A DNA stretch of 64,000 nt from positions 1 through 64,000 of IMG/VR virus record IMGVR_UViG_3300045970_000455, one strand, 5' to 3'. Under the pieces are notes generated by a model. That model searched no databases. It saw nothing but the letters and a program-made list of their open reading frames with translations, and was not told the DNA's origin. Below, piece after piece: positions 1 through 64,000 of this stretch. Origin of the DNA: a virus. A program made the position numbers and the translations under genes. Within the stretch, counting starts at the first letter, position 1. Each line of letters begins with the position of its first letter.

Positions 1-80
1 TCGGCGTTCTTTGGGTATTGTGGGAATTGGCTGTATTTATACGAGTCCGAATTCAATATGATGTTTTTTGAGAGTTTCAT
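1..80 (-). CDS. nadV: Nicotinamide phosphoribosyltransferase, N-terminal fragment (runs off the left edge)
   Basis: Only the first 26 codons lie in the window. The ATG at 78-80 (complement) follows an AAAAGGA ribosome-binding site. The visible N-terminus contains NIILNSDSYKYSQFPQYP, which fits the conserved start of NAMPT/NadV enzymes (N-x-x-x-x-x-DSYK-x-x-H/Q-x-x-QYP). In that family the enzyme makes nicotinamide mononucleotide from nicotinamide and PRPP, and large T4-like phages use it to salvage NAD. Its catalytic part is outside the window, so the call rests on the N-terminal motif alone. Confidence 0.7.
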   Translation of the reverse strand, partial: MKLSKNIILNSDSYKYSQFPQYPKNA

Positions 81-101
81 AAAAGTTCCTTTTATAGTAT
101 G

Positions 102-119
102 CCCGACTCTATCGTCGGG
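102..119 (-). terminator. GC-rich hairpin between two minus-strand genes
   Basis: CCCGAC (102-107) and GTCGGG (114-119) form a 6-bp stem with a 6-nt loop, between the stop of the 128-406 gene and the start of the nadV fragment. No T-run follows on either strand, so it may be an attenuator or processing site rather than a true terminator. Confidence 0.35.
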
Positions 120-127
120 ACTTTGTT

Positions 128-406
128 TCACTTACTTTCCTGTAAGTATTTCGTTCCGCCTGCTTCAACTAAGTTAGCAAAAACTTGTTGAAACATGGCT
201 GTTAGTTCTGGATCATCAACTGGTTGCATTGCAATCAAATAACGCCTTATATCAAGGTAGGAGTCGCACAATCTATTCAAATCGTCATCGCCAATAATAT
301 TCCTAAGTTCGGCATTTATTGCCTGCAAACGACTCACTACGACTGCTGAATATCTTATCATATCAAATAGATCACGCTGATCGCCGGTTATTTCATTTAT
401 TTTCAC
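128..406 (-). CDS. Hypothetical protein, 92 aa, GTG start
   Basis: I do not recognise this protein. It is predicted to be mostly helical and acidic, with no membrane segment or metal motif. The start is a GTG (404-406) giving MKINEITGD; it overlaps the end of the upstream gene by 14 nt, so translation is probably coupled. It belongs to the chain of small genes served by the promoter at 584-612. Confidence 0.7.
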   Translation of the reverse strand: MKINEITGDQRDLFDMIRYSAVVVSRLQAINAELRNIIGDDDLNRLCDSYLDIRRYLIAMQPVDDPELTAMFQQVFANLVEAGGTKYLQESK

Positions 407-563
407 GCGCTCTTATCCTTGCCAAGTCTATTTTTAACTGTTCTGTCCCTTGTGCGATTTCTTCGATAATCCGCTTGCGCTCCTCATATGGCAGATCGTC
501 GAATTTAGGACGGGTATCCAGGCCTGTTTTAGCAGGCTGTTGCTTGTATTCATCGATCTCCAT
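393..563 (-). CDS. Small hypothetical protein, 56 aa
   Basis: The reading frame starts at ATG 561-563 with a strong GGAG site 5 nt upstream and stops with TGA at 393-395. The product begins MEIDEYKQQPAKTGLD and is highly charged, with a helix-forming second half (EERKRIIEEIAQG). It is the first gene after the TTGACA-N17-TATACT promoter at 584-612. No family is recognised. Confidence 0.7.
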   Translation of the reverse strand: MEIDEYKQQPAKTGLDTRPKFDDLPYEERKRIIEEIAQGTEQLKIDLARIRARENK

Positions 564-583
564 ATTTTCTCCTTAGTAAAGAC

Positions 584-612
584 AGTATAACAGATTTACT
601 CTTTGTTGTCAA
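584..612 (-). promoter_or_regulatory. Sigma70-like early promoter
   Basis: On the minus strand TTGACA (607-612) and TATACT (584-589) are separated by 17 nt. The -10 is preceded by TGT, as in several other promoters of this window. It overlaps the 3' end of the 596-742 gene and drives the 393-563 gene. Confidence 0.8.
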
Positions 613-742
613 GTGCCTCTGTAACCAAACACATTTGGCCACACGCAGCCCCGGCTTGGACTTCCGCGTCAGTGGCGATTGCGATTGCCCCGTCAAAGCC
701 TTCGGCGTTGATTTCGGCGATAAGTTGATTTACATTTTCCAT
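596..742 (-). CDS. Small hypothetical protein, 48 aa
   Basis: ATG at 740-742 follows AAAGGAAAACAAA, the same leader seen before the next two upstream genes. The product begins MENVNQLIAEINAEGFDG, continues with an alanine-rich stretch and ends in KE. It contains two cysteines four residues apart (CGQMC). Function unknown. The stop at 596-598 lies inside the downstream promoter. Confidence 0.65.
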   Translation of the reverse strand: MENVNQLIAEINAEGFDGAIAIATDAEVQAGAACGQMCLVTEALDNKE

Positions 743-757
743 TTTGTTTTCCTTTAG

Positions 758-946
758 TTATTGAATCATTGTTGATGTTGAGGCGAATTCCTCAATATCT
801 ACCATTGCTACTTCTGAAAACTCTCGATTAAGGTTTGGGGTTTCATTTACGAAATCTTCACATTCATCGAGAGTACCTATAAATAACACCTTGCTTAGAT
901 TGTTTTCTTGATCCAAGATTGTATTTCCGACAACAACGTATCGCAT
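758..946 (-). CDS. Small hypothetical protein, 62 aa
   Basis: The start is the ATG at 944-946 (MRYVVVGNTILDQ), chosen over an upstream in-frame codon because AAAGGAAACAAA directly precedes it. The protein looks like a compact alpha/beta fold with an acidic C-terminal half. No family is recognised. It shares its leader sequence with neighbours at 596-742 and 957-1319. Confidence 0.7.
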   Translation of the reverse strand: MRYVVVGNTILDQENNLSKVLFIGTLDECEDFVNETPNLNREFSEVAMVDIEEFASTSTMIQ

Positions 947-956
947 TTTGTTTCCT

Positions 957-1319
957 TTAGGTTGTTTTGGAAGTATCCACTTCCGGGCAGTTGCCGACGA
1001 ATTCGGCAAAATTCTGTTTCATCACTGCGATTTCATCGCGCAATGAATCGATTGCAGCTTGCTGGTACAGACAGACAATGCCAAGGTTGACATTATCTGT
1101 ATAGTCCGTAGTATTTTGGGTCGAGGATGGCAGGGTAACCTCCAAACGCTCGTCAGCCCTACGTTTCTTGAGCCACTCAGTAACCCTTACCGCATCATCC
1201 TCTAACACCTTAGCCAGGTTGATCTGGCGTTGTTTAGGGTCTTCCGGAACAATTCTGAAGCCGGGGTTGGCTGCAAGAAAACGAACTATGTCGTTATTAG
1301 TAACTGATTGCTTTTCCAT
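957..1319 (-). CDS. Hypothetical protein, 120 aa
   Basis: ATG at 1317-1319 follows AAAGGAAACAAA. The N-terminal half (about residues 1-55) is rich in helix formers with a basic stretch EWLKKRRADER. The C-terminal half contains a likely coiled-coil segment (SLRDEIAVMKQNFAEF) before a short polar tail. A DNA-binding role is possible from the basic N-terminal half but is only a guess. Part of the GC-richer left block. Confidence 0.65.
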   Translation of the reverse strand: MEKQSVTNNDIVRFLAANPGFRIVPEDPKQRQINLAKVLEDDAVRVTEWLKKRRADERLEVTLPSSTQNTTDYTDNVNLGIVCLYQQAAIDSLRDEIAVMKQNFAEFVGNCPEVDTSKTT

Positions 1320-1331
1320 TTTGTTTCCTTT

Positions 1332-1646
1332 TCAATATTTGTTCCAACCGAGCCGTTCATTCTCGGCTTGTCGAGTGGCATCTGTCATCCCGGTCCAAAA
1401 AATTCTGGACTCTTCCGGAGTACACCCACGGCCATTGAACAGATCAACGTTGCCATCTGGATTATTTGGGCCACCCTTTTTGTATTTGGCCATAACCGCA
1501 ATATCTGTGCGCCACTTCTGTTCGTACCTACTCACTGGATCGTCAAATAGTTCATGAGTATGATTATCATTGGCATTGCGTTTACTTTCTGTCCAAGGCC
1601 GGCCCTCACGTTCTGCTTTAACTTGCTCGTCCGATGGGATTCTCAT
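1332..1646 (-). CDS. Hypothetical protein, 104 aa
   Basis: Its ATG overlaps the stop of the RlmN-like gene (ATGA at 1643-1646), implying translational coupling. The protein is hydrophilic, with a basic N-terminus (SDEQVKAEREGRPWTESKR) and a glycine/asparagine-rich middle (KKGGPNNPDGNVDLFNG). No motif of known function is seen. Confidence 0.65.
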   Translation of the reverse strand: MRIPSDEQVKAEREGRPWTESKRNANDNHTHELFDDPVSRYEQKWRTDIAVMAKYKKGGPNNPDGNVDLFNGRGCTPEESRIFWTGMTDATRQAENERLGWNKY

Positions 1647-2503
1647 ATTGAATTCTCGTAGCTAAAAAGTGTCTTGAGGGAATTCTCATCCGACACGGGA
1701 TTTTCATTTATCGGCGACACTTTGCAGAACACGGTTCTGGGATCGAACTGTGTTTTCAAATCAGCCGGAACGAAAGGGGTATCCGCAGCAAGGGCAAAAT
1801 TCAGCGTTGCCTTCCACGGACGATTGGGTGCGGCGTTGTGCCAATGAATGGCCAGTTCGCCGATCTGTTTGTTTGTCATCACTGTGCCGATCTGCAACCA
1901 TTTACGGAATGAGTCGTCGGTGCTGTGGATACTGAATTGGAGTTCAAGCCAATCATACCCATAAATCCTTTCAAGACCTATCAATGCAGCAACCAAGTCT
2001 TTTGATTTCTTGATGCCGATTGTGGAGATTTGGATCTTGGCTTTCGGATACCGTTCTTTGAGGAAGCTAACTGCCTTGATGACGTTAGGGATATTCAGTG
2101 CCGGTTCACCCATCCTTGTGAACAAGATACGAAAGATGCCACTGTCGTTTGGGTTCAGTCCGCCGTTGATTTCTTGTGCTTTGGCAACAGCGTAGTCAAC
2201 TTGCTCAATCATTTCCGCAGCGGTTAGATTGCGCCAGCCCTGCTTGTCAGTGAGCCGATTCACCGCACAAAATTTACATTTGATGGGGCAACCACTCTGC
2301 GTTGAAATGCCGACTGTCCACTTTTCTTTCCAGTTTTCAATGGAGAAGGCGTTGGCGTCAACTTTGTTGTCTTTGCGTCCGGTGACGCGAATCTCAGTCT
2401 GACCGGGTAAGCAGGTAGAAGTTGTTTCAATCAGCTTGCCGTCAGCAAGTTCCAGCACGGACACGAAGCCGTTGGTGAATTGTTTGGTGTTGATTTCGTT
2501 CAT
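1643..2503 (-). CDS. RlmN-like radical SAM protein lacking the methyl-transfer cysteines
   Basis: The 286-aa product carries the radical SAM cluster motif CPIKCKFC (CxxxCxxC) in the RlmN context STQSGC, the RlmN-type SAM-contact segment RMGEPALN, and FCKVSPINENP, which lines up with the CKINLIPWNP segment of RlmN. RlmN/Cfr enzymes methylate C2 or C8 of adenosine in rRNA and tRNA. Here the residue aligned with E. coli RlmN Cys118 is Gly (VGISTQSGC versus LCVSSQVGC), and the protein ends before the region that holds Cys355. It is about 100 aa shorter than RlmN. The start at 2501-2503 is chosen because GAAGGA precedes it and ATGA couples it to the upstream gene. The fold is clear; the activity is probably not standard RlmN chemistry. 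Confidence 0.8.
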   Translation of the reverse strand: MNEINTKQFTNGFVSVLELADGKLIETTSTCLPGQTEIRVTGRKDNKVDANAFSIENWKEKWTVGISTQSGCPIKCKFCAVNRLTDKQGWRNLTAAEMIEQVDYAVAKAQEINGGLNPNDSGIFRILFTRMGEPALNIPNVIKAVSFLKERYPKAKIQISTIGIKKSKDLVAALIGLERIYGYDWLELQFSIHSTDDSFRKWLQIGTVMTNKQIGELAIHWHNAAPNRPWKATLNFALAADTPFVPADLKTQFDPRTVFCKVSPINENPVSDENSLKTLFSYENSI

Positions 2504-2718
2504 GATTGTTCCTTCGCTATACAATGATCAAGTGCGTTGCGAATCCTTTTCATATCGTACAGGTCGTCCTTTAGATACTGGATTGTCATCAATCTGACTG
2601 CGGCATCTGCCTCGTCAAGAAATGTCCCAGAACGGAAGTTATCCGGATACAGATCAGCCAGCTTCTTTTCCTTAGCAGCAATCTGTCGCAACAGTTCAGC
2701 GCGAACAACCCGGATCAT
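2500..2718 (-). CDS. Hypothetical protein, 72 aa
   Basis: ATG at 2716-2718 follows AGGAATTTGAA and overlaps the upstream stop (ATGA). The protein is almost entirely helical with heptad-like spacing (LLRQIAAKEKKLADLY, then LKDDLYDMKRIRNALD) and could form a helical hairpin or coiled coil. Its own stop overlaps the start of the RlmN-like gene, so the two are probably made together. Confidence 0.65.
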   Translation of the reverse strand: MIRVVRAELLRQIAAKEKKLADLYPDNFRSGTFLDEADAAVRLMTIQYLKDDLYDMKRIRNALDHCIAKEQS

Positions 2719-2975
2719 TTCAAATTCCTATCAGCAATGTGTCCGTAACGTACCTGAAAATTCCAGGCATCTTTTTCGTGTTGGACGATCTTGTCGCCTT
2801 CACCCCAAGCATACGTCACTCCGTAGTCCGAAGTATGGTTGCTTTCTGGTGATGCGCCGGGGTATTTGCGAACTGAAACAATCGTGACGTGGATATTTCC
2901 AGCGTGACTGATCCATTGTTCTCCCGGGTTGAATGCCGGGCCAGTGGCTTTATGCCATTTGTGTTTGCCGTTCAT
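2715..2975 (-). CDS. Hypothetical protein, 86 aa
   Basis: First gene after the promoter at 3037-3065, starting at ATG 2973-2975 behind AAGGATTTTAT. It is rich in aromatic residues and histidines (MNGKHKWHKATGP, QWISHAGNIHVTIVSVRKYPG) and looks like a small beta protein. No family recognised. Confidence 0.65.
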   Translation of the reverse strand: MNGKHKWHKATGPAFNPGEQWISHAGNIHVTIVSVRKYPGASPESNHTSDYGVTYAWGEGDKIVQHEKDAWNFQVRYGHIADRNLK

Positions 2976-3023
2976 ATAAAATCCTTATACGTTTTGAACT
3001 GTAAGAGTCTATCTCCTACGCTT

Positions 3024-3031
3024 TATTTATG
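3024..3031 (-). promoter_or_regulatory. Possible late promoter box CATAAATA
   Basis: A CATAAATA octamer lies just downstream of the early promoter -10 and 48 nt before the ATG of the 2715-2975 gene. It matches a variant of the late box seen at 45515-45522. Its position next to a strong early promoter makes it uncertain. Confidence 0.3.
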
Positions 3032-3036
3032 CTTTT

Positions 3037-3065
3037 ATTATAGCATACTGTGTTTTATTGGTCAA
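3037..3065 (-). promoter_or_regulatory. Sigma70-like early promoter
   Basis: On the minus strand TTGACC (3060-3065) and TATAAT (3037-3042) are 17 nt apart. It drives the chain 2975 to 1643 and beyond. The leader to the first ATG is about 55 nt. Confidence 0.75.
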
Positions 3066-3068
3066 CCT

Positions 3069-3470
3069 TCAGTCATAGTAATCGGGGTCTTCCAAATCTA
3101 TAAGATGTTGGGCATATTTTTCCGGACCACCATCTGCTACCCATTCATCATATCTTAAAACAAATGCCTGATATTTAGTAGGATCTAAACTCTTCCCATC
3201 AGCATCTTCAAATTTCGCACTATATGCCAATAGTTTAGGATCATCCCGTCCATCTATGTATAGATAATATAGGCCCGAATCGCCTTCCAGCCAGCCGGGC
3301 CAACGTGTCATAACATATTTTATTTCATTGTGGTCCAGCCATGCCTTATGTTCTACCAAAGTGGCGTCATCGTACCCTATACTGAGTTTCTGACGTGTTA
3401 AAGATAGCACGAATATATCTTTTTTATCCTTATCTAAGTAGTACTCGGTACTATGTATTATCATTACCAT
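3069..3470 (-). CDS. Hypothetical protein, 133 aa
   Basis: ATG at 3468-3470 follows AAGGA at an 8-nt spacing and overlaps the end of the phosphatase gene by 20 nt. The product is acidic and aromatic, with a C-terminus rich in Asp and Tyr (DLEDPDYYD). No domain recognised. Confidence 0.65.
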   Translation of the reverse strand: MVMIIHSTEYYLDKDKKDIFVLSLTRQKLSIGYDDATLVEHKAWLDHNEIKYVMTRWPGWLEGDSGLYYLYIDGRDDPKLLAYSAKFEDADGKSLDPTKYQAFVLRYDEWVADGGPEKYAQHLIDLEDPDYYD

Positions 3471-4413
3471 CTTCTTTTTCCTTCTTTGCCAAGTCTTTAC
3501 TTGTTATTACCACAGGCTTCACTTCCTTAAAGGTAGTTTCAGTAGTCTTATAAAATGTCCATGTATCCAATTCCACGCAAGTCAACGCAGCCCATTTAGG
3601 CGTCTTTTCGCTGTATTTTCCATGGAGTGGTTTCTCCGGATAAGAATCGTAAGCACAAGTGTCTATATTTGTTTGCCCAGCAATAGTCATCGGCTGTTGT
3701 AATACAGTATGCCCAGAGATAATATGCGATAGCTTATCGTTGAATATTTCTGTCGACTTGGTATATTTTAGTGTTGATACTATTTTTCTTTTCTTCTTTG
3801 GCGCTGATCTGTAAAATGGAGCAAATATAAACCTGTTCCATAAAAATGCATCGCCGTCTCCGCGAGGAACAGTAGCAAGCATCATTACTTCCTCTGGTAC
3901 GGTTAGTTCCATATCAGTGATTGTTCCTACACGATCCGGTAGTTCAGCATGTATTACATGGAACTTTTTACCAGCTTTTGTGTTCACAGTTATCATAAAA
4001 GGCAGCTCTTCTACGAAAGGAAGCAAGTCAATAAGCTCAACACTGGAATCGGTGGGTATTCTGCTTTTGTCATGTTTCATGGATTCATAATCGTTGTATG
4101 CTTCCATACCCCATTGGCCGCCGTTGCGAAACCAATACCCTCCCATATATCTGCCGTTGAACCTATCGAGCATCATTTGTTCGTGGTTAGCTAAGACAGA
4201 GTGGAACCATGGCTCCAGTATTAACGATAAGCATTTAAGACTGTCAGGTCCTCTATCAACTAAATCCCCTACACATATCATTCTATCTTTTGTATAGTCG
4301 AAATTAATATTCTTTAATAGGTTTTGAAATATAGCATAGCAGCCGTGGAGATCTCCTATCACAAAATCACGACCTACTGTGTTTGCTTCGAGTGTTTTTA
4401 GCGGGTTCTTCAT
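3451..4413 (-). CDS. PP-type (calcineurin-like) metallophosphoesterase
   Basis: The 320-aa protein carries the metallophosphatase signatures in order: GDLHG (residues 20-24), GDLVDRG (49-55) and the LANHE box (74-78, GNHE class). Later histidines in HVIHAELPD and SGHTVL (about 170 and 230) fit the remaining metal ligands. This is the arrangement of phage lambda protein phosphatase and bacterial PrpA/PrpB Ser/Thr phosphatases, which remove phosphate using two metal ions. A C-terminal extension rich in lysine follows residue 280. It overlaps neighbours on both sides (ATGA with the 4410-4871 gene). Substrate unknown; a role in altering host phosphorylation is inference. Confidence 0.85.
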   Translation of the reverse strand: MKNPLKTLEANTVGRDFVIGDLHGCYAIFQNLLKNINFDYTKDRMICVGDLVDRGPDSLKCLSLILEPWFHSVLANHEQMMLDRFNGRYMGGYWFRNGGQWGMEAYNDYESMKHDKSRIPTDSSVELIDLLPFVEELPFMITVNTKAGKKFHVIHAELPDRVGTITDMELTVPEEVMMLATVPRGDGDAFLWNRFIFAPFYRSAPKKKRKIVSTLKYTKSTEIFNDKLSHIISGHTVLQQPMTIAGQTNIDTCAYDSYPEKPLHGKYSEKTPKWAALTCVELDTWTFYKTTETTFKEVKPVVITSKDLAKKEKEDGNDNT

Positions 4414-4871
4414 TCTTTTATTAATCCTTTCTTCTTTCTGCGTGTTATCTCTTTTTTATATTCTTTGGGTGAGAGTCTCTGCCCATCTATCCAATATTGT
4501 TTTGGGGTACCACCGGTTATAACGGCTGGCCCATCGAGTCTATGTTTCTTACCATTCTCATACCAGTATTCGTTATTATTATGCTGAATGGCTGGGCCAC
4601 CCACTCTATGATATACACCATCTCTAAACCATTCTTCTATATTGTAGTGCTTACTTACATAAGCAGGACCATATATTCTGTGTTTCACACCGTCTTTATT
4701 TCTATAGACAATATCCCATTTACCTGCAAGATTTTGCATATGCCATCTATAAGAATCCGGCTCACCCCATCTACAATCAAACCCATAGTAAGGCGGACAG
4801 ATAGCTTCTTCCACCCGTCTGTTTATTACCAGTGCTTCAAATAAACGATCGTGTTCTTCTTCTTCAGTCAT
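4410..4871 (-). CDS. Protein with HR-x-GPA repeats, 153 aa
   Basis: The product contains four imperfect copies of a repeat of about 20 residues: KDGVKHRIYGPA, RDGVYHRVGGPA, ENGKKHRLDGPA and a degenerate DGQRLSPKEY. The pattern (W-x3-G-x2-HR-x2-GPA) resembles short beta-hairpin repeat proteins (MORN-like or toxin-antitoxin related) common in large phages, of unknown function. I chose ATG 4869-4871: it lies 5 nt after the promoter -10 and has no Shine-Dalgarno sequence, so the mRNA would be leaderless. An alternative ATG at 4893-4895 would sit upstream of the transcription start. Confidence 0.65.
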   Translation of the reverse strand: MTEEEEHDRLFEALVINRRVEEAICPPYYGFDCRWGEPDSYRWHMQNLAGKWDIVYRNKDGVKHRIYGPAYVSKHYNIEEWFRDGVYHRVGGPAIQHNNNEYWYENGKKHRLDGPAVITGGTPKQYWIDGQRLSPKEYKKEITRRKKKGLIKE

Positions 4872-4876
4872 ACAAC

Positions 4877-4905
4877 AGTATAACATATTTAACATTATCT
4901 GTCAA
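4877..4905 (-). promoter_or_regulatory. Sigma70-like promoter giving a leaderless message
   Basis: On the minus strand TTGACA (4900-4905) and TATACT (4877-4882) are 17 nt apart with TGT before the -10. The ATG of the 4410-4871 gene begins only 5 nt after the -10, at the expected transcription start. The promoter overlaps the 3' end of the 4895-5239 gene. Confidence 0.8.
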
Positions 4906-5239
4906 TGTTAAAACATGTCTCCAAGAAACCTTCTATTCCACCATGAATTTTAATAACCATCGCATCCATTGCAGAAAATAGCACCAATCTTTTTGCTGTA
5001 ATAAAATACGGGTATTCCATTTTCTCCATTCCTATATAGTGCTTTGCCTTTAATGTGATAGGAACTTCAAAACTATATACAGTAAAAATATTCTTTAATA
5101 TTAAGAATCCAGGGAATGCCAACCTATGGCCATCCTTATGATGAAACATAAGTTGGTTTAGTTGGTCATCCGACAACAATGCAGATCGCTCGTGCTTCTT
5201 CCTTACTTCATTAAATACAGCAACTTTTAATGCATTCAT
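4895..5239 (-). CDS. Hypothetical protein, 114 aa
   Basis: ATG at 5237-5239 lies 4 nt after a TATAAATA late box (5244-5251) and has no Shine-Dalgarno sequence, suggesting a leaderless late message. The protein is mixed alpha/beta with a basic N-terminus (NEVRKKHERS). No domain is recognised. Its final codons overlap the next promoter. Confidence 0.6.
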   Translation of the reverse strand: MNALKVAVFNEVRKKHERSALLSDDQLNQLMFHHKDGHRLAFPGFLILKNIFTVYSFEVPITLKAKHYIGMEKMEYPYFITAKRLVLFSAMDAMVIKIHGGIEGFLETCFNIDR

Positions 5240-5243
5240 ATGT

Positions 5244-5251
5244 TATTTATA
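5244..5251 (-). promoter_or_regulatory. T4-type late promoter box TATAAATA
   Basis: A perfect TATAAATA on the minus strand ends 4 nt before the ATG of the 4895-5239 gene. It overlaps the stop of the 5247-5471 gene. The spacing repeats that of the plus-strand boxes at 5480 and 6201. Confidence 0.6.
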
Positions 5252-5471
5252 ACAGCCAACGAACAATCCCTATAATATTTACAATAATAAAATAGTATGT
5301 TTGATACGCTATTACCTTTGGTGTGTTTGTTTTTCGTAAAATATAGATTGTGGCAAAGTTTGATAATAGGAAGGGAATAAATGCCCACCCGCTCATAGCA
5401 ATATTTAACGCAAGCAATAAAGAGCCAAATATTGACCCCCATAGGGAGATTTGTTCTATAAATGTTTTCAT
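5247..5471 (-). CDS. Small integral membrane protein, 74 aa
   Basis: From ATG 5469-5471 the product MKTFIEQISLWG... contains two long hydrophobic stretches (about residues 10-36 and 50-72), so it is likely a two-pass inner-membrane protein with a short basic loop (RKTNTPK). No Shine-Dalgarno sequence is seen before the chosen ATG, and an upstream in-frame start would overlap the divergent peptidase gene. A holin or antiholin role is possible but unsupported. Confidence 0.5.
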   Translation of the reverse strand: MKTFIEQISLWGSIFGSLLLALNIAMSGWAFIPFLLSNFATIYILRKTNTPKVIAYQTYYFIIVNIIGIVRWLL

Positions 5472-5479
5472 TGAGTTGT

Positions 5480-5487
5480 GATAAATA
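5480..5487 (+). promoter_or_regulatory. T4-type late promoter box GATAAATA
   Basis: GATAAATA on the plus strand is followed after exactly 5 nt by the ATG of the HELVH peptidase gene. With initiation expected 6-8 nt after the box, the transcript would begin at or within the start codon. Confidence 0.7.
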
Positions 5488-5492
5488 GTAGT

Positions 5493-5846
5493 ATGAGAAT
5501 AAACGAAGCCGTCGGCGAACATATGATAACACAGTTATTGCAGTTATGCAAGAACCACCTGCAAATAGAAAAACTACCAGATATAAAGTTAGTTGATACG
5601 CCTAGCGTTGGCAGTGATCATTCATTTGGTGTGTTTGATGGTGGTATTAAGGTAGTATCAAAAGATAGACATCCTGTTGATGTAATGCGTACTCTTGCTC
5701 ATGAGCTGGTACATTGGAAGCAGAGACTATCTGGCCAGGAAATGGACGGTAATACAGGTAGTGATACTGAGAATGAAGCTAATGCAGTGGCAGGGGTGAT
5801 TATGCGCGAGTTCGGCCGTATGCACCCTGAATATTTTCTCGTATAG
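5493..5846 (+). CDS. HELVH zinc metallopeptidase-like protein, 117 aa
   Basis: The product starts MRINEAVGEHM and carries HELVH (residues 70-74), the HExxH zinc motif; a Glu in ENEANA (about residue 95) could be the third ligand, as in gluzincins. The size fits the short SprT/WLM-like or T4-like phage peptidases of unknown substrate. ATG 5493 is chosen because it lies 5 nt after the late box; there is no Shine-Dalgarno sequence. An upstream GTG at 5478 would lie inside the promoter. The gene abuts the convergent 5847-6134 gene with no gap. The N-terminus resembles those of other late plus-strand genes at 6214, 37655 and 52949. Confidence 0.8.
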   Translation: MRINEAVGEHMITQLLQLCKNHLQIEKLPDIKLVDTPSVGSDHSFGVFDGGIKVVSKDRHPVDVMRTLAHELVHWKQRLSGQEMDGNTGSDTENEANAVAGVIMREFGRMHPEYFLV

Positions 5847-6134
5847 TTATTCTTCTACAACGGTCCCTTTATCTAGTTTCACAACGCTGAAATCTGCTGT
5901 ATTAAATAATACATTTAATCTTTCTGCTAAGTTAAAGCAGTGACCCTTATTTGAAAAAGAGCACTTTTTATATTTAGGTCCGGGATACGAAACAAGTTGA
6001 TTCATTGTCCTTAAGTTCACCGGCTTTCCCTGATAAAATACAGCATAGACAGCATCGGCAACAAGCACCTGTTCAGCATTGTATGTCTTAGGATGTATAT
6101 ATTCTAATAAAATTTCTGGTTTTGGTCTTGCCAC
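5847..6134 (-). CDS. Conserved T4-like hypothetical protein, 95 aa, GTG start
   Basis: The start is GTG (6132-6134), fixed by a strong GGAGGA Shine-Dalgarno sequence 6 nt upstream. The protein contains YPGPKYKKCSFSNKGHCFNLAERLN, rich in Lys and aromatic residues. I believe similar proteins occur in aquatic T4-like phages without a known function. A late box at 6159-6166 precedes it. Confidence 0.65.
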   Translation of the reverse strand: MARPKPEILLEYIHPKTYNAEQVLVADAVYAVFYQGKPVNLRTMNQLVSYPGPKYKKCSFSNKGHCFNLAERLNVLFNTADFSVVKLDKGTVVEE

Positions 6135-6158
6135 GGGTCTTCCTCCAATAAGTACATA

Positions 6159-6166
6159 TATTTATC
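6159..6166 (-). promoter_or_regulatory. T4-type late promoter box GATAAATA
   Basis: The left arm of the divergent pair. It lies 24 nt upstream of the GTG start of the 5847-6134 gene, whose leader keeps a GGAGGA ribosome-binding site. Confidence 0.7.
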
Positions 6167-6200
6167 AAATATACCTACTTATTGGATTGTTACAAAGTTT

Positions 6201-6208
6201 GATAAATA
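6201..6208 (+). promoter_or_regulatory. T4-type late promoter box GATAAATA
   Basis: The right arm of the divergent pair. The ATG of the 6214-6450 gene follows after exactly 5 nt, the same distance as at 5480-5493, and no Shine-Dalgarno sequence is present. Confidence 0.7.
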
Positions 6209-6213
6209 TATGT

Positions 6214-6450
6214 ATGAGATTACAAGAATTATTCGAGAACCGGCTAGAACAAGCCAAATACAATGCAGACTTTGATAAGGCTAATGGGCCGTGGGAGCCT
6301 ACCAGACCAAAACGAACACCTACTCATTATATACTAATAAATGGTACTAAGTGGAAGACAGAGTTCTATTCATACGAATCTGCCTTAACTGCTGCGAATA
6401 CAATACACAGTAAACGACCTTGGGTTAGGATCGATATTAGAGAATATTAA
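6214..6450 (+). CDS. Small late protein, 78 aa, MRLQELFENR start
   Basis: The product begins MRLQELFENRLEQAKYNAD and is hydrophilic; its C-terminal part (HYILINGTKWKTEFYSYESALTAA) looks like a small alpha/beta unit. ATG 6214 is set by the late box 5 nt upstream. The amphipathic N-terminus resembles MKLREILNES (52949) and MKLSDILRGV (37655), other late plus-strand genes. Function unknown; a virion-internal protein is a possibility. Confidence 0.65.
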   Translation: MRLQELFENRLEQAKYNADFDKANGPWEPTRPKRTPTHYILINGTKWKTEFYSYESALTAANTIHSKRPWVRIDIREY

Positions 6451-6473
6451 AAAGTAAGACCCGGAGGTCTTAC
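6449..6473 (-). terminator. Rho-independent terminator (minus strand)
   Basis: GTAAGACC (6454-6461) pairs with GGTCTTAC (6466-6473) around a CGGA loop, 8 bp in all. On the minus strand a run of five T (6449-6453) follows. It ends transcription from the 6525-7025 gene. Confidence 0.8.
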
Positions 6474-6520
6474 CAAGCGCCACTAGATATTATTCGAGTT
6501 CTATAGTGGGTTCATCGACA

Positions 6521-6541
6521 GCATTTATAAATGCTTTTCTT
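6521..6541 (+). terminator. Possible plus-strand terminator inside the end of the opposing gene
   Basis: The palindrome GCATTTATAAATGC (6521-6534) is followed on the plus strand by TTTTCTTTT. It would stop transcription of the 6214-6450 gene, but the stem is short and AT-rich, and it overlaps the last codons of the 6525-7025 gene. Confidence 0.4.
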
Positions 6542-7025
6542 TTGATTCTTTACGCAACTTAACTAATGCAAGTTTCATTTCCATTTCGGTCTTAAATGGT
6601 CCTGCATATTCATATGCCTGCAATGTGCTATATTTTGGAGACATAGCTGGCATCCAGCTTTTCGGAAAGTTTAAGCAATAATACCCTGCACTGTAATATA
6701 CATCACTGGCCTGTTTCTTACTAAACAATGGCAGTTTATTGCCTGCTATAAACACCCCGTGCGGATTATCAAATTCAACAGGATATCCATTAATAAAGTA
6801 TTGCTTTTCTGTAGTTTCTTTTACAACTGTTTTGTCGATATTGCTAAACACATCTTCGTTGAAGAACTTGTTAACTTCTTTGCGATTTAAAAACTGCCGC
6901 TTGGCGCCGGATATCATTAAAATATATTTGTCTCGTACCTCGGTAAGCAATCCTATGCGCGAATCTTCCGTGTCGCTTATCACTAACCAGCTATTTTCAG
7001 TTATCGATTTTAAATGTACTTTCAT
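6525..7025 (-). CDS. Conserved hypothetical protein, 166 aa
   Basis: Starts MKVHLKSITENSWLVISDTEDSRIG. The N-terminal third looks like a small beta domain; the rest contains an aromatic-rich stretch (YYSAGYYCLNFPKSWMP) and a basic C-terminal helix. It lies 6 nt after the RNase H gene in the same transcription unit and ends at the terminator 6449-6473. I think related proteins occur in aquatic T4-like phages, but no function is known to me. Confidence 0.65.
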   Translation of the reverse strand: MKVHLKSITENSWLVISDTEDSRIGLLTEVRDKYILMISGAKRQFLNRKEVNKFFNEDVFSNIDKTVVKETTEKQYFINGYPVEFDNPHGVFIAGNKLPLFSKKQASDVYYSAGYYCLNFPKSWMPAMSPKYSTLQAYEYAGPFKTEMEMKLALVKLRKESKEKHL

Positions 7026-7031
7026 GTTACC

Positions 7032-8099
7032 TTATGTTGTTTCGTATTTAGATTTGAGTAAGGGCATAAACTGCTGTGCATTATTGCCTATCTTTGTCAG
7101 CGCCCACCTGCCACAGAATTTCATAAAAAATATGCCTATATCAACTGATGCTACATTTTTTCTACCTGTTGTTTCAGCTATTACAATAAGACATTCTTCT
7201 TTTATGTTATCAGGAATCTGCGACAAATCAATGAGCAACCTGTTTAGGTTATATTTATCTTTCACAATGTGCTCTTTTTCGTTGTGATCTATCCATTTCT
7301 GTAACATAAAGTTGTTCCAGTTATACCCTTTATTGTTATCATTATACGCTTCTCGAATGCCAACAGCAGTCTTTGTGCCCTTTTCACGCACACCGGGATA
7401 TGCGCTGAAAATGTTATCAGTCTTATCTCCGCGTATGCATTTAAGAAATAATGCATAGTTATACCAATCGGGGTCGCACACAAATGTTGGGTTAGGTTTT
7501 CCTACCTTGATCTTTGCTGTTGAATCGATTTTGAATTCCAACCGTTTTCCGTTATCATCGTGTATGCCGTCCCGTGTAATACGAATGTCTTTTATAGGAT
7601 CATATATGGTTAGGTTAGGTAACTTTAACAGTTGATAAAAGTCTGAGTCAGAACTAATAAGGATGTGAGTATCTTCGGGATGAGCCTCAATGAATACAGC
7701 AATCATATCATCAGCCTCGGTGTTAGGATTTCTTAACACTGTTATGTTAGTTTGCTGATCAATGAAGTCGACTAAATCGTCGTAAGCGCCCGTTAAAATT
7801 TCGCGGTTTTCTTGCTCTTTTTCAGTCATAGCATCGTAGATCTCCGCACGATTAGCTTTATACGCGGGATATACTTTTTTACGCCACGAATGGCCTTCTA
7901 AATAAAATACAGCATGATCGGCTTTGAATGTGGTCCATTCTTTTTTCATACTATACAGTATAAGATGTAACGCCATTCCTATAGCACTATCTATTCCGAG
8001 TGCAGGATTAGTCATTCTAATCTGCCTATGAAAAAGATTGGCGCCGTCGATATGCAGAAAGATTTTCTTTTTATTGATATTCATGTGACTACTTGACAT
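7032..8099 (-). CDS. rnh: RNase H / 5'-3' exonuclease of the T4 Rnh (FEN-1) family
   Basis: The 355-aa protein shows the flap nuclease signatures: FLHIDGANLF near the N-terminus, YKANRAEIYD, EADDMIA, SSDSDFYQLL and the helix-hairpin-helix entry KCIRGDKTDNI with PGV. These supply the metal-binding aspartates. In T4 this enzyme removes RNA primers from lagging-strand fragments at the replication fork. It is somewhat longer than T4 Rnh (305 aa). Two ATGs are possible (8097-8099 or 15 nt later); neither has a Shine-Dalgarno sequence, and the first lies only 14 nt after the promoter -10. Confidence 0.88.
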   Translation of the reverse strand: MSSSHMNINKKKIFLHIDGANLFHRQIRMTNPALGIDSAIGMALHLILYSMKKEWTTFKADHAVFYLEGHSWRKKVYPAYKANRAEIYDAMTEKEQENREILTGAYDDLVDFIDQQTNITVLRNPNTEADDMIAVFIEAHPEDTHILISSDSDFYQLLKLPNLTIYDPIKDIRITRDGIHDDNGKRLEFKIDSTAKIKVGKPNPTFVCDPDWYNYALFLKCIRGDKTDNIFSAYPGVREKGTKTAVGIREAYNDNNKGYNWNNFMLQKWIDHNEKEHIVKDKYNLNRLLIDLSQIPDNIKEECLIVIAETTGRKNVASVDIGIFFMKFCGRWALTKIGNNAQQFMPLLKSKYETT

Positions 8100-8113
8100 T
8101 ATACGGTTTATAT

Positions 8114-8142
8114 ATTATACTACACACTGGCTAAACTGTCAA
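8114..8142 (-). promoter_or_regulatory. Consensus sigma70 promoter
   Basis: On the minus strand TTGACA (8137-8142) and TATAAT (8114-8119) are separated by 17 nt, a perfect consensus. It drives rnh and the 6525-7025 gene, with a predicted leader of only about 7 nt. The remaining gap 8143-8213 shows no gene. Confidence 0.85.
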
Positions 8143-8213
8143 CGGAGGTTGTATCTGTTTTGTGTAACATTTGAGGTTACAGGATTCCATATGGATTCCT
8201 GCGCGGATTTCGA

Positions 8214-8846
8214 TTATGAATGGCCTTTTCTGTTATTTCCAATGGATTCCGAATTCCATCGCTTAACAGTTTCTAGATTGGCTTCCGAATCTGCAGAAAA
8301 GTTTCCTGTTCCATCGAACTCCTCTAAGGCTACGTTTCTACAGACTTCCATGAACCATTGGTTGACGATGCTGTCCGCAGTGAGTCCTTCGTACCCCTCT
8401 TTCTTCAGAGATTCTACAAACAACTCGTTCCAATCTAACTCGAAACTACCTTCAAGTGATTTCTTACCACCAAAGTCCATACTCAATACAGTGACCCATG
8501 GTTCACCTTTTAGCGTAGCGGAAGACTTAGCATACTCGAGTTCTGTAATAGAACCTTCTTGCTTTTGAAGGTCTATTAGTGCTTGTTCTCTTTCCGATTT
8601 GTCTTTAATCATTGCCACTAATGCGTGGTCATAGCCTGACTTATCTATCACACCTCTCTTTAACTCTAAATCAAGGTGTTTTCTATAATAAGTATCTTCA
8701 TCCATTTCGTCTTTAGATAACTCTAATAGTTTCTTTTCTAATACTAATCCGGTGAGTTCGTATTCTGCTTTTGCACGCTCACGTGCCTTTCCAGTCAACC
8801 CCCAACTATAGGGGTATAAAGAGAAGGGTATTATTTTTTTTGACAT
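8214..8846 (-). CDS. Hypothetical protein, 210 aa
   Basis: Begins MSKKIIPFSLYPYSWGLTG; residues 20-110 are strongly helical and charged (KARERAKAEYELTGLVLEKKLLEL and similar), and the C-terminal half contains a mixed region ending in a polar tail. AGGAATAAAACGCATA precedes the ATG. No domain recognised. A structural or scaffolding role would fit the helical content but is a guess. Confidence 0.65.
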   Translation of the reverse strand: MSKKIIPFSLYPYSWGLTGKARERAKAEYELTGLVLEKKLLELSKDEMDEDTYYRKHLDLELKRGVIDKSGYDHALVAMIKDKSEREQALIDLQKQEGSITELEYAKSSATLKGEPWVTVLSMDFGGKKSLEGSFELDWNELFVESLKKEGYEGLTADSIVNQWFMEVCRNVALEEFDGTGNFSADSEANLETVKRWNSESIGNNRKGHS

Positions 8847-8889
8847 TATGCGTTTTATTCCTATACTTAAAGTTTGTGTAACTTTCTGA

Positions 8890-8948
8890 GTTTCAGATTA
8901 AAATCTGAAACTGAATTTTAAAAATCCAAATCTGAGATATAAATCTGA
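8890..8948. repeat. Palindrome and clustered AATCTGA repeats upstream of the 8214-8846 gene
   Basis: GTTTCAGATT (8890-8899) and AATCTGAAAC (8902-8911) form a near-continuous palindrome. AATCTGA recurs in direct orientation at 8929-8935 and 8942-8948. The cluster fills the space between queE and the next gene. No T-run follows, so it could be an operator or mRNA structure rather than a terminator. Confidence 0.55.
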
Positions 8949-8957
8949 CCTCGTGAT

Positions 8958-9803
8958 TTATGTCGCCCATGCGTTGCGAAAAAGTGGAACCTGAAGCCTA
9001 TCGCTATACCTTAATCCATATCTCATTGCCATTAGTGCCACATTTTTATTATTTAATGTATATACGCTTTCTACTCCGCCCACTGGCATTAAATATACAG
9101 GTCCTTTAAATCCTGCACTGGTATACATGTCTATTGTTTTTAGTGCTTCCTGACAGTCATCCTCGGTGGCTATTACAAACTTCAGATAGGTATATCCTAT
9201 CTCTTGATATTGACGTATAATATCGGGGCGGATTGCTACAGCTCGATCTTCACCTGAACAACTAAGTTTTGGACTAACCGAAAATGTTAATGCTGACTGG
9301 TTTCGTCTTACATTTACCCAGTCTTTTAAAAAATAAACAAAACTTGTGTGTAACTCTTGTGTGCCGTTTGTTTCAAATGTTAGTTCTTTAAGCCCTATCA
9401 TCTCTGGCTGTCGTAATAAATCGGGATATGCTTTCTGCCACCCCAATAACGGCTCCCCGCCTGTGATTACAAGATGTTCATTGTTCCACTCGTTAAATGG
9501 TAATAGTTCCATCATCCGTTTAGCTATGCCAGATACTTCCATCATTGGGCTAAGGTCTTTAAATCGTGGATCCCAAGATGCATAACTATCACAACCTGTA
9601 GAAACTAACGGTAGTTCATTATAGATACGATATTTATTTGGATCGACTGATAATGCTTCAGTTGATTTTTCTCCTGCAGGCATTCCGAATCCCTTGCAAG
9701 AAAAATTGCAGCCGAATGTTCTTAAGAAGATACTTGGTACCCCCATAAACCGGCCTTCTCCCTGTATTGAGTAGAATAGTTCTGCTATTTTAATCTTCGA
9801 CAT
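8958..9803 (-). CDS. queE: QueE-like radical SAM enzyme (7-carboxy-7-deazaguanine synthase family)
   Basis: The 281-aa protein opens with ELFYSIQGEGRFMGVPSIFLRTFGC, the QueE signature, and has GGEPLL (residues 115-120) for SAM binding. QueE converts 6-carboxytetrahydropterin to 7-carboxy-7-deazaguanine, on the way to preQ0. The cluster cysteines are unusual: Cys32 and Cys36 (GCNFSC) are followed by GFGMP rather than the third cysteine; the likely third ligand is Cys71 in STGCDSYASWD. I recall the same arrangement in T4-like aquatic phage homologues. It overlaps the upstream 9790-10149 gene by 14 nt and shares its promoter at 10174-10202. Confidence 0.82.
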   Translation of the reverse strand: MSKIKIAELFYSIQGEGRFMGVPSIFLRTFGCNFSCKGFGMPAGEKSTEALSVDPNKYRIYNELPLVSTGCDSYASWDPRFKDLSPMMEVSGIAKRMMELLPFNEWNNEHLVITGGEPLLGWQKAYPDLLRQPEMIGLKELTFETNGTQELHTSFVYFLKDWVNVRRNQSALTFSVSPKLSCSGEDRAVAIRPDIIRQYQEIGYTYLKFVIATEDDCQEALKTIDMYTSAGFKGPVYLMPVGGVESVYTLNNKNVALMAMRYGLRYSDRLQVPLFRNAWAT

Positions 9804-10149
9804 TATGTACCTTTCTGAAATGTTCTACGTCTGCTACAGCATTTATTAATGTGCTTGCATAGTTAATAGCCTGTTGTCTCGTCATAACAATATCGGCTTC
9901 GTATTTAACGAACCCGTTTAACAATATATCTTTGGTTAATCGTAATCTATTAATAAATCCCGAAAAAGTCGGTGGTGTTTTTTGTGTGGTGTATGTTGTT
10001 ACTGTTACACCTGTACCGTCTGCTTCCACCCACACATCGTGACTGCAATCATCGCTACCGCAAGAGCAGACTACTTTATATGTCTTTATGTCTCCGTAAT
10101 CTCTGTGCAATAAAATTCCTTCTGCAGGCACTTGTATATGATCTATCAT
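9790..10149 (-). CDS. Hypothetical protein with a Cys/His metal-like motif, 119 aa
   Basis: The first third holds a compact CSCGSDDCSH motif (about residues 28-38), which could bind zinc. The rest is alpha/beta with a C-terminal helix (RQQAINYASTLINAVADVEHF). The ATG follows AAAAGGAAAAGA. It is the first gene after the promoter at 10174-10202 and runs directly into queE. Confidence 0.65.
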   Translation of the reverse strand: MIDHIQVPAEGILLHRDYGDIKTYKVVCSCGSDDCSHDVWVEADGTGVTVTTYTTQKTPPTFSGFINRLRLTKDILLNGFVKYEADIVMTRQQAINYASTLINAVADVEHFRKVHNVED

Positions 10150-10607
10150 TCTTTTCCTTTTAGCTTGTCTATTATTTTAGCAGCTCTCCATAGGAATGTC
10201 AAGTCTTCTGCAGTTATGGAACCCTTTTCTTCTGCCATCGAAATCATCTCTTCAAACACACTGTCTCTCATTCGTTGTTTAATACTGTATGTTATTTTTG
10301 CAGAAAGTTCGTAACCTAATACAAACGATTCACTTAACGCTTTTGCGGCCTCATCGATTTTTATACCATCGGCCCATTTAACTGTGCCGTCTTCCAATAT
10401 CCTTACTATTTCTTTACCTACTGGATCAGTGAATATGTTAGGACGTTGGGCCGAGGGCCATGATGAATTACTTATGCTGGTTGTGCCAGCTCCTATGCCC
10501 ATTGCAGAACCAATAGTGCCAATGGTGTATTGCTGGCCAGTGGTATAATAGGGTGTGGATGCTGCTGCGATTAATGGTGGGGTATATGGTAGATTCGTTA
10601 TTGCCAT
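10146..10607 (-). CDS. Hypothetical protein, 153 aa
   Basis: The N-terminal 60 residues are low in charge and rich in Gly, Thr, Ser and Pro (AAASTPYYTTGQQYTIGTIG); the C-terminal 90 are helical and charged. The middle, NIFTDPVGKEIVRILEDGTVKW, resembles a short beta element seen in phage virion-associated proteins. The 3' end contains the queE promoter and overlaps the next start (ATGA). Function unknown. Confidence 0.65.
   Translation of the reverse strand: MAITNLPYTPPLIAAASTPYYTTGQQYTIGTIGSAMGIGAGTTSISNSSWPSAQRPNIFTDPVGKEIVRILEDGTVKWADGIKIDEAAKALSESFVLGYELSAKITYSIKQRMRDSVFEEMISMAEEKGSITAEDLTFLWRAAKIIDKLKGKE
10174..10202 (-). promoter_or_regulatory. Sigma70-like promoter inside the 3' end of the upstream gene
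   Basis: On the minus strand TTGACA (10197-10202) and TAAAAT (10174-10179) are separated by 17 nt. It would transcribe the 9790-10149 gene and queE, so the queE unit can be expressed independently of the long upstream run. Confidence 0.65.
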
Positions 10608-10619
10608 TATGCACTCCTA

Positions 10620-10964
10620 TTATGGTGCGTAAGAAATAACAGCACCGTTTTCGTTATCTTCGCTAACCTCGACTTGAATTTTTCTATTAGGGTATTTACC
10701 AGAAATATATTCTATTAGCTCTTCCCCGAGCATTTCACAGCTCTTGTAATCGATATCCATTGTGCCTGCAGAGAACAATCCTTCGAGTTCTCTTTTAAAC
10801 AATATGAACTCCACATCCCTATCATTATGTGTCACACCAAGTGTTACAACAAAATGAAACATGTGCCTATGTGGATGTTGCAAGAATTCAACACCCTCCG
10901 GAGCAGCAGGATATCTGTGAATTCCTTCCTTCTGAAATTGTACGAATATACTTCTATCTAACAT
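10620..10964 (-). CDS. PTPS/QueD-like T-fold protein lacking the catalytic cysteine
   Basis: The 114-aa product has HPHRHMFHF (about residues 30-38), which resembles the zinc-binding H-x-H of 6-pyruvoyl-tetrahydropterin synthase / QueD, followed by VEFILFKRELEGLF and a VEVSEDNENGAVISY segment at the place of the QueD Glu motif. In bacteria QueD makes 6-carboxytetrahydropterin for QueE. No cysteine precedes the histidines, so the standard catalytic Cys is absent and activity is uncertain. Its position in the same gene run as queE and the DpdA-like gene supports a deazaguanine or pterin link. It overlaps the upstream stop by 1 nt. Confidence 0.55.
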   Translation of the reverse strand: MLDRSIFVQFQKEGIHRYPAAPEGVEFLQHPHRHMFHFVVTLGVTHNDRDVEFILFKRELEGLFSAGTMDIDYKSCEMLGEELIEYISGKYPNRKIQVEVSEDNENGAVISYAP

Positions 10965-11704
10965 TACTTCTTACCTTTTACTTTTGCATTTTTGCTTAAT
11001 GGATCGGTTGTTGCACCGTCGGCGTATGCTTCTGCTGCCACTTGTGGTGTCACCGTTTCTTTTACTTCTTCTTTTAAGGACGATGTTGGTGATACATCGA
11101 GCCCTAACTCACTATTATTTAGCTGTTCTTTAACTGGCTCATCAACAAGTACGGGTTCGGTTTGTTGTTTAACTGTATCAAACATAGGTTCCATTGGTGT
11201 TGGCTTGTCACCGTCAATCGACACAACTACACTATAATCCTGCAAAGCGGTATATTTATTGCTGTCGGTCACATCAGTAAAGTGCAAGCACCATAGTCCT
11301 TTTACATCTACGCTATCTTCCACGCTAACAGTAAGATTGGCATTAGATGTTTCGAGTTTAGGAATACTTATACTTAGCAGTGGTACAAACGTACGACACT
11401 GCCACACACCATTATTTAACATTCTTAACACAGTTTCGTGCTGATGTGCAGGATAGTTTAGTGTTACCCAGAATCCTTTATCTAATAATGCAGTTATAGT
11501 CTTATCCCATGTCTTATTTGCTGGATCAGCATCAAACGAGTTATTAGCACCGAGAAAAATATGAGTGGTTCTATGTTCTCTTGCATATTTTTCTATTGTT
11601 GCTGTATCTTGTTGTCCTACAACAAATAATGTTCTTTTAGAAAATGCTGGTGTGTTTGCAACTTCACCACCAACAAAGAATTGTGCGCTATTAGTTATTT
11701 TCAT
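10964..11704 (-). CDS. Paralogue A of a tandem pair, 246 aa
   Basis: Residues 1-150 are homologous to the next gene (11715-12200): both share TPAF-x2-(K/M)-(R/K)TLFV, an HI(F/Y)L-x-AN-x-SF segment, and a late GxWCL segment. The repeated fold appears alpha/beta. A low-complexity C-terminal tail (residues 165-246, rich in Glu, Val, Thr and Pro) ends in KNAKVKGKK and is missing from the paralogue. I do not know the function; similar proteins may occur in T4-like aquatic phages. Confidence 0.65.
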   Translation of the reverse strand: MKITNSAQFFVGGEVANTPAFSKRTLFVVGQQDTATIEKYAREHRTTHIFLGANNSFDADPANKTWDKTITALLDKGFWVTLNYPAHQHETVLRMLNNGVWQCRTFVPLLSISIPKLETSNANLTVSVEDSVDVKGLWCLHFTDVTDSNKYTALQDYSVVVSIDGDKPTPMEPMFDTVKQQTEPVLVDEPVKEQLNNSELGLDVSPTSSLKEEVKETVTPQVAAEAYADGATTDPLSKNAKVKGKK

Positions 11705-11714
11705 TATGTATCCT

Positions 11715-12200
11715 TTATTTTATATTCTCGTCATCTGCATATTCGTCCCAGTCTGTATATTTTTCGGGATCGGTTATATCTGATTTAGTTAGACACCACA
11801 CACCGGGATTTAAGCCCGCCGGGTCGTCTATTTTTACTATTACGTTATTTCCTATATCTGCTATATTAGTTATGTCAACTGTTATCATAGGAATAAATCT
11901 TGTATTGTTCCATACATCTGTATGTAATATATTCAATACGCTGTTATGATATGTCACGGGGTAGTCAAATGTAACAATATACCCTGCATACAACAATCCT
12001 GCCACTAATGTGTTCCAGTCATGTGCTGGATGAAAACTTCTATTTGCACATAGGTATATATGATTTATGCTGTTATCTGTGGCACGAATATGTATTTCGA
12101 TAAACGGTTGAAACTCTTGCACAAATAAGGTTTTCATCCCAAATGCCGGCGTCTTTTCCACCTCCATACCAATCATGTATGTTGTTCTTTTTTTGCCCAT
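11715..12200 (-). CDS. Paralogue B of a tandem pair, 161 aa
   Basis: Homologous to the 10964-11704 product over its whole length, including EKTPAFGMKTLFV, NHIYLCANRSFHP, a (F/L)-x-YP segment and GVWCL. It lacks the low-complexity tail. The start ATG 12198-12200 (MGKKRTTYMIG) is preferred over 12222-12224 because GGAAGAG precedes it. Tandem duplication is the simplest explanation; the divergence suggests distinct roles or a heterodimer. Confidence 0.65.
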   Translation of the reverse strand: MGKKRTTYMIGMEVEKTPAFGMKTLFVQEFQPFIEIHIRATDNSINHIYLCANRSFHPAHDWNTLVAGLLYAGYIVTFDYPVTYHNSVLNILHTDVWNNTRFIPMITVDITNIADIGNNVIVKIDDPAGLNPGVWCLTKSDITDPEKYTDWDEYADDENIK

Positions 12201-12227
12201 GAACTCTTCCCTGACTTCTTGCATAGC

Positions 12228-13064
12228 TTATTCTGCCTTTAATAGATTGTGCATTGTTGTAAATGTGTTGTTGATAAGATTTACCGGTTTAGATATATCA
12301 TATGTATCATCTGCAAATTCTTTAATAATCATATCTATGTTATCAGATAGCACAGTAGATGTTGGATCAAGATTAAATACAACACCCAATCCTGTTGGAA
12401 ATGTAGGTATGGTATAGAGTTTCAAGTCTGGCCTGTATTTTGCCAAGATAGGCATAATCTTCCATGTGTCGCCTGCCCAATATACTGTATTCCACGCTCT
12501 TGTTGCTGTAGCAGGAATAGCAGGAAATACATCATGCATAGCAATAACTGTATTCTTGCCAGATGATTTTTCTACGTTAATGAAATCTCGTAGAACTTGA
12601 TCATAATAGTGTAACCCGTCAATAAACGAAAAGTTAATACACCCTGTCCCGAACTCATTTACCCCTTCACAATCTTTTACATTATGATTAGAAAAGAAAT
12701 CATCGCTTGTTGTTTTAAAAATCTTTGCCCATGCATCGAACCCATGCACTATCTTTGGAGCAGGATCGATACCAACCGAATGTGTATCTACGTTTGCAAA
12801 CTGTAATGATTGCCCCGATTCAACACCGATTTCTAAATAGTTCTTAGGTTGTAGTGTTGTGTGAAACCACTTTAACCATTCTAAATATGTAGGGCCAGGA
12901 AACTTATTAATAGTAAGTTCATTATGAATGCCACGCTGAACCTCCATTAGTTCTTTATTCTGCGGATGCTTATCTAATAATGCGTCACACAATGTATCTG
13001 CACCAACAAAATCTCCCACTTTTATTTTATTTCTTATTACTATTAAGTTGTCTTCTATGTTCAT
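12228..13064 (-). CDS. Class I SAM-dependent methyltransferase (Methyltransf_24-like)
   Basis: The 278-aa protein has an N-terminal helical, TPR-like segment (residues 1-50), then YLEIGVESGQSL (76-87), matching the SAM-binding motif I, and SFIDGLHYYDQV (146-157), matching the acidic motif of the family used in glycan and natural-product methylation. HDVFPA follows. It sits beside a glycosyltransferase and upstream of queD/queE-like genes. Target unknown: sugar, protein or a modified base are all possible. Confidence 0.75.
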   Translation of the reverse strand: MNIEDNLIVIRNKIKVGDFVGADTLCDALLDKHPQNKELMEVQRGIHNELTINKFPGPTYLEWLKWFHTTLQPKNYLEIGVESGQSLQFANVDTHSVGIDPAPKIVHGFDAWAKIFKTTSDDFFSNHNVKDCEGVNEFGTGCINFSFIDGLHYYDQVLRDFINVEKSSGKNTVIAMHDVFPAIPATATRAWNTVYWAGDTWKIMPILAKYRPDLKLYTIPTFPTGLGVVFNLDPTSTVLSDNIDMIIKEFADDTYDISKPVNLINNTFTTMHNLLKAE

Positions 13065-13072
13065 TTTATGCC

Positions 13073-13231
13073 TTATACTAATTCTTCTACTACGCCTAAT
13101 ATTTCTGCAACAACAAACATTGTTCCGGCAAAAAATAAGTTACCTACTGCAAGATTACAGCCTGCTATAATGCGAATAGCACTTTTCACCAAACTAATGC
13201 GTTGGTGTAGCTTTGGATCCGGTGTCTTCAT
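13073..13231 (-). CDS. Small hydrophobic protein, 52 aa
   Basis: ATG 13229-13231 (MKTPDPKLHQ) follows AAAGGAAAAATATTGAA, which decides the start over upstream in-frame codons inside the glycosyltransferase gene. Residues 17-50 are hydrophobic and contain Gly and Cys, consistent with one or two membrane-spanning helices. It begins 1 nt after the glycosyltransferase stop. Function unknown. Confidence 0.6.
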   Translation of the reverse strand: MKTPDPKLHQRISLVKSAIRIIAGCNLAVGNLFFAGTMFVVAEILGVVEELV

Positions 13232-13232
13232 T

Positions 13233-14411
13233 TCAATATTTTTCCTTTGATACATATTTTCTATAGTCGTTTGTGTTTCTTGCCCATTCTTCTCCAACGC
13301 CTTCAAACACATCAAGCGTACGGTCGATTGTGCCATTTTGCCAATCACTAACTGCACCTGTTTTATATCTCGATGGATTAACAAACATTTTTTCTAATCT
13401 TTCTACCGCATCATCTATGCTCCACGGTATATACATATTATCTGCATTATTAGCAAATACCTCTGGAAAACTTCTATATGCTGGATATAATGTTAGCGTG
13501 CCCAATGCATCAGCTTCACTCACTGTGTTACTTACCCAATCTTGCAATGCACAGTTAAATAAAACGGTACTGTCTGCAAGTAATGCATAGTAGTCATTCT
13601 TCTTTAATCCTGTATAAACCTTAAAGTTTGCAGAACCACTATTTTCTAAATACTTTGCAAAATCTGTGTTATTTTTGTTATTGCTCTTTAGTTTAGGATG
13701 CCCACTAAACACGGCAAACTCCACATCAGGTCTAATCTTGTTAAACTTTTGAGCAAGCTGCATATAAAATTCTGGTTGCTTCTCATCGTCCCATCTTGCT
13801 GCAAAACCAACACGCTGTTCGCGTGATGTGATAGGTTTGAGATATGGTACGCGACTTATAACTTCTTCTTTACCGAACGGTAATCCAGTTACATAAATAG
13901 GTGCCTTAAATCCTGCAATCCGTAAATGCGATACCATTTCTTCGCTTGCTACAAGAATGCCGTCGACAAAAGAATCAACCATTTGTTCGAAAGGTCGCAT
14001 CCATCTAAACATTCCTTCGCGATTTACAAAGTCGTCGGGGTCTATACTCTGTGCAAGACACCTAACATATACCTTTGGTTTGAACTTACGCGGAACTTGA
14101 TCCATGATGTAAGGTAACGATTCCATTCCGGGTGTAAACATATCTTCGAAGAATACAACATCTTGACTTGTTACCCTACCTTCTTTCATTAGTTCTATTA
14201 GATTTGCCATCTGTGTCATACTATAGTATGTCCTACCATGTGCATCTAATACACTGCCTGTAACAATCTTTTTATCTGTGGTAAGTTCGGAACCTAACAC
14301 AATCTGATAATCAACGCCTCTGCGCTTAAACACTCGTTCGTTCCAGTCGCCGAGTTGTAAAGAATAACGAGCCTCATATTGCTCCAATCCCATATAAAAT
14401 AGTTTTCTCAT
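13233..14411 (-). CDS. GT-B glycosyltransferase (GT4-like)
   Basis: The 392-aa product has a two-lobed layout. The N-lobe includes VFFEDMFTPGMESLPYI and ILVASEEMVSHL; the C-lobe starts near RVGFAARWDDEKQPEFYMQLA (about 215) and ends with TVLFNCALQDWVSNTVSEADALGTLTLYP, the position of the nucleotide-sugar-binding E-x7-E type motif (here S-EADALG). This fits a retaining GT-B enzyme acting on a nucleotide sugar. In phages such enzymes decorate DNA bases or virion glycans. Its location between a methyltransferase and a DpdA-like gene suggests base hypermodification, but this is inference. Confidence 0.75.
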   Translation of the reverse strand: MRKLFYMGLEQYEARYSLQLGDWNERVFKRRGVDYQIVLGSELTTDKKIVTGSVLDAHGRTYYSMTQMANLIELMKEGRVTSQDVVFFEDMFTPGMESLPYIMDQVPRKFKPKVYVRCLAQSIDPDDFVNREGMFRWMRPFEQMVDSFVDGILVASEEMVSHLRIAGFKAPIYVTGLPFGKEEVISRVPYLKPITSREQRVGFAARWDDEKQPEFYMQLAQKFNKIRPDVEFAVFSGHPKLKSNNKNNTDFAKYLENSGSANFKVYTGLKKNDYYALLADSTVLFNCALQDWVSNTVSEADALGTLTLYPAYRSFPEVFANNADNMYIPWSIDDAVERLEKMFVNPSRYKTGAVSDWQNGTIDRTLDVFEGVGEEWARNTNDYRKYVSKEKY

Positions 14412-14421
14412 AGTTTCTTTC

Positions 14422-14652
14422 TTAAAGGTGTTTTATGACATACACTAATGCGTCTTCACTGTTTATTATAGCAGTTTCTTTAGAATATACACGATATTCA
14501 TCTATATATTTAATCGCAGGTACAGGAACAACATGTATCATTTTATTATTAAGTTTTATTACCTTGCATATTTTGATGGTGTTGTGACGTGCTGCTACCA
14601 CATACATACCTACACGAACTTGCACACCTAATATATCAAAATGTTCAGTCAT
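14422..14652 (-). CDS. Hypothetical protein, 76 aa
   Basis: From ATG 14650-14652 the product MTEHFDILGVQVRVGMYVV looks like a small all-beta (SH3-like) fold with alternating hydrophobic strands (NTIKICKVIKL, KMIHVVPVP). A longer in-frame start at 14679 lacks any ribosome-binding site. It overlaps the upstream gene by 8 nt. No family recognised. Confidence 0.6.
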   Translation of the reverse strand: MTEHFDILGVQVRVGMYVVAARHNTIKICKVIKLNNKMIHVVPVPAIKYIDEYRVYSKETAIINSEDALVYVIKHL

Positions 14653-14827
14653 TTTCTTTGTGCCAGCGTTCATCGTCATATTGCCTGTTTAACTCTTTTA
14701 ATATTTCGGAGTCGATTACTTCCCTTATATACCGAGCCATCTGTAGTGCCATGTCTCGTTCCATGCGTTCTACTTTTGTATATTTTAGTATATCTATGAC
14801 CTTATCTTTTAGCTGATCATCTGTCAT
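14645..14827 (-). CDS. Hypothetical helical protein, 60 aa
   Basis: From ATG 14825-14827 (MTDDQLKDKVIDILKYTK) the product is nearly all charged helix. It overlaps the upstream stop by 11 nt. Function unknown; its size and position suggest a minor partner of one of its neighbours. Confidence 0.55.
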   Translation of the reverse strand: MTDDQLKDKVIDILKYTKVERMERDMALQMARYIREVIDSEILKELNRQYDDERWHKEND

Positions 14828-15116
14828 AATCAACAACACGGATCAGTTTATCGCCCATCCAGTGAGAGCAAGATTCGTCGGCATCATGTTCAAAATCCTT
14901 AAGCATCTTCGCGAATTTTTTCTTTGAGATCTTTCTACCATCAATGATAGTTTCTCCTAAGAATTTTTGCGATACTTCCTCGAATGCATCTGCATCGTTA
15001 CCTGAATCAATCATTGTCACTTCATCATATGCATGTTCAAGCGCATCGGCTTCAATAACATAACGTCGACGAAAGGTAGAAATAGTGTCTACCATGTATA
15101 GTTTCTTTTTAGTCAT
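14817..15116 (-). CDS. Hypothetical protein, 99 aa
   Basis: ATG 15114-15116 (MTKKKLYMVDTISTFRRRYV) follows AAAGGGTATAAA and forms an ATGA overlap with the upstream stop. The protein starts like a small beta-strand domain (KLYMVDTISTFRRRYVIEA) and continues with acidic helices; a Cys-Ser-His-Trp lies near the C-terminus. No family recognised. Confidence 0.65.
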   Translation of the reverse strand: MTKKKLYMVDTISTFRRRYVIEADALEHAYDEVTMIDSGNDADAFEEVSQKFLGETIIDGRKISKKKFAKMLKDFEHDADESCSHWMGDKLIRVVDYDR

Positions 15117-15529
15117 TTTATACCCTTTAATATATCTACCACTTTCTGTTCTTCTGCCCATACTGCTTCTTGTTTGATTCTTGCATTTATATACTCTTTA
15201 ATCTGGTGCCTTGAGCTCCATATTTTCTCTTCATAGAATGCTAACCCGTTGCAAGGACAGTCTATAACAATAGCAACATCTCCAACATCTTTAGCCATTA
15301 CACAATCTACAGCATAATGTATAACTACACCATCTGGATATTTTTTCTGTTTTTCCAGTGCATCCTCAATATAGCAATCATATTCTTCCGCATCGTGATC
15401 GATAATCTCTGCGTCAGGACAATAATGCTCCCTACCACAGAAGCCGCATGTCATGTAATGTGACCCGCCGCCCGATAGTGCATCGAGAAACATGTGAGAT
15501 GGTTTTGTGGGAGATGTATAGAAACTCAT
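15113..15529 (-). CDS. Hypothetical protein with a zinc-ribbon-like motif, 138 aa
   Basis: The segment MTCGFCGREHYCPDAE (about residues 26-41) has a CxxC...C arrangement with a nearby His, and CPCNGLAFYEE follows at about residue 91. Together these resemble a small zinc-binding domain. The C-terminus is a charged helix (SRHQIKEYINARIKQE). It overlaps neighbours on both sides by ATGA junctions, in the run leading from the DpdA-like gene. Confidence 0.65.
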   Translation of the reverse strand: MSFYTSPTKPSHMFLDALSGGGSHYMTCGFCGREHYCPDAEIIDHDAEEYDCYIEDALEKQKKYPDGVVIHYAVDCVMAKDVGDVAIVIDCPCNGLAFYEEKIWSSRHQIKEYINARIKQEAVWAEEQKVVDILKGIK

Positions 15530-15732
15530 CTTTTTCCTTTCTTATGCCGTATTCTTGTATTACCCTTTTTACCCGGGGAATCTGCGAACTCGGGACTACC
15601 ACCGACCATAATAGAGTTTGCCAATATTAGTCCATTTAACAGGCCATGCATATATCCCTTTTCGTTTGAATCTCGCTGAATAGCTACAAGTTTTGACAAT
15701 GTAGATAATCTATGCTGAAGATCATGTTGCAT
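15526..15732 (-). CDS. Hypothetical basic protein, 68 aa
   Basis: Begins MQHDLQHRLSTLSKLVAIQ and ends with a very basic tail (GKKGNTRIRHKKGKR), suggesting nucleic-acid binding. A hydrophobic middle (LLNGLILANSIMVGG) may pack on a partner. It overlaps the DpdA-like gene by 11 nt. Function unknown. Confidence 0.6.
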   Translation of the reverse strand: MQHDLQHRLSTLSKLVAIQRDSNEKGYMHGLLNGLILANSIMVGGSPEFADSPGKKGNTRIRHKKGKR

Positions 15733-17293
15733 CGTCGGTATTATCTTCCTGAGCTAATGTATCATTATCTTCCCCTGCCATTTCCTCCACTGTCGGAAAT
15801 TCAGTTGTAGAGTTAGGATCGTCATCACCAAACAATGTGCTAAATGTTGTCTTTGTCTTCTTGTTGCCAAAGCTAACATAGTTAAGAAACTGTAAGTTAT
15901 CCTCCAACATTTCATACGGATGTTCATTAGCAGGATCAAACAACTTTTCAATAAAATCATTAAAGTAGATAATAGAGTTGGGAACAAAGTCACTCTTATT
16001 TGCTTTCTTATCCCGCATCTTATACCAGTCTTCAAAGTTTACATCTTTTCTTGTGGCGTAGTCTATATCTGCAAGCCTGTTTATTTCTTGTATAGCTTGT
16101 ATGTGATTATATACATTGTGTGCCATAACAAGTGCGTAACTTGTTGTATCCCAACTTGTCTTACCTATCTTGTTATGCTTATTAGCATCATTAGGTCCCA
16201 TAACGCACACATCGCTTGTGTATAAACGTTCCATAATAGGGCCTTGGAATGGCATCGCTAACTTCTGTTCTTTTAAACCTTTGTCATCAATACCGCTTCC
16301 CATAGCATACGTCAGCCGATCTGGATTAAAGTAGTTATAGTTGTAAGATAGTGCATATCCGCCTGCTGCAACAAAAGGTGATGCAGCGTCAAAGCTAATA
16401 TTAATGTTAGGATTGTGATGTTTCTTTAACACACGTTCTATAGATGTTAAATAGCACGCCCAGTCTAATCTTCCAATACCCAAAAAGTGTATCCAGTCCT
16501 TGCCTTCTAATAGACCATCGTCGCGTAGGTTAAGCAATCTCTCTAAAGATGTTTTCATGTTTTGCATATTAACACCGGCAAATGCCCATCCTTCGAATGT
16601 TCTATCTCTGGTATATCCCATTGCTTCAACTATATCAGGCTGGCTGAATACCTTTACAGAATCATACCATTCTTTAGAGTTTTTATTATCGCTTCCGGAC
16701 AACACATTAAGAAACTTAGTCGCGCCGGGCACTCTATGCTTCATAAAATAGTGAAGATTATGTTCTGTAACATCTAAACAATCTGCAAAACTTGTCAGCC
16801 CTGTTTTCTCACTTAATGGAGGTAATGCTGCAAACGCAGGAATATCCAATGTCATAGACCAATCGGCTGTATGCTCTAAGAATCTAAGAATTTCTTCTCT
16901 TAACTTATCACCGCCCGGTCCTTTAACTGTTGTCCAGTCTAACTTGATAACACCTGTAGCAATCTGAAACCCACCAGAGTCGCCAATGAGTATAGTATTT
17001 TCTCTATCACGCTTATGGATCATAGGTTCTCTATCATCACATTTATTTAACTTACGTTCTGCGTGACCTGCGCTATACAGTCCATACCCGTATGTATAGT
17101 AACTTTTTTCTGCGTCGAAAAAGTTAAGTCCTTGTATACCAAATTCAAACTTTTCAGGAACACGTTCCTTAGGAATAAAAGTTGGATCAAGCAAATCCTT
17201 TCCAAGATGTGTTGTATAGAATCCGGAAATCGCAGGTAGGTATTTAGCCCAGCGACCTTCTTTATGTCGCTCTGTAAAGTTTACTATATTCAT
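15722..17293 (-). CDS. dpdA: DpdA-like / tRNA-guanine transglycosylase-family protein (candidate DNA base exchanger)
   Basis: The 523-aa protein shows the TGT fold signatures in order: DSGGFQ (105-110), DWSMTLDIPAF (144-154), WIHFLGIGRLDW (267-278, TGT LMGVG-type) and FDAASP (301-306), equivalent to the FD-x2-P nucleophile segment. The zinc motif CxCxxC of tRNA TGT is absent and the C-terminus is about 150 aa longer. These differences fit DpdA, the TGT paralogue that swaps guanine for preQ0 in DNA in bacteria and phages. No queC or folE is seen in the window, so preQ0 may come partly from the host or from genes outside. The last 70 residues are acidic. It lies directly downstream of the sliding-clamp gene. 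Confidence 0.75.
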   Translation of the reverse strand: MNIVNFTERHKEGRWAKYLPAISGFYTTHLGKDLLDPTFIPKERVPEKFEFGIQGLNFFDAEKSYYTYGYGLYSAGHAERKLNKCDDREPMIHKRDRENTILIGDSGGFQIATGVIKLDWTTVKGPGGDKLREEILRFLEHTADWSMTLDIPAFAALPPLSEKTGLTSFADCLDVTEHNLHYFMKHRVPGATKFLNVLSGSDNKNSKEWYDSVKVFSQPDIVEAMGYTRDRTFEGWAFAGVNMQNMKTSLERLLNLRDDGLLEGKDWIHFLGIGRLDWACYLTSIERVLKKHHNPNINISFDAASPFVAAGGYALSYNYNYFNPDRLTYAMGSGIDDKGLKEQKLAMPFQGPIMERLYTSDVCVMGPNDANKHNKIGKTSWDTTSYALVMAHNVYNHIQAIQEINRLADIDYATRKDVNFEDWYKMRDKKANKSDFVPNSIIYFNDFIEKLFDPANEHPYEMLEDNLQFLNYVSFGNKKTKTTFSTLFGDDDPNSTTEFPTVEEMAGEDNDTLAQEDNTDDAT

Positions 17294-17304
17294 TTAATAC
17301 CTTA

Positions 17305-18042
17305 TTAGGATTTTCCAGCAGGGAGAATAAAACTGTATTTCCCAATACCGGAATCGATGTCGATTTTTAATGCGCCCATATCAGAAAAACTCATTGTAGC
17401 AGAAGCTGCACTATCTGTTAGTTTCAGGATGCTAATAACTTGCGTCAGTGGATATGTCCATTGATGTTTCAATGAACCAGTTACATTTGTCTCAAATGGA
17501 ACACTTGTTCTATCTGTTGGTCCTGTGCCAATACTGAATTTAAGTGTGCCCTTATCAACAATAACAATAAACCGTTTTTCAACTCCACCAACAACACCAC
17601 AGTTATCGCTAAGTAACGCGATAGATTTCTTCGACGGTGTTATAACAATATCCCATGTTGCACCCTTAAATGGTGGAACCTTAACTTGTTCGTTAATCAT
17701 CGTTTCCGACATAAATCTATAGTTAGATACAAAGCCTTCTTTATTATCAAACACAACTTCAACAGGTACCGTTACTCCGTTACGAACTTCTGTTGCAATG
17801 CTAACAGAAGATCCTTCGTGCATACCAATGAATCCTTTTAGGATAGCAAGCCGCGATAGGCCAATAGTGCTGTCAATACCTGCGATTGGTTGATTCATGC
17901 TGCCGTATATGATAACAGTGTTATCTACGTCTTTTGTTTCTAACTTGGCATCAGATGCCGTACCTATTACCTTCACTGTCTCGATAAATCCGAGAGAACC
18001 GGTATGTTTAATGATATCTTTAAACTGATCAATGCTTGACAT
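17305..18042 (-). CDS. 45: Sliding clamp (T4 gp45 family)
   Basis: The 245-aa protein matches T4-like phage clamps in length and layout: an N-terminal MSSIDQFKDIIKHTGSLGF segment, repeated beta-rich halves and a C-terminal KIDIDSGIGKYSFILPA strand. The trimeric clamp tethers gp43 to DNA and in T4 also activates late transcription through gp33/gp55. It has its own promoter (18082-18110) and an AAAGGAATAAG leader. It lies directly upstream of the DpdA-like gene. Confidence 0.82.
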   Translation of the reverse strand: MSSIDQFKDIIKHTGSLGFIETVKVIGTASDAKLETKDVDNTVIIYGSMNQPIAGIDSTIGLSRLAILKGFIGMHEGSSVSIATEVRNGVTVPVEVVFDNKEGFVSNYRFMSETMINEQVKVPPFKGATWDIVITPSKKSIALLSDNCGVVGGVEKRFIVIVDKGTLKFSIGTGPTDRTSVPFETNVTGSLKHQWTYPLTQVISILKLTDSAASATMSFSDMGALKIDIDSGIGKYSFILPAGKS

Positions 18043-18081
18043 TCTTATTCCTTTATTTTTAAAATTGCTAACCTATCACAT

Positions 18082-18110
18082 AGTATACGACATTTTTTGC
18101 AAAATGTCAA
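18082..18110 (-). promoter_or_regulatory. Sigma70-like promoter with an overlapping dyad
   Basis: On the minus strand TTGACA (18105-18110) and TATACT (18082-18087) are 17 nt apart. A perfect 8-bp dyad, GACATTTT (18089-18096) and AAAATGTC (18101-18108), spans the spacer and part of the -35, so a repressor or a hairpin could compete with RNA polymerase. It drives the clamp gene. Confidence 0.82.
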
Positions 18111-18115
18111 ACGTT

Positions 18116-21085
18116 TCAGATGCCTGTGAAGTCAAATAACGTAGTCAAATGCGCGTGTTGCTTTTGTGTCTTTGTAAGATCCCATTTAAGGCATCCTACC
18201 AAGTTTTCTACCTTTTTATCGACAATACCCTCTTCCATTCCTTCTGAATCAAATGGTAGAGATGTGAACCATTCTGGCAAATGATTTTCATCTACAGGAT
18301 AGGCAATAGATGTCATTCTATTATCTACAGTATCTTTCAGTTTGCACACAACAATCTTTTGACCGTCCACAATCCTCATTGCATGTTGGTCCATGTTTAT
18401 TTCTTTTAATCTGTTCCATGCAAGACTCGCTGTAACATGACCCGGTACATGAAGATTGCCGGATTTCACACCTTTTAGTTTCTTAAGTGCTGCATCCTCT
18501 AATACTTCTTTGTAATGCGTTAGTCTATTAACTGCGCGTGGTGTACCTTGTTGCCAGGGTTTCATATCTTCGAACTTTTCTTTGAACTTCCTAACTTTGT
18601 CAAGCACATATGTTTCGCCCTTGTCTGTCAATGTATCCATTAATATTTCTGATAAGAATTCCTGCACATACTTTGGCGTATCTGCTCGTTTTAAGTCAAG
18701 CCCCATAGCCTTAACTTTCCCGGGCTTATTTCCAACGTCAAGTCTTATACCATCCTTTTCATACATCAACACAGCATATCGTTTCTTAACAATATATAAT
18801 CCGCTTTCTGCTACCACTTCGCGTGAGCTTGCTATAACGCCCGTTGATCTCTTAATAGGTACATTTAACAATCCTAATAAGAACTCCGGGAATGTTGCAG
18901 ATACCATCTTAGCAAGATTATTATATAACTCCACTACGCTTTCTTTTGTCCATACAACTGTGCCCTGCTTAATCTCATCCTTTAATATAGGATATGCTGA
19001 AAAATAAGTAGAGTCAGTATCACCATAAACAATAGAATCTCCATAATGATCATATATACCTGTTATTACCTCGTTGGTTTTAGCAGCCATATGCTTTGTA
19101 ATGGTTCTACCTGTAAGAGTGGTAGATTGTCCAAGACGTTGATCAAAGAATCTACTGCCAGCGTTTAATAACGCGCCGTATGCTGAGTTCAAGTTAATCT
19201 TTTTAACAAGCTGCCTCTTATCCCAAAAACCAACTACACGTTTCAATGATGGTTGGTCTCTGCTTATTGCCTTTCCATCCTTCACTGTTAAGCTGTGTTG
19301 ATTCATATACTGGATTACACGCTTCTTATGTCCTTCCGATATTAGTTCTTGCAATTTCTTCGGTTTATAAGACTCGGTCTCTATGTAGGGATTAGCCTTA
19401 ATCTCTATGTCACTAATATCGCCTAAATCAAACAGATTTACAGGTACTTTAACGCCTTCTATCTTAGGGTTGTCTTCTAAAGACTGATAGTTAGTCATTA
19501 TGCCTTGTAATACCTTACGCTCGTTATACCATCTTGTAAGCAGTGATGGAATAACCCCGTTTATGTCTGTTCTAAAGATTGTACCGTTGGCGCTTATACA
19601 CCAAGTATTTTGATTACTGAAAATAAGCTCTCTTAACTCTGCACCAGTGATTTCGAATGAATCACCGTTTTCCATATCCAATATTAGTTTGTTACCAATA
19701 TCGCCGGAATAGAAATCTTCCATCTCTAACACATTAAATCTATCGTTCCACCACGATGCAAAGGTATATTTGTTTCCTTTGCTTTCATGTGCAGCAATAG
19801 CTTCGTTTGTTCTATCAAGCCTGATCTGCCCGACTATTGTTTCGGGACTCATGTTGAGTGTTCTAATAACCGATGGATACAAAGACTTCATGTCGGTTGA
19901 TCCTAACCACTTATGAAGTCCTCTCTTTGGTGTTGCTACCCAACCACCCGCTGCTCTAACTTCTTTCTCGTTAGCACTGTGCTTCTTATCAGGGCATACC
20001 ATATTGTTATGGTGTGCTTCCATCAACACATTTTGATCAGTTACAGCAACCGCACCCATTGTAGTTTGTATTAAAACACAACTTTGGTGAGCGATAGAGT
20101 TTGCTAAATCAATAAACTGTAGTTTCTTATCGAGCCTATCTAATAGACGTGTATCTTGTATGTTATATTCTAAAAACTTTTTAAAGTCGTCATTATACAA
20201 CTCGTCTAATGTGCCTTCATATTGTAGTTTTGTCTCACCCAGCTCTACGTCTGCAATAGCGTTAAGTGCGTAACTATGTCGTTCTTCGTAGTTATACTTC
20301 TTGTATAGTTGCATATAGTCGATTGATATTCTACCAATCAGGTCATATGTTTTTGCTTCTTGTCCGCCACGGTCAAATGTGCGTTCCTTTGGCATTTGTT
20401 CCCATAGGCACAATCTACGCGCTTCATTCTTACCAAGCACTTTCTTAATGCGATTTACCGTGTATGGAATATCATATGCTTCGCTGTTCCAGCCGCTTAA
20501 CACATCTGCGTCTTCGATAATATCTAAAAACGCCCTAAGCATGTCTGCCTCTTCTTTAAAGAGAGTGACATTGCCCACTTCTTCTGCTATTGCTTGCGCT
20601 TCTTCCCATGTTAGTGTTTCAGGTGGCACAGCAAAGCACACAATTTCGTCTATCCATTGCAGATGAACAGAAATTGCTGTTATGTAGTTGTTTGCCTCTG
20701 ATGCTTCCGACCAGCCGAGTTCTTTATCAAAGCTGGTTTCAATATCAAAGAATGCTACATTAAGTGACGGTACTTCACCCGCCGCATAGTTATGCTCTAA
20801 ACATCTAAAAACAGGATCAACATCACTTTCCCATTTTTTAGAGTTGCTTGATAGTGTTTTTAATATTTTCTGTTTTTCTATAAACGTATTCGGTGTTACT
20901 TTCTTTACCGAATCGCCATATATGGATTTAAACTGACCTCTTGGATCTGTTAAGTAAAAATGATAATCCGGCTGAAATTCTTTATATATCCGCTTACCGT
21001 TAACTCTTTCTACTATCTTTATTGTTTCGGAGTCGCCACCGCGCTTAAAAAATGAATCAATATACAAATCAGATGCCCCTACCAA
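18116..21085 (-). CDS. 43: Family B DNA polymerase (T4 gp43 family)
   Basis: The 989-aa enzyme has all expected motifs: ExoI FFDIETSFD (about 112), ExoII SGWNSEAYDIPYTVNRI (about 205), polymerase A DMKSLYPSVIRTLN (about 398), polymerase B KINLNSAYGALLN (about 628) and polymerase C YGDTDSTYF (about 690). It is the replicative polymerase with proofreading, working with gp45 and gp44. It is about 90 aa longer than T4 gp43, with the extra length in the region between motifs A and B. Its start overlaps the DsbA-like gene by 17 nt, so the two are coupled. Confidence 0.95.
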   Translation of the reverse strand: MVGASDLYIDSFFKRGGDSETIKIVERVNGKRIYKEFQPDYHFYLTDPRGQFKSIYGDSVKKVTPNTFIEKQKILKTLSSNSKKWESDVDPVFRCLEHNYAAGEVPSLNVAFFDIETSFDKELGWSEASEANNYITAISVHLQWIDEIVCFAVPPETLTWEEAQAIAEEVGNVTLFKEEADMLRAFLDIIEDADVLSGWNSEAYDIPYTVNRIKKVLGKNEARRLCLWEQMPKERTFDRGGQEAKTYDLIGRISIDYMQLYKKYNYEERHSYALNAIADVELGETKLQYEGTLDELYNDDFKKFLEYNIQDTRLLDRLDKKLQFIDLANSIAHQSCVLIQTTMGAVAVTDQNVLMEAHHNNMVCPDKKHSANEKEVRAAGGWVATPKRGLHKWLGSTDMKSLYPSVIRTLNMSPETIVGQIRLDRTNEAIAAHESKGNKYTFASWWNDRFNVLEMEDFYSGDIGNKLILDMENGDSFEITGAELRELIFSNQNTWCISANGTIFRTDINGVIPSLLTRWYNERKVLQGIMTNYQSLEDNPKIEGVKVPVNLFDLGDISDIEIKANPYIETESYKPKKLQELISEGHKKRVIQYMNQHSLTVKDGKAISRDQPSLKRVVGFWDKRQLVKKINLNSAYGALLNAGSRFFDQRLGQSTTLTGRTITKHMAAKTNEVITGIYDHYGDSIVYGDTDSTYFSAYPILKDEIKQGTVVWTKESVVELYNNLAKMVSATFPEFLLGLLNVPIKRSTGVIASSREVVAESGLYIVKKRYAVLMYEKDGIRLDVGNKPGKVKAMGLDLKRADTPKYVQEFLSEILMDTLTDKGETYVLDKVRKFKEKFEDMKPWQQGTPRAVNRLTHYKEVLEDAALKKLKGVKSGNLHVPGHVTASLAWNRLKEINMDQHAMRIVDGQKIVVCKLKDTVDNRMTSIAYPVDENHLPEWFTSLPFDSEGMEEGIVDKKVENLVGCLKWDLTKTQKQHAHLTTLFDFTGI

Positions 21086-21326
21086 TCTGCCCTAATAGAT
21101 CTTCGACTTCTTCAAAATCTGCTCTTACGTTATTTAGATTTGCCTTATGTGCAATCTTTATCACTTTATTGAGTTGAGCAGGTTTCACTTCCAACTCTTC
21201 GGCTATAGCCTTAACTGTTTCGCTAAGACCTACTTTTAGGTCTTCACATTCCTGTAATACCTGCACTCCGTCTGTTACCAGTTGTTTCAATCGTGACAAA
21301 TTTGCGTCTGATAGTTTCGATGACAT
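21069..21326 (-). CDS. dsbA: DsbA-like double-stranded DNA-binding protein
   Basis: From ATG 21324-21326, behind AAGGAG, the 85-aa product MSSKLSDANLSRLKQLVTDG resembles T4 DsbA: a charged helical N-terminus, then EELEVKPAQLNKVIKIAHKANLNNVRADFEEVEDL, which matches the T4 segment with KMFNRLLALYHKDNRDVFEAETEEVVEL. T4 DsbA binds DNA near late promoters. It is the first gene of the gp43 unit, after the promoter at 21370-21398. Confidence 0.65.
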   Translation of the reverse strand: MSSKLSDANLSRLKQLVTDGVQVLQECEDLKVGLSETVKAIAEELEVKPAQLNKVIKIAHKANLNNVRADFEEVEDLLGQIGRGI

Positions 21327-21369
21327 AACTCTCCTTGATTTGTTGTGTGCTATACTTAGCAATAAAGTA

Positions 21370-21398
21370 AGTATAACTGTAATATTTTAGAAAGTCAA
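21370..21398 (-). promoter_or_regulatory. Sigma70-like promoter
   Basis: On the minus strand TTGACT (21393-21398) and TATACT (21370-21375) are 17 nt apart, starting directly after the iscA stop codon. It drives the dsbA-gp43 unit, separating early replication genes from the late operon upstream. Confidence 0.8.
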
Positions 21399-21400
21399 TA

Positions 21401-21730
21401 TTATACAGCGAAACTCTGTCCGCAACCACATGTTGAGCTGCTGTTTGGGTTTTGTATTACAAACTGAGAACTCATTAGTTCTTCTTTATAGCTTACAGTA
21501 GATCCTACCAAATATTGATAGCTCATGGCATCCACAATAATAGTGACTCCGTCTTTTACTATTTCTGTATCATCCTCGGCTACTTCTTTATCAAAAGTAA
21601 AACCATAAGAAAATCCCTGGCATCCACCACCTTGCACAAATATCCTAAGTTTCTGTTCGGGGTCGCCGTCATCTATTATGAGGTCACGTATTTTGTTTAT
21701 TGCCGAATCTGCGAATACGATTGGTTCCAT
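21401..21730 (-). CDS. iscA: A-type iron-sulfur carrier (IscA/ErpA family)
   Basis: The 109-aa protein keeps the three cluster-binding cysteines: Cys37 in [11 protein letters not shown] and Cys101/Cys103 in [18 protein letters not shown] is closest to the ErpA type. A-type carriers receive an Fe-S cluster from a scaffold and pass it to target enzymes. It is joined to iscU by a TAATG stop-start overlap, so the pair is translated in tandem. No cysteine desulfurase gene is present in the window, so sulfur must come from the host. Confidence 0.9.
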
Positions 21731-22104
21731 TAACGTGTTTTCCTATAATCTGCTATGGCTGCTTTAACAGCATCCTCTGCCAATATGCTACAATGTATTT
21801 TTACGGGTGGTAGGGCTAATTCTTCCGCTATTTCTGAATTTTTAATAGTAGCTGCTTGACCTACAGTCTTGCCTTTAACCCATTCTGTCACTAAACTGGA
21901 TGAAGCAATCGCTGAACCACACCCATAGGCCTTGAACTTTGCATCAGTAATGATTTCATCTTCTACCTTTATTTGTAGGCACAAAACATCTCCGCATGCC
22001 GGGCTCCCTACCATTCCTGTTCCTACAGTAGGATCTCCCTTTTCAAACTTTCCAACATTACGAGGATTATTATAGTGATCCAACACTTTTTCGGAATATG
22101 CCAT
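21730..22104 (-). CDS. iscU: Iron-sulfur cluster scaffold IscU
   Basis: The 124-aa protein is nearly full length and highly similar to proteobacterial IscU. Cluster ligands Cys37, Asp39, Cys62 and Cys105 are present, and LPPVK (98-102), the HscA-binding motif, is intact in [15 protein letters not shown]. IscU assembles [2Fe-2S] clusters on a scaffold and hands them to carriers. The close match suggests recent gain from a bacterial host. It is coupled by TAATG to the virion-type gene upstream and to iscA downstream, in a late-promoter operon. Confidence 0.93.
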
Positions 22105-22685
22105 TATAGCCTCCCGTAAGCATTACCTGTCAGTGGTTCGTTTGTTCCGTGATACGCTTTATCGTCATATCCGTGTATAGGAGATAATATACCTTCTCTT
22201 TCAGTCTTTGATTGTGTGTTATCTGTGAATCGATACATTTGGTCTGGCATAACACGCTTAAACCATTCTGCTACCATAGGGCGCACATCACGGTTAGGTT
22301 CCGTGTCTTCCAATATACGCAACTCATCCGAGAATGCATCATCCTTGATAATATCTTGCAAGAATACTTCTGCAACACACGCCGGAATAGGTCTTGACAT
22401 AATCTCTTCCACTAAGTCAAAATCTTCGTTTGATATAGGTAGCTTATGAATGGCTTCCATAACCTTTATTTCATTTATACTTTCTATTGTAGCTTTTAAC
22501 TCTGTATAATCTTTACGCAGTTCTTTTTGTAAAAGCCCTTTTTTCGCTTTCGGAGTAGATGGGTCGCCAATCATATCTACATATTTGTCCATGCGTTGTT
22601 GTAAGGCGTTTAGGTTGGCTATCTTCTTTTTAGATAGACTTTTATCGTTCATCCCCTTCGGTAATAATAGTTCTAAGATTTTCAT
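22104..22685 (-). CDS. Hypothetical late protein, 193 aa, MKILELLLP start
   Basis: The product is mainly helical and charged (residues 10-120), with a polar C-terminal region (NTQSKTEREGILSPIHGYDDK). The N-terminus MKILELLLPKG resembles those of other late proteins here. It is linked by TAATG overlaps to the glycine-rich fibre protein upstream and to iscU downstream. Function unknown; a virion or assembly role is likely from position. Confidence 0.65.
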   Translation of the reverse strand: MKILELLLPKGMNDKSLSKKKIANLNALQQRMDKYVDMIGDPSTPKAKKGLLQKELRKDYTELKATIESINEIKVMEAIHKLPISNEDFDLVEEIMSRPIPACVAEVFLQDIIKDDAFSDELRILEDTEPNRDVRPMVAEWFKRVMPDQMYRFTDNTQSKTEREGILSPIHGYDDKAYHGTNEPLTGNAYGRL

Positions 22686-23143
22686 TATGAATACACTATC
22701 ACAACAATACCACTACCACCGTTTCCACCCAGCGCTGATGCACCGCCCCAAATGTAACCGTTGCCGCCACCACCGCCACCTTGATTAGTTAAACCTGCTG
22801 CGCCAGGATTAGCAGCACCACTATTGCCCCCATCTCCGCCGCCTGTACCTGCTGTACCACCCAGGTGAAATCCATTATCGCCGGTACCGCCACCACCGCC
22901 ACCGCAACCTGTAAAAATATATCCTACCGCAGTGGATAAAATAGACATTCCTGCTCCACCATTCTTGCCGCTACCAGCAGATACGGCGCCACCGCCCCCG
23001 CCACCGTATTGATTTTCTAAACCAAGACCGCCATCGTTACCTTGGCCTACGTAGCCATCACCGACGGTGCCGCCATTAAAATAAGGTGTTCTGCCGCCAC
23101 CACTACCGCCTGGTTTTCCGCTTATTCCTGTACCTGTTGTCAT
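22685..23143 (-). CDS. Glycine-rich fibre/adhesin C-terminal part, 152 aa
   Basis: The product is about 45% glycine in runs such as YGGGGGGAVSAGSG and GCGGGGGGTGDNG, and ends in GGSGIVVIVYS, the typical last strand of phage glycine-rich adhesin domains. Those domains form polyglycine II lattices at fibre tips, as in T4-like gp38. It starts 13 nt after the Hint-carrying gene with its own GGAG site. Together with that gene it looks like one glycine-rich domain split in two by the Hint insertion. Confidence 0.75.
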   Translation of the reverse strand: MTTGTGISGKPGGSGGGRTPYFNGGTVGDGYVGQGNDGGLGLENQYGGGGGGAVSAGSGKNGGAGMSILSTAVGYIFTGCGGGGGGTGDNGFHLGGTAGTGGGDGGNSGAANPGAAGLTNQGGGGGGNGYIWGGASALGGNGGSGIVVIVYS

Positions 23144-23156
23144 TATTTACTCCGAA

Positions 23157-24149
23157 TTAGTTCACTGTGTCGGGTTCTTTCTTAAGATTATGACTTAACA
23201 AACCATTGTTCACGTATGTGTGAGCGTCCTTGACGGTGATCTTGATTACTTCGCCACGATTGTATTTTGAAACACTAACTACCGCATTCGGAACTGATGG
23301 TCCTATTAGCATATCACTTGGTTTGAGAAGCGACAGTTGAACCTGTGTACCATCAACCATGAACATCGGATGATTGAACGATGCCGTTAGTGTCCTGCCG
23401 TTTTCCATTGTCAGCACCCAACGATCGTTGACATCTGGTGTAACTGCCTCAACCTCGAACGAACCCCATACACCTGTTGTTTCGTGTCTTGTCCACACAT
23501 ATTGACCTGCTTGAAGCATGTCTGCTCTAACCCATGACTGATTGGCAAGAAGAATCATTTCCCATGGCGCTGGGCAACCGCCACTGCCGCCACCCCCGCC
23601 ACCCCCGAGGCCGCCACCAGATACCACTGTTGCTACATCGCCACCGCCACCCCCGCCGCCATATGCTATAGCGGTACTGTTAAACGAGGATGATACACCA
23701 TCTGCCCCCTGAACGTTGAGCCCTGATGCTGCGCCGCCTGCGCCTACGACAATCGGTATTACGGCCCCGGGCGTAACGCTTAGTGTTGTATGAACATAAC
23801 CACCTGCTCCACCTCCACCTCCACCTTCTAGTGTACCTATACTGCCACCTGATCCACCGCCACCTACTGTTAAAACTTCAACTGATGTAACCCCTGCAGG
23901 AACAGTCCAACTTTGGCTAGATGTAAATGTCTGGCTAAAATATTTAGATGCTCCGTGGAAGCTATCAAGACTAAGTGCTCCGCTTGTTGGTACAAAAGTG
24001 CTTGCACCGTGTGGTGATCCTTTTATAAACGACTTCACGTATGTCCCATTACGATACAGTTGTGACAAAGAAACGGGTGTGCCAGGTACTGAAAATTCAG
24101 TGCCTATAGCAGATAATGATATTGAGTTTGGATATACCGGTAATGTCAT
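23157..24149 (-). CDS. Glycine-rich fibre protein with a C-terminal Hint (bacterial intein-like) domain
   Basis: The 330-aa protein has three parts. Residues 1-70 are a fibre N-terminus typical of T4-like phages (VPTSGALSLDSFHGAS). Residues 71-191 are strands plus a glycine-rich domain (GGGGSGGS, GGGGGGGD, GGLGGGGGGGSGG). Residues 192-321 are a Hint domain: it starts at Cys192 (CPAPWEMILLANQSWVRADM), holds a T-x-x-H-like block (TASFNHPMF) and ends AHTYVNNGLLSHN. The residue after His320-Asn321 is Leu, not Cys/Ser/Thr, so it fits a BIL-type Hint domain rather than a splicing intein. Cleavage or attachment chemistry is therefore plausible; splicing to the next gene product is not established. 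Confidence 0.8.
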   Translation of the reverse strand: MTLPVYPNSISLSAIGTEFSVPGTPVSLSQLYRNGTYVKSFIKGSPHGASTFVPTSGALSLDSFHGASKYFSQTFTSSQSWTVPAGVTSVEVLTVGGGGSGGSIGTLEGGGGGGAGGYVHTTLSVTPGAVIPIVVGAGGAASGLNVQGADGVSSSFNSTAIAYGGGGGGGDVATVVSGGGLGGGGGGGSGGCPAPWEMILLANQSWVRADMLQAGQYVWTRHETTGVWGSFEVEAVTPDVNDRWVLTMENGRTLTASFNHPMFMVDGTQVQLSLLKPSDMLIGPSVPNAVVSVSKYNRGEVIKITVKDAHTYVNNGLLSHNLKKEPDTVN

Positions 24150-24152
24150 GTT

Positions 24153-24518
24153 TTATCCTAATAACGGGCGAATAACTTCTACCCAACTAATCGTATTCTC
24201 GTCCCACTTATACACTTTTCCATCTACAGGCAAATCAACAGGTGCTGCCCACTGACATGTATTTTCATTTAATACCCAACTATTATATGGTTTTGGCGGA
24301 ATAAATGCATCCCTATCAGCATCATACTTAAATCCTATGCCTGCATAGTTCTTCCTAAATGGTGTTCCACCCAACTTATGCTCTCCGCATAATGTGTTGT
24401 AACTTGTTTGGAACCATGTGGCAGGATCGCCTACGGCACCAGAATCTATAAAATCTTGTTCAGCAACAATAACCTGTGTAACTATATTATTGTTATCTAT
24501 ACATGCATAATGGCTCAT
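24153..24518 (-). CDS. Conserved T4-like late protein, 121 aa
   Basis: The sequence MSHYACIDNNNIVTQVIVAEQ, then WFQTSYNT, GGTPFRKNYAGIGFKYD, PPKPYNSWVLNENTCQW and a final YKWDENTISW, matches a family I recall as very common in T4-like phages of cyanobacteria and marine heterotrophs, where it is linked to tail fibres or other virion parts. Function is unproven. It is the first gene after the late box 24538-24545. Confidence 0.75.
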   Translation of the reverse strand: MSHYACIDNNNIVTQVIVAEQDFIDSGAVGDPATWFQTSYNTLCGEHKLGGTPFRKNYAGIGFKYDADRDAFIPPKPYNSWVLNENTCQWAAPVDLPVDGKVYKWDENTISWVEVIRPLLG

Positions 24519-24537
24519 ATTTAAAATCCTCTTATTG

Positions 24538-24545
24538 TATTTATC
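24538..24545 (-). promoter_or_regulatory. T4-type late promoter box GATAAATA
   Basis: Lies 19 nt upstream of the 24153-24518 ATG, whose leader has AAGAGGA. It likely drives the whole run from 24518 to iscA (21401). Confidence 0.75.
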
Positions 24546-24562
24546 ATATTAGACACCACAGC

Positions 24563-24586
24563 CAAAAGAAAAGGGACCGTAGTCCC
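24563..24586 (-). terminator. Rho-independent terminator
   Basis: GGGAC (24573-24577) and GTCCC (24582-24586) pair around CGTA; on the minus strand TTTTCTTTT follows. It ends transcription from the 24605-24970 gene and insulates it from the next late promoter. Confidence 0.75.
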
Positions 24587-24604
24587 CTATCTTTTTAGTT
24601 TTGT

Positions 24605-24970
24605 TTAGATACTAAACTGTTCAGCTACAGACTTAGGTACTAAATCCATATTGAGTTCTTTTGCCTTACCGATAACAGCCGGCAAAACAAAATACATGCC
24701 CGGCATTGCAACTAATGCAGCAAACGATGTTGCCTTCACGAGTTCTTTTGCCTTTTCATTTGCTGCTGCGATGTCCTTTGGTGTAGCATCACCTGTCATT
24801 GCTTTTTGATACACTTTTGTCATTTCTTGAGCATTTGCATACTCCGTGGTAACAATAGTTTGTACCTTTTCAAACACATCTTTTGCATCCTTTGGTGTCT
24901 TTGGGATTGCATCGAACATGTCGTTGATTGATTTGAGAAAAGCCTGAGGGGTTTTGATTGATGTAAACAT
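24605..24970 (-). CDS. Small helical protein, possibly phasin-like, 121 aa
   Basis: The protein is predominantly amphipathic helix (SINDMFDAIPKTPKDAKDVF, then KVQTIVTTEYANAQEMTKVYQ and KDIAAANEKAKELVKA), with a hydrophobic stretch SFAALVAMPGMYFVLPAVIG (about 83-103) and an end LVPKSVAEQFSI. The helical part resembles phasins, proteins that coat storage granules, but the match is by eye only. It is alone between a promoter (25045-25073) and a terminator (24563-24586), so it is a single-gene unit. Confidence 0.55.
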   Translation of the reverse strand: MFTSIKTPQAFLKSINDMFDAIPKTPKDAKDVFEKVQTIVTTEYANAQEMTKVYQKAMTGDATPKDIAAANEKAKELVKATSFAALVAMPGMYFVLPAVIGKAKELNMDLVPKSVAEQFSI

Positions 24971-25044
24971 TTTATTTCCTTTATATGAGTGCCACTATTG
25001 GCCACTATGCTATGTTCTGCCTCACTATGAGCACAGACTTATGC

Positions 25045-25073
25045 AGTATATTACTTATCAAAAAATGTTGCAA
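25045..25073 (-). promoter_or_regulatory. Sigma70-like promoter
   Basis: On the minus strand TTGCAA (25068-25073) and TATACT (25045-25050) are 17 nt apart, in the 120-nt gap before the 24605-24970 gene. The -35 has two mismatches. Confidence 0.65.
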
Positions 25074-25090
25074 CCGCACATTTTATTGGT

Positions 25091-25393
25091 TTAATCCTTA
25101 GTCTTTTCAATCTTATCGTCTTTATCCGCACCGCCCTCTTCCAAATATACCTTTGCTTGATGCGCTCTTGTAGTGTCTCTCGTATCTAAAAACTTGTTTA
25201 ATGTTTGAGACCCTGTACCGTATGCAAGATATGCGATAAAATAATCAACGCTCATTCCACCCAATAAAATAAGTTTCCACATAAACACTGTTGCGGCTAT
25301 TGCTACCACCATAGCAATAATCCTTGCATGTGAATATTGGCCTGTGGCATTATCCTTTATTGAGTCATTTAGGATTTTTACTACTCTATTCAT
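25091..25393 (-). CDS. Small membrane protein, possible holin-like, 100 aa
   Basis: From ATG 25391-25393 (MNRVVKILNDSIKDN) the product has two hydrophobic segments, about residues 25-44 (IIAMVVAIAATVFMWKLILL) and 48-64, a helical TGSQTLNKFLDTRD stretch, and a charged tail ending KDDKIEKTKD. This layout fits a small two-helix membrane protein such as a class II holin. It directly follows a long tail fibre gene, a common place for lysis genes. The holin call is by layout only. Confidence 0.5.
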   Translation of the reverse strand: MNRVVKILNDSIKDNATGQYSHARIIAMVVAIAATVFMWKLILLGGMSVDYFIAYLAYGTGSQTLNKFLDTRDTTRAHQAKVYLEEGGADKDDKIEKTKD

Positions 25394-25394
25394 T

Positions 25395-28300
25395 TTAGAT
25401 CTTATACTCCACAAATACCGTGCATGTTGCACCAGCTGTTCCTGCTGTGCTTGCTACTGTTGCAAATCCTTGTATAGCTGAACCTTCATCCACGTATGTA
25501 TCTGCAATATATAAACCAATAACCTGTGGATTATTTTCAGTATCTTTCATATACTTGTTTGTTGTGCCAGTAACACCTACCACAACTGTTGCTGCTGTGT
25601 CAGCTATTGTTACATTTATCCTTGTTCTTAATATTGTGCTACCTGCAGGGAATGTTGCTGGTAGATTTGTTACACCGTTTGTATTCAATGGCACTGTTAC
25701 TGTCATTGACTTGATAACATCGCCTGCCGCTATAACAGACGCAATCTGGTCATCAACATATTTCTTATTGGGGATTGCAAGATCGCCTGTGGTTACAACA
25801 TTAGCAGAATATGCTGCCGCTGATAAACCTGCTACAGTAAGCACATTGCTGGTTGCAGCGCCAAAAGAAACTACAATGTTACCGTTGGTGGTTGTAAGTG
25901 TTATTGCACCTGTTGTTGCAGCAACATCTAAACTTGTGGATCCTGTTATTGTGCGTGTAGAACCGTTTGCGGTAATACCGCCCACTACCAAACTTGTTCC
26001 GTTATAAGTTAGTGTGCTGGCAGATGCGATAGGGGAAGTTCCGTTACCATATAGTAACTGTGTTGCTGCAAAAGTTGCTGCGCCAGTACCGCCATTACCT
26101 ACCGGTAATGTTCCTGTTACATCAGTTGTTAAATCAACTTGGCTGAAACTAACTGTCGTACCGTTTGTTCTTAATACCCTGCTTGCAACTGCGCCAGATA
26201 CCCAACTTGCTACGCCTGTAGCACTTGTTACCAATGTAGATGTATTTGCTGTAGCTAACTTATTCCATGTATTGCCTGCTGCACCAACAAGTAAGTCTCC
26301 TACCGCTGTTGTAGCATAACCAGTACCGCCGTATGTAGCACCAACAGTGTTTAATGTTATTGCACCACTTGTTGCAGTAAACGATGTCGAGTTGAAACTT
26401 GCAACACCCTTTGTAGTGGTTGTTGCATTAGCTACGGTAATATCTACACCACCTGTACCTGTACCTGTTTGTGTTATTGTAGAAACACCTTGTGCTGCGT
26501 CACCTGTGATTGTTAGTTCTTCACCTAAGTTTAATACCTGTACCGTACCACTATCGCCACTAATGTGTATATGATTATTTACAATCATTGCATTAGTGAT
26601 GCCACCCGCCTTAACAAATAATCCTGCAGAACCCTGATCTAAACCGCCTGTTGCAGTAGTATCTAATAATAAATGTAATGCTGCTGCTGTTGTAGGGAAA
26701 CCACCACCTGCTACATCTCGTGATGTACCATTGGTAGTCAATATAATAGCGCCGGTGGTGGTGTTATATAAATCAACGCCAACTTCATCAGTTGGCAACT
26801 GTGCTATACCTGCACCTAAGTTAACATTAACTGTGTTTCCTGATATTATAAGTCCTGTACCCCATGTATATGCATTTGAGCCTGAAAACTGTACCCATGT
26901 AACATCTGATGTACCAACAGTTACAACAGCCAGAGTTTCTGTCCATCCTGTGTCATGCGCCGCTGTGCCATTTGACACAAATATCGATGCATTTTGAAAC
27001 TCTGATATTTGATCTTGGTCTGTTGCACGAGTTAATATCCAGTTTGTAGATGTGCTACCAATACTTGTTACTGTGTAAATACCATTCTGTGCTAAGGTAC
27101 CCTGATTCTTAACCAACACTCTGTTACCGACTGATAGTGTTACACCATCTATAACGAAAGTTAATGTTTGGGCACCTGCATTTGTTAATGTTGCCCCTAC
27201 ACCTGCTGTTCCATTGGCATATGTTGCTGTTAATGCCACATCGGTAGCTGCTGCAACTGCGTTTTTCCATGTTAATCCTGCCGCAACGGAATCAACATAT
27301 GCCTTATTCGCTGCATCTGTATCTGCTGTAGGCGTCGGTAATCCTTTTACAGTTCCTGTACCTGCGAATGTCAACGATGCATTTGTTGACATTGTGTCGC
27401 CGGATACATTTACATATGTTGCATCAACTAACCCTGTTATGTCTGCTGTTGCTACTGCTACCGAATTTGTTACGCGACCATATGTATCTGTTGTTATCTT
27501 GACAAAAGACCCACCATTGCCCGGATTTGTAACAGTTGCTAAATCAATGGTAGTGCTTGCCGCTACACCCGATCCATTGCTGACAGAAATATTACCTGCT
27601 GTTCCTGCAATGGAGCCTGTCTGCCATGTTCCGTCACCTGTACGAATAGCATAACCTGTTGTTGATAAACCTTCTAACCCTGCTAAGTCATTAGCAAGTG
27701 CCAGTGTAGGAGCGCCTGCAACACCGTCACCATTTGATATTGTAATACCTGCTGCTGGTGCAGTAATAGTCACAGAAGTATATGTGTCATTGCCTGTCTG
27801 AACTAATATACCCGTTGTTGTCTTTATTGCCAACGCTGCTAAACCAGCATCATACCCCTGAACACCAGATGTTGCACCCGGTGCACCTGTTACCCAGTTT
27901 GTGCCATTCGAGTATATAACATTACCTGTCGTACCCGGTGCAAGCAATTCTTCAAGCGTATTATGTCCGTCAACATAGGTAGCCAAGTTGTTTAATGCTA
28001 CAGTTAAGTCTGCCGGAGTTGTTCCGTATATTGTGGTATTTGTTAGTGCTGTATTATTCCATACACCTACGTTGCTTACCATAGAACCGAGCGATGTTTC
28101 TATAGCGTTTACTTCATTTTGTAATGCGGTGGCATCTCCACCTGTTGCCACCGTCATCCATGTTGTGCCATTATAAAATTCTAGGGTAGTTGTTGCAGGA
28201 GCATCGTTATTAAGGCGCACCATACCCGTGCTTGCTGATGGGCGTGCGGCTGTATTGCCTGTTGGCAGTAATACCGCTGCTGATCCTGAAATTTGTGGTA

Positions 28301-28562
28301 CATTGGCTGCGAAAAGCTGTAATACATCTGTACCGCCTATTGTGGCTTTAGCGCCTGCTGCCGTAAGAACTAGATTACCTGTTGTTAAAGCTACATTACC
28401 AGAGGATGATATAATACCTGCTGCGGTTAATGCTGCGTCAGTTGAACCATCAACTGCCTTTAAGTTAAATGTGCCGGTGGTATGTTTTAATCTGGGACCT
28501 GCCTTACCTAGTTGTAGATCCGGTGATACCCCATATAAACCATAGTTGTATGTATTTGCCAT
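25395..28562 (-). CDS. Large repetitive tail fibre protein, 1055 aa
   Basis: The protein is rich in Thr, Ala, Gly and Val with many short beta repeats (GAITLTTTNG, YGGTGYATTAVGDLLVGAAGN, ADTDAANKAYVDS), the patterns of phage long tail fibre shafts. The N-terminal MANTYNYGLYGVSP probably anchors to the baseplate or fibre; the last 120 residues form a different, presumably tip or trimerisation domain. It has its own late promoter (28610-28617) and an AAGAGGA site. Host-receptor binding is inferred from type. Confidence 0.8.
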   Translation of the reverse strand: MANTYNYGLYGVSPDLQLGKAGPRLKHTTGTFNLKAVDGSTDAALTAAGIISSSGNVALTTGNLVLTAAGAKATIGGTDVLQLFAANVPQISGSAAVLLPTGNTAARPSASTGMVRLNNDAPATTTLEFYNGTTWMTVATGGDATALQNEVNAIETSLGSMVSNVGVWNNTALTNTTIYGTTPADLTVALNNLATYVDGHNTLEELLAPGTTGNVIYSNGTNWVTGAPGATSGVQGYDAGLAALAIKTTTGILVQTGNDTYTSVTITAPAAGITISNGDGVAGAPTLALANDLAGLEGLSTTGYAIRTGDGTWQTGSIAGTAGNISVSNGSGVAASTTIDLATVTNPGNGGSFVKITTDTYGRVTNSVAVATADITGLVDATYVNVSGDTMSTNASLTFAGTGTVKGLPTPTADTDAANKAYVDSVAAGLTWKNAVAAATDVALTATYANGTAGVGATLTNAGAQTLTFVIDGVTLSVGNRVLVKNQGTLAQNGIYTVTSIGSTSTNWILTRATDQDQISEFQNASIFVSNGTAAHDTGWTETLAVVTVGTSDVTWVQFSGSNAYTWGTGLIISGNTVNVNLGAGIAQLPTDEVGVDLYNTTTGAIILTTNGTSRDVAGGGFPTTAAALHLLLDTTATGGLDQGSAGLFVKAGGITNAMIVNNHIHISGDSGTVQVLNLGEELTITGDAAQGVSTITQTGTGTGGVDITVANATTTTKGVASFNSTSFTATSGAITLNTVGATYGGTGYATTAVGDLLVGAAGNTWNKLATANTSTLVTSATGVASWVSGAVASRVLRTNGTTVSFSQVDLTTDVTGTLPVGNGGTGAATFAATQLLYGNGTSPIASASTLTYNGTSLVVGGITANGSTRTITGSTSLDVAATTGAITLTTTNGNIVVSFGAATSNVLTVAGLSAAAYSANVVTTGDLAIPNKKYVDDQIASVIAAGDVIKSMTVTVPLNTNGVTNLPATFPAGSTILRTRINVTIADTAATVVVGVTGTTNKYMKDTENNPQVIGLYIADTYVDEGSAIQGFATVASTAGTAGATCTVFVEYKI

Positions 28563-28609
28563 AATATCCTCTTATTAATATACAGTGTCGTATAGAATTT
28601 TATATACAC

Positions 28610-28617
28610 TATTTATC
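28610..28617 (-). promoter_or_regulatory. T4-type late promoter box GATAAATA
   Basis: Lies about 47 nt upstream of the 25395-28562 ATG in a 71-nt gap. It gives this fibre gene a transcript of its own. Confidence 0.7.
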
Positions 28618-28633
28618 GAAAAATCGGAATTAT

Positions 28634-29962
28634 TTAAACATATGTTAATGTGATGATAGCCTCTCCTTGAGTGGCTCCGTCTGGTGTGAAGTATGCATTT
28701 ATGTTTGTGTCTATGCCTGTATTATACAAATGATCAGATGTGGTAGCATAAGTGCCCAGGACTCCAAGGTTTATTAATCCATCTGGCATTAATCTATCAT
28801 TTACTGTATCGTCGCCAATATTTATGATAGGAGTACCGTCAAAAATAGTAGTGACTGATATAGTTATTAATGTTACTCTTCTTCCGGTACTAAGAGTGCT
28901 TATTAGTGCCGGAGATGTAGTGGTATGCAGCACTGTTAGTTCTGCGCTATACGCATCTGCCTGTGATGAATCCTTATTAGTAGTTTCTACCCATGTATCG
29001 GATACCCAGATATACATGGCCCACTCGCCGTTACCATTATCTATGATATACGCCATAGATCCGGCGGTGGAAGTTAATGGCCTTGATGCTAAGTTCGGAT
29101 ATATACCAACAGCAGGAGTAGATCCGCCGCCACCGCTTACACTACCAGTAAGTTGCATACCAGTGGTGTTGTTTAACTTTATGTATGCTGTTTGCGACGA
29201 CTGGGATAATGTAAGATGTCCCGGGCTGCTATCATCATGATAAATGATATCGCCGGGTACTCCGGGTAATGATGGAGCAATGCCTTCTATTATGTGATTG
29301 GCAGGAGTTATTAAAAATGTGTCAGGTGAATCAGATACATCGCATACTCTACCAATAGGTTGTCTACCGAAATATGTTAGTTGATACTGCCCTGTGCCAG
29401 GATCTATACATATTTCGTCGCCCACTATAAATCCGTGAGCTACTTTATTTAATCTATACCTAAAGGTTGGATTATTGATTCTAAATCGAGATATTAAGTC
29501 AATGCTAAAGTTTCCATCTACAAATGCGCTAGTGCTGACAGGTAATATAATAGGTAATCCATCGTCGCCCAAGGCAAATATATAACAGTCCCCTTCACCC
29601 ATTATGCCTTGCCCGTATCCGTCTATATCATAAAACGTGTTAAACCGTTCTACGTCTTCCAGTATCAGGGTAGCAGCGTATCTTGTCTGAGATACAATAG
29701 ATTTTATTTGAACTGCTCTTGTTGGGACTCCGCCAGCTAACCATAGTCCGGGTCTTAAATCTAATCCGTCATACGAGTATGGTGTAGTTGTGTATTGAGA
29801 TGAGTGATCTTGTGCAAGTATAACAAGATCAGCCTGCCATGTATAGAATGCACCATTGTTGTACCAATAACTGCCGTCATTGTACGGCCAGGTACTTACC
29901 CCGACTATATTAGACAGGGCGGCCTGTATAAATATGTTTGGTAGTTTATTTGAAAATGACAT
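28634..29962 (-). CDS. Virion structural (fibre-associated) protein, 442 aa
   Basis: The N-terminal half (residues 1-190) is a Tyr/Trp/Asp-rich beta domain (WPYNDGSYWYNNGAFYTW); the middle has a proline/glycine linker (GSVSGGGGSTPAVGIYP); the C-terminal part is beta-rich (RRVTLITISVTTIFDGTPIINIGDD). These features match fibre-associated virion proteins of T4-like phages but I cannot name it. It starts next to the stop of the 29963-31372 fibre gene. Confidence 0.65.
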   Translation of the reverse strand: MSFSNKLPNIFIQAALSNIVGVSTWPYNDGSYWYNNGAFYTWQADLVILAQDHSSQYTTTPYSYDGLDLRPGLWLAGGVPTRAVQIKSIVSQTRYAATLILEDVERFNTFYDIDGYGQGIMGEGDCYIFALGDDGLPIILPVSTSAFVDGNFSIDLISRFRINNPTFRYRLNKVAHGFIVGDEICIDPGTGQYQLTYFGRQPIGRVCDVSDSPDTFLITPANHIIEGIAPSLPGVPGDIIYHDDSSPGHLTLSQSSQTAYIKLNNTTGMQLTGSVSGGGGSTPAVGIYPNLASRPLTSTAGSMAYIIDNGNGEWAMYIWVSDTWVETTNKDSSQADAYSAELTVLHTTTSPALISTLSTGRRVTLITISVTTIFDGTPIINIGDDTVNDRLMPDGLINLGVLGTYATTSDHLYNTGIDTNINAYFTPDGATQGEAIITLTYV

Positions 29963-31372
29963 TTATACTTCTATAAAAGATCCCAGAAAATAGAAATGAG
30001 GACTAGCGGAGTTTGTTGCTCCAGTTGCAGTCTGTGTTACACCAGTTGCTGTTATGCTACTATTTGTTCCATTGTATGTATTTCTAAATGTAGATGTTCC
30101 CGGTGGAACCTTATATACATAAGTGCCTGTCGTATCAGTATTATCCCATCCCTGGAATGAATAACTAGAAAACAATACCAACTTTCCGTTTATTGTAAAT
30201 GTTATAGTTGTTGCGCTTGTGTTAACAGACCATCCCACAGGTGGTGTACCAACCGGTACCCATACCCCACTCCAGTTAAATCTCATAGCAAAGTTAATGC
30301 TTGTAGAAGTTAATGTGATACCTCCTGCACTATTTGTTATAGTCATCCCTGTTCCAGCAGTAAGTGTAGATCTTGTAAATCCTGTCCCATTGCCGATATC
30401 TATTTGCCCCGGTGCCGGATTAGAACCTATACCAGTACCACCATTCGAAACACCTAATACTCCGGCTAATGTAATAGTGCCTGAAGTTGTTATAGGTCCG
30501 CCCGATGTAGTAAGGCCGGTTGTTCCACCACTTACATTAAGACTCGAAATTCCTGTAGTTGGTGTCATCCATGCTACGTTGCCGAGGGTGTCACTACCGT
30601 TTGATGTTAATACTTTCCCTGCATTGCCTATTTGAGAAGGTAAAACAAGTTCCCATGATGCAACAAAGCCGTTAGACGTTAATACCTTGTAATGATTATT
30701 TGTTTGCGAAGGTAATAAGTTCGTTAACGCTTGTACTGAATCACCAGAACCTGTTCCACCGTGTGACACACTAAGTATTCCACCCAGAGTTAATGTGCCG
30801 GTTTGATTAAAGGGTCCACCTGTTAGTGATAGTCCTGTTGTCCCACCGCTTCCATCAACACTCGTTACCGTGCCTGTTCCGTAAATCAATGGCACATTTA
30901 TTAAATCACCGTAATCACCTGTTGTTGCAACCGAGGCTAGGCCCGTAATGCTAGAGACTGGTATAGAGGGAGAATAGACCAACTGTGTGCCAGTTGAATT
31001 CCATAGAACATAACCGCTCGGGAGCGATGGCTTCGCTGTATCACTTAAACCGGCAAAACTAAAACTACTGCTTGACGGCTTGTGCAGTAGAGTATTATAG
31101 TCTGTGTATGTGTTTTCCCACAGACTAGAGAACGAGTTGTATACCAGTGCTTGTCCGTGATTTGCACTGGTAAGATTGATTGGGCTTATATTTACATCAA
31201 GTAGTTGATCAAGTCTGGTAACACCCGTGCCACCACCGCCGCCCACTATTTCTGTATTAATAAATGCTTTTCTGATTACATCATAAACAAGAGACTGACC
31301 ATCCTTTAAGTTCTTAATAAGAAAGGTAGGTGCATACTGTGTTAATATGGTATTATTGCCTACTATTGACAT
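29963..31372 (-). CDS. Tail fibre protein, 469 aa
   Basis: Contains repeated fibre-type units such as VTSVDGSGGTTGLSLTGGPFNQTGTLTLGG and SSLNVSGGTTGLTTSGGPITTSGTITLAGVLGVSNGGTG, spaced about 100 residues apart. This motif is widespread in phage fibres. The C-terminal 120 residues (MRFNWSGVWVPVGTPPVGW onward) look like a tip domain. It is downstream of the 31384-31821 gene in the same late unit. Confidence 0.78.
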   Translation of the reverse strand: MSIVGNNTILTQYAPTFLIKNLKDGQSLVYDVIRKAFINTEIVGGGGGTGVTRLDQLLDVNISPINLTSANHGQALVYNSFSSLWENTYTDYNTLLHKPSSSSFSFAGLSDTAKPSLPSGYVLWNSTGTQLVYSPSIPVSSITGLASVATTGDYGDLINVPLIYGTGTVTSVDGSGGTTGLSLTGGPFNQTGTLTLGGILSVSHGGTGSGDSVQALTNLLPSQTNNHYKVLTSNGFVASWELVLPSQIGNAGKVLTSNGSDTLGNVAWMTPTTGISSLNVSGGTTGLTTSGGPITTSGTITLAGVLGVSNGGTGIGSNPAPGQIDIGNGTGFTRSTLTAGTGMTITNSAGGITLTSTSINFAMRFNWSGVWVPVGTPPVGWSVNTSATTITFTINGKLVLFSSYSFQGWDNTDTTGTYVYKVPPGTSTFRNTYNGTNSSITATGVTQTATGATNSASPHFYFLGSFIEV

Positions 31373-31383
31373 TTATGTAATCC

Positions 31384-31821
31384 TTATAAACTCAATAGAA
31401 CTGAATCAACTTGGCCCCATTGCCAGTTTTGCCATTGGGTGGTTGTATCGATTGCCTGTATATAATCACGTGTAAGTACCGCACGTAGATATACAAAGTT
31501 TCCAATAAACGTTACTGCTGTAGATCCTGTGTCGCCACCGTTTGAACCAGTGGGGTCAAGTGCGTTTACGGGGAATGTTAGAAACTGAGTATTTGTTGCG
31601 CCGGTAGGATTTAAACTTATCCAAAACCAATCTTCTGGTTGAGGGACTAACGCCAGTGTTCCCTGTATTCCTACACCGCCAACAAGATTTTGATAAATCA
31701 GCTGAACTGTTGCCAATCCATCTGTATATCCATAGTATGCATTTCCGCGTATAGGATCGCCTACAACATTCCATTTAGTGCCCGTGTTCGGCATCATATT
31801 TACACTTTTTCGAATTGCCAT
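31384..31821 (-). CDS. Putative virion structural protein, 145 aa
   Basis: A beta-rich protein (YGYTDGLATVQLIYQNLVGGVGIQ, QPEDWFWISLNPTG) of the type that accompanies fibre genes in T4-like aquatic phages. First gene after late box 31844-31851, with AAGGA before the ATG. No specific role is recognised. Confidence 0.65.
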   Translation of the reverse strand: MAIRKSVNMMPNTGTKWNVVGDPIRGNAYYGYTDGLATVQLIYQNLVGGVGIQGTLALVPQPEDWFWISLNPTGATNTQFLTFPVNALDPTGSNGGDTGSTAVTFIGNFVYLRAVLTRDYIQAIDTTTQWQNWQWGQVDSVLLSL

Positions 31822-31843
31822 GTTAATCCTTCTGTATTTTAAG

Positions 31844-31851
31844 TATTTATC
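31844..31851 (-). promoter_or_regulatory. T4-type late promoter box GATAAATA
   Basis: Lies 22 nt upstream of the 31384-31821 ATG and drives the fibre run 31821-28634. It sits right after the clpA terminator. Confidence 0.75.
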
Positions 31852-31898
31852 AAATAATAATCAGATTTAATATGGTATGGAATACCTAAATACGAGCC

Positions 31899-31924
31899 AA
31901 AAATAAAGGGGCATAAGCCCCTTT
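31899..31924 (-). terminator. Rho-independent terminator after the ClpA-like gene
   Basis: AAAGGGGC (31905-31912) and GCCCCTTT (31917-31924) form an 8-bp stem with an ATAA loop; on the minus strand ATTTTT follows. It starts 2 nt after the stop of the ClpA-like gene. Confidence 0.85.
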
Positions 31925-31925
31925 A

Positions 31926-34139
31926 TTAGTTTAGCATATCTATGTTTTCTTGTATGCGTTCAGATACGATAACAGATATATCATCGTCTACAACGGACAC
32001 AACAACATGGCCGCCGTCTTTTAGTTTACCGAACAAGATTTCTTTCGATAGCGGTTTCTTGAGTTTTGTTTCAGCAAGCCTCTCAAACGGTCTTGCACCC
32101 ATTAGTGGATCTAGTCCGTTTGTTGCTAACCAATCACGCGCCTCAGATGTTACGTTAATAGTGATGTTTCTAGGTTCCAACATCAGCTCTGTCTTTTCTA
32201 TCTCTGAGTTAACAATAAGCCGCATTTCAGGAAGGCCTAACTTGTTAAACTTAATAGTGGCATCTAACCTATTTCTAAACTCGGGTGTGAACAGTCTCTT
32301 TAACTCTACATCCACCGCACCACTGTTGTCTTGGTTACCAAAGCCTATGCGCTTTCTTTCTGCATCTGCTGCACCTGCGTTGGCTGACATAATCAATATA
32401 ACATTTGAAAAGTCTACCGTTTTACCTTTGCTTGACGTTAGCCTGCCCGCATCCATAACCTGCAATAATACAGAGAATATATCGGGTGATGCTTTTTCTA
32501 TTTCATCTAACAACAATACGCAGTTAGGATGAGCATCAATTTCTGCAATAAGTTGCCCTTCTCCCATCTTACCTTCGCCGTGGCCTACATAACCGGGAGG
32601 CGCACCTATTAGTTTGGAAATAGTGTGTTTTTCCATGTATTCCGACATGTCAAACCGCACTAGCTTAACACCGAGCAGTTCTGCCAACTTCTGTGCTGCA
32701 AAAGTTTTACCGCTACCTGTTGGTCCCGTAAATAAGAAACTACCAATCGGCTTGACAGGGTTTCGTAAACCTGCTTTTGCCATGTAGATTGCTTCAGTTA
32801 ATGCTTCGATTGCCGCATCCTGACCATACACCTTGTTCTTAAGTTTTGGTTCTAAGTTAGCAAGTTCGTCATTTGCCTTTATGTCAATCATATCTTCGGG
32901 CATGTGAGCAATCTTTGCTGCTTGCTTAAGAATATGCTGTAATGTTACGGTAGGAGATTCTTCTAACTTAGCAACTGCACCAGCAGCATCCATAATATCG
33001 ATTGCCTTATCTGGGAAGAACTTAGTTTTCAGATACCTATCTGCTAAATCTACACAAAGATCGGTGGTGCCTACGTCATACGAAATCTTGTGAAACTTCT
33101 CATAGTGTTTCTGTAATCCGCTCAGGATAAGTTTAGTTTCTGCAGCGGTGGGTTGATTAATGTCATACTTCTGGAATCTACGCAGCAGAGCCTTGTCCTT
33201 TTCAAAGTGTTCATGAAACTCGTCGTACGTGGTTGCACCAACGCACATTAACTGCCCCTTGGCAAGCATAGGCTTTAGTAAGTTGCCGGCATCCATTGTG
33301 CCGCCACTACCTGCACCAGCGCCCAATATCATGTGAATCTCGTCGATAAACATAATACAGTTGCCTAGCTTTTTAACTTCTTCGAGCACACCTTTAAGTC
33401 GCTCTTCGAAATCACCTCTAAACTTAGTCCCTGCCAAAAGTGCGCCAATGTCTAAACTGTACACCACTTTATCGTGCAATGCTTTTGGCACTTCTTTATT
33501 GACAATCTTTAATGCCAATCCTTCTGCAAGTGCTGTCTTACCTACACCTGGTTCACCCACATACACAACATTGTTTTTCTTGCGTCTTGCTAAAATCTCA
33601 ATCGTATCTGCTACTTCTTTTGCCCTGCCAATCACGGGATCGATTGTTCCGTCTGTAGCTTCTTTATTTAAGTTCAGTGCGTATAGTGATAGCGGGCTTT
33701 CGTTTGCTGCTGGCTTGTCGCCTGTCTTTCTTAGATGTGCAATGATCTTTTCTCTTGTTACGCCGTGCTTTGCAAGAAAGTAATGAGAGTGACTTGTTTC
33801 TTCACTCAGAATGCTGAGTAAAACTGCTTCACTTGTTAGTTCTGTTCTGCCGCTAAACATTAACTGAGTTAATGCCCTTTGCATTGTGCGCTGAACAACA
33901 CTTGTTCTTTTTGCAGGAACATCTTTCAGTGTGTCTGGCTTCTTAAGTGCAGGGTCACCTAAGAATGTAATGACATCTGTTTTGATTTTTGCGGGCTGGG
34001 AACCAACTGCTACGATCAGTTCGTTTACATCTTTTTCGTGTAACAATGATAACAGAATGTGTTCCACTGTTATATATTCGTGGTTGTTATCGTTAGCAAT
34101 ACCGACTGCACGCGAAAACATCTTATCTACTTTACTCAT
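31926..34139 (-). CDS. clpA: ClpA-like AAA+ unfoldase
   Basis: The 737-aa protein has a Clp N-domain (MSKVDKMFSRAVGIANDN... through about residue 140), AAA domain 1 with Walker A GEPGVGKTALAEGLA and Walker B IMFIDEIHMI, and AAA domain 2 with GPTGSGKTFAAQKLA and VLLLDEIEKA. RKRIGFGNQDNS (about residue 600) aligns with the E. coli ClpA ClpP-binding loop (KSIGLIHQDNS) and keeps the required I-G-F tripeptide. It is close in size to ClpA (758 aa). ClpA threads substrates into ClpP for proteolysis, and a ClpP gene is present at 52312-52902. It follows dnaJ in the same unit and ends at a terminator. Confidence 0.92.
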   Translation of the reverse strand: MSKVDKMFSRAVGIANDNNHEYITVEHILLSLLHEKDVNELIVAVGSQPAKIKTDVITFLGDPALKKPDTLKDVPAKRTSVVQRTMQRALTQLMFSGRTELTSEAVLLSILSEETSHSHYFLAKHGVTREKIIAHLRKTGDKPAANESPLSLYALNLNKEATDGTIDPVIGRAKEVADTIEILARRKKNNVVYVGEPGVGKTALAEGLALKIVNKEVPKALHDKVVYSLDIGALLAGTKFRGDFEERLKGVLEEVKKLGNCIMFIDEIHMILGAGAGSGGTMDAGNLLKPMLAKGQLMCVGATTYDEFHEHFEKDKALLRRFQKYDINQPTAAETKLILSGLQKHYEKFHKISYDVGTTDLCVDLADRYLKTKFFPDKAIDIMDAAGAVAKLEESPTVTLQHILKQAAKIAHMPEDMIDIKANDELANLEPKLKNKVYGQDAAIEALTEAIYMAKAGLRNPVKPIGSFLFTGPTGSGKTFAAQKLAELLGVKLVRFDMSEYMEKHTISKLIGAPPGYVGHGEGKMGEGQLIAEIDAHPNCVLLLDEIEKASPDIFSVLLQVMDAGRLTSSKGKTVDFSNVILIMSANAGAADAERKRIGFGNQDNSGAVDVELKRLFTPEFRNRLDATIKFNKLGLPEMRLIVNSEIEKTELMLEPRNITINVTSEARDWLATNGLDPLMGARPFERLAETKLKKPLSKEILFGKLKDGGHVVVSVVDDDISVIVSERIQENIDMLN

Positions 34140-34146
34140 GATATCC

Positions 34147-34962
34147 TTAAATGTTAAATATATCTCTATGCGGCAATGTCTTTAATAATGCCAGCTGTTC
34201 TTCTTTAAGATCCCGCGGTGTTGTGATTGTAATCCGTATTAGCAAATCACCTAACCTATCTGTCTCGGGATTCTTCATACCTTTTCCAGCGAGTCTAACA
34301 ATCTGTCCATTCTGAATACCCGCCGGTATAGTAAACTGTAGTATAGCACGATCTAAGTGTGTAATCATAGCATTCACGCTCAGTATGGCCTCGATAGAAC
34401 TTATCTCTACATCTACTAGTAAATCGTCGTTTGATCTCTTAAACTTAGTGTGAGGTTGAACCTCGATAATATACAATGCCGAATCAATAACAAACTTCGT
34501 ACCTGATCGAATACCTGCAGGTAGATTAATAGTTTGGTCTGACGGTAGTTTAATCTGTTTGCCAACATACGCATCTTCTAAAGATATTGTTATTAAATGC
34601 CGCGGCTGTTGTCTTGGTTGATATTGATGCCCGAATATCTCACCGAATGGTGAATTTCCCCTAGAAAATATACTAGCGAATATGTCGTTGATATCCCCGG
34701 CAGGATTCACGCCTTGTGACCATTGCGGTTGTTGCGATGGGTCTTGGTGGCCGAACTGATCGTAGCGTGCTCTCTTTGCTGGATCGCTAAGACAATCATT
34801 GGCTTCATTGAGTTCTTTGAACTTTGCCTCTGCTGCTACTTTGGCATCACCTGTATGTCTATCAGGGTGATGTTGCATGGCTGATTTCCGATATGCTTTT
34901 TTTATATCATCGGCTGTGGCAGTCTTCTCTACGCCGAGGACTGCATAATAGTCTTGTTTCAT
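34147..34962 (-). CDS. dnaJ: DnaJ-family co-chaperone (CbpA type, no zinc finger)
   Basis: The 271-aa protein has a J-domain ([23 protein letters not shown]) with HPD at residues about 32-34, a Gly/Ser-poor linker, and two C-terminal beta substrate-binding regions ([34 protein letters not shown]). The CxxCxGxG zinc repeats are absent, as in CbpA. J-proteins stimulate host DnaK and deliver substrates. It lies between an IF-1-like gene and the ClpA-like gene. Confidence 0.92.
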
Positions 34963-34966
34963 TATA

Positions 34967-35074
34967 TTACTTTTTTCCGTAAAAGAGTTTACACCAAAAG
35001 TGCTCTATCCACGAAAATATTACTACGAAGGGGAATATAAAGATTAGATAGAGTATATCTAACAGTATATTCAT
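34967..35074 (-). CDS. Small membrane peptide, 35 aa
   Basis: From ATG 35072-35074 the frame reads [19 protein letters not shown], then a Trp/His/Cys-containing end with a basic tail (LFYGKK). It has a single hydrophobic helix (residues 3-22). It overlaps the IF-1 stop by TAATG and ends 4 nt before the dnaJ ATG, filling the gap exactly, which supports it being real. Function unknown. Confidence 0.55.
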
Positions 35075-35289
35075 TAAAATCTGTAAATAATTCTACCGAG
35101 ATTTAAGTCGTACACGCTCATCTCGACTTCAACCAAATCGTCTAGGATGATATGAATATTGTTCTTTCTAATCTTACCGCTAACTACAGCATTCATTGTA
35201 TGCCCGCTGTCTAGCTTCACTTTAAATCTTGCGCCAGGGCTCGCATCAGTAACACGTCCTTTAACAACAATAGTATCATCTTTAGCCAA
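35074..35289 (-). CDS. infA: Translation initiation factor IF-1 homologue
   Basis: The 71-aa product aligns with E. coli IF-1 (72 aa) end to end: MAKDDTIVVKGRVTDASPG versus MAKEDNIEMQGTVLETLPN, then F-x-V-x-L-x-(S/N)GH, SGKIRKNNIHI versus SGKMRKNYIRI, and YDLNLGRI versus YDLSKGRI. This is the OB-fold protein that occupies the ribosomal A site during initiation. It is transcribed from 35541-35569 and probably also from the late promoter 36661. A general OB-fold RNA chaperone is the only other reading, and the match across the whole length argues against it. Confidence 0.88.
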   Translation of the reverse strand: MAKDDTIVVKGRVTDASPGARFKVKLDSGHTMNAVVSGKIRKNNIHIILDDLVEVEMSVYDLNLGRIIYRF

Positions 35290-35293
35290 TTTA

Positions 35294-36052
35294 TTATCCT
35301 TTATATTTAATTTCTGTATCTCGAAGTAACATTATTGTTCCGTCGGATTGCCTACTTACACATAGAAAACTATCTATAGGTAGCACATCATAGTTCCCTA
35401 ACATTCCATTAAGAATAGTTGCTTCGATAGGTTTATCAAATAACCTAAACGCCGATTCAGCCAAGAAGTTTCTATTTATAACTGCATCGTATTCACCGAC
35501 ATCAACTACCTCGGCAACCATTTGTCTACTACCTGTGCCTAGTATAACATTGTTGTTGTCAAAAGTCAAGTAAAGTAAATGTGAATCCTGTAAAAATTCA
35601 GAGATTTCTTCTTTCTTAGAGGTCTTCATAAATTCGTCCTTTGTTGTATAATCAGCCGGGTTAGATGCCACAAAATCAAATAGCATAGGATCAGATAAAT
35701 CAAACTCACGTGAGTCAGATAGATATGTCCTTACCTTCCACTTCAACTTTCCCGAAACATTTTCTATGTCTTTTACAAGTGCTACAAACTTATCAGGAAA
35801 TGTTTTATCTCTTTTTAGTTCCACAAATACAAGATAGTTACCGTCCTTGTCTGTGTTAGGACTTACTTCGGCGTCGAGTATGTTAATGTAGCTTCGTTGA
35901 ATAAAGGTGTTTAAATCTTCAGCAGGATCTTTATCTAACAAATAGAATGCCACAACAATAACATCTTCTTCTTTACCTGCCTTTGGTTCAAACTCATCTA
36001 TAGACACCACGGGTAATATCATTTTTACCAAATCTTCGTTTTTTAAGCTCAT
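35294..36052 (-). CDS. Conserved hypothetical protein, 252 aa
   Basis: The N-terminal domain (residues 1-110) is alpha/beta with VVAFYLLDKDPAEDLNTFIQRSYINILDAEVSPN, a ferredoxin-like pattern also seen in T4-like phage proteins of unknown role. The rest is mixed, with a small beta domain near the end. It contains the internal promoter 35541-35569, which feeds the IF-1 gene. Function unknown. Confidence 0.65.
   Translation of the reverse strand: MSLKNEDLVKMILPVVSIDEFEPKAGKEEDVIVVAFYLLDKDPAEDLNTFIQRSYINILDAEVSPNTDKDGNYLVFVELKRDKTFPDKFVALVKDIENVSGKLKWKVRTYLSDSREFDLSDPMLFDFVASNPADYTTKDEFMKTSKKEEISEFLQDSHLLYLTFDNNNVILGTGSRQMVAEVVDVGEYDAVINRNFLAESAFRLFDKPIEATILNGMLGNYDVLPIDSFLCVSRQSDGTIMLLRDTEIKYKG
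35541..35569 (-). promoter_or_regulatory. Sigma70-like promoter inside a gene, upstream of IF-1
   Basis: On the minus strand TTGACT (35564-35569) and TATACT (35541-35546) are separated by 17 nt, with TGT before the -10. It lies in the 35294-36052 coding region about 245 nt ahead of the IF-1 ATG. The full class match suggests a real early promoter for IF-1, dnaJ and clpA. Confidence 0.65.
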
Positions 36053-36642
36053 ACACCGCCCTGCTGTTGTTCATCGCCTGGTTGGGCGGCCATATCGGGC
36101 GGTTGACCGCCCATATCGCCTGTACCGTCATCCACTGCTGCATTTGGATCTTCTGCAGGAACTTCATCATATGCACCTGCTAACTCTTCATTTGTATCTT
36201 CTATATCTTGCTGAATAATGTCGTCTATATTTTCAAGGCCGCCCTTTATATACCGTATAGGCATGTCTATAGTAACAAGCCACACATCGTGGTCTGCCAT
36301 CTTTGCTTTTTTAGATTGTATATCTGACCAATCTTCAGGACCACGCACCTTAACAGGTTTGCTGAATGTGCCTTTTCTAAAGTTAACAAGAGCACCTAAC
36401 TTTGTTAATCTTAGTCCTGCCTTTGGGTCAGGCATCATAGAATAAGGATACATAAACGTCACCTTAAACCAATACCTGCTAATGATAGGACCTTCAACTA
36501 TTTCGCCTAGTATCCAGTTTTTATATGCAAATAACTCTGCATTATCTAACGTCCGTTCAAACTCAATAAGCATATCAAGTATGCCTTCACCCTTGGATAT
36601 TCCTACCAAAGTGGATTTTATTGTATCAAGATCTGTAGCCAT
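36049..36642 (-). CDS. Conserved T4-like hypothetical protein, 197 aa
   Basis: Contains a block NAELFAYKNWILGEIVEGPIISRYWFKVTFMYPYSMMPDPK, a family I recall in aquatic T4-like phages without a known function. The last 45 residues are low-complexity acidic/Gly/Gln (GQPPDMAAQPGDEQQQGG). The first gene after the late box 36661-36668; it overlaps the next gene by ATGA. Confidence 0.65.
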   Translation of the reverse strand: MATDLDTIKSTLVGISKGEGILDMLIEFERTLDNAELFAYKNWILGEIVEGPIISRYWFKVTFMYPYSMMPDPKAGLRLTKLGALVNFRKGTFSKPVKVRGPEDWSDIQSKKAKMADHDVWLVTIDMPIRYIKGGLENIDDIIQQDIEDTNEELAGAYDEVPAEDPNAAVDDGTGDMGGQPPDMAAQPGDEQQQGGV

Positions 36643-36660
36643 TTCTGTCCTCGTTTTTAG

Positions 36661-36668
36661 TATTTATC
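36661..36668 (-). promoter_or_regulatory. T4-type late promoter box GATAAATA
   Basis: Lies 18 nt before the 36049-36642 ATG, with GAGGA in the leader. It may transcribe through to clpA, so the chaperone block can be made both early (35541) and late. Confidence 0.75.
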
Positions 36669-36722
36669 ATATTTTATTCAGTTGCGTATTATTGTTGTTT
36701 TTATTTTTTATTTAGGAATTTG

Positions 36723-36730
36723 CATAAATA
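36723..36730 (+). promoter_or_regulatory. Possible late promoter box CATAAATA
   Basis: A CATAAATA on the plus strand lies 112 nt before the PhoH start, in a 199-nt divergent gap. The rest of the gap is AT-rich with no other promoter of either class that I could find. Confidence 0.4.
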
Positions 36731-36841
36731 CTATTACATGACATCAATACAAATTATAGATGCATTTCACACTATCGATATTATTCTTATATCGATACTA
36801 TCCGTTCGTTCTAAAATTATTAACTATTTGGAGTACTCACT

Positions 36842-37588
36842 TTGAGCAAAAATCGTAAAATGGCAAAAGTATCTCATCCGTCCCACACAACCTTTAAACC
36901 AGCAACAGAACATGTATCAAATGTTGTTAAACTAGGTAATAGAAATTATAAGAAAGCTGAACTACTTCCACGCAATACAGCGCAGGAAGCATATGTAGAA
37001 TCGTTGTTAGAAAAAAGAATGGTTTTTGCTGTTGGGCCTGCAGGAACAGGAAAAACTATGTTGGCGGTTATACGGGCAATACAGGCGTTAAGATCACACG
37101 AAATAAGCAGGATTATTCTTACACGCCCTGCTGTTAGTGTAGACGAAAAACACGGATTCCTGCCAGGCACACTAAACGAAAAAATGGAACCGTGGACAAG
37201 ACCTATCTTTGATGTGTTTGAAGAGTATTATGGATTAATAGAAACTAAGGCAATGTTGGAAGATGGTACAATAGAGATTGCTCCTTTAGGTTTTATGAGA
37301 GGTAGGACATTTAAGGATGCTTATATTATTGCAGACGAAATGCAAAATGCAACACCAGATCAAATGAAGATGTTGCTAACAAGAATAGGTACAGGAAGCA
37401 GCATGATACTAACGGGCGATCTTCACCAGCACGATCGCGGCTTTGATAAAAACGGGTTAAAGGATTTTATTGATAGACTTGCGTTAAATAAGAAAAGCTC
37501 TATGTGCATATGTAAGTTTGGTAGAGAACACATTGAGAGAGATCCGCTGGTAGCAGATGTATTAGAAATATATGGAGAGTTAGACTAA
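36842..37588 (+). CDS. phoH: PhoH-like ATPase, TTG start
   Basis: The 248-aa protein holds a P-loop GPAGTGKTMLAVIRA (about residues 63-77), TRPAVSVDEKHGFLPGTLNEKM, a Walker B-type IIADEMQNATP and a final SSMCICKFGREHIERDP, all typical of PhoH. PhoH is common in aquatic phages; proposed roles include RNA metabolism and phosphate stress. The TTG at 36842 is chosen because GGAG (36830-36833) lies 8 nt upstream; the next ATG would be 18 nt further on. Confidence 0.93.
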   Translation: MSKNRKMAKVSHPSHTTFKPATEHVSNVVKLGNRNYKKAELLPRNTAQEAYVESLLEKRMVFAVGPAGTGKTMLAVIRAIQALRSHEISRIILTRPAVSVDEKHGFLPGTLNEKMEPWTRPIFDVFEEYYGLIETKAMLEDGTIEIAPLGFMRGRTFKDAYIIADEMQNATPDQMKMLLTRIGTGSSMILTGDLHQHDRGFDKNGLKDFIDRLALNKKSSMCICKFGREHIERDPLVADVLEIYGELD

Positions 37589-37618
37589 CTGCCTTCACCC
37601 TTAAGTATAAAATAAAAT

Positions 37619-37626
37619 GATAAATA
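37619..37626 (+). promoter_or_regulatory. T4-type late promoter box GATAAATA
   Basis: Lies 28 nt before the ATG of the 37655-37960 gene, whose leader has AAGGGGA. It drives the late plus-strand run 37655-40803. Confidence 0.78.
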
Positions 37627-37654
37627 TATAATATTTGTCATTAAGGGGATTTAA

Positions 37655-37960
37655 ATGAAATTAAGCGATATACTTAGGGGTGTAGCAGACAGAATGGACA
37701 GCGAGCCCTCTGCCGATGTATGCTCGGCTGTATCTCCTACCAATACTGCCGAACCTGAAGGAACACCTACTGATAAGTTTCTTCCTCCACTGCAACTAAA
37801 ACTAGAACTATTAAAAAAGGCATCTGGTGTAAAAAGTGTGTATGATGAAGAAAATGATGATCAAGAAGAATACAATAAAATGGTTCAAGAACTCAGAAAA
37901 AATGCTGGACTAAGTCCTATAATGAGTGAACTTCAAGATGACGATTTGTTAGATATATAA
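37655..37960 (+). CDS. Late protein, 101 aa, MKLSDILRGV start
   Basis: Starts MKLSDILRGVADRMDSEPS, then an acidic linker, a PPLQLKLELLKKASGVKSVYDE segment and an acidic end DDDLLDI. I believe the family is conserved in T4-like aquatic phages with unknown function. The N-terminus resembles the 52949 and 6214 products. It precedes a fibre gene by 3 nt and is late-promoted, so a virion protein is likely. Confidence 0.7.
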   Translation: MKLSDILRGVADRMDSEPSADVCSAVSPTNTAEPEGTPTDKFLPPLQLKLELLKKASGVKSVYDEENDDQEEYNKMVQELRKNAGLSPIMSELQDDDLLDI

Positions 37961-37963
37961 AAT

Positions 37964-40141
37964 ATGAGTTTTATACAGAAGTTATTTTCCAGTAGAGTTA
38001 ATGGTGTAAGTTCCGCTGACTTCGTAGGACAAGAAGGCAGAGTTTGGTGGGATCCTATAACCAATAGTTTCTATAGTGGCAATGGTGTCGCGGGCGGAAC
38101 ACCTATAGGTGGTGGAAGCGGAGTAGGAACAAGCGGCTATAGTGGCTACAGTGGAACAAACGGCATAATAGGCGTTAATGGTTTAAGTGGTTATAGTGGC
38201 GTTAATGGTGCTGCAGGTACAAGTGGCTATAGTGGTACAAATGGCACAATAGGAACAAGCGGCTATAGTGGTACAAATGGTGCTGCTGGAACAGCAGGAA
38301 CAAGCGGCTATAGTGGTACAAATGGCATAATAGGTATAGATGGTTTAAGTGGTTATAGTGGTGTGAGTGGTGCCACAGGAACAAGCGGTTATAGCGGAAT
38401 AAGTGGAGTGAGCGGGGTCTCGGCAAGCCCCTCATCGGGTAGCTTTACAACTGCTGTTTCCTTTTCTACAGTAGGCCCTATCTATATGCCTCAACAAAGT
38501 GTTTCTTCTGTGTTAACCTTTACGTTAGGTGCAGGAACTGTTCAAGGCTCTAGCACGTATGTAAGATTAGTAGCAGATGGAGTAAATGCACCTGTATTTA
38601 CGGGATACACTCAATGGGGTGGGTCAATGGGGTATGATAATCGAAACGGAATCGTCAACCAGATAACATTTTGGTATGACGGGTACGATTATTGGTACTC
38701 AATAGGACAGGCATTAGGTGCGACACCTATTGTGTCTGTTATTCCTACTGTCAGTTCTATAACTGTTCAGAACTCAACTCCATCGTCCGTCGATATACTG
38801 TTCTCTGTTGCTATTGATACAGGTTTCATTCCTAGCTTATCAGCATTTACTGTGTCTGGAAAAACTTTATCTGGTGTGCCTGTTATAAGTGGAAATACAG
38901 TAACGCTAACTGTCATTTCGGCATTCACTAGTGGCCAATCAGCAACAGCAGCATATACTCAGCCAGGAACTAATAACTTGCGTAGCACCACAGCAGGACT
39001 TGTGGCTAACTTCTCCGGAGTATCAGTTACAAATAACGTAGCGTCAGTGGCGTCTGCCGTTACAATGACAGGTCCTACAACCGGTACAGTAAGCGTGGCA
39101 TCTACCAACTTTACATTAGGTGTATCTCCAAATGGTGGAGCCATTGCAGGTACTGTTATAGTTACACCAAACGACAGTGCAGCAGGAGGAACATTTACTC
39201 CTACCTCTGTAAATCTTACAACTGGATCTCCTACAGGAACATTTACATATACTCCTGCAAGCACAGGTGCTAAAACTATAGCAGTTACTAATAACGGTGG
39301 ATTGACAAATCCTGCTAATATTACATATACAGCAGGTGCCGCAACAACAGTTCCTGATGCACCAACAATAGGTACAGCGACAGCTGGTGTAACATCCGCA
39401 ACTGTAGCATTTACTGCACCAGTAAGTAATGGTGGAGCAACCATAACAGGATATACTGCTACTTCATCTCCGGGCGGCTTCACAGGTACGTTGGCTCAGG
39501 CAGGATCAGGAACTATAACAGTTAATGGATTGACTGCTGGTACACCATATACATTTACAGTGACAGCAACAAACTCGGTAGGAACAGGATCGGCATCCGC
39601 AGCGTCTAACTCTGTGACGCCAACTAGTGCATCCTTCCCAAGATTCATTACATTAAGTAATATGACTGAGTCTGGCACAGGCCCTTACACATATCAATCA
39701 ACCAACTCTGGTGGATTTGGCACATCGGGCGGTATATTAAATCAGTCGTTCCAGACTGGTGTTGATGGTACGGTAGATATTACCAATGTGGCTAGGGTTG
39801 AGTTTATATTTGGATTGCAGACAGGTACAGCGTCTGTTGGTGCATTTGGAACATATCCTGTTGCACTTCACACTGCTACGGTTGGTGCCCCATATGCAGC
39901 ATTTACAAGCGGGGTTGGCCAAACAGAGTTGACAACCACAACTAATCAAATAAATGATATTATGAGATTGCGTAGAGTAGGAACCACTGTGTTCGGTGAA
40001 GTTGCTCGTGCTGCTACACCTACCACGTGGATATCTATATACACATGGACAGGTGTGTCAACTTCTGCTATACATCCGGTAGTTAATGTATCCGGGTCAG
40101 TAGCTAATATTACTAACCCAACCACCTCCGGTCTTGCATAA
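37964..40141 (+). CDS. Collagen-like tail fibre with Fn3-type domains, 725 aa
   Basis: After a 50-aa N-terminus (SSADFVGQEGRVWWDPITNSF), residues 56-150 contain collagen-like GYSG-x-x-G repeats (SGYSGTNGIIG and related). Residues 270-560 hold beta-sandwich repeats, including an Fn3 domain (DAPTIGTATAGVTSATVAFT, GYTATSSPGG, LTAGTPYTFTVTATNSVGTG). The C-terminal 150 residues are a separate beta domain. It ends in a TAATG overlap with the SGNH hydrolase gene. Confidence 0.82.
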   Translation: MSFIQKLFSSRVNGVSSADFVGQEGRVWWDPITNSFYSGNGVAGGTPIGGGSGVGTSGYSGYSGTNGIIGVNGLSGYSGVNGAAGTSGYSGTNGTIGTSGYSGTNGAAGTAGTSGYSGTNGIIGIDGLSGYSGVSGATGTSGYSGISGVSGVSASPSSGSFTTAVSFSTVGPIYMPQQSVSSVLTFTLGAGTVQGSSTYVRLVADGVNAPVFTGYTQWGGSMGYDNRNGIVNQITFWYDGYDYWYSIGQALGATPIVSVIPTVSSITVQNSTPSSVDILFSVAIDTGFIPSLSAFTVSGKTLSGVPVISGNTVTLTVISAFTSGQSATAAYTQPGTNNLRSTTAGLVANFSGVSVTNNVASVASAVTMTGPTTGTVSVASTNFTLGVSPNGGAIAGTVIVTPNDSAAGGTFTPTSVNLTTGSPTGTFTYTPASTGAKTIAVTNNGGLTNPANITYTAGAATTVPDAPTIGTATAGVTSATVAFTAPVSNGGATITGYTATSSPGGFTGTLAQAGSGTITVNGLTAGTPYTFTVTATNSVGTGSASAASNSVTPTSASFPRFITLSNMTESGTGPYTYQSTNSGGFGTSGGILNQSFQTGVDGTVDITNVARVEFIFGLQTGTASVGAFGTYPVALHTATVGAPYAAFTSGVGQTELTTTTNQINDIMRLRRVGTTVFGEVARAATPTTWISIYTWTGVSTSAIHPVVNVSGSVANITNPTTSGLA

Positions 40142-40803
40142 TGGGACCTATATTTAACACTCCCTACACAGCGCAGTTTAGGGATGATAATGTTCATATA
40201 ACGTTCGACGGTAATTCTATTGTAGACCCGTTGTATTCTACTTTATGCACCAGCCTAGAAGGTATGCAACCTATCAATAAGAGATTAACTATATCAAACT
40301 TTGGACTGAGTGGCCAGACGACACAGAATATGAGTAGTTCTGCTTCTGATGTTGATAACTCGTTTGTTGCAGGGAAGACAAACTACCTGCTTATATTTGA
40401 GATTACAAATAGTATTTTCAACTCAGGAAAAACAGGATTAGCTGCATGTGCAGATATGGTAACATACATTTCTGGTAGATTGGCTGTACACCCTACCTGG
40501 AAACCTATAGTGCTAACTTGCATACCACGTGGGTCAAACTTAGGTGCAACATGGACTGCGGTAACCGGCGAAGCTCAGCTACAGGCAGCAAATACATATA
40601 TTCGTACCAACTATTTGGCAATGGGATGTGTAGCATATGTAGAGACTCGTAGAACTGGTGGTCCGTTTGATTTTACTGACTCATCTAATCTTGCTAACTT
40701 TCCTTCCACACTGTGGACTGACGCAACTCACCCTAACAGTGCAGGTAAGGCAATACTCGCTCAATATATTTCCGATGTGCTGAGATATCAGCCTACACCT
40801 TAA
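40141..40803 (+). CDS. SGNH/GDSL-family hydrolase, fibre-linked
   Basis: The 220-aa protein has FDGNSI (Ser26, GDS-like block I), GLSGQT (block II Gly), EITNS (block III Asn) and DATHPNSAG (Asp194, His197, block V). SGNH enzymes remove acyl groups from polysaccharides or lipids. Its coupling by TAATG to a fibre gene suggests a virion-borne esterase acting on host surface glycan, though it may equally be cytosolic. It abuts the convergent 40804-41049 gene directly. Confidence 0.72.
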   Translation: MGPIFNTPYTAQFRDDNVHITFDGNSIVDPLYSTLCTSLEGMQPINKRLTISNFGLSGQTTQNMSSSASDVDNSFVAGKTNYLLIFEITNSIFNSGKTGLAACADMVTYISGRLAVHPTWKPIVLTCIPRGSNLGATWTAVTGEAQLQAANTYIRTNYLAMGCVAYVETRRTGGPFDFTDSSNLANFPSTLWTDATHPNSAGKAILAQYISDVLRYQPTP

Positions 40804-41049
40804 TCATTTATCTTTAGATAATGCCTGTATCTGTGCTTCCATTACGATAATGGTATCGGTCATTAGTTTCAGCGTTGCTGCAACCTTTGTTCTATATGCT
40901 GTATCGTCGGCTTCATGCACATATCTTGCATCAGAGAACATAATACCCGCTACAGTTAATACAACGGTGCCGGCTAGGCCTGCTAATGTTTTCAACGGAT
41001 TATCTTTTACTACCTGAACTGCCTTTGCTATATTTTCTGCTATACTCAT
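40804..41049 (-). CDS. Small membrane protein, 81 aa
   Basis: From ATG 41047-41049 (MSIAENIAKAVQVVKDN), in an ATGA overlap with the upstream gene. It has one membrane segment (about residues 19-39: LKTLAGLAGTVVLTVAGIMFS), then a helix-rich soluble tail (YRTKVAATLKLMTDTIIVMEAQIQAL). The layout could fit a spanin subunit or an Rz-like protein, but no signal is decisive. Confidence 0.55.
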   Translation of the reverse strand: MSIAENIAKAVQVVKDNPLKTLAGLAGTVVLTVAGIMFSDARYVHEADDTAYRTKVAATLKLMTDTIIVMEAQIQALSKDK

Positions 41050-41294
41050 AGTTGTTTCGCCCATTTAATCTTGTTCCAAACTCTTTCGTGACACCAGTAC
41101 ACAAAGGGTTTAATAACCATCTCTGTAGCACCTATTGCTAAAGATATGGCAAACACTCCTGTTACAAGATATGATATTATAACAGTAGTTAATGTACCAC
41201 ATACTCTATAACTGTATGCCTTAACTAGACTTCTTATCGGAGATTCTCCGTTGTTAAGCCCCCAACTATTTATGAACTTTTGTATTAAACTCAT
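41046..41294 (-). CDS. DUF2061-type small membrane protein, 82 aa
   Basis: After a soluble N-terminus (MSLIQKFINSWGLNNGESP), the sequence SLVKAYSYRVCGTLTTVIISYLVTGVFAISLAIGATEMVIKPFVYWCHERVWNKIKW matches the DUF2061 pattern (SLxKaxxxRxxGTxxTxxixxxxTG ... E-x3-K-x3-Y-x2-HERxW). It is a two-helix inner-membrane protein of unknown function, found also in bacteria. ATGA overlaps on both sides. Confidence 0.75.
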   Translation of the reverse strand: MSLIQKFINSWGLNNGESPIRSLVKAYSYRVCGTLTTVIISYLVTGVFAISLAIGATEMVIKPFVYWCHERVWNKIKWAKQL

Positions 41295-41893
41295 TCTTCT
41301 AGCCCGTATTCTGCAGATATAATACCGTATATTTCTTTCCACGGAGTAACGTGACTAACTGTAGGAAATGCAGAAGATGTATAATGAGAGTTATACGGAT
41401 GATTTATAAGAATTGCTTTCATCCCTAGTTCATGGCCTGCTTCGGCATTATGTATATGATCTTCTATCCAAAAGTATCCCGTATTTTGCCATTTCTCTAA
41501 TGCACTCTTCTTATAAGATCCTATTTCTAAACAAATAATATCATCAAATATATCCCCAAATATGCGCGAAGCATTTACTAATCTATGTTCCTTAGCTTTA
41601 GGATTACTACTTATGCTTGTCACTACAGTAAATCTGAAACCTTTGCTTGCTAGTTTTTCTAGGTATTCTACAGAATCTGCAAATGGCATAATATCTTCTA
41701 TATGCCGGCTGTCGTTAAATTCTTTAACATACGCCATTGCTTGACTCACTGGTACGCCATGTCTCGACGAAATATTATAGTGATGATCTGTATCTACAAG
41801 TTGCGGATAACCTTTACTCTCCATAAAGATATTAAACCCACTGTTCCAGTCGGCTATGGTCCCGTCGTAGTCAAGTATTATTTTCTTTTCCAT
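41291..41893 (-). CDS. HAD-superfamily phosphatase
   Basis: The 200-aa protein starts MEKKIILDYDGTIADW with the HAD nucleophile Asp8 and Asp10. It continues with FTVVTSISSNPKAKEHR (motif II Thr/Ser) and GYFWIEDHIHNAEAGHELGMKAILINHP (acidic motif IV region). The family includes 5'-nucleotidases and polynucleotide phosphatases. Small HADs in phages usually act on nucleotides, but the substrate cannot be read here. Start chosen at ATG 41891-41893. Confidence 0.78.
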   Translation of the reverse strand: MEKKIILDYDGTIADWNSGFNIFMESKGYPQLVDTDHHYNISSRHGVPVSQAMAYVKEFNDSRHIEDIMPFADSVEYLEKLASKGFRFTVVTSISSNPKAKEHRLVNASRIFGDIFDDIICLEIGSYKKSALEKWQNTGYFWIEDHIHNAEAGHELGMKAILINHPYNSHYTSSAFPTVSHVTPWKEIYGIISAEYGLEE

Positions 41894-41894
41894 T

Positions 41895-42239
41895 TTAATC
41901 AAATATCGTTGGTAATCGTACATTACCGAACTGGTCTGTAATAGTATCTGGTGCTTTTTCAATCTGAAAAGATTTGTATGCACTATCTAATTCAGCCATC
42001 TGTTTTTCATATTTGCGAGTAATAAAGGACTCAAACTCATTATAGTTGCCAAGTCCGGCACGCTCACCTATTATCATCTTTCTGTTAATATAGTCGCCTA
42101 TAGCACTAGACATACTATAATGCTTGGGCCGCAGGTTATTAACAAACTCTAGTTTTTCATTGGTCTCCCACACAGTGTTAGACCCCTTCTTTAAACTGTG
42201 TTTATGAGATAACACAACAAATAGTTTTTCTTTACCCAT
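41895..42239 (-). CDS. Hypothetical protein, 114 aa, downstream of gp44
   Basis: Starts 1 nt after the gp44 stop (MGKEKLFVVLSHKHSLKKGSNTVWETNEKLEFVNNLRPKHYSM). The product is mixed alpha/beta with a long C-terminal helix (ESFITRKYEKQMAELDSAYKSF). In T4 the small clamp-loader subunit gp62 follows gene 44; this protein sits in that place but I see no similarity to gp62. Function unknown. Confidence 0.6.
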   Translation of the reverse strand: MGKEKLFVVLSHKHSLKKGSNTVWETNEKLEFVNNLRPKHYSMSSAIGDYINRKMIIGERAGLGNYNEFESFITRKYEKQMAELDSAYKSFQIEKAPDTITDQFGNVRLPTIFD

Positions 42240-42240
42240 A

Positions 42241-43176
42241 TTATTCCTTCGCTATAAGTTCTAGTTCTACAAATGTTGCACTAAGGTTGATTTCTAAATC
42301 AGCACACATTGCATGTTTTACCAATCCATCTCTAATAGCAATGATTGCCGAATTTTCCTTATCTGCATTACCGTCTGCCCATATATCAAGATTTTGATAC
42401 ATAAACTTATACATCTCCTCATACTCATCTTGCAGCAACTGAGCACATATAAGTCTTCTTGCTTCTACATATTTCTTTGCTCTAAACAAAGCAATCATAT
42501 CTATCTTATAATCTGCAACTGTTTCTGCATCCTCGTTTGGAGAAAGTAGTTTATTGTTGAATGTATTTGCTTGAATCATACTTATACCTCTGCGAAGGTC
42601 TGGGTATGTTTTCTTTACAATAGTATCTAATGCATCTATATCGATTTCAACAGATTCTTTATCTAGTATATCTACAAGACGCAATAAGAACTCATCATTA
42701 TCAAGTTTTTCAATATGCATACGACCTGTTTCACACCTAGACTTGATAGCAGGCATAATCTTATGCGGATAGTTGCATGTTAAAAGGAATCTTACAGAGT
42801 TAGAGTACTTTTCCATTGTCCCTCTTAATACACCTTGTGCAGGTGGTGATAGACCATCGGCCTCATCAAGGAAGATGTATCTCATATCTCCGTAACCCAT
42901 TGTCTCAGAGAAGTTGGTTACTTTTTCTCTGATAAAATCTACACCATTATCCCTAGATGCATTAACTTCCATAACATCATACGGATCAATCTTCAATTCA
43001 TTTAATAGAATTTTTACAAGTGTTGATTTTCCTGTGCCAGGCGCGCCAGATAATAACATATGCGGGAGGGCACCTTGTGATATCCACTGTTCGATTTGTT
43101 TTTTCTGCTTACCATCTTTGAAAACATAACCAGCAAGACCACTCGGCCTATACTTTTCTGACCATAACTTTTTCAT
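42241..43176 (-). CDS. 44: Clamp-loader large subunit (T4 gp44 family)
   Basis: The 311-aa AAA+ protein has Walker A SGAPGTGKSTLVKILL (about 43-58), Walker B YIFLDEADG (about 103-111), sensor 1 FLLTCNY and the RFC SRC arginine finger (KSRCETG). It loads the gp45 sliding clamp using ATP. It follows the gp31-like gene by 11 nt. Confidence 0.93.
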   Translation of the reverse strand: MKKLWSEKYRPSGLAGYVFKDGKQKKQIEQWISQGALPHMLLSGAPGTGKSTLVKILLNELKIDPYDVMEVNASRDNGVDFIREKVTNFSETMGYGDMRYIFLDEADGLSPPAQGVLRGTMEKYSNSVRFLLTCNYPHKIMPAIKSRCETGRMHIEKLDNDEFLLRLVDILDKESVEIDIDALDTIVKKTYPDLRRGISMIQANTFNNKLLSPNEDAETVADYKIDMIALFRAKKYVEARRLICAQLLQDEYEEMYKFMYQNLDIWADGNADKENSAIIAIRDGLVKHAMCADLEINLSATFVELELIAKE

Positions 43177-43187
43177 AATGACTCTTA

Positions 43188-43535
43188 TTAAAATGCGTGT
43201 GTAGTTGTATATTCCGAAAATGTAACAGCAGACTCCGGATCTTCATCCGAAACAAGCATAACAGATTGTGGCCATTCTACACCCCACACCTGTGTATGAT
43301 CACCCGAATCTTCTTTTATTTTTAACATTCGTGTCCATCTACCATTTTCGATTAGTATCCACTGTCCTACAGTGATTTCATCTATGCCTTCACCTACAGC
43401 ATATACCTTGCCCCAGCGAGGACGAATGCCCTCGCTCTTACCGTTATCATCTGGAATAATAATTCCGTTGATAATGCGCGATCCTCTTTCTAAATCAGTT
43501 ACTAGAACTTTTCCCGGCATTGCTTTGATTTTCAT
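43188..43535 (-). CDS. 31: GroES/gp31-like co-chaperonin
   Basis: The 115-aa product has the GroES chaperonin layout: MKIKAMPGKVLVTDLE, a mobile-loop region GSRIINGIIIPDDNGKSEGIR, then RWGKVYAVGEGIDEITVGQWILIENGRWTR. In T4, gp31 replaces GroES so that GroEL can fold the capsid protein. The mobile-loop IINGIIIP segment is the expected GroEL-binding hydrophobic tripeptide. It overlaps the upstream 43495-43683 gene by 41 nt. Confidence 0.8.
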   Translation of the reverse strand: MKIKAMPGKVLVTDLERGSRIINGIIIPDDNGKSEGIRPRWGKVYAVGEGIDEITVGQWILIENGRWTRMLKIKEDSGDHTQVWGVEWPQSVMLVSDEDPESAVTFSEYTTTHAF

Positions 43536-43683
43536 CTATGTCCCTTTCTTTTACATTGGCGATTAATAATGCATCTTCGATTTCTTTTATTGCATCTATA
43601 TTATGCACTATTTTTAGTTTTTCTACAACATTTCGGTCTATATTGTAGGTTATATTATTAATCTTACCCGAAATGGTATCCAT
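43495..43683 (-). CDS. Small hypothetical protein, 62 aa
   Basis: From ATG 43681-43683 the product MDTISGKINNITYNIDRNVVEKLKIVHNIDAIKEIEDALLIAN is mostly helical and polar. It has no clear Shine-Dalgarno sequence and overlaps the co-chaperonin gene by 41 nt. The position after the conserved 43685-43987 gene suggests it is real, but the support is moderate. Confidence 0.5.
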   Translation of the reverse strand: MDTISGKINNITYNIDRNVVEKLKIVHNIDAIKEIEDALLIANVKERDIDENQSNAGKSSSN

Positions 43684-43684
43684 A

Positions 43685-43987
43685 TTAAACAACAATGTCG
43701 CCGTTGGGTAGTTCTTTTTCTTTTACCTTCTTAACAACGGTAGGTTTAACTGTTTCTACTACATCGGGGATAGGACCTTTTAGTCCTGTTGCCACTACGT
43801 CACTCTTTACAGTAGAATTGTGTTCTGTAACAACTTGGTTGATTGTTTTTGTTATTACCCCGCCGCGGGTAAGTTGATCACCTTTAGCATTAACTCTGTG
43901 ATTACCTACAGCAGGTGTTTTCTCATTTTCTCGGCGCATTGAATCCATGTCAATAGTTAATCCGCGATACGTTGTATGTGATGCCAT
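43685..43987 (-). CDS. Conserved T4-like hypothetical protein, 100 aa
   Basis: Begins MASHTTYRGLTIDMDSMRREN and has TPAVGNHRVNAKGDQLTRGGVI, a family I recall as highly conserved in aquatic T4-like phages. It is low in secondary structure except at the ends and the C-terminus is basic and Val/Lys-rich (VVKKVKEKELPNGDIVV). Function unknown. Confidence 0.7.
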   Translation of the reverse strand: MASHTTYRGLTIDMDSMRRENEKTPAVGNHRVNAKGDQLTRGGVITKTINQVVTEHNSTVKSDVVATGLKGPIPDVVETVKPTVVKKVKEKELPNGDIVV

Positions 43988-43998
43988 TTTATTTCCTC

Positions 43999-44514
43999 TT
44001 ATTTTAAAAAATCTCTTATATCAAGTTTATAACGAATACCGTCGACTCTGTGAGTTCCTATTAGATATAATATATAAGAACTTGTCGAACTTCCTCTTCC
44101 TACGCCCCAAACAAACTTATTCTTCCTCATATAATCTATAAGGAAAATAAACAAACGTAAAAGCATAATCAAATCACGTTCTTCAAATAATTCGTATTCT
44201 TCCTTAACCCTGTTGATTTGTTCTTGTGTAGTGCATTTATCTATTAGCCACTTAAACACGTCTATATTCTGAAACTCAATAGGTAATAACCATTCACTGG
44301 CCCGAATTGTATGAAACTCGTCAAACGATAATGTTTCTTCGGGTGTATCTAAGAATACAGTGTCGTGCTTTAATAATTCACTTTTATATTCATTGTATAA
44401 TATAATGTCATTATCTGTAATAACATTTAAGTGACTTATATTCTTACCTTGTAATATTAACTCTCTAAGATTATCACTTGACAGTATAGCCTGCCCGTAT
44501 GAATCTATTTTCAT
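43999..44514 (-). CDS. DNA polymerase III alpha (DnaE)-like fragment, 171 aa
   Basis: The C-terminal 45 residues carry WGVGRGSSTSSYILYLIGTHRVD and YKLDIRDFLK, corresponding to the DnaE palm entry G-x-GRGS-A-x-S and the Y-x-L-x-F-x-RFL helix. The protein stops there, before the position of the catalytic aspartates (DIDVDF in DnaE). The N-terminal 110 residues (helical) resemble the DnaE region preceding the palm (TPEETLSFDEFHTIRASEWLL). It is not a functional polymerase by itself. Start ATG 44512-44514. It may regulate or mimic a host polymerase surface; that is inference. Confidence 0.68.
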   Translation of the reverse strand: MKIDSYGQAILSSDNLRELILQGKNISHLNVITDNDIILYNEYKSELLKHDTVFLDTPEETLSFDEFHTIRASEWLLPIEFQNIDVFKWLIDKCTTQEQINRVKEEYELFEERDLIMLLRLFIFLIDYMRKNKFVWGVGRGSSTSSYILYLIGTHRVDGIRYKLDIRDFLK

Positions 44515-44515
44515 T

Positions 44516-45229
44516 TTAAACTTTTTTCGGTTTCCATCTTTCGACCTGCACAATTCTAGCAGGCTCCCTAGGGACAGTTGTGAATTTTTCAGATGCTTCT
44601 TTTACTGCTTTGTCGAATTCATCCATCGGATCCATAACATCTTTGAACAGCTCTTCATCGGTTAATGTGGTATCCTCGGGTCTAACAAATTCAAAACAGA
44701 AACCATCGTTCCTTAACCACCAGGGTATCTCATCTCGTGATTTACCTTCAGTGTAATAGTCTGCTGTTTTATTTGGTAGGTTATATCCTGTTTCTGCAGG
44801 ATCGAATGTATATTGAACGGACATGTCACTACCCTTTAATCTCATTTCTCCAATCAACATATTTGTTTCTGCCAATATAGATAGTTTAGAATGCAATAGT
44901 TGAATGATTACATCATCATATGGTTCGACAGGAGCATACATCATTATGTTTGACGATAGATTAGCAATATACAAATCATCCTCATTGCTTACATCTACCA
45001 TTATAATATTAGGTAAGTTTGTGTCAAGCCAAAAATACAACTTCTGATAAGTCATTGTCGCTTCATACTCACTTATGTCAGTTGATTTAGCTTTTTTGTC
45101 TATGGCAACAAGGTCAATAGACAAGTGCCAATCAACAGGAACCAATGCACTGTCTAATATTCTTACTCCAGTAAAATCATACTCGAGTGTCATATGATTT
45201 CTAATACGGAGTTTTCCAGATGTCATCAT
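44516..45229 (-). CDS. Conserved hypothetical protein, 237 aa
   Basis: An acidic beta-rich protein. RNHMTLEYDFTGVRILDSALVPVDWHLSIDLVAIDKKAK is the most conserved-looking block; the C-terminus (AVKEASEKFTTVPREPARIVQVERWKPKKV) is basic. Starts in an ATGA overlap with the upstream gene. I believe related proteins occur in aquatic T4-like phages; the role is unknown. Confidence 0.65.
   Translation of the reverse strand: MMTSGKLRIRNHMTLEYDFTGVRILDSALVPVDWHLSIDLVAIDKKAKSTDISEYEATMTYQKLYFWLDTNLPNIIMVDVSNEDDLYIANLSSNIMMYAPVEPYDDVIIQLLHSKLSILAETNMLIGEMRLKGSDMSVQYTFDPAETGYNLPNKTADYYTEGKSRDEIPWWLRNDGFCFEFVRPEDTTLTDEELFKDVMDPMDEFDKAVKEASEKFTTVPREPARIVQVERWKPKKV
45000..45027 (-). promoter_or_regulatory. 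Possible sigma70-like promoter inside a gene, 16-nt spacer
   Basis: On the minus strand TTGACA (45022-45027) and TATAAT (45000-45005) are 16 nt apart inside the 44516-45229 gene. The spacer differs from the other promoters (17 nt), so it may be chance. Confidence 0.35.
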
Positions 45230-45492
45230 AAAGTTTTACCTGTATTACCTTCCAGCTTACCTAACTCAAGTGGTTGATTTGCTTTAGGGTTTTTCTTTTC
45301 TAGTTCTGCAGTTCTTATTTTTTCTAATCGCTGCACTCTCTCATCTTCGAGTGACTGAATGACTTCTTTTATACTCTGCACTGTGGGATTATGCCCCATC
45401 ATTGTTTGGTGGTTCATATATGTATATGCTCGACCTAATCTCTCTAATATAACTTCGTCTGATAACTTGCTAACGTCTAAGAATGGATGCAT
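45226..45492 (-). CDS. Conserved hypothetical protein, 88 aa
   Basis: Starts MHPFLDVSKLSDEVILERLGRAYTYMNHQTMMGHNPTVQSIKEVIQSLEDERVQRLEK, a family I recall in aquatic T4-like phages. The product is helical and charged, ending in a Gly/Asn-rich tail. It has AAGAGG before the ATG and a late box at 45515-45522. Confidence 0.68.
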   Translation of the reverse strand: MHPFLDVSKLSDEVILERLGRAYTYMNHQTMMGHNPTVQSIKEVIQSLEDERVQRLEKIRTAELEKKNPKANQPLELGKLEGNTGKTL

Positions 45493-45514
45493 ATAACCTC
45501 TTGTGATACTCTTA

Positions 45515-45522
45515 TATTTATG
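45515..45522 (-). promoter_or_regulatory. Late promoter box CATAAATA
   Basis: Lies 22 nt upstream of the 45226-45492 ATG in a 52-nt gap, with AAGAGGT in the leader. The first base differs from the GATAAATA majority. Confidence 0.55.
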
Positions 45523-45544
45523 CGTAAATATATTGTTAGTATAA

Positions 45545-45961
45545 CTATTCCGATACCTCTGTATATTCCTGTATTGTGAATTTTACATTGGTAGGCCACA
45601 TATATACATGCCGTGCTGTTTCTCCTACCGTTAACCTAAACTGTAATGCATCCATTTCTTCCTTAAACACCCAATATGATCTATAAATCATTTGTTCTGT
45701 GCTGAAATTAAGCGTATATTGCTGGGCGAATGGCGGGATAATCAGCGCAGGCCGAGACTCTTCCGGTATAGTTATATTTTCTATCTCCGGTGAACTATAT
45801 CCCCATGTATTGGTTGTACATGTTTTAGCAATCTTTAATATTTTTCTAAATTCTATGATGTCTATATTGAATGACCCCGCAGGGGTGTTGTGATCCAACC
45901 TAACTACATACGGATTAGTTATAAACAACGGTACATTAATGTGAAATTTCTTTACAATCAT
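45545..45961 (-). CDS. Small-box family member, 138 aa
   Basis: Ends with SYWVFKEEMDALQFRLTVG, then a short extra tail, so it carries the F-x4-DA-x2-F-x-L box shared with several proteins downstream (47809, 48062, 48271, 51251). The N-terminal part is beta-rich (FHINVPLFITNPYVVRLDHNTPAG). Overlaps the 45958 gene by ATGA. Function unknown. Confidence 0.62.
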   Translation of the reverse strand: MIVKKFHINVPLFITNPYVVRLDHNTPAGSFNIDIIEFRKILKIAKTCTTNTWGYSSPEIENITIPEESRPALIIPPFAQQYTLNFSTEQMIYRSYWVFKEEMDALQFRLTVGETARHVYMWPTNVKFTIQEYTEVSE

Positions 45962-46200
45962 ACATATTCATGATTTAATCTATAAAAGTTCGTCACATCA
46001 GATTTTTCAGAGAAACGAATAACAACATACTGACCCATATCGAGTTCAGCGTACAATCCTTTTATAGACTTGAAACTTTTCTGAATCTCATCTATTCTGC
46101 GATAAAATACAGCAGGGTGTAACTTAACGGAATTCCACCCAGCAGTATAGCTATCAACTGAAATCGGATCGCCTACGATACACTTTCCTTCTTGCTTCAT
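45958..46200 (-). CDS. Hypothetical protein, 80 aa, possible small-box relative
   Basis: Ends MGQYVVIRFSEKSDVTNFYRLNHEYV, where RFSEKSDVTNFYRL is a degenerate version of the F-x4-DA-x2-F-x-L box. The rest is helical with a Tyr-Arg-Arg stretch. Start at ATG 46198-46200. Function unknown. Confidence 0.6.
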   Translation of the reverse strand: MKQEGKCIVGDPISVDSYTAGWNSVKLHPAVFYRRIDEIQKSFKSIKGLYAELDMGQYVVIRFSEKSDVTNFYRLNHEYV

Positions 46201-46449
46201 TTACTTCTCCAATGGTATAACTGAGTCTGCCGGTACGAGTTTCTTTAAATATTCCATCGATACACCCCTGCGCGTCCCTTCCACAGACACCCTATACTCA
46301 TTTCTGAAATGATTCCAAAAGTTTGGCGGATACTTTTTTAATGGTCGTAGAATACCCGATACCTTAAGAGTATAGAGTTTCTTTTCCTTTAAGTGCCAGA
46401 AATATCCTGAATATTTAGTTGCGACAAAATCACTTGGTAGAGTTACCAC
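46201..46449 (-). CDS. Hypothetical basic protein, 82 aa
   Basis: The sequence SGYFWHLKEKKLYTLKVSGILRPLKKYPPNFWNHF and SVEGTRRGVSMEYLKKL is reminiscent of small DNA-binding modules that accompany homing endonucleases in T4-like phages. It is highly basic. Function by resemblance only. Overlaps the 46430 gene by 20 nt. Confidence 0.55.
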   Translation of the reverse strand: MVTLPSDFVATKYSGYFWHLKEKKLYTLKVSGILRPLKKYPPNFWNHFRNEYRVSVEGTRRGVSMEYLKKLVPADSVIPLEK

Positions 46450-46729
46450 ATCTATTCTCCATAACAGTTGACCATTTATCTATAATAGACTGACCTAGTT
46501 CTTTCACGTCAGTCGGAATAGGATACTCCGTTAACGCGCTTATATGCTGTAACATCGATAATGTATATTCTTTTCCCGATGTTGTCTTTATGGTAAATCG
46601 AAGATCACCTTTTAATCTATCAATGACAGCATCCTCGTCGGCGCGAGCGCTAAGATCGATGCTCTCTATAAATGGCAACCCTATAAGTGTGCCATTAGAT
46701 ATAACAAATGCCGGTGTGTAAGCTGCCAT
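46430..46729 (-). CDS. Hypothetical protein, 99 aa
   Basis: Alpha/beta protein (FVISNGTLIGLPFIESIDLSARADEDAVIDRL, then FTIKTTSGKEYTLSMLQHI). Its ATG forms a 1-nt overlap with the stop of the 46729-46995 gene (TAATG). Function unknown. Confidence 0.6.
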   Translation of the reverse strand: MAAYTPAFVISNGTLIGLPFIESIDLSARADEDAVIDRLKGDLRFTIKTTSGKEYTLSMLQHISALTEYPIPTDVKELGQSIIDKWSTVMENRCGNSTK

Positions 46730-46995
46730 TAAATCAGTGTAAGATACAGAGTGGATGTAGGATCAAACTCTTCCTTAAAAATATAGATCTTAGGATTCAC
46801 AGTTTTACCTGTGTTCAGGGTCTTCAGTATTCTGCCTTGCATTGTCCAGCATTCACTGCCCTTACCTACATTTTCATTTAACCAGTTAACAATCTTATAA
46901 AAGTGTTCACGATCCCGAATGGTTACTGAAAAGGAATGAAGTGCATTCTGTTCCTTAAAATTCTTCGGTTCTTCCTTTTTGATTTGTTTAGCCAT
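46729..46995 (-). CDS. Small-box family member, 88 aa
   Basis: Has the family pattern: NWLNENVGKGSECWTMQ (W-(C/L)-x3-(V/I)-G-x3-5-W), then a C-terminal IFKEEFDPTSTLYLTL in place of the F-x4-DA-x2-F-x-L box. The N-terminus is basic (MAKQIKKEEPKNFKEQN). It has its own promoter at 47022-47050. Confidence 0.65.
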   Translation of the reverse strand: MAKQIKKEEPKNFKEQNALHSFSVTIRDREHFYKIVNWLNENVGKGSECWTMQGRILKTLNTGKTVNPKIYIFKEEFDPTSTLYLTLI

Positions 46996-47021
46996 GTTTC
47001 GCTTTCTGTTATTAAGTGTTT

Positions 47022-47050
47022 ATTTTACTATATTTTTGTAATATTGTCAA
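47022..47050 (-). promoter_or_regulatory. Sigma70-like promoter
   Basis: On the minus strand TTGACA (47045-47050) and TAAAAT (47022-47027) are 17 nt apart, just after the dCMP deaminase stop. It serves the 46729-46995 gene and the run below. Confidence 0.75.
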
Positions 47051-47508
47051 CAAGGTGTTGATAAATCTAACTCGATTAATTCTACCCCAGCCTCTATTGC
47101 ATAATCTCGCACCTTATTAAACGAGTCACCCCATCGAACCAGTTGTGCTTCGGTAGGCATCGGTGCTACAAATCTAATGATGCCTGCCTGTAGCATATGA
47201 ACAAAACATCGATCACAGGAAATAAATGGATATGTGTAAAGAGTTGTGTTATTCAAATCTTCTTTCGCAAATAATAATGCATTCATTTCGCAATGCACAA
47301 TTCTACTATATTTTTCTGCCCTGTTATTATAGTTTTCTGCTAGATCAGGCATTGCCCCCGGAAAACCGTTAAATCCAGTTGATATCATTCTCTTGCCAGA
47401 AGTAATAACTGCGCCGGTCTGTGTGCTAGGATCTTTAGACCATGTTGATATTAACTTTGCCATCTCCAGGAACCTTAGGTCCCATTTTAGTTGATCTTGT
47501 TGATTCAT
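47047..47508 (-). CDS. cd: Deoxycytidylate (dCMP) deaminase
   Basis: The 153-aa protein has the zinc deaminase core: HCEMNALLF (His72, catalytic Glu74) and SCDRC (Cys98, Cys101). The usual Pro before the first cysteine is Ser here. FLEMAKLISTWSKDPSTQTGAVI fits the dCMP deaminase N-terminus. It converts dCMP to dUMP for dTTP synthesis. Overlaps the next upstream gene by ATGA. Confidence 0.9.
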   Translation of the reverse strand: MNQQDQLKWDLRFLEMAKLISTWSKDPSTQTGAVITSGKRMISTGFNGFPGAMPDLAENYNNRAEKYSRIVHCEMNALLFAKEDLNNTTLYTYPFISCDRCFVHMLQAGIIRFVAPMPTEAQLVRWGDSFNKVRDYAIEAGVELIELDLSTPC

Positions 47509-47822
47509 CTCGACAGTCTCTCCCTAACAAGGATATTGGCAAGTTCATCACCGAAGTTATCTTCGTTTGATATAATATACAATGCGGTAAGTCTTCTATC
47601 TAACAGTTGATCGTATTGCACCATTTGCACAATGTGACCACCACCTTTGGCATTGTATAATGTAAAATTCATACCAGACGAATCTTCTAGCCCAATCGTA
47701 TTACTACCCAGATTAATGCCTGTGCTTGCCATTTTGCCTTTGTAGTTATCGCTTACAGCGACACATTCTTCACGCATTGCCCAGCTAATAAATCTTCTAC
47801 TTAATCTTCTAATCATGCTCAT
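47505..47822 (-). CDS. Hypothetical protein, 105 aa
   Basis: Basic N-terminus (MSMIRRLSRRFISWAMREE), then a beta-rich middle (GINLGSNTIGLEDSSGMNFTLYNAKGGGHIVQMV) and a helical C-terminus. No family recognised. It overlaps the 47809-48060 gene and has an ATGA junction with the deaminase. Confidence 0.6.
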   Translation of the reverse strand: MSMIRRLSRRFISWAMREECVAVSDNYKGKMASTGINLGSNTIGLEDSSGMNFTLYNAKGGGHIVQMVQYDQLLDRRLTALYIISNEDNFGDELANILVRERLSR

Positions 47823-48060
47823 TCTTATAGTTCCATTTTAATTTAAATGCTACTGCATCCATCTCTTGTCTAAATGAATATTGTAATGTATTCATGTCCT
47901 TAATAAAACAATACCAGTCTTCTGTAAACTTACCCACGCAACTGTTACACCAGTCATCCACAGGGTGATTATACCTGCCCGGAGTCATCGACATATCGTT
48001 ACTCGCTGGCCTCCCTGTCATAACGCTATAAGGCCATATTCTTTTATTTAATACTCTCAT
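47809..48060 (-). CDS. Small-box family member, 83 aa
   Basis: Contains DWCNSCVGKFTEDWYCF (W-C-x3-V-G-x4-W) and ends SFRQEMDAVAFKLKWNYKNEHD, the F-x4-DA-x2-F-K-L-x-W box. The N-terminal half is Pro/Arg/Tyr-rich. Second of a run of four related small genes (47809, 48062, 48271 and, further away, 51251). Function unknown. Confidence 0.65.
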   Translation of the reverse strand: MRVLNKRIWPYSVMTGRPASNDMSMTPGRYNHPVDDWCNSCVGKFTEDWYCFIKDMNTLQYSFRQEMDAVAFKLKWNYKNEHD

Positions 48061-48061
48061 T

Positions 48062-48283
48062 TTACGACCAAACTAACTTAAATGCAACGGCATCCTCTGG
48101 ATTTCTAAAATAGAAGAATGTATTACCAAATGCACCATCCATACACCAAATCATATTATCGGCAATGTCATCATTATAATGCCATCCACCTTTACCGATA
48201 CGTTCCTCACACCAATGCTGCATCTCTGTATGGAGATGATACTTTTCTTTTCCGAATGTTATTTTATGCGTTAGCTTGGCCAT
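48062..48283 (-). CDS. Small-box family member, 73 aa
   Basis: The clearest family copy: MQHWCEERIGKGGWHYND and NTFFYFRNPEDAVAFKLVWS. Two further cysteine/tryptophan positions (NMIWCMD) may help define the fold. Overlaps the 48271 gene by 13 nt. Function unknown. Confidence 0.68.
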   Translation of the reverse strand: MAKLTHKITFGKEKYHLHTEMQHWCEERIGKGGWHYNDDIADNMIWCMDGAFGNTFFYFRNPEDAVAFKLVWS

Positions 48284-48681
48284 TTTAGTTCAAATAGTAT
48301 AGCAGATTCTTCTTTATTAAAATCTATAGCTAGTTTATTACCATCGACAGAATGTATTCTCCAATCCCAGTCGGTTCCTTGCACTCCTACATTTTCTTCT
48401 AACCAAGGCCTATATTTTATGTTTGGCTCGTCGTCAAGCGCCTTCATAAATGGTCTGATAGAAGTATGTAATATGTTCATAGTGGTAACCATTCTAGGAT
48501 AATTCATGTATAATATATATTTGGCATTGTCCCTAAACTTAAACTTGAATATATTATAATATGGATGAATGCCCGATGATAAGTTAGATAAAGGTTGTAT
48601 ACTAATGATTTTATCTGCTATCAATGTAGGGTTAACTGTCCTAATCACAGGCATTATTATCTTCTTAAAATCAAATGTCAC
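48271..48681 (-). CDS. Small-box family member with an N-terminal extension, 136 aa
   Basis: The last 50 residues match the family: RPWLEENVGVQGTDWDWRI and IDFNKEESAILFELKWPS. Residues 1-80 are an unrelated beta/helix segment (IRTVNPTLIADKIISIQPLSNLSSGIHPYYNIF). It follows the homing endonuclease gene by a short overlap (ATGA). Function unknown. Confidence 0.65.
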   Translation of the reverse strand: MTFDFKKIIMPVIRTVNPTLIADKIISIQPLSNLSSGIHPYYNIFKFKFRDNAKYILYMNYPRMVTTMNILHTSIRPFMKALDDEPNIKYRPWLEENVGVQGTDWDWRIHSVDGNKLAIDFNKEESAILFELKWPS

Positions 48682-49577
48682 AATAATTTACTCCATATAG
48701 TTGTATAAAGTGATGTCATTTCTTTGCCTATACATTCTTTTTCAATATCTCTTTCATAACTTTCCTTTATTGTTGTATTATTTGTTTTCCACGGATACGC
48801 TTTTTTATCTCCCCTTAATTTTACATCTTCTTCTGTATAATGAAACGGTCCGTGATATTCTAATATTTCTACGATGTTTTCTTTATCACCCCTGTGGCCA
48901 TCCTTAAATACCACTAAATCATATAACACCCATCTTCCATTTCTATATATTCCCCATTCGTGCAACCCTATATCATAGTCGGCATATGCACATTGCGACA
49001 CAGTATAACCTTTCTGAAGTATATATTTCCTAATATATAATGTAGCTTCCTTGCTTGAGTTAGATTTGTCAAATCCGCCTCTTGCAATTTTAGTAGCAAT
49101 TACCTTCTCTGATACAGACTTATTTTGCATAGGACTGCTATAACCATATTTTTCTATATTTGTGGCTCTTCGTTGCATTTTAACAGAGTCGGCCTGGGCG
49201 CCACAAGCTATACCATAATTTTTAAAGCTGGTTTCTTTTTTCTGCATTTTTATCGAATCTACTTTTGATGGATTATCGACTCCATACAATTCGATAAATT
49301 TATCTTTTATTTTATTTTTTATAATATCAGATGATGCGGGATTGGTGGTCCCGTATCTTTCTAAACTTGTAAGTTTAGCATTCTCTTTACCGCATTTACA
49401 ACATCCTATACCTGCTCTATGATCATTTGCGAATTGTGAGAATTCCCCATGAATAGGACAAATAATTATTATCTTCCTACCTGAACCTGTATATACTACC
49501 TTAGAATAATCATAGTATAATGCACCATCTGGTCTGGTTAACTTAATTTTATCAATATATTGTTCTGTTGTAATCAT
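48678..49577 (-). CDS. Putative homing endonuclease, 299 aa
   Basis: The N-terminal half has a Cys/His cluster (ICPIHGEFSQF, GCCKCGKENA) and degenerate repeats (SLERYGTTNPASSDIIKN, ELYGVDNPSKVDSIK, NIEKYGYSSPMQNKSV), as in DUF723-type phage nucleases. The C-terminal half (EILEYHGPFHYTEEDVKLRGDKKAYPWKT, YERDIEKECIGKE) resembles a VSR/PD-(D/E)xK nuclease core. Such proteins are mobile homing endonucleases in T4-like genomes. AAGGAG precedes the ATG and a late box lies at 49593-49600. Confidence 0.75.
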   Translation of the reverse strand: MITTEQYIDKIKLTRPDGALYYDYSKVVYTGSGRKIIIICPIHGEFSQFANDHRAGIGCCKCGKENAKLTSLERYGTTNPASSDIIKNKIKDKFIELYGVDNPSKVDSIKMQKKETSFKNYGIACGAQADSVKMQRRATNIEKYGYSSPMQNKSVSEKVIATKIARGGFDKSNSSKEATLYIRKYILQKGYTVSQCAYADYDIGLHEWGIYRNGRWVLYDLVVFKDGHRGDKENIVEILEYHGPFHYTEEDVKLRGDKKAYPWKTNNTTIKESYERDIEKECIGKEMTSLYTTIWSKLL

Positions 49578-49592
49578 ACTATCTCCTTAATA

Positions 49593-49600
49593 TATTTATC
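49593..49600 (-). promoter_or_regulatory. T4-type late promoter box GATAAATA
   Basis: Lies 15 nt before the homing endonuclease ATG, in a 53-nt gap. An unusual gene for a late promoter. Confidence 0.65.
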
Positions 49601-49630
49601 GTAGATTAAGGAAATAAGCGATATATTTGA

Positions 49631-50074
49631 TTAGATATCGCCGGGTTCGCGATTTTCAGATCTTGTTATAGAAAACTTTCCGCCAGGGTATCTATTTTCC
49701 AATTTAGATACATTATCGGCAATAACCTGATTAGGGTCTACACCCAACGAGCGGCACGCATTTGTCCAATAAAATACAATGTCACCTAATTCCTTCACTA
49801 AATGTGCGTGAACTTCTGGAGTAAGTGTTTTTCCGTGGAATACAAGCTTCTTAACAATTTCGCTGTATTCACCTGCTTCGCCACACATACCCATTGCACC
49901 TACTATTAATAATGGCACATTAACATCTGGGCCGTGTTGATGTACACCGTCCACTACTTCGAAGTTAGCATCCAGACGATCCAAACCATCCACGAAGGTT
50001 GTTAAATCTTCACTTGCCTTGCTTGTTACGCCTTCTACGAATTCCGAGTATTTGTTTAAGTCTATCTTATCCAT
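49631..50074 (-). CDS. mazG: MazG-like nucleotide pyrophosphohydrolase
   Basis: The 147-aa protein has the MazG/all-alpha NTP-PPase core: GEAGEYSEIVKK and VKELGDIVFYWTNACRSLGVDPNQV (E-x2-E/D-x-(G)D pattern), then NVSKLENRYPGGKF. Members hydrolyse NTPs or ppGpp-type nucleotides; a phage role in prolonging host metabolism has been proposed. N-terminal 40 residues are a separate acidic helix. Confidence 0.88.
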   Translation of the reverse strand: MDKIDLNKYSEFVEGVTSKASEDLTTFVDGLDRLDANFEVVDGVHQHGPDVNVPLLIVGAMGMCGEAGEYSEIVKKLVFHGKTLTPEVHAHLVKELGDIVFYWTNACRSLGVDPNQVIADNVSKLENRYPGGKFSITRSENREPGDI

Positions 50075-50084
50075 TTTCTTCCTT

Positions 50085-51248
50085 TTAAATATATGTTTCT
50101 TTTCTAACGTGTTTTACTATCTTATAGAACTTTGTAAACGAGTCTATGGTTTTATATGCATTATGTACTCTAAGATTTATAGGTAAACCTTTGTTTGGGT
50201 GTGGCATTAGTTCTATGCTATTATCTGTTATCAGTTTAAGTTCTCTTACAGCGAACTCGCCTACTGCAGGTGGCGATGCTAGGGCTCCCCACCACGAGTT
50301 ATCTAATACATACTTTATTCCTAGATTATTTTCTAGTATGAGTACACCGGGATCTACCATTGCTCCTGTTGCTGCACGTCCTAGTAATCCATATGCTTCA
50401 TCTTTTGATATTTCTACCAGTGTTATTGATGGTTTCGGCACAGGGTGTTTTGACACAAATCTCATATTCTTTGTATAGTTAGTAAATGGTGAGTACGATG
50501 TATCAGAAAATATACAACCACTTACTTTTAAATGTTCATTTATCCTTTTTATTGATTCTTCTTGTGTTATTACCGATTCTGCTTTTTTTATTATAGATAA
50601 GATTTTTGCATCTTTATTATAAAAATATGATGACGGTATATCTGTCCTTTTTATAACCTGTTTTTTTACAGAGGAATGCACCTTAAGAGTTCCGCCAAAT
50701 ATGGAACTTGTCAGCGTGCCATATAGCGACATTACACCGCAGTACTCTCCCGTTATGCCATGCTGTAATAATACAGTATCACCGATAGATACGTCCGATA
50801 GTTGCACCTTATTATCGATTAACTTAGTGTTATCCAATATTTTTGCATATCGGCTATCGGTTATAGGCACAAGTTCCATTTCGGTCGACGAATCATTTCT
50901 TATCCATACACATTCTTCTTGTATGAGATTGTTAGAAATAGCCGAACACCTCAAAATATTTTCTAGATTTAATAAATCAATACGACATGCATATCCGCGG
51001 GGATCAACAACCCTCCATGTCGGTGCAGCGTGTGAACTAACACTCCGAGACATATCGAATAGTGAGAACCCGGGCATAGGCACGTTGTCGAATGTTGTTA
51101 CAAGTTTATTATCTACAGCAAGTTTTTCAAGCTTCTTCTTTTCGTTTACTGAATCACCAACAGGTAACACTGTTGTTATACTTAGTTTATTACCGTAGCT
51201 AAGGTCAGCGTCGTGCCCTATACATATCTTTTCAGGTATATTAATCAT
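50085..51248 (-). CDS. Hypothetical protein, 387 aa
   Basis: A beta-rich protein with no recognised domain. Landmarks: ICIGHDADLSYGNKL at the start, VSIGDTVLLQHGITGEYCGVMSLYGTL (a possible barrel segment) in the middle, and VSKHPVPKPSITLVEISKDEAY near the C-terminal third. It lies between mazG and the small-box gene at 51251. A conserved T4-like protein is possible, but I cannot name it. Confidence 0.62.
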   Translation of the reverse strand: MINIPEKICIGHDADLSYGNKLSITTVLPVGDSVNEKKKLEKLAVDNKLVTTFDNVPMPGFSLFDMSRSVSSHAAPTWRVVDPRGYACRIDLLNLENILRCSAISNNLIQEECVWIRNDSSTEMELVPITDSRYAKILDNTKLIDNKVQLSDVSIGDTVLLQHGITGEYCGVMSLYGTLTSSIFGGTLKVHSSVKKQVIKRTDIPSSYFYNKDAKILSIIKKAESVITQEESIKRINEHLKVSGCIFSDTSYSPFTNYTKNMRFVSKHPVPKPSITLVEISKDEAYGLLGRAATGAMVDPGVLILENNLGIKYVLDNSWWGALASPPAVGEFAVRELKLITDNSIELMPHPNKGLPINLRVHNAYKTIDSFTKFYKIVKHVRKETYI

Positions 51249-51250
51249 TA

Positions 51251-51481
51251 TTATCCAAAATATAAACGAAATACAGTTGCGTCTTCGCCGGATTCGAATC
51301 CGAATTTATTACTACTTAACATTGTCCATTTGCCATGTATATTTTTCTTACACCACGGCACGACTCCTTTTTTTGATACCTCAGATGTCGATAGATTAAC
51401 TTTTGTGAATGTCCAGCCTGTTGTAGGTATATCACTAAACATTAACTTGTTCATTGGAATGTACGTCTGTTTATCTTCCAT
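51251..51481 (-). CDS. Small-box family member, 76 aa
   Basis: VPWCKKNIHGKWTML and a final FESGEDATVFRLYFG fit the family (W-C-x3-I-x-G-x-W and F-x3-DA-x2-F-R-L-x-F). Start ATG 51479-51481 behind GGGAG, after the promoter 51504-51532. A copy away from the 47.8-48.7 kb group. Function unknown. Confidence 0.65.
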   Translation of the reverse strand: MEDKQTYIPMNKLMFSDIPTTGWTFTKVNLSTSEVSKKGVVPWCKKNIHGKWTMLSSNKFGFESGEDATVFRLYFG

Positions 51482-51503
51482 TAATTCTCCCTATACTACA
51501 CAT

Positions 51504-51532
51504 AGTATAACAGTAACTAAGTATTTTGTCAA
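51504..51532 (-). promoter_or_regulatory. Sigma70-like promoter
   Basis: On the minus strand TTGACA (51527-51532) and TATACT (51504-51509) are 17 nt apart with TGT before the -10, in the 70-nt gap before the 51251-51481 gene. Confidence 0.82.
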
Positions 51533-51551
51533 ATGTGGCTATAAAGCAACA

Positions 51552-52277
51552 TTAAGGTTTGTAACGTTGCCAGGGAGATGTTGATTGAGAGAGTCTATTT
51601 GCTATAATATGCATAGACATTGGATTATGTCCTAATCCTAAATGACTTGCTCCGGGTATTTCTATATTCTCTGAAATATCTGTTTCATCCTCTATAGAAC
51701 ATTCCCAGGATACAACACCATCTGATTTGCTATAGATTGAGGTAAATGGCACTTTAGGTCGTCTAGCAATACCTTCTATGATATTTGGATCGCAATGGCT
51801 TTTATCCTTACTAAGCATTTCATATAACTTTGTAGCATTTGTTGCATGACTATTTTTAAATGGTGTGCCTAGGGTTATTACCTGCCTCACAAGTTTAGGA
51901 CATGCCTTAGATAACTCTCGCGCATATATTCCACCTAGGCTCCATCCTATCAAACTAACCTTGGTGTTATTATTGTTTTCAGATATTTCTCTTACTTTCT
52001 TTTCTATATCTGTTGTTAGTTTTTCTATACCTTTACGTGGTCCTAGATTTCTACCTAATCCCCACGGATGAACATCATACCCAATACCTGTTAAAAAGTT
52101 ACGCATAAACTGAGTCGATCCGTCAGATCCGCCTAGTCCGGGAAATATAATAACCGAATGGCCGTCCCCCTTAGGTGAAATAAACTGTAGCGGTAAACTA
52201 AGCAAGATGCCTTGACCGTACTCAACGGCGCATCTTGCTGCTTCCATTACTAAAAGCATCTTAGACGGTGAATCCAT
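51552..52277 (-). CDS. Alpha/beta hydrolase (lipase/esterase-like)
   Basis: The 241-aa protein has the nucleophile elbow GWSLGG (Ser113), FPGLGGSDGSTQF before it (oxyanion region), and a later Asp (SKSDGVVSWE, Asp186) and His (ASHLGLGH, His212 or 217) completing a catalytic triad. It resembles bacterial lipases that act on acyl chains. No signal peptide is seen. A GCTAAATA late-like box lies at 52300-52307 and AAAGGATAACAC precedes the ATG. A role in lysis or membrane remodelling is possible. Confidence 0.8.
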   Translation of the reverse strand: MDSPSKMLLVMEAARCAVEYGQGILLSLPLQFISPKGDGHSVIIFPGLGGSDGSTQFMRNFLTGIGYDVHPWGLGRNLGPRKGIEKLTTDIEKKVREISENNNNTKVSLIGWSLGGIYARELSKACPKLVRQVITLGTPFKNSHATNATKLYEMLSKDKSHCDPNIIEGIARRPKVPFTSIYSKSDGVVSWECSIEDETDISENIEIPGASHLGLGHNPMSMHIIANRLSQSTSPWQRYKP

Positions 52278-52311
52278 GTGTTATCCTTTACTATAACACT
52301 ATTTAGCATTA

Positions 52312-52902
52312 TCACCTCTTAGAAATAATATGGTCGATTAAACCTATGTCTAATGCTGTTTCTGGTCTGACAAAGTTATCTCTATCTGTAAGTTTTACCA
52401 TTGTTTCGTAGTCTGTCTTACCATATGTATAATCAGCCAACATTTGATTTAACTTTTTCTTTAGATACAGTGTTTCGTTTGTATGAATTTCGATATCAGA
52501 TGCTTGTCCATGATAGCCGGCAAGCACCTGATGGATCATAACTGTAGAGTTTGGTAGGCAATATCTTTTTCCCTTTTCGCCCGCTGCCAATAATAGCGAT
52601 CCCATGCTTGCTGCCATACCTGTTGCATATGTTGCAATGTTTGGTTTAACATAGTTAAAAATATCAATCATTGCCAATCCTGCATTTACAGATCCGCCGG
52701 GTGAGTTAATATACACATTAATATCTTGTTCTGCGTTTTCAGCTTCGAGAAACAATATTTGTGCAATAACAAGCTCAGACATATGCTCCGTAACTTCTCC
52801 ATTAATAAATATAAGTCGTTCCTTTAGCAACCTGCTAAAAATATCATACGACCTTTCTCCACGCGGAGTATTTTCGACTACCATCGGCACTAAATGAGAC
52901 AT
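52312..52902 (-). CDS. clpP: ClpP serine protease
   Basis: The 196-aa protein is full length for ClpP and keeps the catalytic triad: Ser99 in GMAASMG, His124 in MIHQ and Asp175 in [16 protein letters not shown] (66-75) forms the substrate-binding strand. ClpP assembles into a tetradecamer and needs an ATPase; the phage ClpA-like protein (31926-34139) has the matching IGF loop. AAAGG precedes the ATG. The promoter is not clear. Confidence 0.95.
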
Positions 52903-52919
52903 TTTATTTTCCTTTAAAT

Positions 52920-52927
52920 GATAAATA
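52920..52927 (+). promoter_or_regulatory. T4-type late promoter box GATAAATA
   Basis: Lies 21 nt before the ATG of the 52949-53332 gene and drives the plus-strand late run 52949-62549. It overlaps the region just upstream of clpP on the other strand. Confidence 0.75.
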
Positions 52928-52948
52928 TTGTTTTATATTGAGATTATA

Positions 52949-53332
52949 ATGAAACTACGAGAAATACTTAATGAATCCCCAGAGGACACTGTCGCAAGAT
53001 TTTATAAAGAGGCGTCTGCCGACTTCGACAAGTTTCATAACTTAGAAGATACCAAATATAAAGACAAGAACAAAAAATATTACGATGACCATTTCAAACA
53101 ATGGTTCGCCGAAGAAATAACCCCCGTATTCACTAAACCAGTAGATAAACAAACTGTATTATACAGTAATAAGCCAGAGGGAAGCAAGCTTCAATCGCCT
53201 GGATACCGAGGTCTTCAGTATGCATTGCACAATGCAGGACTACCATACAATAAAAATGTGCAGAAATATCATTCAAACTCGTCAGCCATTATATCTGCAG
53301 AAAGAGATGGCGCCAGAAACGATAATAGCTAA
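52949..53332 (+). CDS. Late protein, 127 aa, MKLREILNES start
   Basis: Begins MKLREILNESPEDTVARF, then charged, Lys/Asp/Tyr-rich sequence (EDTKYKDKNKKYYDDHFKQWF) and a C-terminus ending in ARNDNS. The N-terminal motif with LNE followed by Ser resembles sites cut by T4-type prohead proteases, so it may be an internal head protein. No Shine-Dalgarno sequence is obvious. Confidence 0.62.
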   Translation: MKLREILNESPEDTVARFYKEASADFDKFHNLEDTKYKDKNKKYYDDHFKQWFAEEITPVFTKPVDKQTVLYSNKPEGSKLQSPGYRGLQYALHNAGLPYNKNVQKYHSNSSAIISAERDGARNDNS

Positions 53333-53344
53333 AAGGAAGTATAA

Positions 53345-55951
53345 ATGAAATCACGAGTATCCCCTGGCGCAACAGTAACAGACGGTGGAAATGTTTCTTA
53401 TTCGGGGCCTGCTCGAATATTAAACACCGCGCAAATGACCGGCACTGGCGCACAATATCTATACGATTTATTTGATGTAAATATTCCTACTCCGTTAGAA
53501 GGACAAGTGCTTACATATGACGGCACGACATTTAAATGGGTAAGCGCAGACATTCCTTACGTATCTATTTTTGCTACAGATATTGTAGTAAATGGTGTCA
53601 CAGTAGGGCGCGGTGAAAATCTACCATTCTCTTTTTATACATATGGGCAGCCCGGTGTAGAATACACCATAGTAACGCCGGACACTTCTGCAATCCCAAC
53701 ACAATTCACTGATGCGGGTGCATCATCAAATACAGAAGGAGTAACCTTTACTGCTACAATAGTACCTAACGGTAATGGAACAGTTATATTTGCTAATACA
53801 AAAAATGTAGCGTTGGGTGAGGGTGCGTTGGCAGGCAATGCGGGTGGTAGATTTAATGTTGCTATAGGCAATGGTGCAGGATCAGCTATAACACACGGTT
53901 CAAGCAATGTTATCATAGGTGGTAATGATGGGTCTTCACTTGTTATAGACAGTATAACATCTCTCGATAATCATATAATATTATCAGACGGTGACGGTAA
54001 TATTAGAGCAGAGGTTGATAACACCGGTATATTTAATATACACGGGGAACTAAGAGTAAATGGTGCAACTGTGGGCGGACTTGGTTCGAGTGGCTATAGT
54101 GGTAAGTCAGGATTCAGTGGATGGTCAGGTGTAAGCGGATTCAGTGGATGGTCAGGTGTAAGCGGATTCAGTGGAGCAAGTGGCTATAGTGGTTGGTCTG
54201 GTACAAACGGCACAATAGGTATAGATGGTGTAAGTGGATACAGCGGCTTCAGTGGTGCTGCACCTGTCGATGTTCCGTACACAGCAACCGGTATTTCTAT
54301 GACGGGCGGTACGCTCAACTCTGGAACACTGGCGTCAATACAAACATTCAATGACGGTAGTGTATATGATGTGCAGGAAGGCGACTTAATCCCCGGGTAT
54401 GATATCCGCATTACATTCACCGGTGTGGTTGATTTTAACAAAGCCATAGTAAATATGTTCTATGATGGCACAGCAGGTCATGTTGTGAATATAGAACTTT
54501 ATAATAATACTTTCAGTCAATGGGACACAATATACACACTGACAGGAATAGAAACAGGATTTAATCAGTTCGATTTAGGTGTTGTATCATCTGTTCCGTA
54601 TATATCGGGCGGAACAGTTATATTAAGGATATATCATGTATCGGACGGAAATATTCTACATAATATTAAAGTTGATTATGTTGCTATATCTCGTGCATTA
54701 CAAGGATCGCAAGGTATACAAGGTATAAGCGGTTATAGCGGTGTAAGTGGTTATAGCGGTGTAAGTGGTGCAGCAGGTGCTACAGGCGTTGGCACATTAG
54801 ATGCGTATGGTAATCTTGCTATCGGCCCTGGGGCATTGGCAAGTGGTACATCCAGTAGTCAAGATAATATTGCAATCGGTGTATGTGCATTAAATAAAGA
54901 TACAGGTGGCGCAAATAACATCGCAATGGGCCGCAAGGCGCTATTTTGTAACCTCGGCGGTGTATCTAATATAGCGATGGGTGTTGCTGCATTATGCAAC
55001 AATACACTCGGTTCTAATAACTTAGCCCAGGGCATTAATACACTCCGTAACAACACAACCGGTTGCAACAACGTTGCGATAGGACTTGGCGCACTATATG
55101 GCAATACAGTCGGGTGTAATAACTTAGCAACAGGTAATCATGCACTATACGGCAATACGGCTGGTAATAATAACTCGGCCCAGGGATACTATTCACTCTT
55201 CTGTAACACTACTGGCAGCAATAACATTGCACAAGGATATAAAGCAATATATACCAACACAAGCGGTAGCAATAATATTGCTATAGGATGTTTAGCATTA
55301 TGCAGCAACACAGTAGGTGATGGAAATATAGCAATTGGTAAAGGTGCTGGTTTATCTTTAGTATCGGGTGGAAATAATACAGTTATCGGTTCTTTACCAG
55401 GCAGTGCAGATTGCAGTAATACAGTGCTTATCGGTGCAGGTACCTGTGAGCGGCTCCGCGTTGATAACAGTGGATTATATGTAAATAACACGTTATTTAA
55501 CTCTGCCGGCGGCACAGGTGTTACAACACTAACCGGATCAACCAGTAACTTAGCACTAATAGTTACCAATATAGCAGAACCGGTGACTGTTTCTGCAACA
55601 GCAGCGACAGGTACAATAGCGTATGATGTTACAACTCAATCAGTATTGTATTATACATCATCGGCAGCGGCAAACTGGACAGTCAACTTTAGAGCAAGTG
55701 CAGGAACAGCATTAAATACAGTAATGTCGATTGGACAGGCCATAACCGTTGTGTTTTCTGTAACACAAGGTGCAACAGCATATTATAATAATGGATGGCA
55801 GGTAGACGGGTCAGCAGTGGTACCAAAATGGCAGGGAGGAGCAGCGCCGAGTTCAGGTAATGTAAGTTCGATTGATGTATATAGTTACACGATTATCAAA
55901 ACCGCTAATGCTACATTTACTGTATTGGCAAGTCAGACAAAGTTCGCATAA
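53345..55951 (+). CDS. Large collagen-like head/tail fibre, 868 aa
   Basis: Architecture: an N-terminal 90-aa domain (LYDLFDVNIPTPLEGQVLTYDGTTFKW), beta domains, a collagen-like GFSGWSGVSG block (about residues 245-305), a beta-sandwich (305-455), another short collagen stretch (about 460-480), and a long shaft of repeats of about 18 residues with the pattern (N-N-I/L-A-x-G-x-x-A-L-x-x-N-T-x-G-S/C) (about 490-690), typical of phage fibre beta-helices. AAGGAAG precedes the ATG. Confidence 0.8.
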   Translation: MKSRVSPGATVTDGGNVSYSGPARILNTAQMTGTGAQYLYDLFDVNIPTPLEGQVLTYDGTTFKWVSADIPYVSIFATDIVVNGVTVGRGENLPFSFYTYGQPGVEYTIVTPDTSAIPTQFTDAGASSNTEGVTFTATIVPNGNGTVIFANTKNVALGEGALAGNAGGRFNVAIGNGAGSAITHGSSNVIIGGNDGSSLVIDSITSLDNHIILSDGDGNIRAEVDNTGIFNIHGELRVNGATVGGLGSSGYSGKSGFSGWSGVSGFSGWSGVSGFSGASGYSGWSGTNGTIGIDGVSGYSGFSGAAPVDVPYTATGISMTGGTLNSGTLASIQTFNDGSVYDVQEGDLIPGYDIRITFTGVVDFNKAIVNMFYDGTAGHVVNIELYNNTFSQWDTIYTLTGIETGFNQFDLGVVSSVPYISGGTVILRIYHVSDGNILHNIKVDYVAISRALQGSQGIQGISGYSGVSGYSGVSGAAGATGVGTLDAYGNLAIGPGALASGTSSSQDNIAIGVCALNKDTGGANNIAMGRKALFCNLGGVSNIAMGVAALCNNTLGSNNLAQGINTLRNNTTGCNNVAIGLGALYGNTVGCNNLATGNHALYGNTAGNNNSAQGYYSLFCNTTGSNNIAQGYKAIYTNTSGSNNIAIGCLALCSNTVGDGNIAIGKGAGLSLVSGGNNTVIGSLPGSADCSNTVLIGAGTCERLRVDNSGLYVNNTLFNSAGGTGVTTLTGSTSNLALIVTNIAEPVTVSATAATGTIAYDVTTQSVLYYTSSAAANWTVNFRASAGTALNTVMSIGQAITVVFSVTQGATAYYNNGWQVDGSAVVPKWQGGAAPSSGNVSSIDVYSYTIIKTANATFTVLASQTKFA
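54110..54175 (+). repeat. Perfect 27-bp tandem repeat in the collagen-like region
   Basis: Two exact copies (54110-54136 and 54137-54163) of a 27-bp unit plus a 12-bp partial copy encode GFSGWSGVS units. The identity at the nucleotide level suggests recent slippage or recombination. Confidence 0.85.
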
Positions 55952-58900
55952 TGCCAAGTATTGTTCTATTTGGGGCGGCTGCTGCAAGAGCGTGGGGTAA
56001 TATAGTAATAGCTCAAGCTGCTGTAGATTCTGATCCATACTTTTCTTCTGTCTCTTTATTGTTACATGCAGATGGCACAAATATGTCAACCGCATTTGCT
56101 GATAGCAGTGTTTATGCAAACACGATTACATCCGTAAATGATGCCTTTATAACAACTACAGGCACTAAATTCGGCGCTGGCGCAGCGTCTATAAATAATG
56201 GCCAATACCTCACGGTACCTGATAGTAGTTTGTTTGATTTAGGCGGAACAGATTTCACAATAGAATTTTGGGCATACCATTCTGCCATTGTAACACAACA
56301 ACAGTTAATAACAAAAAGAGCAAGTAGTTCAGTATTTGGCCCATTCTCAATATTCAATGATCTTTCTGGAAAGCCGGGGCTATTAGTAAGCACCGATGGT
56401 ACAACATGGGGAGTGTCTATTATTGCTGCTGCTGCTATTACTATAAATACCTGGCATCATTGGGCGGCCACGAGAACTGGAAATATTTACAGATTGTTTG
56501 TTGATGGGTCGCAGGTAGGAACAGCCACGGTGGCAGGATCATTATTTGTGAATACATCACCGGTGGCGATAGGATGTAACATAGGCGGATTATTACCATT
56601 TGTCGGAAAACTCGATGATATAAGAATAACCAAAGGTATTTCTCGATATACGGCAAACTTTTCTGTGCCAACTGCTGCATTTCCAAATACTTTACCTGCT
56701 GACCCATATTACTCTTCTGTTGCATTATGGTTAAGAGCAAACGGTACCAACGCATCGACTACATTTATAGATAGTAGTCCTGCGCCGAAAACTATAACAG
56801 CATATGGCTCGTCACAAATAAGCACAGCAAGATATGTGACTGGAACATCATCATTATATTTAAATGGTACAGCAGATCCAGTGATATTATTAATGCATAT
56901 GGATACAACGACATTATCTGACGAGAAAGGATTGACTGTAACTATCGGTGGTTCTGCTGCCAGAAGTGCAACCCAAAGTAAATTCGGCAGCTATTCTGCA
57001 TATATACCGGGTTCGGGTAGTTATTTGGCGCTACCTCTTGGTGGCAGGTGGTCTACAGGTACAGGAAACTTTACAATAGATTTTTGGATATATCCTACTG
57101 TGATAGGTGGTGGTACAATAAAGAGATATTTTTCTATGGAACAAGCCACAGAATCTATTGTTATACGGGAAGAATCAAATGTAATAAAGGCATATTTTAG
57201 ATTTGGATCGGCGACGGTAGTCAGCTTAGTCGGATCAGCGGCACCAACATTAAACACATGGCAGCATATAGCATTAGTAAGAAACGGAAGCACGTTTACA
57301 TTATATAAAAACGGTACAAGTATCGGAACATTAACAAATGCAGGGGCTATAAATGCATCTGCAACGATACCTACCATAGGATCGGCTGCTGAATATTTTA
57401 CCGGTTACATAGATGAATTTAGATTTACTAAAACCGCTGAATGGACAACAACATTTACTCCACCGGTGGCGGCATATACAACAACAGATACATCAACATA
57501 TTTACAAGCAGCAGCAGACACTGCATTTAATCTTACAAGCGATTTTACGATAGAATCATGGGTTAACTTCACTGTATTACCGACAAGTGGAATATATGTG
57601 GGAGTGATTACAAAAAACTGGGATCAGCCTGACTTAAATAATAACTTCTTCTTTGGTATAGTAAATACAGCAGGCGTATATTATGTTCAACTGTACTATG
57701 GAACAATAAATGGTCAAACAACTACTGTGGCACAGCAAGCATTTCACACATTACCATTAAATAGTTGGGTGCATATAGCAGCAGTTAAATACAATGGAAT
57801 AATAACAATATACGCAAATGGTGCTGGCGGCACGCAACTAAGTGCTCCTGCATTCTTCGAAACTACGGCACCGATCAATATAGGTGTAGCGAACCCTACT
57901 AGTTCTTCCGGTTATACTTGGTTAATGCAAGGAGCATATTTAGATGATATGAAAATAACTGCTGCGGCAAGATACACATCAGACTTCAATATGTATAATA
58001 CAGTTGCACTACCATATGATCCATACTTTAATAATGTTACGCTGATGTTACACGGCGAAGGTGTGTTAAATGGTACTGTGTTTCTCGACTCGAGTCCTAC
58101 CATAAAAACAGTTACACCTACTGGCACTACCCTGACAACAACTGCACAATATAAATATGGTAGTTCATCTATACAATTTAATGGTGGAAATTCATACCAA
58201 TCTATAGCAAACAACGCAGGATTTACGTTTGGTAGCGGCGATTTTACAGTAGAGTTATTTATTAGGGTGAGTGCTTCTACTGGATCACCCCAACAGATAT
58301 TAGGTGTATGGCATAACAGTTTAGGATGGGCGTGGCAGATTAATGTAGATACCAACCGCTATGTACTTTTTACTTGTAATACAAACATTTCTGCGGCATC
58401 GGCGGCACCTATATCTTACGGGGTGTGGTATCATATAGCAGCAGTAAGATCAAGCGGAAGTATAATGTTATTTATTGATGGTGTGCTGCAATCGACTACT
58501 GCATTCACAGCAAGTGTTACCGCATCTACCTCACCGTTGGTAATCGGTTCTGTTTCTGGACCCATCACCTGGTTTTATGCTGGATGGATGGATGAGATAA
58601 GAATAACAAAAGGTGTAGCAAGATATACATCGTCGTTTGTACCGCCTACAGGTGCATTTATTGATGCAGGACCGCCCGATACAGTAGATCCATACTTTTC
58701 TTCTGTGTCTCTATTATTGCATGCCGATGGTTCGGAAGGTTCTTCCACATTCACTGATTCAAGTGCTATACCGAAAGTGGTAACACAGCGCCCGTCAGCA
58801 TTAGGATTAGGAACAGGCGTATCAGTATCGGGCGTGGCTGCTCGTGATATGATTTTTGCAAACGGTAAATTCGTTGCTGTACGATCGGGTGGAGCATATG

Positions 58901-60249
58901 TATCTACTAATGGAACAACATGGATAGGTTATACGATAGGACAGTTTGGTGCAAATGAAGCATACGGTCTAGCATATGGTGCAGGAGTGTATGTAACAGT
59001 GAGTGGTGGTTCGGCGCAGGCAGCTACATCACCCGATGGTGCCGTGTGGACGGCAAGAACATTGCCCGTTAGCGGCGGCTGGCAGAAAGTAGTATACGGA
59101 AACGGAACCTTTCTTGCAATAACAACGTACCAAGGAGCAACTTCGACGGATGGTATAACATGGGTACAACATAATATACCTGCTGCTGGCACCATAGGTT
59201 TAGAGTTTGGTAACGGTATTTTTGTGCTTGCGCCAGGATATGGTCGAACTGTTTATACATCACTTGATGGAATAAACTGGACAACTCGCACCAATGTATT
59301 AAGTGCAGAATTTGGCAATACAACACAATATATTATGAGAATAGTATACGGTGGTGGCAAATTTGTATTGGCAACAAGAGGAATGACTGGTACAATAAGT
59401 TACACAGCATCTTCTGCCGACGGCATAACATGGGTAACATCCACTATGCCATATTGGTTATATTGGGATAGTTTAACATACGCTGGTGAGTTTTGGATTG
59501 CTGCTACATATTCTAGTACAGTAACAGCCATTTCTTATGATGGTACAACCTGGCACCCTGGCCCGGCGCTGCACAGTGTCGGCGGTGCTTGGTATTGTGG
59601 CGCATACGGTAACGGCGTTGCGGTTATCGGTAATCTAAATGTTTCATACTACGAAGTATTTCCTGTACAAGCAACACGATCTACCATTAGCAATTCTACA
59701 GGTAGATTTAATAGAACCTCTATAGCTGTAAAAGGATTTAATGATGGTCTTACTGTCAGCCCATACACATCATTTGACTTTGGTTCGAGCAACTTTACGA
59801 TAGAACTATTTGCAAAACTTAATACAATACGCTCAACAGGCCAGTGGGTGCCGCTTATACACAAATCGTGGAATGATGTAACACGCGGATATGCATGGTG
59901 GTTAGGTGTCTCGGCCAGTGGTGCTTCTTTTTACTATACATCATCGGGCGAAATAGCAACAATGGCAAATGCATATACTGCTTCTTCTATACTAGCAAAT
60001 GTGTGGATACATTATGCTGTAGTAAGAAATGGAAATTCTATCACTATTTATGTTAACGGTGTTGGTGGCACACCTACAACATTTGCAGGATCTATCTATG
60101 CTAACTCATCGGATCTTATGATTGGAATGGATCCTAACTCGAGTACTAATGATTTGCCAAATGCATACCTGGACGAAATAAGAATCACTAATGCAGCAAG
60201 ATACACCGCAAACTTTAACCCACCGACTGCACCGGGACCTAATGCATAA
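55951..60249 (+). CDS. Giant LamG/beta-propeller adhesin, 1432 aa
   Basis: Starts MPSIVLFGAAAARAWG. LamG/ConA-like modules begin at about residues 28 (DPYFSSVSLLLHADG), 251, 309 and 690, each with an FDLGG-type (F/W)TIEFW strand and a DDIRITKG(I/V)-(S/A)RYT end. From residue 913 another LamG is interrupted by a beta-propeller of about 270 aa (about 960-1240: repeated SxDGxxWxxR units), then resumes (FDFGSSNFTIELF) and ends ARYTANFNPPTAPGPNA. LamG modules bind glycans. TAATG links it to the gene upstream and to the paralogue downstream. Likely a receptor-binding or decoration protein. Confidence 0.82.
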   Translation: MPSIVLFGAAAARAWGNIVIAQAAVDSDPYFSSVSLLLHADGTNMSTAFADSSVYANTITSVNDAFITTTGTKFGAGAASINNGQYLTVPDSSLFDLGGTDFTIEFWAYHSAIVTQQQLITKRASSSVFGPFSIFNDLSGKPGLLVSTDGTTWGVSIIAAAAITINTWHHWAATRTGNIYRLFVDGSQVGTATVAGSLFVNTSPVAIGCNIGGLLPFVGKLDDIRITKGISRYTANFSVPTAAFPNTLPADPYYSSVALWLRANGTNASTTFIDSSPAPKTITAYGSSQISTARYVTGTSSLYLNGTADPVILLMHMDTTTLSDEKGLTVTIGGSAARSATQSKFGSYSAYIPGSGSYLALPLGGRWSTGTGNFTIDFWIYPTVIGGGTIKRYFSMEQATESIVIREESNVIKAYFRFGSATVVSLVGSAAPTLNTWQHIALVRNGSTFTLYKNGTSIGTLTNAGAINASATIPTIGSAAEYFTGYIDEFRFTKTAEWTTTFTPPVAAYTTTDTSTYLQAAADTAFNLTSDFTIESWVNFTVLPTSGIYVGVITKNWDQPDLNNNFFFGIVNTAGVYYVQLYYGTINGQTTTVAQQAFHTLPLNSWVHIAAVKYNGIITIYANGAGGTQLSAPAFFETTAPINIGVANPTSSSGYTWLMQGAYLDDMKITAAARYTSDFNMYNTVALPYDPYFNNVTLMLHGEGVLNGTVFLDSSPTIKTVTPTGTTLTTTAQYKYGSSSIQFNGGNSYQSIANNAGFTFGSGDFTVELFIRVSASTGSPQQILGVWHNSLGWAWQINVDTNRYVLFTCNTNISAASAAPISYGVWYHIAAVRSSGSIMLFIDGVLQSTTAFTASVTASTSPLVIGSVSGPITWFYAGWMDEIRITKGVARYTSSFVPPTGAFIDAGPPDTVDPYFSSVSLLLHADGSEGSSTFTDSSAIPKVVTQRPSALGLGTGVSVSGVAARDMIFANGKFVAVRSGGAYVSTNGTTWIGYTIGQFGANEAYGLAYGAGVYVTVSGGSAQAATSPDGAVWTARTLPVSGGWQKVVYGNGTFLAITTYQGATSTDGITWVQHNIPAAGTIGLEFGNGIFVLAPGYGRTVYTSLDGINWTTRTNVLSAEFGNTTQYIMRIVYGGGKFVLATRGMTGTISYTASSADGITWVTSTMPYWLYWDSLTYAGEFWIAATYSSTVTAISYDGTTWHPGPALHSVGGAWYCGAYGNGVAVIGNLNVSYYEVFPVQATRSTISNSTGRFNRTSIAVKGFNDGLTVSPYTSFDFGSSNFTIELFAKLNTIRSTGQWVPLIHKSWNDVTRGYAWWLGVSASGASFYYTSSGEIATMANAYTASSILANVWIHYAVVRNGNSITIYVNGVGGTPTTFAGSIYANSSDLMIGMDPNSSTNDLPNAYLDEIRITNAARYTANFNPPTAPGPNA

Positions 60250-62549
60250 TGCCGGTTATTAACTCTTTCGGAACAGCAGCAGCTAGGGCATGGGGTACAG
60301 CCACAAATGTGGTTAATGTACCGATAGATCCATACTTCGATAACGTGGTATTCTTAGCACACTTTGACGGCACAAATGGTAGTAATACCATAGTTGACAG
60401 CAGCTACTTAGGTAATACTCCAACCATTAACGGTGCCGGTACTATAAGTACAGTTGATAAGAAATTCGGAGTATCATCGTGGAAAGCCTCAACCGGTAAC
60501 TCTTACTTCACTGTATCACTCGGATATGACGGATATATGACAGGTGATTTTACATGGGAGTGCTGGTATACAGGCAACGGTGGCACCAATGTTATAATGT
60601 GTTCAGCTACAGCGGCAGGAACAGCCTATAACCCGGCTGGCGGCTACATATACAACGGATACTATCAGGGCTATGGTGGAACGGCATTGCCATTAACTAC
60701 ATCCAATGTGGCATGGACTCACATTGCTATAAGCAGAACCGGAAGTTCTTTATCATCTTTCACAAACGGTGTTCTCGGTAGCACAGTGACATATGCAGGT
60801 GCGATTGATCTTCAACTGTGTAAATATGGATATTATATAACGGGCGGTAATCTCTTCTATCAAGGATACTACGATGAGATTCGAATAACAAAGGGAATCG
60901 GCAGATATACATCAACTTTTTCTGTACCTACTGCTGCATTTCCTGATAGAGGCCCAACAACGTACGATTCATACTATTCATCTGTATCGCTATTGTTGCA
61001 CGGAGAAGGAAGTAACGGATCTACAACCTTTACAGATAATAGTCCTACACCAAAAACAATAACACGGCAACCAGCAGGGTACAGTTTAGGACCGATTACA
61101 ACCGTAACAGGAACACAGGCATCGAGAGATATCATATATGCCAACAATCAGTTCGTATCAATAGCAGGTACCGGTTCGATGACATCACCCAATGGCATCA
61201 CTTGGACAGGTGGAACCTTGCCTGCAGGGCCTACCGCATATTGGGGATTAGCATACGGCAACGGTGTATATGTAACAATGGGCAATAGTTCTGCAATAGC
61301 AGCAACATCTACAGATGGATTAAACTGGACATCTCGTGCATTACCTGTATCAACAGGCTGGTATTCGGTTGTATTCGGTAATAATACCTTTGTGGCGAGT
61401 AACTCCGGCAATACATATGTATTAACCTCATCCGATGGTATAACATGGACTCAAAGAACTACACCAGCAGGATCATCGTGTTTACCTGCATTTGGCGCAG
61501 GATTATTTGTATATCCAAACTACAACCCGAGAAATGTGTATACATCTCCCGATGGTATAACATGGACAACAAGGACAAATGCGCTGCCAGCCTGGCCGGT
61601 TGCAACAACAGTATCCATAATAAAATACGGCGGTGGGAAGTTTGTATTAGGAACAACAACAAGCACAGGCACGGTAGGGTATACCGCATATTCATCGGAC
61701 GGTATAACGTGGACACAATCAACTTTCCCTCATACTGCTGTTGCGTATTGGTATGGGTTGGCACACTCCGGAAATATGTGGTATGCATCTGTATATGGTG
61801 CTAGTGTCGGCGCAATATCATATGATGGCATTTATTGGCAAGCTGTTTCGGGCGGAGGGAATAATGGTGCAAATCATGTTGCGTACGGTAATGGTGTATT
61901 TGTGGTTGGTAATCTATCATTAGGTCAGGTGGCTGTAATACCGGAGGTATCTTCACAGACAGCAATATCTACCACAACCAAGAAGATTGGCACATCATCG
62001 ATGTCGTTTGCAAATAACAGTCTTACGGTAACACCTGAATCTTCGTTTGATTTAGGTTCTGGAAACTTTACGATAGAAATGTATGCTAAGTTTAATACAT
62101 TACCGGCAACCGGTAACTATATGGCTCTTCTTACTAAAGGATGGAATGATACAGCACAAAACGATTATTCATATTTCTTCGGTATAGGGGCAGGTGTTGG
62201 CACAGGGGTAACAACCCATCTTGCTTTTTATCATAGTTCCAATGGGCTGGCAGCAACAGTTACATCTGCAAATGTAACATGGACAGGTGTTGCTATAAAC
62301 ACATGGGTGCATTTAGCAGCGGTAAGGAATGGTAACGCTATCACTTGTTATGTTAACGGTATTGGCGGCACACCAGAAACTTTCGCCGGAACAATATTTA
62401 ATTCTACAAGCAATCTTTACATAGGTGTCGATCCTACCGTTACATTAAATATTCAGCCTAATGCATACTTAGACGAAATAAGAATCACAAATGCAGCAAG
62501 ATATACAGCAAACTTTAACCCACCTACTGCACCGGGACCTAATAGTTAA
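60249..62549 (+). CDS. LamG/beta-propeller adhesin, paralogue of the 55951 gene, 766 aa
   Basis: Starts MPVINSFGTAAARAWG, as the previous gene. Contains one LamG (about residues 28-230), then DSYYSSVSLLLHGEG with an inserted beta-propeller (about 290-560, SSDGITWTQRTTPAG-type repeats), then a final LamG ending ITNAARYTANFNPPTAPGPNS. The last 60 residues are nearly identical to the end of the 1432-aa protein. Origin by duplication and shortening is clear. It converges with the exonuclease gene and overlaps it by 4 nt. Confidence 0.82.
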   Translation: MPVINSFGTAAARAWGTATNVVNVPIDPYFDNVVFLAHFDGTNGSNTIVDSSYLGNTPTINGAGTISTVDKKFGVSSWKASTGNSYFTVSLGYDGYMTGDFTWECWYTGNGGTNVIMCSATAAGTAYNPAGGYIYNGYYQGYGGTALPLTTSNVAWTHIAISRTGSSLSSFTNGVLGSTVTYAGAIDLQLCKYGYYITGGNLFYQGYYDEIRITKGIGRYTSTFSVPTAAFPDRGPTTYDSYYSSVSLLLHGEGSNGSTTFTDNSPTPKTITRQPAGYSLGPITTVTGTQASRDIIYANNQFVSIAGTGSMTSPNGITWTGGTLPAGPTAYWGLAYGNGVYVTMGNSSAIAATSTDGLNWTSRALPVSTGWYSVVFGNNTFVASNSGNTYVLTSSDGITWTQRTTPAGSSCLPAFGAGLFVYPNYNPRNVYTSPDGITWTTRTNALPAWPVATTVSIIKYGGGKFVLGTTTSTGTVGYTAYSSDGITWTQSTFPHTAVAYWYGLAHSGNMWYASVYGASVGAISYDGIYWQAVSGGGNNGANHVAYGNGVFVVGNLSLGQVAVIPEVSSQTAISTTTKKIGTSSMSFANNSLTVTPESSFDLGSGNFTIEMYAKFNTLPATGNYMALLTKGWNDTAQNDYSYFFGIGAGVGTGVTTHLAFYHSSNGLAATVTSANVTWTGVAINTWVHLAAVRNGNAITCYVNGIGGTPETFAGTIFNSTSNLYIGVDPTVTLNIQPNAYLDEIRITNAARYTANFNPPTAPGPNS

Positions 62550-63313
62550 AGAACTGCGTTGATACTTGCTGCTAAATCTGCATCATAGTTATCGGCAGTT
62601 TCATCAAACCAGTTCGTGCTTCTAATAGCCCACTCCCAATATGAGTGTGGAATATTTTCCAATAGTTCGCCTTTATGCTTACCAAATGGGAATTTCTTAT
62701 ACAATATTGGTTTAGACAACCATTCTACTATCTGAGGACCGTACGGTTTGCTAGTGTCTAATAAGCTATTACTCTCCATTAAATCCACCAAAAATTCAAG
62801 CAATTTTCCGGTCATATACGAATCGTTGCCCGCACGGTGGCAATGCATCTCTATAGGCACCTCTAAATCGAGCGCAAATCTTAAGTATGGTAAGTTTGTT
62901 TCTTCTACGCTATCTATATCACTAAATAACTTTTTGGACATACGCCATGTGCATAACCAGTTATGCTTAGATGTATCTATTCCGTGATTACCTAACACAC
63001 GCATATCATAAAAATGATTATGAGCAACAAGATATCCACTTGCATATCCGTCAACTACAGATTTAAATATTTCCTTAGAATCTACGAATGCAGGTTTGTC
63101 TTCAACCATTTCATTTGTTATATAACAGATAGATTCTATCTTGGGCGGAATAGTTCCCTTTACGGGTTTGTGTAGTTCCTGAAATATTGTCCAATCATTA
63201 TCTTCACGGATAACAAAACCAGTTTCAATGATTTCAGCGAGATTGTAATCACTGGAAGTTGTCTCTGTATCTAATATCAAACAACTTTTCAAAAAATCTT
63301 CTTTATGTGACAT
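62546..63313 (-). CDS. DnaQ/ExoX-like 3'-5' exonuclease with a DUF3820-type tail
   Basis: The 255-aa protein has ExoI LILDTETTS (Asp15, Glu17), ExoII AHNHFYDMRVL and ExoIII HRAGNDSYMTGKLL: DEDDh class. The C-terminal 55 residues (FPFGKHKGELLENIPHSYWEWAIRST) match the small FGKHKG domain (DUF3820) found fused to ExoX-type nucleases. It may act as an extra exonuclease in replication or DNA degradation, like T4 DexA. Confidence 0.87.
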   Translation of the reverse strand: MSHKEDFLKSCLILDTETTSSDYNLAEIIETGFVIREDNDWTIFQELHKPVKGTIPPKIESICYITNEMVEDKPAFVDSKEIFKSVVDGYASGYLVAHNHFYDMRVLGNHGIDTSKHNWLCTWRMSKKLFSDIDSVEETNLPYLRFALDLEVPIEMHCHRAGNDSYMTGKLLEFLVDLMESNSLLDTSKPYGPQIVEWLSKPILYKKFPFGKHKGELLENIPHSYWEWAIRSTNWFDETADNYDADLAASINAVL

Positions 63314-63476
63314 TTATTTTACCTTTCTTTTCTACTCTTATATCTGCATCATCTGGTATAGCATAGGGACACGACTCTTCCCATAGTTCCGGGTGTTTGT
63401 CTAAATCTGCTATTTCACTTAAAAATTCGTATCCTTCTTCTGCTATTCCGTATATTATATATTCATACTTATACAT
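63303..63476 (-). CDS. Small hypothetical protein, 57 aa
   Basis: ATG 63474-63476 follows GCGGAGAACAT and opens the frame MYKYEYIIYGIAEEGYEFLS; it stops at 63303-63305, 11 nt inside the exonuclease gene. Acidic, with a basic C-terminal tail. First gene after the promoter at 63500-63528. Function unknown. Confidence 0.62.
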   Translation of the reverse strand: MYKYEYIIYGIAEEGYEFLSEIADLDKHPELWEESCPYAIPDDADIRVEKKGKINVT

Positions 63477-63499
63477 ATGTTCTCCGCTTTATCTTAATA

Positions 63500-63528
63500 A
63501 GTTTAACACAATCTATATAGAAAATCAA
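63500..63528 (-). promoter_or_regulatory. Sigma70-like promoter (weak match)
   Basis: On the minus strand TTGATT (63523-63528) and TAAACT (63500-63505) are 17 nt apart with TGT before the -10. It drives the 63303-63476 gene and the exonuclease. Confidence 0.6.
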
Positions 63529-63542
63529 GTTTTCAATCATAG

Positions 63543-63566
63543 GTAGTGGCACAAAAGTGCCACTAC
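63543..63566 (-). terminator. Strong hairpin downstream of the 63575 gene
   Basis: GTAGTGGCAC (63543-63552) and GTGCCACTAC (63557-63566) form a 10-bp stem with an AAAA loop, just after the stop of the 63575 gene. A good T-run is missing on both strands, so termination would rely on other factors. Confidence 0.5.
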
Positions 63567-63574
63567 AGTTTATT

Positions 63575-64000
63575 TCAATATCTTTTTAATGTAAATACTG
63601 GTGCAGCTTGAAATGATCTGTCTAACACCTTATACACCTGATATCCTGTCACAAACTTGATAGGACCAAGTGTGCAAGAATATCTCCATATATCACCTCT
63701 TTCCCAGAACCCTAAAGGAGTCTCCGGAATATAGTCGGTAGTAGGTTTACCTAATCTAACTGCTAATGTCATTAAACAGTTTCTAACCCCTAACCAGTAC
63801 CAACTTGTAAACCATTTACCATACTTGTCATATATCTTTTTAACGGTAGGTTCATACATACCGCCCGGTAATCTTTCATCGGGTGTAGAGAACCAAGATA
63901 ACCACTTAGGTAAATCCCCACGTATAACACCATCGGTTGGCTGCTTATCCCATTTAATAAAAGGTAATGTAAGTATTACCAAGAACGGGCATAAGAAACT
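63575..64000 (-). CDS. Conserved hypothetical protein, 5' end outside the window
   Basis: The frame is open to the right edge (…SFLCPFLVILTLPFIKWDKQ), so the true start is likely beyond 64000; an in-window TTG at 63980-63982 has no Shine-Dalgarno sequence. The visible part is aromatic-rich (LPKWLSWFSTPDERLPGGM, WFTSWYWLGVRNC) and I believe it is found in aquatic T4-like phages. The N-terminus may be a membrane segment or signal. Function unknown. Confidence 0.6.
   Translation of the reverse strand, partial: SFLCPFLVILTLPFIKWDKQPTDGVIRGDLPKWLSWFSTPDERLPGGMYEPTVKKIYDKYGKWFTSWYWLGVRNCLMTLAVRLGKPTTDYIPETPLGFWERGDIWRYSCTLGPIKFVTGYQVYKVLDRSFQAAPVFTLKRY

What the first reader, a model, noticed from the sequence alone, without database searches (positions are those of the whole stretch)
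23157..24149. Hint (BIL-type) domain inside a phage glycine-rich adhesin, splitting it into two genes
Cys192 to His320-Asn321 has the Hint blocks, and the next residue is Leu, so normal intein splicing is unlikely. The glycine-rich region is interrupted here and resumes in the next gene (22685-23143), which ends in the usual GGSGIVVIVYS strand. A separate start with its own ribosome site follows 13 nt after the stop. The Hint domain may cleave itself off, attach the fibre to another nucleophile, or join the two halves, thereby diversifying adhesins.
Basis: partly seen in the sequence, partly recalled or inferred. Interest (0 to 1): 0.7.

Follow-up and report, generated by a model that had tools for sequence, protein, structure and literature searches.

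The report
Phage adhesin split by self-processing domain
A phage adhesin is divided between two adjacent genes, and the first gene ends in an intact self-cutting (intein-like) domain that belongs to a large, nearly undescribed family in environmental phage tails, whose members all carry a lysine just behind the cut site that may act as the joining chemical group.

Summary
Gene A (24149-23157, minus strand) ends in a complete Hint domain (C192 to H320-N321, then Leu). Gene B (23143-22685) carries the rest of its glycine-rich domain: joined, A(1-191) and B match Pfam Gly_rich_2 over positions 3-225 of 226, and an unsplit relative exists in another virus. No frameshift can fuse them, because B's frame is closed two codons before its ATG. 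The genes sit in a small cassette that most syntenic relatives lack.

The Hint belongs to a family common in environmental phage tail proteins (lambda gpJ- and gpI-like proteins, fibres) but nearly absent from GenBank phages. The catalytic Cys, the block B His and the terminal His-Asn are practically invariant, while a +1 Cys/Ser/Thr is essentially never present. Instead a Lys lies within four residues after His-Asn in every member (121/121 non-redundant), although its register has shifted many times. Among other bacterial Hints this Lys is enriched only where the +1 nucleophile is missing. The closest solved fold, Tetrahymena BIL2, forms lysine isopeptide bonds.

Best reading: an active BIL-type self-processing domain; Lys as acceptor is plausible but untested. 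Covalent joining of A to B has no direct support; non-covalent assembly is likelier.

The parts
23925..24149 (-). Gene A residues 1-75: N-terminal module shared with other environmental phage adhesins (MTLPVYPN...)
   Evidence: tblastn relatives L003-L009, 35-52% identity over residues 1-77 to 1-99
23577..23924 (-). Gene A residues 76-191: first half of a Gly_rich_2 domain
   Evidence: PF21722 positions 3-117 of 226, E 6.5e-15; unsplit relative in L006
23187..23576 (-). Hint domain, residues 192-321: C192, block B S257-x-x-H260, block F H310, H320-N321
   Evidence: profile, family alignment, AF2 model and Foldseek
23157..23186 (-). C-terminal tail LKKEPDTVN (Lys at +2 and +3 after Asn321) and stop TAA
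   Evidence: short Lys-containing tails followed by a stop recur in C-terminal family members
23144..23156 (-). 13-nt gap with GGAG ribosome site; contains TAA in gene B's frame two codons before ATG
   Evidence: sequence; open frame begins 1 codon before the ATG
22685..23143 (-). Gene B, 152 aa: second half of the Gly_rich_2 domain
   Evidence: joined with gene A it completes PF21722 to position 225 of 226; phrog_2295 692-846 after gene A's 540-705; L006 alignment
24153..24518 (-). Gene upstream in the same cassette, phrog_7759-like, 121 aa, unknown function
   Evidence: phrog_7759 E 3e-36; absent with A and B from most syntenic relatives

Best explanation
Genes A and B are the two halves of one tail-associated glycine-rich adhesin; gene A carries at its C-terminus an active BIL-type Hint domain. 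Most likely sequence of events: (1) N-S acyl shift at Gly191-Cys192 makes a thioester, helped by H260; (2) Asn321, helped by H320 and H310, cyclises and releases the tail; (3) the thioester is resolved by water or by a lysine just behind Asn321 (K323 or K324), so that the Hint leaves and gene A ends at Gly191, bare or linked to the short tail; (4) A(1-191) and gene B fold together, non-covalently, to complete the glycine-rich domain. Shown: domain identity, intact catalytic residues, family-wide Lys rule, split of one domain. Inferred: steps 1-4. My estimates: active self-processing 0.85; Lys as acceptor about 0.3; non-covalent A+B assembly about 0.5; covalent A-B joining about 0.1.
For: Catalytic residues conserved across 75 non-redundant members: C1 74/75, block B His 75/75, H320 75/75, N321 75/75. 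High-confidence Hint fold. +1 is practically never C/S/T (0 of 121 NR90, 1 of 90 NR70), while Lys is within +1..+4 in 121/121 NR90, 90/90 NR70 and 35/35 NR50, against a 2.6-3.4% Lys background further on; Arg is rare there. The Lys register changed at least 14 times on the tree, at least 7 forced by well-supported branches. Among 59 bacterial Hints Lys at +1/+2 is found in 12 of 27 without, and 1 of 32 with, a +1 nucleophile, p = 2e-4. Top structural match BIL2 makes lysine isopeptides (PMC8616854). A+B tile one domain and an unsplit relative exists.
Against: No activity was measured. In C-terminal members such as gene A splicing would only add a short tail, so its benefit is unclear. The Lys could assist Asn cyclisation or be structural. 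BIL2 uses a Lys in the downstream ubiquitin-like domain, not necessarily at +1..+4. Gene B's match to Gly_rich_2 on its own is weak (E about 1) and glycine-rich sequences align easily, though shuffles argue against chance. The pair is known from this one genome.
Confidence: 0.6

Rival explanations
1. Plain cleavage: the Hint only cuts (BIL cleavage). Water resolves the thioester, gene A matures to 191 residues, and the Lys is needed for cleavage chemistry or folding, not as an acceptor. Gene B works beside it.
For: Known BIL domains give mainly cleaved products (PMC7664689; PMC7765530). Catalytic residues intact.
Against: Does not readily explain why the residue is Lys rather than Arg, why its register slides while it is kept, or why it appears mainly where the +1 nucleophile is lacking.
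Confidence: 0.45
2. Hog-like or trans transfer: the Gly191 thioester is attacked by an outside nucleophile, for example a lysine of gene B or a host-surface amine, so that the fibre is linked covalently to gene B or to the host.
For: BIL2 conjugates ubl4 to other substrates through lysine (PMC8616854). Gene B has Lys10 near its start. Hosts of the family are tail-tip and fibre proteins.
Against: No other C-terminal member examined is followed by a glycine-rich gene. The invariant own Lys and the invariant Asn fit reactions in cis. No experimental hint.
Confidence: 0.12
3. Broken gene: Hint insertion with a stop has inactivated the adhesin, and gene B is a relic.
For: Only one genome carries the pair; the relatives lack the whole cassette.
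Against: Gene B is an intact 152-codon ORF with a well-placed ribosome site and a complete C-terminal half. The stop after a short Lys tail is normal for the family, not a scar.
Confidence: 0.15
4. The two genes make a fusion protein by frameshift or readthrough past the Hint.
For: The genes are 13 nt apart.
Against: Gene B is in another frame and has TAA two codons before its ATG; a single slip or readthrough cannot join them.
Confidence: 0.01

Closest known systems
Bacterial intein-like (BIL) domains, A-type, e.g. Clostridium thermocellum BIL (2lwy)
   Same: Hint fold (TM 0.84), block B His, terminal His-Asn, no +1 nucleophile, variable surface-type host proteins
   Different: Hosts are phage tail proteins; Lys in +1..+4 without exception; a family-specific HE.T..WG motif; sequence similarity modest (profile E 6.5e-13)
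Tetrahymena BUBL1 BIL2 (6y75, 6tmm)
   Same: Best Foldseek match (E 8.8e-11, TM 0.84); forms a Lys isopeptide with the N-side domain (PMC8616854)
   Different: Eukaryotic, between ubiquitin-like domains, Zn-activated; its acceptor Lys lies in ubl5; about 16% identity
Canonical class 1 inteins, e.g. phage terminase inteins (Corynebacterium phage, 32% identity)
   Same: Fold and blocks A, B, F, G
   Different: No +1 Cys/Ser/Thr, no downstream extein in frame, host site not a conserved enzyme centre
Fractured genes with split inteins (recalled from memory, not read here)
   Same: A phage gene in two ORFs with an intein-type domain at the break
   Different: Here the whole Hint is in gene A and gene B has no intein half, so classical trans-splicing is excluded
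Gly_rich_2 (PF21722) phage adhesins
   Same: Gene A + B complete the domain; N-terminal module shared with other environmental phage adhesins
   Different: The other relatives seen are single genes without a Hint

Membership tests
Hint superfamily | Hint fold with Cys1, block B [T/S]xxH, block F His, terminal His-Asn | tested here: met
   C192, S257-x-x-H260, H310, H320-N321; model matches Hint structures
Canonical intein | Cys/Ser/Thr at +1 | tested here: not met
   Leu322; 0/75 and 0/121 non-redundant relatives
Canonical intein | C-extein continues in frame | tested here: not met
   Stop 9 residues after Asn321
BIL domain (A-type) | Hint with His-Asn end but no +1 nucleophile | tested here: met
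BIL domain (A-type) | Closer to A-type BILs than to other Hints by sequence | tested here: inconclusive
   2lwy 6.5e-13, but DnaX intein 1.5e-13 and BIL2 about 1e-11
BIL domain (A-type) | Self-cleavage at one or both ends | not testable with these tools
   needs protein
BIL2-like isopeptide-forming Hint | Lysine available as acceptor for the N-side thioester | tested here: met
   K323/K324; family-wide Lys rule; availability only, not reaction
BIL2-like isopeptide-forming Hint | Isopeptide product | not testable with these tools
   mass spectrometry needed
Hedgehog/Hog domain | Sterol-recognition region behind Hint | tested here: not met
   only a 9-residue tail follows; His-Asn end kept
Split intein | N- and C-intein on separate genes | tested here: not met
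   whole Hint in gene A; gene B has no Hint part
Gly_rich_2 adhesin (PF21722) | Full-length domain above gathering score | tested here: met
   full length only with A(1-191) and B joined: 62.8 bits, 3-225/226

The most novel reading that the evidence does not exclude
Environmental phage tails carry a large family of Hint domains in which a lysine just behind the terminal Asn has replaced the +1 Cys/Ser/Thr, so that self-processing yields an isopeptide-linked (branched) tail protein; in this genome the reaction operates at the break of a two-gene adhesin.
Probability: 0.28. Interest if true: 0.85.

Novelty: new variant of a known kind. Interest (0 to 1): 0.66.

Why it matters
It shows that self-processing Hint domains are a common part of environmental phage tail and fibre proteins, a setting for which I found no paper in the held library. 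It also gives a sharp, testable rule (Lys within four residues of His-Asn where the +1 nucleophile is gone) for how BIL-type domains may ligate. If Lys is the acceptor, phages would have an ATP-free way of making isopeptide bonds in their tails, and protein engineering would gain a new ligation class. The split adhesin is a natural case for asking how two halves of a glycine-rich receptor-binding domain come together.

Tried and rejected
Frameshift or readthrough fusion: rejected, B's frame is closed two codons before its ATG. Origin of the A/B junction from a gpI/gpJ junction (the window tail LKKEPDTVN resembles those of gpI-type members): similarity of gene B's N-terminus to gpJ starts is not clearly beyond shuffles (fractions 0.03-0.15); rejected as unproven. 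Other copies of the A+B arrangement: gene B as query found nothing; only the window has a glycine-rich gene after a C-terminal Hint among those examined. Close strain L272 (98% identical) ends before the cassette, so no second copy of A/B could be read. RNA elements: none. First scans with single sequences or a two-row profile found only L001; conserved-motif DNA patterns were needed. An early notebook remark that bacterial Hints show no Lys rule was wrong and was corrected.

Full report
What is there. The window is part of a 75,865-base virus record. Gene A (24149-23157, minus strand, 330 aa) has an N-terminal module (residues 1-75) shared with other environmental phage adhesins, a glycine-rich stretch (76-191), a Hint domain (192-321) and a nine-residue tail LKKEPDTVN. 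Thirteen nt after its stop, behind GGAG, gene B (23143-22685, 152 aa) starts and is glycine-rich throughout.

The adhesin is one domain in two genes. Gene A(1-191) covers positions 3-117 of Pfam Gly_rich_2, gene B covers 103-225 weakly, and both joined cover 3-225 of 226 at 62.8 bits. PHROG 2295 is tiled in the same way: 540-705 by gene A, 692-846 by gene B. In L006, another virus, an unsplit protein starting MTL... aligns with gene A and then gene B; the two alignments overlap by about 12 residues, and both far exceed composition-preserving shuffles (z 11.3 and 7.9). Since gene B's frame holds TAA two codons before its ATG, no single frameshift or readthrough joins the genes.

The cassette. 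In syntenic relatives the gene below (22104-22685) and the one above (24605-24970) are direct neighbours in most cases; the stretch with the phrog_7759-like gene, A and B is missing. In L273 a different ORF fills the slot. So the adhesin most likely arrived as an accessory cassette. The GC3 of the Hint (0.42) is somewhat above its surroundings (0.25-0.34), too little to argue from.

The Hint is real and its catalytic residues are intact. The single sequence gives only sub-threshold or marginal family hits, but a profile of 48 relatives hits solved Hint domains at down to 1.5e-13. The AlphaFold model (48-row alignment) has mean pLDDT 95.9. Best solved matches are Tetrahymena BIL2 (E 8.8e-11, TM 0.84), then DnaB inteins, Hedgehog and the C. 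thermocellum BIL.

A family in phage tails. Of 188 full-length domains, 180 end in His-Asn. Hosts include lambda gpJ-like and gpI-like proteins and tail fibres. Many domains are C-terminal with a tail of 2-14 residues, others are internal, often with proline-rich sequence before or after them. In 50,697 GenBank phage records, queries from three branches of the family found, besides terminase inteins, one faecal scaffold. In 390 genomes of one bacterial family only the seed locus L078 itself was found. I found no paper on Hint domains in phage tails, within a library that lacks most subscription journals.

The lysine rule. In the phage family +1 is C/S/T in none of 121 sequences at 90% non-redundancy (1 of 90 at 70%), yet Lys lies in +1..+4 in 121/121, 90/90 and 35/35 sequences at 90, 70 and 50%. 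Lys further on is 2.6-3.4% per position; Arg, about equally common in the background, is rare at +1/+2. On a tree of 90 domains the Lys changed register at least 14 times, at least seven forced by well-supported branches, so the residue is kept although its position is not. As an outside control I collected Hints from bacterial genomes of several phyla, mostly with a profile cut at the Asn. Of 59 non-redundant ones, Lys at +1/+2 is present in 12 of 27 lacking a +1 nucleophile and in 1 of 32 having one (Fisher p 2.3e-4; one of the 12 is the family member L078 itself). Many of the other 15 have a Cys at +2 to +6. This pattern is what a substitute nucleophile would give. It is correlation, not proof; related sequences are not independent, and the Lys might serve the Asn step instead.

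Mechanism. BIL domains lacking the +1 nucleophile give mainly cleavage (PMC7664689; PMC7765530). BIL2, the nearest fold, is reported to form an isopeptide bond between the N-side C-terminus and a lysine epsilon amine (PMC8616854). For gene A I therefore propose thioester formation at Gly191-Cys192, Asn321 cyclisation, and resolution by water or by K323/K324. Either way the mature N-side ends at Gly191, half-way through the glycine-rich domain, and gene B supplies the other half. The simplest way for both to work together is non-covalent folding; nothing here shows a covalent A-B link.

Limits. One genome carries the A/B pair. No activity data exist. Glycine-rich alignments are prone to error. 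The classification as A-type BIL by sequence is not decisive. Mechanistic steps are inferred.

Verdict. Observation confirmed; interpretation partly supported. A new variant of a known kind (BIL-type Hint), of interest mainly for the tail-specific family and its lysine rule, and for the naturally split adhesin.

Noticed in passing
L159, L189, L214, L236, L239: The Hint ends a lambda gpI-like tail assembly gene (phrog_32 tested for L159 and L239) and a gpJ-like gene follows directly, at -17 to +1 nt.
   Followed up: partly
L247, L175, L249, L256: Two or three Hint domains of the same family; in L247, L175 and L249 in tandem within one protein, in L256 in two separate ORFs of one locus.
   Followed up: no
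bacterial Hint loci L296-L318 and L381-L486: Hints without a +1 nucleophile tend to have either a Lys at +1/+2 or a Cys displaced to +2..+6, which suggests displaced nucleophiles in general.
   Followed up: partly
L273:3391-4344: A different ORF (317 aa) sits in the slot that holds the adhesin cassette in the window.
   Followed up: no
window 21401-22104: Two adjacent genes that look like iron-sulphur cluster assembly proteins (A-type carrier and IscU-like), by eye; unusual cargo for a phage.
   Followed up: no
window 48678-49577: 299-aa ORF with repeated YG..NP/MQ segments that looks like a homing-endonuclease-type protein, by eye.
   Followed up: no
window 37964-40141 and 53345-55951: Large structural-looking proteins with collagen-like SGYSGxxG repeats.
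   Followed up: no

Follow-up and report, generated by a model that had tools for sequence, protein, structure and literature searches.

Phage-Encoded Initiation Factor IF-1 with Lineage-Wide Changes at Three Reported 30S Contacts, a Conserved Predicted Promoter within the Upstream Gene, and a Constant Gene Order

The viral DNA designated here as the window (the whole analysed stretch of 64,000 nt, positions 1 to 64,000 of IMG/VR record IMGVR_UViG_3300045970_000455, a record of 75,865 bases) has an infA gene, and it is close to certain that its product is a genuine bacterial-type translation initiation factor IF-1. Phage-encoded IF1 as such is already published, as huge phages are described to encode IF1 and IF3 in the available part of Al-Shayeb et al. 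2020 (PMC7162821). Three features seen in the sequence go beyond this: the change at three reported 30S contacts throughout the lineage, the conserved promoter predicted within the upstream gene, and the fixed gene block in which infA lies.

The infA Gene and Its Product

The infA gene is located at 35074..35289 on the minus strand, starts with TTG, and codes for 71 aa. The motifs SGKIRKN and YDLNLGRI named in the initial annotation are present in this ORF. Its product scored 88.1 bits with TIGR00008 infA, above the curated equivalog cut-off of 61.15, and 64.5 bits with PF01176 (cut-off 30.2); a second run gave 63.6 bits and zero internal stops. All 12 PDB sequences that matched the product at E ≤ 0.001 are IF-1, while phrog_30201, its sole PHROG match, has no named function. 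The AlphaFold2 model, computed from 18 sequences (window and viral), has five strands and a short helix with a mean pLDDT of 87.9. The Foldseek matches include 9fco_I (TMq 0.95), 4ql5_A (0.92), and 1hr0_W (0.91), with IF1 structures, among them the 30S-bound 9fco_I and 1hr0_W, ranked first and eIF1A/aIF1A next. According to the model and Foldseek, a single OB-fold domain extends from end to end of the protein. The end-to-end likeness to IF-1 claimed initially thus holds, with a full-length TIGR00008 match and the fold of IF1 structures.

A match by chance or to another OB-fold protein was ruled out by the TIGR00008 and PF01176 scores, the PDB matches, and the fold. Placement with unrelated OB-fold RNA chaperones, raised in the initial annotation, was not found, as family models, PDB matches, and Foldseek all point to IF1. 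Median pN/pS of infA, computed for 22 distinct sequences over their last 64 codons, is 0.147; the median pN of 0.119 against a median pS of 0.822 over 231 pairs indicates that synonymous sites are saturated and that the protein is under purifying selection.

Phylogeny and Occurrence in Viruses

The IF-1 tree, a phylogeny of the kind proposed earlier as a check, has good support at seven of its 158 inner branches. All 22 rows of the lineage are grouped together in it (SH-aLRT 88, not starred), and a starred set (98) consists of these and three other viral rows. The attachment near Gammaproteobacteria is unsupported. Locus L206 was left out of the tree, as no protein was obtained from it. Loci L119-L134, which duplicate contigs already included, were omitted from the tree, the residue counts, and the start-codon count of 29 loci, and identical proteins were merged for the tree, the residue and promoter counts, and the start-codon counts of distinct sequences.

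The first scan of IMG/VR revealed 37 infA loci, of which 29 have ≥70% identity. In a profile-based scan of IMG/VR with 598 candidates, an IF-1 relative was confirmed in at least 545, and IF-1 is hence common there, although some of the matches may be host DNA or prophage. The initial statement that infA is rare in such phages is not supported by this number. In deposited phage records the gene is rare, with a match at E ≤ 0.01 in 35 of 50,697. These 35 include 15 Lak records, Sinorhizobium phage Phosso, and six Bacteroides phages, and also H26, which has the same organism name as H25, and unannotated Listeria, Enterococcus, and Staphylococcus records; in at least one of them (H25), bacterial chromosomal genes lie all round infA. 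In L200 (CAKLQH020000005.1), filed as Acinetobacter phage MD-2021a, infA is situated amid bacterial chromosomal genes such as leuB, leuC, leuD, and truA.

Residues at the 30S Contacts

According to the available part of PMC10913371 (numbering from Met), R41 and R46 of IF1 contact the flipped A1492/A1493, K39 and M42 contact the G530 phosphate, and H35, Y60, R64, and R66 face S12. In the review PMC4611024, as far as available, the disruption of helix-44 pairing is ascribed to Arg64, and 30S binding to Arg69 (E. coli). Published residue numbers were mapped onto the alignment by inference, so that, for example, Arg64 and Arg69 of PMC4611024 are positions 64 and 70.

Three of the reported contacts, positions 35, 46, and 64, are altered together in each of the 22 distinct proteins of the lineage. 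At position 46, Q is present in 21/22 and H in the window protein; at position 64, L in 18/22 and S, M, Q, or N in the others; and at position 35, V in 19/22 and I in 3/22. Bacterial rows have R/K at 46, R/K at 64, and H/Y/T at 35, each in 169 of 170 rows, which were chosen by similarity or best score and do not sample bacteria at random. Eighty of these rows are the 80 most similar to the phage query among at least 587 confirmed candidates, and the remaining 90 are the top 30 by score from each of three phylum samples, in which 95/99, 31/31, and 31/31 genomes had an IF-1 match; the 170 rows comprise 153 distinct ones, and some genomes occur twice. R41, Y60, R66, and R70 are kept in 22/22 lineage proteins and K39 in 21/22, with R in the remaining one. 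Two further positions differ: 44 is N in the lineage and mostly Y/F in bacteria, and 50 is D/N, where bacteria have mostly G. H35, R46, and a basic residue at 64 were treated by us as variant rather than defining residues, lying outside the definition given by the family cut-offs.

Among 52 other viral IF-1s, R/K is retained at 46 in 31 and at 64 in 47. The change at 46 recurs in viruses, and that at 64 does so far less; on the poorly resolved tree, at least 10 changes are required at position 46 and at least five at position 64. As neither R nor K is found at 46 in 21 of these 52 proteins, the change at this position may be drift in phage IF-1s.

The Gene Block and Start Codons

Directly upstream of infA is g252 (35294..36052, minus strand; phrog_13138, 112.5 bits), coding for a virion structural protein, and before it g197 (36049..36642, minus strand; phrog_12928, 107.2 bits), coding for another; relatives of each were found in 57 phage records. 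The neighbours dnaJ and clpA, between which and infA a link was claimed initially, both follow directly downstream. The dnaJ-like co-chaperone (34147..34962, minus strand) has a PF00226 J domain and a PF01556 C-terminal domain, with no match to the zinc-finger domain. The clpA-like AAA+ unfoldase (31926..34139, minus strand) matched phrog_4871 with 810 bits and TIGR02639 ClpA with 855.7 bits, which is under the cut-off of 993.15. It is followed by g145 (31384..31821, minus strand; phrog_13657), to which no function was assigned and which comes after clpA in many infA-block relatives too. The divergent neighbour of the block is phoH (36842..37588, plus strand; phrog_170, 246 bits).

The arrangement phoH(-)/g197/g252/infA/dnaJ/clpA was found in 29/29 close relatives as far as the contigs extend: g252 is directly 5' of infA in 29 and dnaJ 3' of it in 29, with clpA present in 28, g197 in 27, and phoH in 26. 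Where block genes are absent (L002, L003, L016, and L020), the sequence ends, and in L026 phoH, g197, and g252 each appear as several pieces. Five of the eight distant loci (L031-L034 and L037) keep phoH, g197, g252, infA, and clpA, and dnaJ was detected in two of these five.

A Shine-Dalgarno-like AAAGGA (35297..35302, minus strand) is read 7 nt 5' of the infA TTG, and the TAA stop of g252 (35294..35296, minus strand) is 4 nt 5' of it. In many relatives the g252 stop is likewise ≤4 nt before the infA start, which suggests that on a long transcript infA is translationally coupled to g252. The infA start is TTG in 29/29 close viral loci, or 21/21 distinct ones. Among placed relatives, ATG starts dnaJ (21/21), clpA (20/20), g252 (18/18), and g197 (18/18), while TTG, with a strong Shine-Dalgarno sequence, starts phoH in 18/18 as in the window. 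Bacterial infA often starts with TTG as well (11 of the 80 rows and 30 of the 90 rows described above, with seven of the 90 unassigned), and so this start is not special to phage infA. The notion that the conserved TTG is a sign of special autoregulation is weakened by both the phoH and the bacterial starts.

The Predicted Nested Promoter

An internal promoter of infA at 35541-35569 was claimed in the initial annotation, and it gained support in the comparison of relatives. The predicted promoter TTGACT-N17-TATACT (35541..35569, minus strand) lies inside g252, 252 nt before the infA start, and matches 10 of 12 consensus bases. A loose count of promoters in 31800-37700 revealed no excess (14 found vs 17.8 expected), so that the lone match proved nothing by itself. 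The reading as chance that followed from this count was abandoned in view of conservation, the recoding test, and the count of a strict pattern.

A site at the homologous place was found in 20 of 22 distinct sequences (the window and 21 loci), with TTGAC at the -35 place in 18/22 and TTGAA in 2/22. L002 and L011 are without it at this place; their matches are elsewhere, at 86 and 147 nt upstream of infA. Of 245 windows along g252, that of the nine codons at the site has the highest synonymous conservation, and the Leu codon in it is TTG in all 20 rows that have Leu, when this codon makes up 90 of 506 Leu codons in g252 overall. The site has the top mean promoter score among 11,037 aligned positions of seven genes on both strands; against 200 synonymous recodings it scored 9.36, with their mean at 7.16 and their maximum at 7.73 (z 9.0). 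The runner-up position, in g197, is explained by the protein sequence (z 0.4). On the opposite strand, a promoter-like match in clpA, at codon 630 of the window protein, is above synonymous recoding (z 6.1), as are g145 position 12 (z 3.4) and g197 position 17 (z 3.1). In these conservation tests, relatedness among the sequences was ignored.

The strict pattern TTGACW-N17-TAYAMT occurs at eight sites in the window vs 0.20 expected; as it was written after the infA sites were known, the independent count is that of the other seven. These are at 584-612, 4877-4905, 8114-8142, 18082-18110, 21370-21398, and 51504-51532 on the minus strand and 8093-8121 on the plus strand. Seven of the eight sites are 6-40 nt before an ORF start, and the infA site is at 252 nt. 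One is placed 23 nt before a clpS-like gene, one precedes an exonuclease-like gene (7032-8099), and one precedes the ORF that lies ahead of the DNA polymerase gene, so that an early or middle timing of this promoter class is plausible from the last two. The T4-type late promoter TATAAATA showed no excess (eight found vs 9.8 expected). With the site kept in 20/22, a score beyond that of recodings, and an enriched class, infA very probably has its own promoter.

Clp Proteins, Hsp20, and bS21

The link to protein quality control turned out stronger than initially claimed, as ClpP, ClpX, Hsp20-like, and ClpS-like proteins are encoded on the same record. The clpP gene for the Clp protease proteolytic subunit (52312..52902, minus strand) matched PF00574 with E 1.9e-68 and NF001368 with 273.9 bits (cut-off 249). 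ClpX is over its cut-off, and the matches of the ClpS-like (NCBIfam) and Hsp20-like proteins are below theirs. Ribosomal protein bS21 was recognized with 41.8 bits to S21p (cut-off 28.95). The ClpS-like, Hsp20-like, bS21, and ClpX genes are clustered on the minus strand beyond the window (L212 8436-11548; record 71935-75047). ClpP with ClpA, ClpX, and the ClpS-like protein would come close to a complete Clp machine.

Among the records searched, which may be fragments, bS21 was found in 14/18 (in 8/10 of this lineage, including that of the window), ClpP in 12/14 (8/10 of this lineage), and IF3 in 4/18 but in none of the 10 lineage records, including that of the window. With infA and bS21, a translation factor and another translation gene are present on the same phage genome; no tRNA or tmRNA was predicted in the 64-kb window. 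In the viral records G010, G011, and G012 (L010-L012 type), IF3 and bS21 genes are located within a few hundred bases. A QueE-like protein (window 8958-9803, minus strand) was below the NCBIfam cut-offs and may belong to a 7-deazaguanine pathway.

Proposed Role of the Phage IF-1

The protein is a genuine bacterial-type IF-1, which would have been inherited vertically within a lineage of large tailed phages. During infection, its most likely action is to bind the host 30S subunit at the A site and to join in initiation. The retained K39, R41, Y60, R66, and R70 would preserve the binding platform, and the absence of R46, H35, and a basic residue at 64 would alter both the stabilisation of flipped A1492/A1493 and the remodelling of helix 44. 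Through this altered handling, ribosomes with the phage IF-1 may initiate at a different stringency, and the factor probably acts together with the phage bS21. The infA gene would be transcribed in two ways, as part of the block of virion genes and, together with dnaJ and clpA, from the nested promoter, which would be of host sigma-70 type; we infer this co-transcription, its timing, and a benefit to phage mRNAs. A true IF1 that binds the A site and remodels it differently, alongside bS21, is the combined reading that we somewhat favour; counted against it are the lack of IF3 in all 10 lineage records and Pseudomonas phage Paride, which has the block yet is without infA. It is a tentative possibility that the A site is occupied with helix 44 incompletely remodelled, which with bS21 would give a 30S subunit specialised for the phage and a relaxed checkpoint of start codon or subunit joining. 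Beside this stands the observation that the infA and phoH genes of the lineage itself keep UUG starts.

The phage protein could instead do simply the work of host IF1 when host mRNAs or host IF1 run down, with the residue changes as neutral drift. The full length, purifying selection, and most contact residues kept are in agreement with such a supplement, as is the variation of position 46 in other viral IF-1s, and the phage bS21 and Clp partners suggest a general replacement of host parts. We nevertheless consider it rather unlikely, with three contacts changed jointly in 22/22 and each kept by 169/170 of the bacterial rows, while the remainder of the protein is conserved. Competition with host IF1 at the A site, lowering initiation on host mRNAs, seems improbable: a competitor would need the binding residues kept and those for A1492/A1493 and helix 44 lost, as is the case here, and the gene has its own predicted promoter, but phage mRNAs need the same ribosomes and their Shine-Dalgarno sequences look ordinary.

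Activity as an RNA chaperone or transcription antiterminator belongs to E. coli IF1 too, and a main function of this kind off the ribosome would be compatible with an OB fold that has lost some of its 30S contacts. It is very improbable for the phage protein, as an RNA chaperone would not need R41, Y60, R66, and R70 (22/22) or K39 (21/22), and the nearest structures are IF1 and then eIF1A/aIF1A. Phage translation factors are usually regarded as spare host parts. Alteration of the residues that reportedly act on A1492/A1493 and helix 44, with the binding residues kept, hints at an adjustment of host ribosomes over mere copying. The combined reading gives a specific prediction, binding retained and stringency altered, which is addressable with small purified proteins, and Paride, with the same block and infA absent, is a natural comparison.

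Comparison with Known Systems

With bacterial IF-1 the phage protein shares length, OB fold, the SGK-IRKN helix, and the YDL-GRI motif, and it passes both curated cut-offs; it differs at 35, 46, and 64 in 22/22 lineage proteins, and also at 44 and 50. In the huge phages of Al-Shayeb et al. 2020 (PMC7162821), IF1 likewise occurs on large genomes along with a ribosomal protein, for example bS21, but an analysis of IF1 residues, promoter, or gene block was not found in the available part of that paper. Expression of phage bS21 was linked to late replication, with Hsp20 and Clp genes nearby, in the available part of Chen et al. 2022 (PMC9723584). These sets resemble the record of the window in having a phage ribosomal protein of initiation with Hsp20 and Clp neighbours; the terms "initiation factor" and "IF1" are absent from the text of that paper, and infA is here in a block of virion genes and has the predicted nested promoter.

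Paride and its relatives (Arenbergviridae, about 287 kb) have phoH(-), two virion proteins, DnaJ (J-domain), and ClpA in identical order. They differ in the absence of infA, with no Pseudomonas record among the 35 IF-1 matches, and in a hairpin between the virion gene and dnaJ, and no promoter match was found at the place homologous to the nested site. Phosso (469 kb) has an annotated IF-1 and relatives of g252 and ClpA, but its IF-1 is separated by about 7 kb from the relative of g252 and lies next to Clp-domain and MutT-like genes.
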